Shown here: one piece after another, positions 1 through 14,331 of the stretch
Numbering within the stretch: the stretch's first letter is position 1
Layout: every line of letters begins with the position of its first letter
Source: Gammaproteobacteria bacterium
Lineage (GTDB): Bacteria > Pseudomonadota > Gammaproteobacteria > UBA5335
Reading direction: 5' to 3'
Assembly (NCBI GenBank): GCA_011620145.1
Contig: WOZT01000117.1
Coordinates: 1 to 14,331 of the forward strand
Length of the DNA: 14,331 nt
Made by a program: the position numbers and the translations under genes
Notes under the pieces: generated by a model
Database searches by the model: none
What the model was told of the DNA's origin: nothing
Seen by the model: only the letters and a program-made list of their open reading frames with translations

Positions 1-2
1 GC

Positions 3-98
3 CATTTGAGCGAGCAGGTTTGCCGACCCGGCGCCGGTTGGGCTGTGGTGGAACAGGCCCTCGAATCCTGGCGCCCTGCGGGGAGGTTCGTGTGCTGA
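3..98 (+). CDS. C-terminal end of an unidentified protein (5' part outside window)
   Basis: One plus-strand frame is open from the left edge to a TGA at 96-98 and gives about 31 residues ending in WRPAGRFVC. It contains a plausible helix (WAVVEQALESWR). One other frame is also open here, so the coding call rests only on the protein-like composition and on the stop lying about 50 bases before the next gene. No family could be recognised from this fragment. Confidence 0.3.
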   Translation, partial: HLSEQVCRPGAGWAVVEQALESWRPAGRFVC

Positions 99-149
99 GC
101 AGGCACGGGGTGGTGACAACAGGCGAGGTGGGTTGCCTTGGGAGGAAAA

Positions 150-953
150 ATGGGGTCGGGTCTTCCCATCATCATTGACGTAGCTGGCTGGTGTCTCGCT
201 CGCATGCCGCCAGGAGTTGACTGGATTGCCAATCGCATCCTGGCATTGGGTCTTCAATGTCTCGACACGGGCAGACCTTCTCTCCTCAACGTTTTGAAGG
301 CCCATTTCCCCGAGCGGGACCACCATTGGCATGGGCGGATGCACCGCGCCCATCTCCAGCGCCGTGTGTCCGGAATTCTCGATCTCATCCGGGCACTTTG
401 GGGGACACCAGACTGCGTGATGCGTCGGGTTTCAGTGATCAATTGGCCGCAATTGGTGACCTTTCGTCAGCAAGGTGTGCCGGTCATCCTGTTGGCGGGG
501 CATTTCATCGGCTTGCCGATGGGAGCGCGCGCATTGGCCGAGCGAATTCCGCTGCAGGTTGTCGCGCGCATGTTCCGTCATCCCGGCTTCCATGGTTCAT
601 TGGCGCGCTTGGCTCGCCGTAGCGGCGGGGGAATCATCGACGGCGGCAATGGACGGGCCCTTTACCGGAGCTTGCAACGGGGCGAGACCGTCCTGATCCT
701 GGCCGACTACGGCATGGCAGGCGATACCCGGCGTGTGGCCATGGGCATGGTATTGCGACTTGCAAACCGAACCGGGGCGATGGTGCTTCCCTTGCATTGC
801 AAGCATCACGGGCGGTGTTACGCCCTGCACGTTGGTGCGCCGTTGCCATCGGCTGAGCTGGGGGACGAAGCCCTGCAGGCGCTGTACCAGGCGTGGATTG
901 TTGCGTCTCCTGCCGAATATCTCTGGCCAAGAGCGCCCTTCGCACTGCCGTAG
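150..953 (+). CDS. Lip A acyltransferase-family (LpxL/HtrB-like) protein with altered catalytic motif
   Basis: A 267-residue protein resembling the LpxL/HtrB lauroyl/myristoyl transferase family, which transfers acyl chains onto lipid A or similar lipids at the inner membrane. Start ATG 150 is chosen because GGAGG lies at 141-145; the in-frame TTG at 138 would overlap that site. Visible family features are the block around GH at 117-118, a conserved LILAD segment (183-187) in the second acceptor-side motif, and a C-terminal EYLWPRAPF like the family's terminal W-x-x-RRF. Odd point: the family's HX4(D/E) signature reads H118-F-I-G-L-P123, so the acidic residue is replaced by proline. The protein is also shorter than LpxL (about 300 residues), with little sign of an N-terminal membrane anchor beyond a short hydrophobic stretch (6-20). 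It may use another substrate or be non-catalytic. Family membership is fairly secure; substrate is unknown. Confidence 0.65.
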   Translation: MGSGLPIIIDVAGWCLARMPPGVDWIANRILALGLQCLDTGRPSLLNVLKAHFPERDHHWHGRMHRAHLQRRVSGILDLIRALWGTPDCVMRRVSVINWPQLVTFRQQGVPVILLAGHFIGLPMGARALAERIPLQVVARMFRHPGFHGSLARLARRSGGGIIDGGNGRALYRSLQRGETVLILADYGMAGDTRRVAMGMVLRLANRTGAMVLPLHCKHHGRCYALHVGAPLPSAELGDEALQALYQAWIVASPAEYLWPRAPFALP

Positions 954-1030
954 CAAAACAGGTCATGCGTGGAAAGGAAGCAATCACGGTCATGGCTCAG
1001 GGACCCTGAAAACGCTTTTCCCCATCCGCT

Positions 1031-1061
1031 GCCGATCCCCCTGCCCAAGAGTGGGATCGGC
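1031..1061. terminator. Candidate terminator hairpin between convergent genes
   Basis: A perfect 9-bp inverted repeat, GCCGATCCC (1031-1039) and GGGATCGGC (1053-1061), with a 13-nt loop. It lies in the 132-bp gap between the acyltransferase-like gene (+) and the TetR gene (-). On the plus strand a GTTTT run follows at 1067-1071. A second stem, CCCCTGCC (1038-1045) with GGCAGGGG (1076-1083), overlaps it, and the two cannot form together. Function as a terminator is inferred from position and structure. Confidence 0.55.
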
Positions 1062-1085
1062 TGGCCGTTTTGGCTGGCAGGGGAA

Positions 1086-1745
1086 TCAGATCGGACTGGT
1101 CTGCTCGCGCAATGCGGCAAAAATAAGATCCATCCCGAACCCGAAGATTGCATCGAGACGCTCAACCTGTAGGTGGAGCGCCACGGCACTCACCAGCGGG
1201 TACCGTTCGGGATCCGAGAAGTTTTCCAGGCGGATGGGTGTGGCGTCAGGTTGTTTCGCGCGGCTGCCGATCTCGGCCAGACTGGCACCGGTGACAAAGC
1301 CGGCCAGGACACGGAAGAAGCGCGCGGACTGTTCGGCATCACAGCCCACTTCCCGGAACAATCCCAGCAGACGCTCGTAATAGTTCAGTGCCGCTTCAGT
1401 GTTGAAACGCCGCGTGGGCAGCAACAGGAAGGCGTGCGGGTGTCGAATTGCCACCTGCCGACAGGCTTCAAACGTTTGTCGCAGCCGCTCGATGGGCGGC
1501 TCCAGCCCGATCGCAGGTTCCATCTCCTCCAGCAGCAATTCCAACACCGCATCGAGCAGTTCGCCCTTGCCGTGGAAATGGTGATACAGCGCCATGCCTT
1601 CGACACCCAGCGCGCTGCCGAGCTGGCGCATGGATAACCGCGCCAGACCGTGGTGGTCAATCAATTGGAGCGCCGTCTGCGCGATGCGGCGGCGATCCAG
1701 CGGTGCCCGTGCGGCGGGGCGCGATTTGCGGGCGGAATCTGACAT
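1086..1745 (-). CDS. TetR/AcrR-family transcriptional regulator
   Basis: A 219-residue one-component regulator. The N-terminal TetR_N domain is clear: the helix-turn-helix spans about residues 37-57 with SMRQLGSALGVEGMALYHHF, the usual TetR pattern. The rest is an all-helical ligand-binding and dimer domain of the TetR_C type, whose effector cannot be predicted. The start is fixed: a TAA stop lies in frame nine bases before the ATG at 1745-1743. No Shine-Dalgarno sequence precedes it, so translation may be leaderless or weak. It is divergent from the desaturase-GNAT pair, and the 19-bp palindrome starting six bases before its own start suggests that it represses both itself and that pair. Family call is strong; target and ligand are inference. 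Confidence 0.88.
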   Translation of the reverse strand: MSDSARKSRPAARAPLDRRRIAQTALQLIDHHGLARLSMRQLGSALGVEGMALYHHFHGKGELLDAVLELLLEEMEPAIGLEPPIERLRQTFEACRQVAIRHPHAFLLLPTRRFNTEAALNYYERLLGLFREVGCDAEQSARFFRVLAGFVTGASLAEIGSRAKQPDATPIRLENFSDPERYPLVSAVALHLQVERLDAIFGFGMDLIFAALREQTSPI

Positions 1746-1750
1746 CCAAG

Positions 1751-1769
1751 TACTTTACACTGCAAAGTA
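1751..1769. promoter_or_regulatory. Probable TetR operator, 19-bp near-perfect palindrome
   Basis: TACTTTACACTGCAAAGTA is symmetric about its central base: eight of nine base pairs match, with 6-bp perfect outer arms TACTTT and AAAGTA. It lies in the 64-bp gap between the TetR start (1745) and the desaturase start (1810). On the minus strand TAAAGT within it sits where a -10 element for a leaderless TetR transcript would be. Size, symmetry and position are typical of a TetR dimer site; binding itself is inferred. Confidence 0.7.
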
Positions 1770-1809
1770 GGGCGGTCGCCATGGCATCCGTTACGGGAGG
1801 AAAACAACC

Positions 1810-2599
1810 ATGCGCAGTGAAGATCTCATCGCCTTGATAATCCCGATCACCTTCCTTGCGATGATTGCCATCGAATACTGGCTCAGCACGGGACGCGATT
1901 GGCCAGCGATCCCTTGGTGGCGAACCCAGGGCGCGTCATTCTTTGTGATGATGATGAGTATCAATGCGGTCCTGCCTTCCTGGGTGCCGCAGAAGATCGC
2001 CAGCCATCACCTGTTCGAAGCCTCGCGTCTGGGGTTTGCGGGAAGTGTTGTGCTCGGCTATTTGTCACTGTCGCTGGCCACCGCAACGCTGCATCGCGCC
2101 TATCATCGGTTTCCCGTGCTCTGGCGCTTCGTGCATCAGTTGCATCACGCCCCGCAGCGACTGGATGTCTGGGGTAGAGTTGTATTTACACCGTTGGAAG
2201 TCATCAACAATGTGTTGATTTCTTTACGTGGTCATGGTGTTCGTCTTGGGTCTGGATCCGGTGGCTGCGGCGCTCACGGGCTATGTCGCGGCCTTTTACG
2301 GCATGTTCCAGCATTTCAATGTCCGCACACCGGTCTGGCTGGGCTACCTGATTCAGCGCCCGGAATCGCATAGCATTCACTACTATCGTGGATTTCATGC
2401 CCATAACTACAGCGATCTGCCGCTCTGGGATCTGCTGTGGGGCACCTTCAGAAATTCGCGAGAGTTTAAGGTTGATGTGGGCTTTGAAAAAGCCGAGTCG
2501 CGACAGATTGGCGCAATGCTGTGCGGGCGTGATGTCAATGCGGCGATCCTCGGTAGCGGCAACCGCGGTCGGATTGACGTCGGGAGCAATCCGGCATGA
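1810..2599 (+). pseudogene. Sterol desaturase/fatty acid hydroxylase-family protein, interrupted by a +1 frameshift
   Basis: Membrane di-iron oxygenase family (sterol desaturase, C-5 desaturase, fatty acid hydroxylase type). The first part (from ATG 1810, GGGAGG at 1796-1801) has hydrophobic helices and His boxes H95-x3-H99 and H109-x2-HH(112-113). At about 2216-2225 (TTGATTTCTTTACG) homology passes to the frame one base later. Removing one T restores a continuous reading NNVLI-LYVVMVFVLG. The second part, to TGA 2599, carries FQHFN, HSIHYYRGFHAHNY and the family-typical LPLWDLLWGTF. All iron-binding His clusters survive, and the stop overlaps the next start by ATGA. The break is thus either a sequencing error in a T run or a very recent mutation. 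Without it the protein would be about 262 residues. Substrate is unknown; control by the adjacent TetR protein is likely. Confidence 0.82.
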
Positions 2600-3405
2600 G
2601 TGCACAAGGTCAGGAAGCGCAGTGTCTGGCGGATGAGATTGAAGCCCGCGCCTGCCGCGATCTCTATGCGGCCGCGCCACCACAATTTTGCGCCAGTGCC
2701 ATGACCATTGGCGGTGCCACTGCGCTGTGTCTGCCGTCCATGCCGATCAGCTATTTCAATCGCGTCATTGGCTTAGGCATGAGTGAGCCCGCAACCCAGG
2801 CTGCTCTCGACGCACTGGTTCATCACTATACTGCTGCTGGTGTCAAGGACTACTGGCTCCATCTGAGTCCGGCGGCGCGTCCTGGATCACTACCGGACTG
2901 GCTGGATGCGCGGGGTTTCAAGCTGGCGCCACGCCGCAGCTGGGCGAAGTTTCTGCGTGGCAGTGAACCTTTTCCGATGCCGAACACGGGTCTTGTCGTA
3001 CGCTGCGCCGAAGCTGCGGACTCAGGTCTGGTTGCGGATATTGTCTGCACGGCTTATGGGCTGCCCGGTTCATTTGCGCCCTGGTTTGCCAGTTTGACAA
3101 CCAGAACGGGATGGCGCGTGTTTTTGGCGATGAAAGATAGCCAGGCCATTGCCAGTGGCTCGCTCTACTGCTCGGGTGACACGGCATGGCTTGGTATCGG
3201 CGCCACGCTGCCTGAGTGGCGCAATCTCGGCGCACAGAGTGCCCTGATTGCCGCCCGTGTCATGGTCGCCCGGGACTGCCGTGTCGTTGCGACGGAAACC
3301 GGCGAGCCGATCGGGGAGGAGCCCAATCCATCACTGCACAACATCCAACGAGCCGGCTTTGTGCAGGTTTGTTCGCGGCTCAATTTTGCCGTGCCGAGGG
3401 TTTGA
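2596..3405 (+). CDS. GNAT-family acetyltransferase
   Basis: A 269-residue protein whose C-terminal half is a GNAT fold. The acetyl-CoA binding motif A region is LGIGATLPEWRNLGAQSAL (199-217), matching the family's beta4-(R/Q)xxGx(G/A)-alpha3 element. A later NPSLHNIQRAGF (244-255) matches the motif B pattern N-x-x-S-x-x-N-x-x-x-x-GF. The N-terminal half (1-130) resembles the degenerate first lobe of two-lobed GNAT proteins. The start ATG overlaps the desaturase stop (ATGA at 2596-2599), so the two genes are translationally coupled and probably share the TetR-controlled promoter. Acceptor substrate is unknown. Acylation of a lipid or small molecule tied to the desaturase is only a guess. Confidence 0.72.
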   Translation: MSAQGQEAQCLADEIEARACRDLYAAAPPQFCASAMTIGGATALCLPSMPISYFNRVIGLGMSEPATQAALDALVHHYTAAGVKDYWLHLSPAARPGSLPDWLDARGFKLAPRRSWAKFLRGSEPFPMPNTGLVVRCAEAADSGLVADIVCTAYGLPGSFAPWFASLTTRTGWRVFLAMKDSQAIASGSLYCSGDTAWLGIGATLPEWRNLGAQSALIAARVMVARDCRVVATETGEPIGEEPNPSLHNIQRAGFVQVCSRLNFAVPRV

Positions 3406-3558
3406 GTACCCCTTTGCTTGTCGGCTTTCAGATTTTGCTCGGCTACTTGCCGCCCCAGGTGGCGCTCTCCGGTGTTGGTTTCTCAGACGCTTCCCCTTGG
3501 TGAGATCCAACGCCCGAACCACCTGCATAAGCGTAAAGAGTCTGTCCCAGTCTCGCCT

Positions 3559-3598
3559 CAGTCGAACCCGCATAACGGAGCGAAGGTGCTTTCGACTG
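3559..3598. repeat. 8-bp perfect inverted repeat upstream of the acyl-CoA synthetase gene
   Basis: CAGTCGAA (3559-3566) and TTCGACTG (3591-3598) are perfect inverted copies 24 bases apart. They lie in the 281-bp gap between the GNAT gene and the acyl-CoA synthetase gene. The rest of that gap (3406-3686) shows no convincing gene, terminator or promoter. The repeat could be a regulator site or a chance match. Confidence 0.35.
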
Positions 3599-3686
3599 GC
3601 GCCGGGCAGGGTTGCTGACTATGGTGAGACAGTCGGATCCCACCTCGGATCGGCACGTAACGAGGCACACCCTACAGGAGGAACGC

Positions 3687-5237
3687 ATGGCGGCTAAAAC
3701 GGGATTTTGGGCGATCGCACAGAATTATCCCGATAAAACGGCGCTGGTGGATGATCACGGCAAGCCGATGAGCTTTGGCGAGCTCGATGAACGGGTCAAC
3801 CGCCTGTCCCACGGCTTGCGCGCCCTGGGGTTGCAGTATCGCGACGGCATCGCGATGTTGATGCACAACGACCCCGTGTGGATCGAGGCCTTTCTGGCGG
3901 CGCACCAGATCGGCCTGTACCTGACGCCCATCAACTACCATCTGACCGGCCCCGAAGTGGCCTACATCATCGGCAACTGCGAGGCCAAGGTGTTCATCGC
4001 CCATGAGCGCCATGCGGCTGTGGCCCTCAAGGCGGTGGAGGAACTGGGCTACGACCGCTCACGCTGTTTTGCGGTTGGAAAAATCCCCGGGTTTCGTGAT
4101 TACGAGGCGTTTCTGGCGGAGCATCCCGCCACCGCCCCCGAGGATCGCCAGGCGGGGACCCTGATGCTCTATACCTCGGGTACCACAGGCCGACCCAAGG
4201 GGGTGCGGCGCCCCTTGATGCCGGGCAATCCCGATGTGGTGGCCAGTCTGGCCGGCATGCTGGGCGCCCTGTTCCAGCTCAAGTCCGGCGCGGGCGTCCA
4301 TCTGGTGACCGGGCCGCTTTATCACGCCGCTCCTGGCGGTTTTGGCACCGCCTCCCTGCATCTGGGGCACAGCTTGGTGCTGATGGACCGCTGGGATGCC
4401 GAGGACACCCTGCGCCGGATCGAGCGCGAGCGGGTGACCTCCACCCATATGGTGCCCACCATGTTCCATCGCCTGCTGGCGTTGCCCGATGCGGTCAAGC
4501 GACGCTATGACGTGTCCAGCCTGCAGGCGGTGATCCATGGCGCCGCGCCCATCGGCGTCGAGTCCAAGAAGGCGCTGATCGACTGGTGGGGCCCCGTGAT
4601 CTTTGAATATTACGGCGCCACCGAAGGGGGCGGAACCATCGCCAATTCAGCGGACTGGCTCAAGAAGCCAGGGACGGTGGGCAAACCCTGGCCTGGCACG
4701 GAAATTCGCATCTTCGACGATGCGGGCCAGCCCGTGCCTGCCGGTCAGCCGGGCAATGTCTACATGAAATCCATGATTGGGGAGTTTGAATACTACAAGG
4801 ACCCGGCCAAGACGCAGGAAAGCCGCCATGGGGAATTGTTCACCGTGGGCGATATCGGCTATCTGGATGAAGACGGCTGGCTGTTCCTGTGCGACCGGGC
4901 CAAGGACCTGATCATTGCGGGTGGCGTCAATATCTATCCGGCGGAGATCGAGAAGGTGCTCATGGAGCATCCCAAGGTGGCCGATGCGGCCGTGTTCGGG
5001 ATTCCCAACGAGGAGTGGGGCGAGGAGGTGAAAGCCGTGATCCAAGCGGCCGACGGGGTGGAGCCGGGCCCGGCGCTGGCTGAGGAACTGCTGCGGTTCG
5101 CCACCGAACGCCTCGCCCGTTTCAAGCTGCCGCGGTCGATTGATTTCATCGCTGAACTGCCGCGCCTGGATACCGGCAAGCTCTACAAGCGCTACTTGCG
5201 TGATCCTTACTGGGAGGGCCGGAATCGGAAGATCTGA
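3687..5237 (+). CDS. AMP-forming acyl-CoA synthetase (fatty-acyl-CoA ligase)
   Basis: A 516-residue ANL-superfamily ligase that makes acyl-CoA from a carboxylic acid, ATP and CoA through an acyl-AMP intermediate. Motifs in order: P-loop YTSGTTGRPKG (162-172), A5 motif YYGATE (308-313), GDIGYLDEDGWLFLCDR (388-404), hinge and KDLIIAGGVNIYPAEIE (406-422), and the C-terminal catalytic lysine in TGK (K498). Start ATG 3687 is chosen for its AGGAGG (3678-3682) at good spacing; an in-frame start at 3612 has none. Length is normal for FadD-like ligases and it lacks a PCP or other fused domain. It is on the same strand as the monooxygenase operon but separated from it by 242 bases holding an own promoter. 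Its acid substrate is not predictable; activating acids derived from alkane oxidation is an inference from context. Confidence 0.9.
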   Translation: MAAKTGFWAIAQNYPDKTALVDDHGKPMSFGELDERVNRLSHGLRALGLQYRDGIAMLMHNDPVWIEAFLAAHQIGLYLTPINYHLTGPEVAYIIGNCEAKVFIAHERHAAVALKAVEELGYDRSRCFAVGKIPGFRDYEAFLAEHPATAPEDRQAGTLMLYTSGTTGRPKGVRRPLMPGNPDVVASLAGMLGALFQLKSGAGVHLVTGPLYHAAPGGFGTASLHLGHSLVLMDRWDAEDTLRRIERERVTSTHMVPTMFHRLLALPDAVKRRYDVSSLQAVIHGAAPIGVESKKALIDWWGPVIFEYYGATEGGGTIANSADWLKKPGTVGKPWPGTEIRIFDDAGQPVPAGQPGNVYMKSMIGEFEYYKDPAKTQESRHGELFTVGDIGYLDEDGWLFLCDRAKDLIIAGGVNIYPAEIEKVLMEHPKVADAAVFGIPNEEWGEEVKAVIQAADGVEPGPALAEELLRFATERLARFKLPRSIDFIAELPRLDTGKLYKRYLRDPYWEGRNRKI

Positions 5238-5247
5238 TCGTCCGTAC

Positions 5248-5264
5248 GAATGGCAAAACCATTC
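5248..5264 (+). terminator. Small hairpin after the acyl-CoA synthetase stop
   Basis: GAATGG-CAAAA-CCATTC is a perfect 6-bp stem with a 5-nt loop, 10 bases after the stop codon. It is followed by A-rich DNA (CAAAAATAAAGG) rather than a T tract, so as an intrinsic terminator it would be weak. It lies just before the monooxygenase promoter and may partly insulate the two units. Confidence 0.35.
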
Positions 5265-5285
5265 AAAAATAAAGGCCAAAGCCTA

Positions 5286-5314
5286 TTGAACGACCGTTTA
5301 ATTTGGCGTATACA
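5286..5314 (+). promoter_or_regulatory. Sigma70-type promoter of the copper monooxygenase operon
   Basis: TTGAAC (5286-5291), a 17-bp spacer, then TATACA (5309-5314). Each hexamer matches the consensus at four or five of six positions with ideal spacing. Transcription would begin near 5321, giving a leader of about 160 nt before pmoC. No sigma54 element was seen in this gap. Confidence 0.6.
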
Positions 5315-5320
5315 GGAGGT

Positions 5321-5479
5321 AGGGGCGCTGGATTCATCTCCAGAATCCCAGATAAGCATCATTAAGGCGCGAGGCGCACGGCTTCGACCCGTGATGAAGT
5401 AAACCAGGGGCAAAGACCCCGTGCCGGCAAACGTGGGCTTGCCCGCCGCCGGTCCATCGCAACAAGAGGAGACATAACC
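5321..5479 (+). promoter_or_regulatory. Long structured 5' leader of the monooxygenase operon
   Basis: The predicted leader contains four local hairpins: GGATTC (5330-5335) with GAATCC (5343-5348); CACGG (5377-5381) with CCGTG (5389-5393) around CTTCGAC; GGGG (5407-5410) with CCCC (5417-5420) around CAAAGA; and GGCAA (5426-5430) with TTGCC (5439-5443). It ends with the pmoC ribosome site GAGGAGA (5467-5473). It matches no riboswitch I know. Roles in mRNA stability or translation control are possible. Confidence 0.4.
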
Positions 5480-6280
5480 ATGAGTACCGTGATCAACCAA
5501 GCGGTTGTTGCGCCTGCGGCGACCGCCTCGGAAGCCCCCCGTCCACCCTGGCGCTTGGCGTTTACCATCGCCGCAATCGCGCTTGCTTTTGTGACGTTGG
5601 TGAAGTGGTATCAGCACACTTTTTCCTGGACCGTGGGAACGGATTCGTTTTCCCCCGAGTTTCAAGTCTATTGGATGAGAATCTTTTACGCCCAGATCAT
5701 TGGACTTCCGCTCCTGGGCGCCATCGGCGCGGCATGGCTCTGGCTGACCCGCGATCGGGATATCCAGAACCTTCCCGCCCGTGATGAATTGGCGCGGTTC
5801 TATGCCATGTTCAGCATTCTCGTGGTCGCGGCGATCGTGCTGATCTCGGCCTTGGGGCTGTTGACCGAAGCTGATGCGGCCTGGCATCAGGTCGTGGTGC
5901 GGGATACCGATTTCACCCCCACGCACATCTTTCTGTTCTATCTGGGGGTCCCCGCTGGATTGGGGGGATTGGTAATGGCTTGGATCTGGGTGCATACCCG
6001 GCTGCCTTATTTTGCCAATCGAGTTTCGCTGCCCCTGTCTCTTGCGATCATCGGCTTCATGATGGCCGGCCCCGTGGTGGCGTTCAATGAGTGGGCGCAT
6101 ACCTTTTTCTATGCCGAGGAATTGTTCGGCGCCCCGGTGCACTGGTTCTTCGTGCTGGCCGGGTTCTTTCTGGTGTTTCTGATTGGCTTTGTGATTCAGT
6201 GCGTACAACGTATGTATGAGCTGACCCGGGGTTATAGCCTGGAGGAGGTGGAGCGGGAAATGGGATTGACCAGTCGTTGA
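5480..6280 (+). CDS. pmoC: Copper membrane monooxygenase subunit C (PmoC/AmoC family)
   Basis: A 266-residue polytopic membrane subunit of the CuMMO complex (methane, ammonia or short hydrocarbon oxidation). Metal ligands of both known PmoC sites are present with family spacing. The CuC-type set is D132-x3-H136 followed by H149 in FTPTH (equivalent to Asp156, His160, His173 of Methylococcus capsulatus). The CuD-type set is N203, H207 in FNEWAH, and H221 (equivalent to Asn227, His231, His245). About six hydrophobic segments are visible (roughly 25-41, 66-88, 106-126, 148-170, 183-202, 222-242). The start is supported by GAGGAGA seven bases upstream. First gene of the operon, 157 bases before the A subunit gene. 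The A subunit, not C, is the usual phylogenetic marker, so the symbol is used for the family rather than for methane specificity. Confidence 0.95.
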   Translation: MSTVINQAVVAPAATASEAPRPPWRLAFTIAAIALAFVTLVKWYQHTFSWTVGTDSFSPEFQVYWMRIFYAQIIGLPLLGAIGAAWLWLTRDRDIQNLPARDELARFYAMFSILVVAAIVLISALGLLTEADAAWHQVVVRDTDFTPTHIFLFYLGVPAGLGGLVMAWIWVHTRLPYFANRVSLPLSLAIIGFMMAGPVVAFNEWAHTFFYAEELFGAPVHWFFVLAGFFLVFLIGFVIQCVQRMYELTRGYSLEEVEREMGLTSR

Positions 6281-6298
6281 CAGGCGATTGAAGGTCAA

Positions 6299-6341
6299 GG
6301 GGACGGATCGGCCATGAGGGAGCGCCGCCCGCTCCGTCCCC
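6299..6341 (+). promoter_or_regulatory. Intercistronic stem-loop between C and A subunit genes
   Basis: GGGGACGGA (6299-6307) and TCCGTCCCC (6333-6341) form a perfect 9-bp GC-rich stem. A competing inner hairpin, GGAGCG (6319-6324) with CGCTCC (6330-6335), uses part of the same right arm. No T tract follows, so attenuation, mRNA processing or 3'-end protection of the pmoC message fits better than full termination. The remainder of the 157-bp gap holds the pmoA ribosome site AAGGAAG (6424-6430). Confidence 0.5.
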
Positions 6342-6437
6342 CCAGGCTCTCAGGACTTGGTTGAACAGGCGGCCGCCTTTTCGGGCGGGTGCGTCCCTGC
6401 ATCGCGAAATGGTCAACAGATATAAGGAAGTACTGGC

Positions 6438-7226
6438 ATGTCCATTGAGTTAGGCTCCACTGAGCAAGGTGAGATTTCCCGGGCGCCGCGAGGCAAGGCG
6501 CTGAATAATGTTCAGGATCAGGTGCAGGCCTGGCGCAATGCCGACCTGTTTTTCTTTCCCCTCATTTCCATTCTCATCGGTGGCGCGGCCGTGTTTCTTT
6601 GTGCGCTTACCGTGGGAGATTGGAGCTATTGGATGGACTGGCGCGACCGGCGTTGGTGGCCGCTATTGACGCCACTCTTGCTGTTGGTGTTGCCCACTGT
6701 TGCCACGTATGCCTTCTGGAAGTACTTCAAACTTCCAGTGGCGGCGACGGGTTTGGCGCTGGGTTTCTGGCTATCCCAAATCATCAGTCGCTACGTGAAC
6801 TTCTATCTTTTTACCGCCTTTCCCATGAACTGGGTGATGCCGGAAGTGTGGATCGGGGCAGCGGTGGTGCTGGACGCGGTATTGCTGATTACCCGTAGCT
6901 TTGCGCTGACGGGTCTGGTCGGCGGCTTCCTGTTCGGCTTGTTGTTTTCGGCGATGAACTGGCCAGTGGTGGCGCCCATGCACATGCCCGTGCAACTGGG
7001 AGATACCGTCATGACGCTGGCCGATTACATGGGCTTCCAGTACATCCGCACCGCCATGCCGGAGTATGTGCGCATTATCGAGGCCGGCACCTTGCGCACC
7101 TTTGGCACCAACGTCGCGCCAGTGAGCGCTTTCGTCTCGGGTTTCTTCGCTATCCTGGTGTACTACGTTTTTATCTGGATCGGATCGAAAGGCGCCAATC
7201 CTGCCTGGCTCAAGAAGTTGGTTTAG
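6438..7226 (+). CDS. pmoA: Copper membrane monooxygenase subunit A (PmoA/AmoA family)
   Basis: A 262-residue integral membrane subunit of the CuMMO complex. Family hallmarks are GDWSYWMDWRDRRWWP (60-75), matching the region of the widely used A189 primer site; RYVNFY (118-123) and the following FPMNW (128-132); NWPVVAPMHMPV (174-185); and the near-invariant TAMPEYVRIIE...GTLRTFG (205-223) leading to NVAPVSAF. The start has AAGGAAG seven bases upstream. Residues differ from classical methane enzymes at many positions (for instance QLGDTVMTLADYMGF in place of the EYNGMLMSIADIQGY type seen in Methylococcus), which suggests a divergent clade. A tree is needed to place it among methane, ammonia, Pxm and hydrocarbon enzymes. 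Last base is 30 bases from the B subunit start. Confidence 0.95.
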   Translation: MSIELGSTEQGEISRAPRGKALNNVQDQVQAWRNADLFFFPLISILIGGAAVFLCALTVGDWSYWMDWRDRRWWPLLTPLLLLVLPTVATYAFWKYFKLPVAATGLALGFWLSQIISRYVNFYLFTAFPMNWVMPEVWIGAAVVLDAVLLITRSFALTGLVGGFLFGLLFSAMNWPVVAPMHMPVQLGDTVMTLADYMGFQYIRTAMPEYVRIIEAGTLRTFGTNVAPVSAFVSGFFAILVYYVFIWIGSKGANPAWLKKLV

Positions 7227-7256
7227 GTCAATCATTTGATTCAGGGAGGAATCGTT

Positions 7257-8585
7257 ATGGTGAAGTTTGGAAATGCCTGGTTGCGACGGGCCATGGGGTT
7301 GGCGCTGGCCTGTGTGATGTCCGGGATTTTGTTTGTGCCCCCGGTGTTTGCGCATGGCGAGATTGCTCAGATGGCAGGCATTCGCATGCGCACGATCCAT
7401 TGGTTTGATACTCAGATCGAACCGACCCAGGTCAAGGTCAATGACATTGTGACCGTGCGTGGAAAATTCAAGGTCTCCGAGAACTGGCCGGATTACGTGG
7501 CCAAACCAGAGCAGTGGGTGTTTTTGAATATCGGGGTGCCCGGCCCGACTTTCATTCGCCTGGACACTACAATCAATGGCATGCACCAGTACCAGTCCAC
7601 CGCGCTCAAGCGTGGCGAATTCTATGAATATGAGATCAAGCTGAAAGCTCGCGTTCCGGGAACCTGGCATGTCCATCCGCTACTCAATGTGTGGCAGGCG
7701 GGGCCGCTGGCGGGGCCGGCCCGATTTGTTCAAATCACCGGCGACAAGAAGGATTTCGTCAATACAGTGACCCTGCTCGATGGCGAAACGGTTGACGTGG
7801 AGCACTATGGGCTGGCCTCCATGTGGTCGATCCACTTGCTGTGGGTGGCCGTTGGTTTGCTGTGGGTAGCCTACTGGTTCCGTCATCTCCCGGTGATGAT
7901 GCGGCGTTATGTGGCCATCAAGATGTACGGGGAACAGGAAGCTGAGCGCCATCTCATCACCATCAAGGACATGGTGGTGAGCGCCGGTTTTGTGTTGGGG
8001 ATTTTGGGCTTAACCCTTGCGCTCATGATGTGGTCGCTGAACCGATATTCCATCACCATGCCGTTGCAGACGGGCAAGATAGAGGCGCCGGTGATCCCAT
8101 TGCCCGAGTCTCAGCAACAGGTGGATGTAAAAGTCCAGCATGCGAAGTTCGATCTGCCTTCGCGGCGCATGGATATGGCGTTAGAGGTGACCAACCGATC
8201 GGCGGAGCCGGTGCGGATTGGGCAATTCGTAACGGGGTATGCTCGCTTCATCGATGCCGCCGTAATCAAGGATGTGAAAGCGGATCGCTATGATCCCGTG
8301 GCGACAGATGGATTGCATAGCGATGTCACCTGGATCCAGCCGGGTCAGACCCAATTGGTCAACCTGACGGTGGCGGATGCCCTGTGGGGTGAGCAGCGTC
8401 TGACGGACATTGTGGCCGAGCCCAATCTGCGTTTTGCCGGCCTGTTGTTTTTCTACACAGCTGACGGCCATCGCCAAATTCGGGAAGTCGGCGCCCGGAT
8501 GACGCCGAACTTCCTGCCCGGCTATGTCCCGATCAATACCCATGGCGGCCATGTTGCCCTGGAGACAAGGGATTCCCTCAGCTGA
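7257..8585 (+). CDS. pmoB: Copper membrane monooxygenase subunit B (PmoB/AmoB family)
   Basis: A 442-residue subunit with two periplasmic cupredoxin-like domains joined by two membrane helices (about 189-208 and 239-261). Start ATG 7257 is chosen for GGGAGGA at 7244-7250; an in-frame TTG at 7236 lies upstream of that site. A signal peptide ends in VFA, so mature protein begins at H33, exactly as in M. capsulatus. With H138 and H140 of GTWHVH it forms the CuB site. H48 (RTIHWFD) is kept, but the second ligand of the bis-His site (His72 in M. capsulatus) is Lys72 here, a variation that is tolerated in other family members. The tail (about 425-442, with THGGH) extends past the second cupredoxin domain and makes the protein somewhat longer than the roughly 415-420 residues usual in methanotrophs. 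No further CuMMO gene such as pmoD follows. Confidence 0.95.
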   Translation: MVKFGNAWLRRAMGLALACVMSGILFVPPVFAHGEIAQMAGIRMRTIHWFDTQIEPTQVKVNDIVTVRGKFKVSENWPDYVAKPEQWVFLNIGVPGPTFIRLDTTINGMHQYQSTALKRGEFYEYEIKLKARVPGTWHVHPLLNVWQAGPLAGPARFVQITGDKKDFVNTVTLLDGETVDVEHYGLASMWSIHLLWVAVGLLWVAYWFRHLPVMMRRYVAIKMYGEQEAERHLITIKDMVVSAGFVLGILGLTLALMMWSLNRYSITMPLQTGKIEAPVIPLPESQQQVDVKVQHAKFDLPSRRMDMALEVTNRSAEPVRIGQFVTGYARFIDAAVIKDVKADRYDPVATDGLHSDVTWIQPGQTQLVNLTVADALWGEQRLTDIVAEPNLRFAGLLFFYTADGHRQIREVGARMTPNFLPGYVPINTHGGHVALETRDSLS

Positions 8586-8603
8586 GGTGAGCGCTATGAG
8601 CCC

Positions 8604-8642
8604 CTGTTCAGGTGAGGTCGCCTTGTGATTTCACCTGAACAG
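8604..8642. terminator. Perfect 12-bp stem between convergent pmoB and dxs
   Basis: CTGTTCAGGTGA (8604-8615) and TCACCTGAACAG (8631-8642) pair perfectly across a 15-nt loop, starting 19 bases after the pmoB stop. Flanking GAGCG (8589-8593) and CGCTC (8646-8650) can extend it across an internal loop. No T tract follows on either strand, so it may act with Rho or protect mRNA 3' ends. The rest of the 185-bp gap (8643-8770) shows nothing convincing. Confidence 0.6.
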
Positions 8643-8770
8643 AGGCGCTCCGGATCGTATCGCGTTTTGCGCAATATTCACGGGGGCAGGACTGACCAGC
8701 TTTCCATTGATCGTCGCAGCTGAGTTGCCCGTCTTCGTTGGGCAGAGTTGCGAGCAAGATAGTTGCAGAA

Positions 8771-10711
8771 TTAGCTGCGGCGACTGATGGCAGTGCTGGG
8801 AGGCAGCAGCCGGCGCAGGGCTGCGGCAATCCCGATGGCGTCCAGGCCACAGGCGCTGAGTAGCTCTTCCCGCGTCCCGTGTTCCAGGAAGTGATCCGGC
8901 AGGCCCAGATGCGTGACGGGCACACTCAGGCCGTGGCGGGCGAGGCACTCGGAGACGGCGCTGCCCGCGCCGCCGGCGACTGTGTTGTCTTCCACTGTGA
9001 CCAGTTGCGTATGGGTGCGGGCGAGTTCGATCACCAGGGCTTCATCCAGCGGTTTGATGAAGCGCATATTGACCACGGTGGCGCCCATGGGCTGGGCCGC
9101 CTCCAGCGCCGGCATCACCATGGCGCCGAAGGCCAAGACGGCGAGGCCTCGACCCGGATGCCGGATTTCGGCGCGGCCCAGGGGCAGGGCCGGGGCGTCG
9201 ACCTGGAACGGAATGCCGGCGCCGGCGCCGCGCGGATAACGCACCGCAACAGGCGCCTTGAGAGCCAGGGCGGTATTGAGCATGGCGCAACATTCGGCCT
9301 CCTCCGCCGGCGCCATGATCACCATGTTGGGGATGCAGCGCAGGAAGGAAAGATCGAAGGCGCCGTGATGGGTGGCCCCATCCTGTCCCACCGGCCCGGC
9401 CCGGTCGATCGCAAACACCACCGGCAGGTTCTGCAGCGCCACATCATGGATGAGCTGGTCGTAGGCACGTTGCAGAAAGGTGGAATAGATGGCCACCACG
9501 GGGCGCATCTCCTCGCAGGCGAGCCCTGCCGCCAGCGTCACGGCATGCTGTTCGCAGATGCCCACGTCGTAATAGCGCTCCGGAAAGCGCTTTTCGAATT
9601 CCACCAGGCCCGAGCCTTCGCGCATCGCAGGCGTGATGGCGACGATTTGGGGGTCCCGGGCCGCCGCCGCGCAGATCCAGGCCCCGAATACCTGGCTGTA
9701 GGTGGGCTTGGCGCCCGGTGTGCTGGCAGGCAGCGTGCCGGTATGGGGGTCGAAGCGGGTGACGCCATGCCAGGCGACTGGGTCGTTTTCGGCGGGTGCG
9801 TAGCCTTTGCCCTTGCGGGTGACGACATGCAGAAACTGGGGTCCGGGGCGGTCGCGCAGGTTGCGCAGGGTATCGATCAGGACGGGCAGGTCGTGGCCAT
9901 CGATGGGGCCGATGTAATTGAAGCCCATCTCCTCGAACAGGGTGCCAGGGGCAACCATGCCTTTCACATGTTCCTCGGCGCGTCTGGCGAACTCCCATAC
10001 GGGGGGAACATGGCGCAGGACCTTTTTCCCCTCCTCGCGGATGCTGGTGTAGAAATGCCCCGAGAGGATGCGCGCCAGGTAATTGGACAATCCCCCCACG
10101 TTCGGTGAGATGGACATCTCATTGTCGTTCAGGATCACCAGCAGGTCGGCACGCAGGTGGCCAGCATGGTTGAGGGCTTCATAGGCCATGCCGGCGGTCA
10201 TGGCGCCATCGCCGATGATGGCGGCCACCCGGCGGCGCTCTCCGCGCGCCCGGGCCGCCAGCGCCATTCCCAGGCCGGCGCTGATCGAGGTGCTGGAATG
10301 CCCGACGCCAAAGCTGTCGAATGGGCTTTCTGCGCGCTGGGGGAAGGGCGCCAGGCCATGCAGCTTGCGGATGGTGGGCAATGCCGCGCGGCGGCCGGTC
10401 AGGATCTTGTGTGGATAGGTCTGGTGGCCCACATCCCACACCAGCCGGTCACGGGGCGTGTCGAACAGATAGTGCAAGGCAATGGTGAGTTCCACCGTGC
10501 CCAGGTTGGCGGCGAAATGACCGCCGGCCTCACCGATGGTCTGGATCAGGTAGGCGCGCAGTTCCGCCGCCACCGCAGCCAGCGACGATTCGGGCAACAG
10601 GCGCAGCGCTTCAGGGGAATCGATCTGCGCCAGCAACGAGGGAAGTGGGCTCATGGCACCGGGCGTCGTTGGGGAAAGCAGTGGATTATCAGCCTGCGAC
10701 GCCTCTGTCAT
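8771..10711 (-). CDS. dxs: 1-deoxy-D-xylulose-5-phosphate synthase
   Basis: First enzyme of the MEP isoprenoid pathway: thiamine-diphosphate-dependent condensation of pyruvate with glyceraldehyde 3-phosphate. Features on the 646-residue product: [14 protein letters not shown] near 63-76 (His for substrate), [17 protein letters not shown], the ThDP/Mg motif GDG (167-169) with the partner Asn in [25 protein letters not shown] with catalytic Glu387, and [15 protein letters not shown]. Start: ATG 10711 has a weak AGG upstream and lies 34 bases after the ispA stop. ATG 10654 would give a length nearer the E. coli enzyme (620) and begin closer to the conserved region, but lacks a ribosome site, so the first 19 residues are uncertain. 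Third gene of the xseB-ispA-dxs operon common in gammaproteobacteria. Confidence 0.95.
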
Positions 10712-10745
10712 CAAGGATAGCCTGTGGCGCGCTGAATGGGCAGCT

Positions 10746-11648
10746 TCAGCAATGCCGGTTCAGCAGTTCATCGGCGAGCGCACGCAAGGGATCGGCAGCC
10801 GCGCCGAAGGGCGCCAATTCGTCCAGTGCTTGCTGATGCAGTTGGGCTGCGCATTGCTGGGCAGCAGCCAAGCCCATTAATTGCGGATAGGTGGCTTTGT
10901 CATGGGCCAGATCGGCGCCTTGGCGTTTACCCAGGGTCGCCGTGTCGGCTGTGAGATCCAGGATGTCGTCCCGGATCTGGAAAGCCAGTCCCAGCGCCGC
11001 CGCACAACGGTCCAGTCCCGCGTATGCGGGTGCATCTTCGGGCAAGGCCAGATCCGCAGCCAGTCGCACCGCTGCGCAAATCAGGGCGCCGGTCTTCTGG
11101 CGGTGGATGGTTTCCAATTGGCGTTCATCAATCTGCCCGGCACTGACGGCCAGGTCCATGGCTTGCCCCCCCGCCATGCCCAAGGAACCACAGGCGCGGC
11201 TCAACGTGCGGATCTGGCGCAGTTGCTGCGCAGCTGTTGGGCCATCCGTCAGGGGACGCGAGAGCAATTCGAAGGCCAGGCACTGGAGGGCATCCCCGGC
11301 AAGGATGGCGGTCGCCTCGTCGAATGCGCGATGCGTGGTGGGGCGGCCTCGGCGTAAATCGTCATCATCCATGGCCGGCAGGTCATCATGCACCAGGGAA
11401 TAGGCATGGATGAATTCCACTGCGCAGGCCGCATCATCCACCCAGTCCAGGGGAATGCCCAGCAGACTGCCGGTGGCGTAACACAAGGCTGGGCGCACCC
11501 GTTTGCCACCTCCCAGTACGGCATAGCGCATGGCGGCATGCAGTTTTTCAGGTACCACATGGGCCGGTGGCAGGCGGGTTTCCAGCGCGGCCTCAGCCCG
11601 GCTGCGCCACTGGCCCAGGACGGGACACACGGGTGATGCGGCATTCAT
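10746..11648 (-). CDS. ispA: Farnesyl diphosphate synthase (geranyltranstransferase)
   Basis: A 300-residue short-chain trans-prenyltransferase that builds farnesyl diphosphate from IPP and DMAPP/GPP in the cytoplasm. Motifs: GGKRVRP (47-53), the first Asp-rich motif DDLPAMD (88-94) followed by [19 protein letters not shown] (160-166), and the second Asp-rich motif FQIRDDILD (223-231), then [16 protein letters not shown]. Length is standard for the bacterial enzyme. Its ATG overlaps the xseB stop in an ATGA arrangement, so translation is coupled; dxs follows 34 bases downstream, placing two isoprenoid enzymes in one transcript. Product chain length (C15) is inferred from family similarity. 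Confidence 0.94.
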
Positions 11649-11914
11649 CCCGCAGGATCCGATTCGAATGGCGTCAAGGGCGCTTCAGCGCTCGGCTGGG
11701 TCAGGGCCATCACACGCTGTTCAGCCTGTTGCAGGGCTTGCTGGCAACGACGTGTCAGCTGCACGCCGCGCTCGAAGCGCTCCAGGGACTGTTCAAGGGT
11801 GAGTTCGCCCCGCTCAAGCTGTTCCACCAGGGTTTCCAGCTCTTCGAGCGCGGTTTCGAAATTCAGTTGTTCGGTGTTCACACGGCACGGCAGATCACAG
11901 GATGGGGGCTTCAT
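11645..11914 (-). CDS. xseB: Exodeoxyribonuclease VII small subunit
   Basis: An 89-residue helical protein with the XseB signature FETALEELETLVEQLERGELTLE followed by SLERFERG and a coiled-coil tail ending in QAEQRV. With the large subunit XseA (not in the window) it forms exonuclease VII, which degrades single-stranded DNA from both ends. The ATG at 11914 has GAGG a few bases upstream (TGAGGCAGC). First gene of the xseB-ispA-dxs operon, which overlaps ispA by 4 bases. The first ten or so residues extend beyond the conserved core. Confidence 0.93.
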   Translation of the reverse strand: MKPPSCDLPCRVNTEQLNFETALEELETLVEQLERGELTLEQSLERFERGVQLTRRCQQALQQAEQRVMALTQPSAEAPLTPFESDPAG

Positions 11915-12176
11915 GCTGCCTCAGCGGTCGCGCAAAATCCAGTCTGCGATGCGCGTTGAAAGGGCATCGATCGGAGTGATCGCGGGGGCAGTTGCACGCA
12001 ACCGTCACGGGATCCAACTCGGGAACCGACAGCGGCTATCCAGGGTCCCATGCGTGACCCGTAAAGCGTGCCCAAGGATGATTGCGCTCCAGCGCGATGG
12101 TCTTCAGGATATGCTGAGGGACGAAACTTTAAAACATGATGATCGTAAAGATTTTTCTAAAGGTACGGTGAGCGCC

Positions 12177-13064
12177 ATGACTTGGATGAAACGCATTTTT
12201 CTCTTCGGCTTGACCAATATCGCGGTGATCGTGCTGTTGACGATCGTCATGCGTGTGCTGGGCCTGGATCAGGCCGTTGCGATACGGGGTGGAAATCCCG
12301 TTGCGCTACTTGTTTTTGCTGCCGTCATGGGGATGGGGGGTTCCTTCATTTCTTTGGCGATGTCCAAATGGATGGCCAAGCGCTTCATGGGGGTCCGTGT
12401 GATCGAGCAGCCTGGCAGCGCCTTGGAACGCTGGCTGGTGGACACGGTGGCGCGCATGGCACGCGATTCGGGGATCGGCATGCCGGAGGTCGGGATCTTC
12501 GATAGCCCCGATCCCAATGCGTTTGCCACCGGGATGTCGCGCAACAACGCGCTGGTGGCGGTCAGTACCGGGTTGCTGCAGCGCATGCGGCCGGAGGAGG
12601 CCGAAGCGGTGCTGGGCCATGAGGTTTCCCATGTGGCCAATGGGGACATGGTGACCCTGGGCCTGCTGCAGGGCGTGCTGAATACCTTTGTGATTTTCCT
12701 GTCCCGCATCATTGGCATGGTGGTGGACAATGCCCTGTCCCGTGGCGAAGAGCGCCGCGGCTCGGGTGTCGGGTATTTCGTGACGGTGATTGTGGCGGAA
12801 ATCGTCCTGGGCCTGTTGGCCACCGTCATCGTGATGGCGTTCTCGCGCTGGCGTGAGTTCCGCGCGGATGCAGGGGGCGCCGGGCTCACCAGTCGCGCCG
12901 CCATGATTGGCGCCCTGGAACGTTTGCGCGAAGCCCACGAGCCGGCTCAGATGCCCGATCAACTGCGGGCCTTTGGCATCCGCAGCGGCGGCGGCATGAT
13001 GCGTTTGTTCATGAGTCATCCGCCGCTGGAGGAACGCATCGCCGCCTTGCGCGCTGCGGGCTGA
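12177..13064 (+). CDS. htpX: Membrane zinc metalloprotease HtpX
   Basis: A 295-residue M48B peptidase of the inner membrane that degrades misfolded membrane proteins. Two N-terminal hydrophobic helices (about 8-28 and 41-61), the zinc motif HEVSH (148-152), and a downstream ligand Glu in REFRAD (E227) are all present, with two further hydrophobic segments (about 159-182 and 199-222). The C-terminal MSHPPLEERIAAL is typical. ATG 12177 is chosen; ATG 12186 (giving MKRIFLF) is an alternative that aligns with the E. coli start, and neither has a strong ribosome site. In E. coli the gene is induced by envelope stress through CpxR and by heat. In the 262-bp gap shared with xseB no clear CpxR or sigma32 site was recognised. 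Confidence 0.93.
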   Translation: MTWMKRIFLFGLTNIAVIVLLTIVMRVLGLDQAVAIRGGNPVALLVFAAVMGMGGSFISLAMSKWMAKRFMGVRVIEQPGSALERWLVDTVARMARDSGIGMPEVGIFDSPDPNAFATGMSRNNALVAVSTGLLQRMRPEEAEAVLGHEVSHVANGDMVTLGLLQGVLNTFVIFLSRIIGMVVDNALSRGEERRGSGVGYFVTVIVAEIVLGLLATVIVMAFSRWREFRADAGGAGLTSRAAMIGALERLREAHEPAQMPDQLRAFGIRSGGGMMRLFMSHPPLEERIAALRAAG

Positions 13065-13086
13065 CGGGTGTGTCGTTTTGATGCCT

Positions 13087-14331
13087 TCAGGCCCGCTGCG
13101 CTTGCGGTGGCGGGCGGGGCGTCCGTTCAGGGGAGCGCAGCACCACCTCCGGTTCCTGCACATAATGCCCCTGGAGATAGTGCACGCCCAATTGCCAGAG
13201 CACGGCAAGCGCATTCGCGTTTTCCACATGCCCGGCGATGACGCGGATGTCATGGCGCTCGGCATGGGCCACAATCTGGCGAATACGGCCCTGGGCGTCC
13301 TGGCTTTCGGTCACTTCCTGCAGTAGCCCCGGTGCCAGCTTGAGGAATTGGGGTGAGACATGGCTCGCCAGCTGCAGCGCGTGCGGACTGTGTCCGAAAT
13401 GGTCGATGGCCAGGGGGTAGCCTTGCTCTTTCATCATCTGTGAGAGACCGAGCACGCTTTTGAGGTTGGATTCGACCTGCTCCTCGGCAATCTGCAGGTA
13501 GAGTGGTGCGGGCGTCGCAGTTTTCGGAAGATGCGCTTTCAGCCAATCCACTGTATCTGCGGCCACGATACTGGCGGCCGATAGCTTCACGAACAGCCCT
13601 TTTTGACTGGGGTCTCCCCGTTGATCATCCAGCACGCCCAAGGCGTGACTGAGTACCCAACGATCCAGTTCTGTGGCGATGCCGGTTCGTTCCGCAGCGG
13701 GCCAGAAGTCGGTCGGCGAGAGCTCCTGTCCCTCCTCGTCCATCATCCGCAAACGCACCTCGTAATATTCCGCCGTGCTGCCATTGAGCGAAGAAATGGG
13801 CTGGTAGACCAGCCGTAACGCATTGTGAGCCAGGGCCCGGCGCAACTGCTCCGCCCAGTTGGCGTCGGCCTGCTGGGTGGCCGCGAGGGGGTTGTGCAAT
13901 TTGGCCAGGCCCACCTGCAGGCGTGCGCTGCGTGCGTCCTGGGCGGCCCGTTCGGCCTCCAGCAGCGCCGGCTCCAGTTCGACATCCTCTGTTCCAAGCC
14001 ATTCCCTCAGGCCAAAGATCGCGCGCACCACCCGGCTTTGCGCGCCAATCTCAACGACCTGCCGTGCCAGTTGTGCTTGCCATTGCAGTGCCCGATTCTG
14101 GGCTTCCTTGGTGTTCGACGCGGCGTAGACAGCGGCCACCCAGAAATCCCGCAGTCGAACCGCGACGCCGCCCTCAGGCAGCAGAGCCTGGAGTGCCTGG
14201 GCATAGGCCTGCGTTGCAGCCTCGCAGGCGACATAGCCCACACTGGGCAGTAGTTCCGGTAGCTCGTCCAGTTGCGCGGCAAGCAGGAAGCGGGAACCGG
14301 TTGCTGGAACGGGCTGTGCCGCCAGGCGATG
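13087..14331 (-). CDS. Degenerate GGDEF-EAL protein, FimX-like c-di-GMP effector (5' end outside window)
   Basis: The frame is open to the right edge, so at least 414 C-terminal residues are seen. The first part resembles a GGDEF domain with the active-site loop lost (VRLRDFWVAAV at about 14157-14125 instead of GGDEF). The second is an EAL domain in which nearly every catalytic position is changed: EVRLR for EALLR (13761-13747), FVKLS for FVNLS, LAIDHFG for xxLDDFG, APGLL for the DxxFV region, and AGHVE for AEGVE. The late core LGVHYLQGHYVQEP is kept. This double degeneration is characteristic of FimX-type proteins, which bind c-di-GMP and control type IV pili rather than degrade it. Naming is by architecture only. 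It is convergent with htpX across a 22-bp gap. Confidence 0.82.
   Translation of the reverse strand, partial: HRLAAQPVPATGSRFLLAAQLDELPELLPSVGYVACEAATQAYAQALQALLPEGGVAVRLRDFWVAAVYAASNTKEAQNRALQWQAQLARQVVEIGAQSRVVRAIFGLREWLGTEDVELEPALLEAERAAQDARSARLQVGLAKLHNPLAATQQADANWAEQLRRALAHNALRLVYQPISSLNGSTAEYYEVRLRMMDEEGQELSPTDFWPAAERTGIATELDRWVLSHALGVLDDQRGDPSQKGLFVKLSAASIVAADTVDWLKAHLPKTATPAPLYLQIAEEQVESNLKSVLGLSQMMKEQGYPLAIDHFGHSPHALQLASHVSPQFLKLAPGLLQEVTESQDAQGRIRQIVAHAERHDIRVIAGHVENANALAVLWQLGVHYLQGHYVQEPEVVLRSPERTPRPPPQAQRA

What the first reader, a model, noticed from the sequence alone, without database searches (positions are those of the whole stretch)
5286..8585. Divergent CuMMO operon outside a methanotroph gene setting
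Directly seen: intact C-A-B genes with all CuB, CuC and CuD ligands, their own promoter and ribosome sites, and no pmoD, no methanol dehydrogenase and no haoAB neighbour. Known: CuMMOs that oxidise ethane to butane exist outside methanotrophs and are also arranged C-A-B. Inferred: because the A subunit departs from the methane type and an acyl-CoA ligase is adjacent, this may be a hydrocarbon monooxygenase in a gammaproteobacterium. The real substrate is open.
Basis: partly seen in the sequence, partly recalled or inferred. Interest (0 to 1): 0.85.

Follow-up and report, generated by a model that had tools for sequence, protein, structure and literature searches.

The report
Copper alkane monooxygenase of oil bacterium
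This is an intact copper enzyme operon, related to methane and ammonia oxidisers, in a relative of the oil-spill bacterium Candidatus Macondimonas; it most likely starts the breakdown of short alkanes, and the same genomes carry an odd surplus of separate genes for its copper-binding C subunit.

Summary
The operon is real: xmoC (5480-6280), xmoA (6438-7226) and xmoB (7257-8585) are intact and keep the recalled CuB, CuC and CuD ligands. The "own promoter" was not supported. The genome is congeneric with Ca. Macondimonas diazotrophica, for which a pHMO is already in print.

A and B fall outside the methanotroph-like, ammonia-oxidiser and actinobacterial-HMO rows. Fae and HAO are absent where controls ring. 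The family's strong PQQ alcohol dehydrogenase is quinohemoprotein type, not methanol dehydrogenase, beside an aldehyde dehydrogenase. An acyl-CoA ligase lies upstream of xmoC in 4 of 4 genomes of the genus. Best reading: alkane hydroxylation feeding beta-oxidation; substrate and activity untested.

Not found in the papers searched: these genomes carry a second xmoAB with no xmoC nearby (5 of 5 genomes that have it) plus 2-5 stand-alone, ligand-complete xmoC genes under purifying selection. A 2018 comparative paper says bacterial xmoAB is always clustered with xmoC. Surplus C genes are known in ammonia-oxidising archaea, so this is a variant, not a new kind. Caveats: MAGs, no expression data, a mosaic xmoCAB allele in the window.

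The parts
3687..5237 (+). AMP-binding acyl-CoA ligase (FadD-like), directly upstream of xmoC; ORF listed from 3612, likely start ATG 3687
   Evidence: Pfam AMP-binding 245 bits and AMP-binding_C 64 bits; best NCBIfam model PRK12406 acyl-CoA synthetase 528 bits, below its cut-off 701; upstream of xmoC in 4 of 4 genomes of the genus (own included), 0 of 2 other genera of the family; 98% identical to the G001 protein
5464..5471 (+). likely ribosome-binding site of xmoC (AAGAGGAG)
   Evidence: read from sequence
5480..6280 (+). xmoC, C subunit with complete CuC and CuD ligand sets
   Evidence: PF04896 208 bits; ligand motifs; PDB PmoC hits
6424..6430 (+). likely ribosome-binding site of xmoA (AAGGAAG)
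   Evidence: read from sequence
6438..7226 (+). xmoA, A subunit; 37-38% identical to methanotroph-like rows, 35% to the AOB row, 34-36% to actinobacterial HmoA rows
   Evidence: PF02461 244 bits; identities; tree
7244..7249 (+). likely ribosome-binding site of xmoB (GGGAGG)
   Evidence: read from sequence
7257..8585 (+). xmoB, B subunit with apparent signal peptide and complete CuB ligands (ORF listed from TTG 7236; likely start ATG 7257)
   Evidence: PF04744 394 bits; alignment to PmoB/AmoB; CuB columns
8598..8650 (.). strong hairpin between the convergent xmoB and dxs genes, no U-tract; possible transcript end
   Evidence: MFE -44.1 kcal/mol for 8586-8670, z -6.2

Best explanation
The operon encodes a membrane-bound copper monooxygenase of the gammaproteobacterial hydrocarbon type. 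It hydroxylates short n-alkanes (most likely somewhere in C2-C6) to primary alcohols. A quinohemoprotein PQQ alcohol dehydrogenase and its neighbouring aldehyde dehydrogenase carry the alcohol to the acid, and the acyl-CoA ligase encoded just upstream of xmoC activates that acid for beta-oxidation. Shown: intact genes, ligands, linkage of the ligase within the genus, absence of Fae and HAO, and the type and linkage of the alcohol and aldehyde dehydrogenases in relatives. Inferred: the alkane substrate, its chain length, and that these enzymes form one pathway.
For: Intact CAB with ligands. AB tree: window and relatives form a 12-row clade (100/100) apart from methanotroph-like rows, the AOB row and actinobacterial HMOs (midpoint-rooted). 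No Fae in 7 of 8 genomes while the methanotroph-like G036 has it. No HAO in the 6 family genomes nor G018, while G329 and G144 ring. PQQ-ADH over the family cut-off in 6 of 8 genomes; only fragments or weak matches in G000 and G002. The G003 copy scores 760 bits to quinohemoprotein ADH 1yiq against 340 bits to the best methanol dehydrogenase, 4mae. An ALDH lies beside it in 3 of 3 contexts examined: G000, G001, G003 (family named on the G003 copy). Ligase upstream of xmoC in 4 of 4 genomes of the genus. Actinobacterial HMO operons of NBB4 and ZPP also carry an AMP-binding gene nearby, while that of M. dioxanotrophicus shows none in the stretch seen; ZPP is described as an ethane/propane oxidiser reported to use pHMO for propane (PMC8941013 passage). 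Ca. Macondimonas is called a hydrocarbon consumer with a pHMO (passage). The same logic, phmo then non-methanol pqq-adh, is proposed for Cycloclasticus on n-pentane (PMC12510462 passages).
Against: No experimentally tested enzyme is known to me in this clade of my trees. XmoA is only 34-36% identical to the actinobacterial HMO rows. The ligase is only 29% identical to that of NBB4, lies upstream not downstream, and is not beside the operon in G004 and G005. XmoB passes the NCBIfam AmoB_BACT cut-off (453 vs 336), though XmoA and XmoC miss the AMO cut-offs; all three miss the general CH4/NH3 monooxygenase cut-offs. Family genomes may use other alkane enzymes: alkB/alkM and xylM are reported for a UBA5335 MAG (PMC8166890 passage). 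G000 is 86.5% complete, so its own absences are weak. Of the C1 genes only Fae and PQQ dehydrogenases were searched.
Confidence: 0.75

Rival explanations
1. It is a methane monooxygenase of an unrecognised methanotroph that handles methanol and formaldehyde by unusual routes.
For: C-A-B order and full ligand set as in pMMO. In the AB tree the clade (with G351a) groups with the methanotroph-like rows rather than with the AOB row, though that fork is modest (89/85). CuMMOs are described as promiscuous (PMC6215863 passage).
Against: Outside the methanotroph-like clade, 37-38% XmoA identity. No Fae in any of 6 family genomes. PQQ-ADH is of quinohemoprotein alcohol dehydrogenase type. The neighbour is an acyl-CoA ligase.
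Confidence: 0.08
2. It is an ammonia monooxygenase of a nitrifier.
For: XmoB exceeds the NCBIfam AmoB_BACT cut-off; AMO PDB chains match XmoB at up to 276 bits.
Against: No HAO in any of 6 family genomes, with positive controls in G329 and G144. XmoA and XmoC are under the AMO cut-offs. Apart from the AOB row in the tree. The best PDB match of each subunit is a pMMO chain, not an AMO chain. In a nitrifying bioreactor that also held Macondimonas-like rpoB, the putative pHMO genes became undetectable after sorting active cells (PMC8941013 passages).
Confidence: 0.03
3. It is an alkene, aromatic or other hydrophobic-substrate monooxygenase, or mainly a co-metabolic enzyme, rather than an alkane-growth enzyme.
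For: Haliea CuMMO-bearing bacteria assimilate ethylene (PMC6215863 passage). The aldehyde dehydrogenase scores best to a benzaldehyde dehydrogenase model, below its cut-off (354 vs 550).
Against: A quinohemoprotein alcohol dehydrogenase and an acyl-CoA ligase fit n-alkanes better.
Confidence: 0.14

Closest known systems
pHMO of Candidatus Macondimonas diazotrophica (G003: L028 locus 1, L027 locus 2)
   Same: Same genus; fadD-xmoCAB order; XmoA 90%, XmoC 86%, XmoB 77% identical; second C-less xmoAB and extra xmoC present
   Different: Cassette is flanked by a galE-type gene in G003 and G001 but by dxs in the window; allele divergence
Actinobacterial hydrocarbon monooxygenase (M. chubuense NBB4, Rhodococcus sp. 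ZPP)
   Same: C-A-B order; non-methanotroph host; AMP-binding gene close by
   Different: 34-36% XmoA identity, separate 100/100 clade; AMP-binding gene downstream and, for NBB4, only 29% identical; small ORFs follow xmoB
Particulate methane monooxygenase (solved chains 1yew/3rgb, 6cxh; organisms recalled as M. capsulatus and M. alcaliphilum)
   Same: Family, subunits, copper ligands
   Different: 37-38% XmoA identity to methanotroph-like rows; no Fae and no methanol-type PQQ dehydrogenase seen in the family genomes
Archaeal AMO with six AmoC homologues (Nitrososphaera viennensis; PMC10030591, passages)
   Same: More C genes than A and B, with C genes apart from the rest
   Different: Archaeal, ammonia oxidiser; here the surplus is in a bacterial putative alkane oxidiser that also keeps one complete C-A-B operon
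Cycloclasticus phmo (PMC12510462, passages)
   Same: Several divergent CuMMO copies per genome and a non-methanol pqq-adh, proposed for n-pentane
   Different: Different genus; its sequences were not compared here

Membership tests
Copper membrane monooxygenase (CuMMO) superfamily | Three homologous subunits C, A, B encoded together | tested here: met
   All three Pfam families far over cut-off, adjacent, same strand
Copper membrane monooxygenase (CuMMO) superfamily | Copper ligands CuB, CuC, CuD (positions recalled from M. capsulatus) | tested here: met
   Alignments and motif checks
pMMO of methanotrophs | Groups with methane enzymes | tested here: not met
   AB tree, separate 12-row clade at 100/100; XmoA tree of 146 rows with two PDB pMMO rows
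pMMO of methanotrophs | Methanol dehydrogenase and formaldehyde module in the genome | tested here: not met
   Fae 0 of 6 family genomes; the strong PQQ-ADH is of quinohemoprotein type, judged on the G003 copy. Only TIGR03075, PF13360 (own genome) and Fae were searched, not the other C1 genes
AMO of ammonia oxidisers | Hydroxylamine oxidoreductase in the genome | tested here: not met
   PF13447 0 of 6 family genomes; positive in G329 and G144
AMO of ammonia oxidisers | Passes AmoA, AmoB and AmoC equivalog cut-offs | tested here: not met
   AmoB yes (453 vs 336), AmoA no (252 vs 290), AmoC no (222 vs 319)
Hydrocarbon monooxygenase (pHMO) | CuMMO in a non-methanotroph, non-nitrifier with alkane-catabolic genes | tested here: met
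   Ligase neighbour; PQQ-ADH and ALDH elsewhere; no Fae or HAO
Hydrocarbon monooxygenase (pHMO) | Groups with an experimentally tested HMO | tested here: inconclusive
Hydrocarbon monooxygenase (pHMO) | Measured oxidation of short alkanes | not testable with these tools
   No biochemistry or expression data

The most novel reading that the evidence does not exclude
In the Macondimonas family the CuMMO is a modular system. A C-less xmoAB pair (locus 2) has no dedicated C gene and borrows its copper-bearing C subunit from a set of separately encoded, separately regulated XmoC proteins, so that one AB scaffold is fitted with interchangeable catalytic subunits for different alkanes, copper or oxygen conditions. 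The window's C-A-B operon is the only dedicated, fixed combination. This fits all 20 solo C genes of the family that were read keeping the CuC/CuD ligands, solo C pairs being under purifying selection (dN/dS 0.045-0.16), an orthologous solo C in 6 of 6 family genomes, and C-less xmoAB in 5 of 5 genomes that have it. Against it: no protein or expression data; which subunit holds the active site is disputed (PMC10030591 passage); G005, where no locus 2 was found, has solo C genes too.
Probability: 0.35. Interest if true: 0.8.

Novelty: new variant of a known kind. Interest (0 to 1): 0.55.

Why it matters
The operon shows that an amoA/pmoA-like gene can belong to an oil-degrader lineage rather than a methane or ammonia oxidiser; NCBIfam's AmoB equivalog model is passed by this XmoB although its family lacks HAO. 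More broadly, the family gives a natural test of which CuMMO subunit sets the substrate: two AB pairs against up to six C genes in one genome, and one AB against nine C in G018. A 2018 paper holds that bacterial xmoAB is always clustered with xmoC (PMC6215863 passage); locus 2 is an exception. Mutagenesis of a hydrocarbon monooxygenase is cited as placing the essential metal centre in subunit C (title in a reference list; passage, which also tells of proposals for A and B), so surplus C genes could mean surplus active sites. Expression on single alkanes in oil-beach enrichments could test this directly.

Tried and rejected
Rejected: methanotroph and nitrifier readings. Rejected: the solo C genes belong to divergent operons missed by the A model. 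B counts equal A counts (G002's third B match looks like one B gene split over two contigs), and no A or B ORF lies in any solo-C stretch (several of those stretches end at contig ends, and ORFs under 120 residues were not tested). Rejected: the solo C genes sit in phages; the neighbours scanned include purT, recQ, moeA and acyl-CoA dehydrogenases, but not every neighbour was scanned. Considered and not excluded: the window contig is chimeric. dxs to htpX is 95% identical to G001 and fadD 98-99%, so both parts belong to this lineage, but xmoCAB is only 73-91% identical to the G001 allele and the flanks differ; recombination with a divergent allele or a chimeric assembly would both fit. Nothing came of: Rfam (0 hits), the sigma-70 scan, the fold of the C-A spacer (z -0.29). 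The XmoA tree had no identified AMO row; two rows tried as AMO candidates matched a pMMO chain best, and an AOB row came in only. Structure prediction was not used: the family is certain by sequence and a single-chain model would not show the substrate.

Rows dropped before counts or trees: 2 of 129 XmoA proteins (under 240 residues) were left out, P0004 among them. One search listed 68 of 68 hits; of 152 hits, 120 were listed; of 671, 120 were listed and 11 of the named ones used. One search used only C genes of fetched loci (46 rows; three duplicate loci left out). In one search only 7 of G018's 14 candidates were scored (7 matches); one search scored all and gave 9.

Papers: PMC8941013, PMC6215863, PMC12510462, PMC10030591, PMC7674155, PMC8166890, PMC9213486 and PMC13410759: passages only. 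Karthikeyan 2019, Rochman 2020 and Zhou 2020 are not held, so what they report on xmoC is unknown to me.
Full report
What is there. Window 5480-8585 holds xmoC, xmoA and xmoB, intact, on one strand, each over its Pfam cut-off by a wide margin. They align along most of their length to solved pMMO and AMO subunits. The copper ligands, whose positions I recall from M. capsulatus pMMO, are all present: the His of AHGE and WHVH in XmoB for CuB, D/H/H for CuC and N/H/H for CuD in XmoC. Ribosome-site-like sequences precede each gene and place the xmoB start at 7257. The claimed promoter is not supported by a sigma-70 scan (0 found, 1.9 expected), which says nothing about other promoter types. A strong hairpin (z -6.2) lies between xmoB and the convergent dxs gene.

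Whose it is. The window is contig 23 of a 1.79 Mb MAG, 86.5% complete. Of 56 genomes searched as relatives, 8 have an AMO/PmoA match: the window's own genome, 3 others of its genus, 2 other members of its family, and 2 more distant genomes (G018, G036); the 3 order-level sisters have none. G003 is in the same genus. A paper lists a MAG KhS_21, presumably the same, as UBA5335, from Persian Gulf sediment (PMC8166890 passage). A partial XmoA named Ca. Macondimonas sp. is 94% identical to the window's over 76% of its length (P0004).

Where it falls. In a tree of A+B from 23 loci (midpoint-rooted) the window's locus groups with locus 1 of the family, then with locus 2 and G018, in a 12-row clade at 100/100. 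Outside lie methanotroph-like rows (G036, which has Fae and matches a solved PmoA chain at 408 bits; G144 and G256, which group with it), an ammonia oxidiser (G329, with 3 hao genes) and actinobacterial HMOs. The larger XmoA tree (146 rows, quick method) agrees that methanotroph PmoA and actinobacterial HmoA lie elsewhere. Most rows on the window's side of that tree are unnamed environmental proteins, and none is known to me to be tested.

What the genome can do. Formaldehyde-activating enzyme: 0 of 6 family genomes, 1 of 8 in all (G036). Hydroxylamine oxidoreductase: 0 of 6 family genomes, with G329 and G144 ringing; alone had no positive control. PQQ alcohol dehydrogenase over the family cut-off: 6 of 8 genomes, with only fragments or weak matches in G000 and G002; PF13360 alone had shown only a 419-residue, BamB-sized frame in G000. 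The G003 copy matches quinohemoprotein alcohol dehydrogenase 1yiq at 760 bits, against 386 for quinoprotein ethanol dehydrogenase 6zcv, 340 for methanol dehydrogenase 4mae and 316 for XoxF 6dam. An aldehyde dehydrogenase lies beside it in the 3 contexts examined, G000 included, where the contig ends inside the PQQ gene. The acyl-CoA ligase stands directly upstream of xmoC in 4 of 4 genomes of the genus and in 0 of 2 other genera of the family. Two of three actinobacterial HMO loci read carry an AMP-binding gene close by too (none), but the NBB4 one is only 29% identical, so this looks like a shared habit rather than shared descent of the cluster.

How it most likely works. Alkane to alcohol by XmoCAB, alcohol to aldehyde by the quinohemoprotein enzyme, aldehyde to acid by the aldehyde dehydrogenase, acid to acyl-CoA by the ligase, then beta-oxidation. 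The gene facts are shown; the pathway and the chain length are inferred. The same logic was proposed for Cycloclasticus on n-pentane, where proteomics detected phmo subunits a and b (PMC12510462 passages). PMC8941013 states that Ca. M. diazotrophica encodes a pHMO, and notes one hydrocarbon-degrader rpoB whose abundance tracks two different putative pHMO genes, in line with the two xmoA genes found here. So the operon itself is a further member of a published group.

What is unusual. Counts of A, B and C genes: two A and two B in G000-G004 (in G002 one B appears split over two contigs), one of each in G005 and G018. C genes: G000 3 (one cut at a contig end), G001 5 plus a 40-residue fragment, G002 3 plus 2 partial, G003 6, G004 6, G005 3 plus 1 partial, G018 9. 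The second A-B pair has no C ORF in any of 5 genomes, within stretches of 10.9-19.9 kb, some cut by contig ends, and no AmoC hit on the same contigs. Of 46 XmoC proteins read, 46 keep both ligand sets, 28 of them solo (20 in the family, 8 in G018). One solo C is orthologous across 6 of 6 family genomes, another across 4 of 6. dN/dS for 7 solo C pairs is 0.045-0.16, for 10 pairs of operon and locus 2 genes 0.02-0.09; several dS values exceed 1, so these are rough. In a sample of 369 genomes of the class, 11 have CuMMO genes, the same 11 for A and C. The 7 outside this group show C:A of 1:1 (G036), 3:2 (G144), 1 partial:1 (G181), 1:1 (G220), 1:1 (G256), 5:3 (G329) and 3:2 (G351, one C partial). 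The contrast is clear but rests on few lineages that are not independent.

Against known cases. Khadka et al. write that in bacteria xmoAB is always clustered with xmoC and that xmoC also occurs as singletons (PMC6215863 passage); locus 2 departs from this. The ammonia-oxidising archaeon N. viennensis has six AmoC homologues with single amoA and amoB, and it was suggested that different AmoC might give different activity profiles (PMC10030591 passage). Phages carry lone pmoC (PMC7674155 passages). So surplus C is known. Surplus C with a C-less AB in a bacterial putative alkane oxidiser I did not find in the listings of searches (one search showed 20 of 19,227 papers) or in the passages read. 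The paper that described Macondimonas is not held, so it may report some of this.

Mosaic. Against G001, fadD is 98-99% identical in its body, dxs onward mostly 95-99% (with a dip to 72-86% at 11850-12349), but xmoCAB 73-91% in 250-base steps. Locus 2 is 81%, while three other contigs, two with solo C genes, are 97%. The fadD-xmoCAB block is flanked by different genes in G000 than in G001 and G003. Exchange of the operon with a divergent donor plus relocation, or a chimeric contig, would both explain it.

Verdict. Observation confirmed except the promoter; interpretation supported; the operon is a new member of a known group, and the C-less AB / surplus-C layout in the same genomes is a new variant worth testing.

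Noticed in passing
G000:C83 (L022 8561-10722; L002), and L023, L025, L027, L029: Second xmoAB locus without xmoC in 5 of 5 genomes. A D-like gene follows in G001-G004 and a multicopper oxidase in G001-G003; a PQQ-like beta-propeller protein and an alpha/beta hydrolase precede it in G001-G003.
   Followed up: partly
L054, L055, L057-L069, L084-L094, L096: 28 stand-alone xmoC genes with complete CuC/CuD ligands; two of them pointing away from each other in G003 (L062), beside a pimeloyl-CoA-dehydrogenase-like gene pair.
   Followed up: partly
window 3676-8566 versus 8771-14331: xmoCAB is far more divergent from the sister genome G001 (73-91%) than fadD and most of the right-hand flank (95-99%), and the block sits at a different place than in G001 and G003.
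   Followed up: partly
window 1810-2599: Fatty acid hydroxylase-like gene split over two overlapping frames (1810-2373 and 2228-2599): a frameshift, real or from assembly.
   Followed up: no
window 7257-8585: XmoB passes the NCBIfam equivalog cut-off for bacterial AmoB although the genome family lacks HAO: a likely source of wrong annotation.
   Followed up: yes
window 8598-8650: Very stable hairpin (z -6.2) between convergent xmoB and dxs, without a U-tract.
   Followed up: no
L032 4391-5026, L030 7790-8485, L033 13348-13908: A gene behind xmoB shared by pHMO and methanotroph-like operons (29% identity between L032 and L033) that matches no Pfam or NCBIfam model at E 0.001 (L032 and L030 copies scanned); probably the AmoD/PmoD kind (name recalled). 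It is missing behind the window's xmoB.
   Followed up: partly
G351 (L081, L082): A 2.3 Mb genome with two divergent CuMMO operons, one basal to the Macondimonas-type clade; lineage unknown.
   Followed up: no
window 2596-3405: 269-residue protein with no Pfam match.
   Followed up: no
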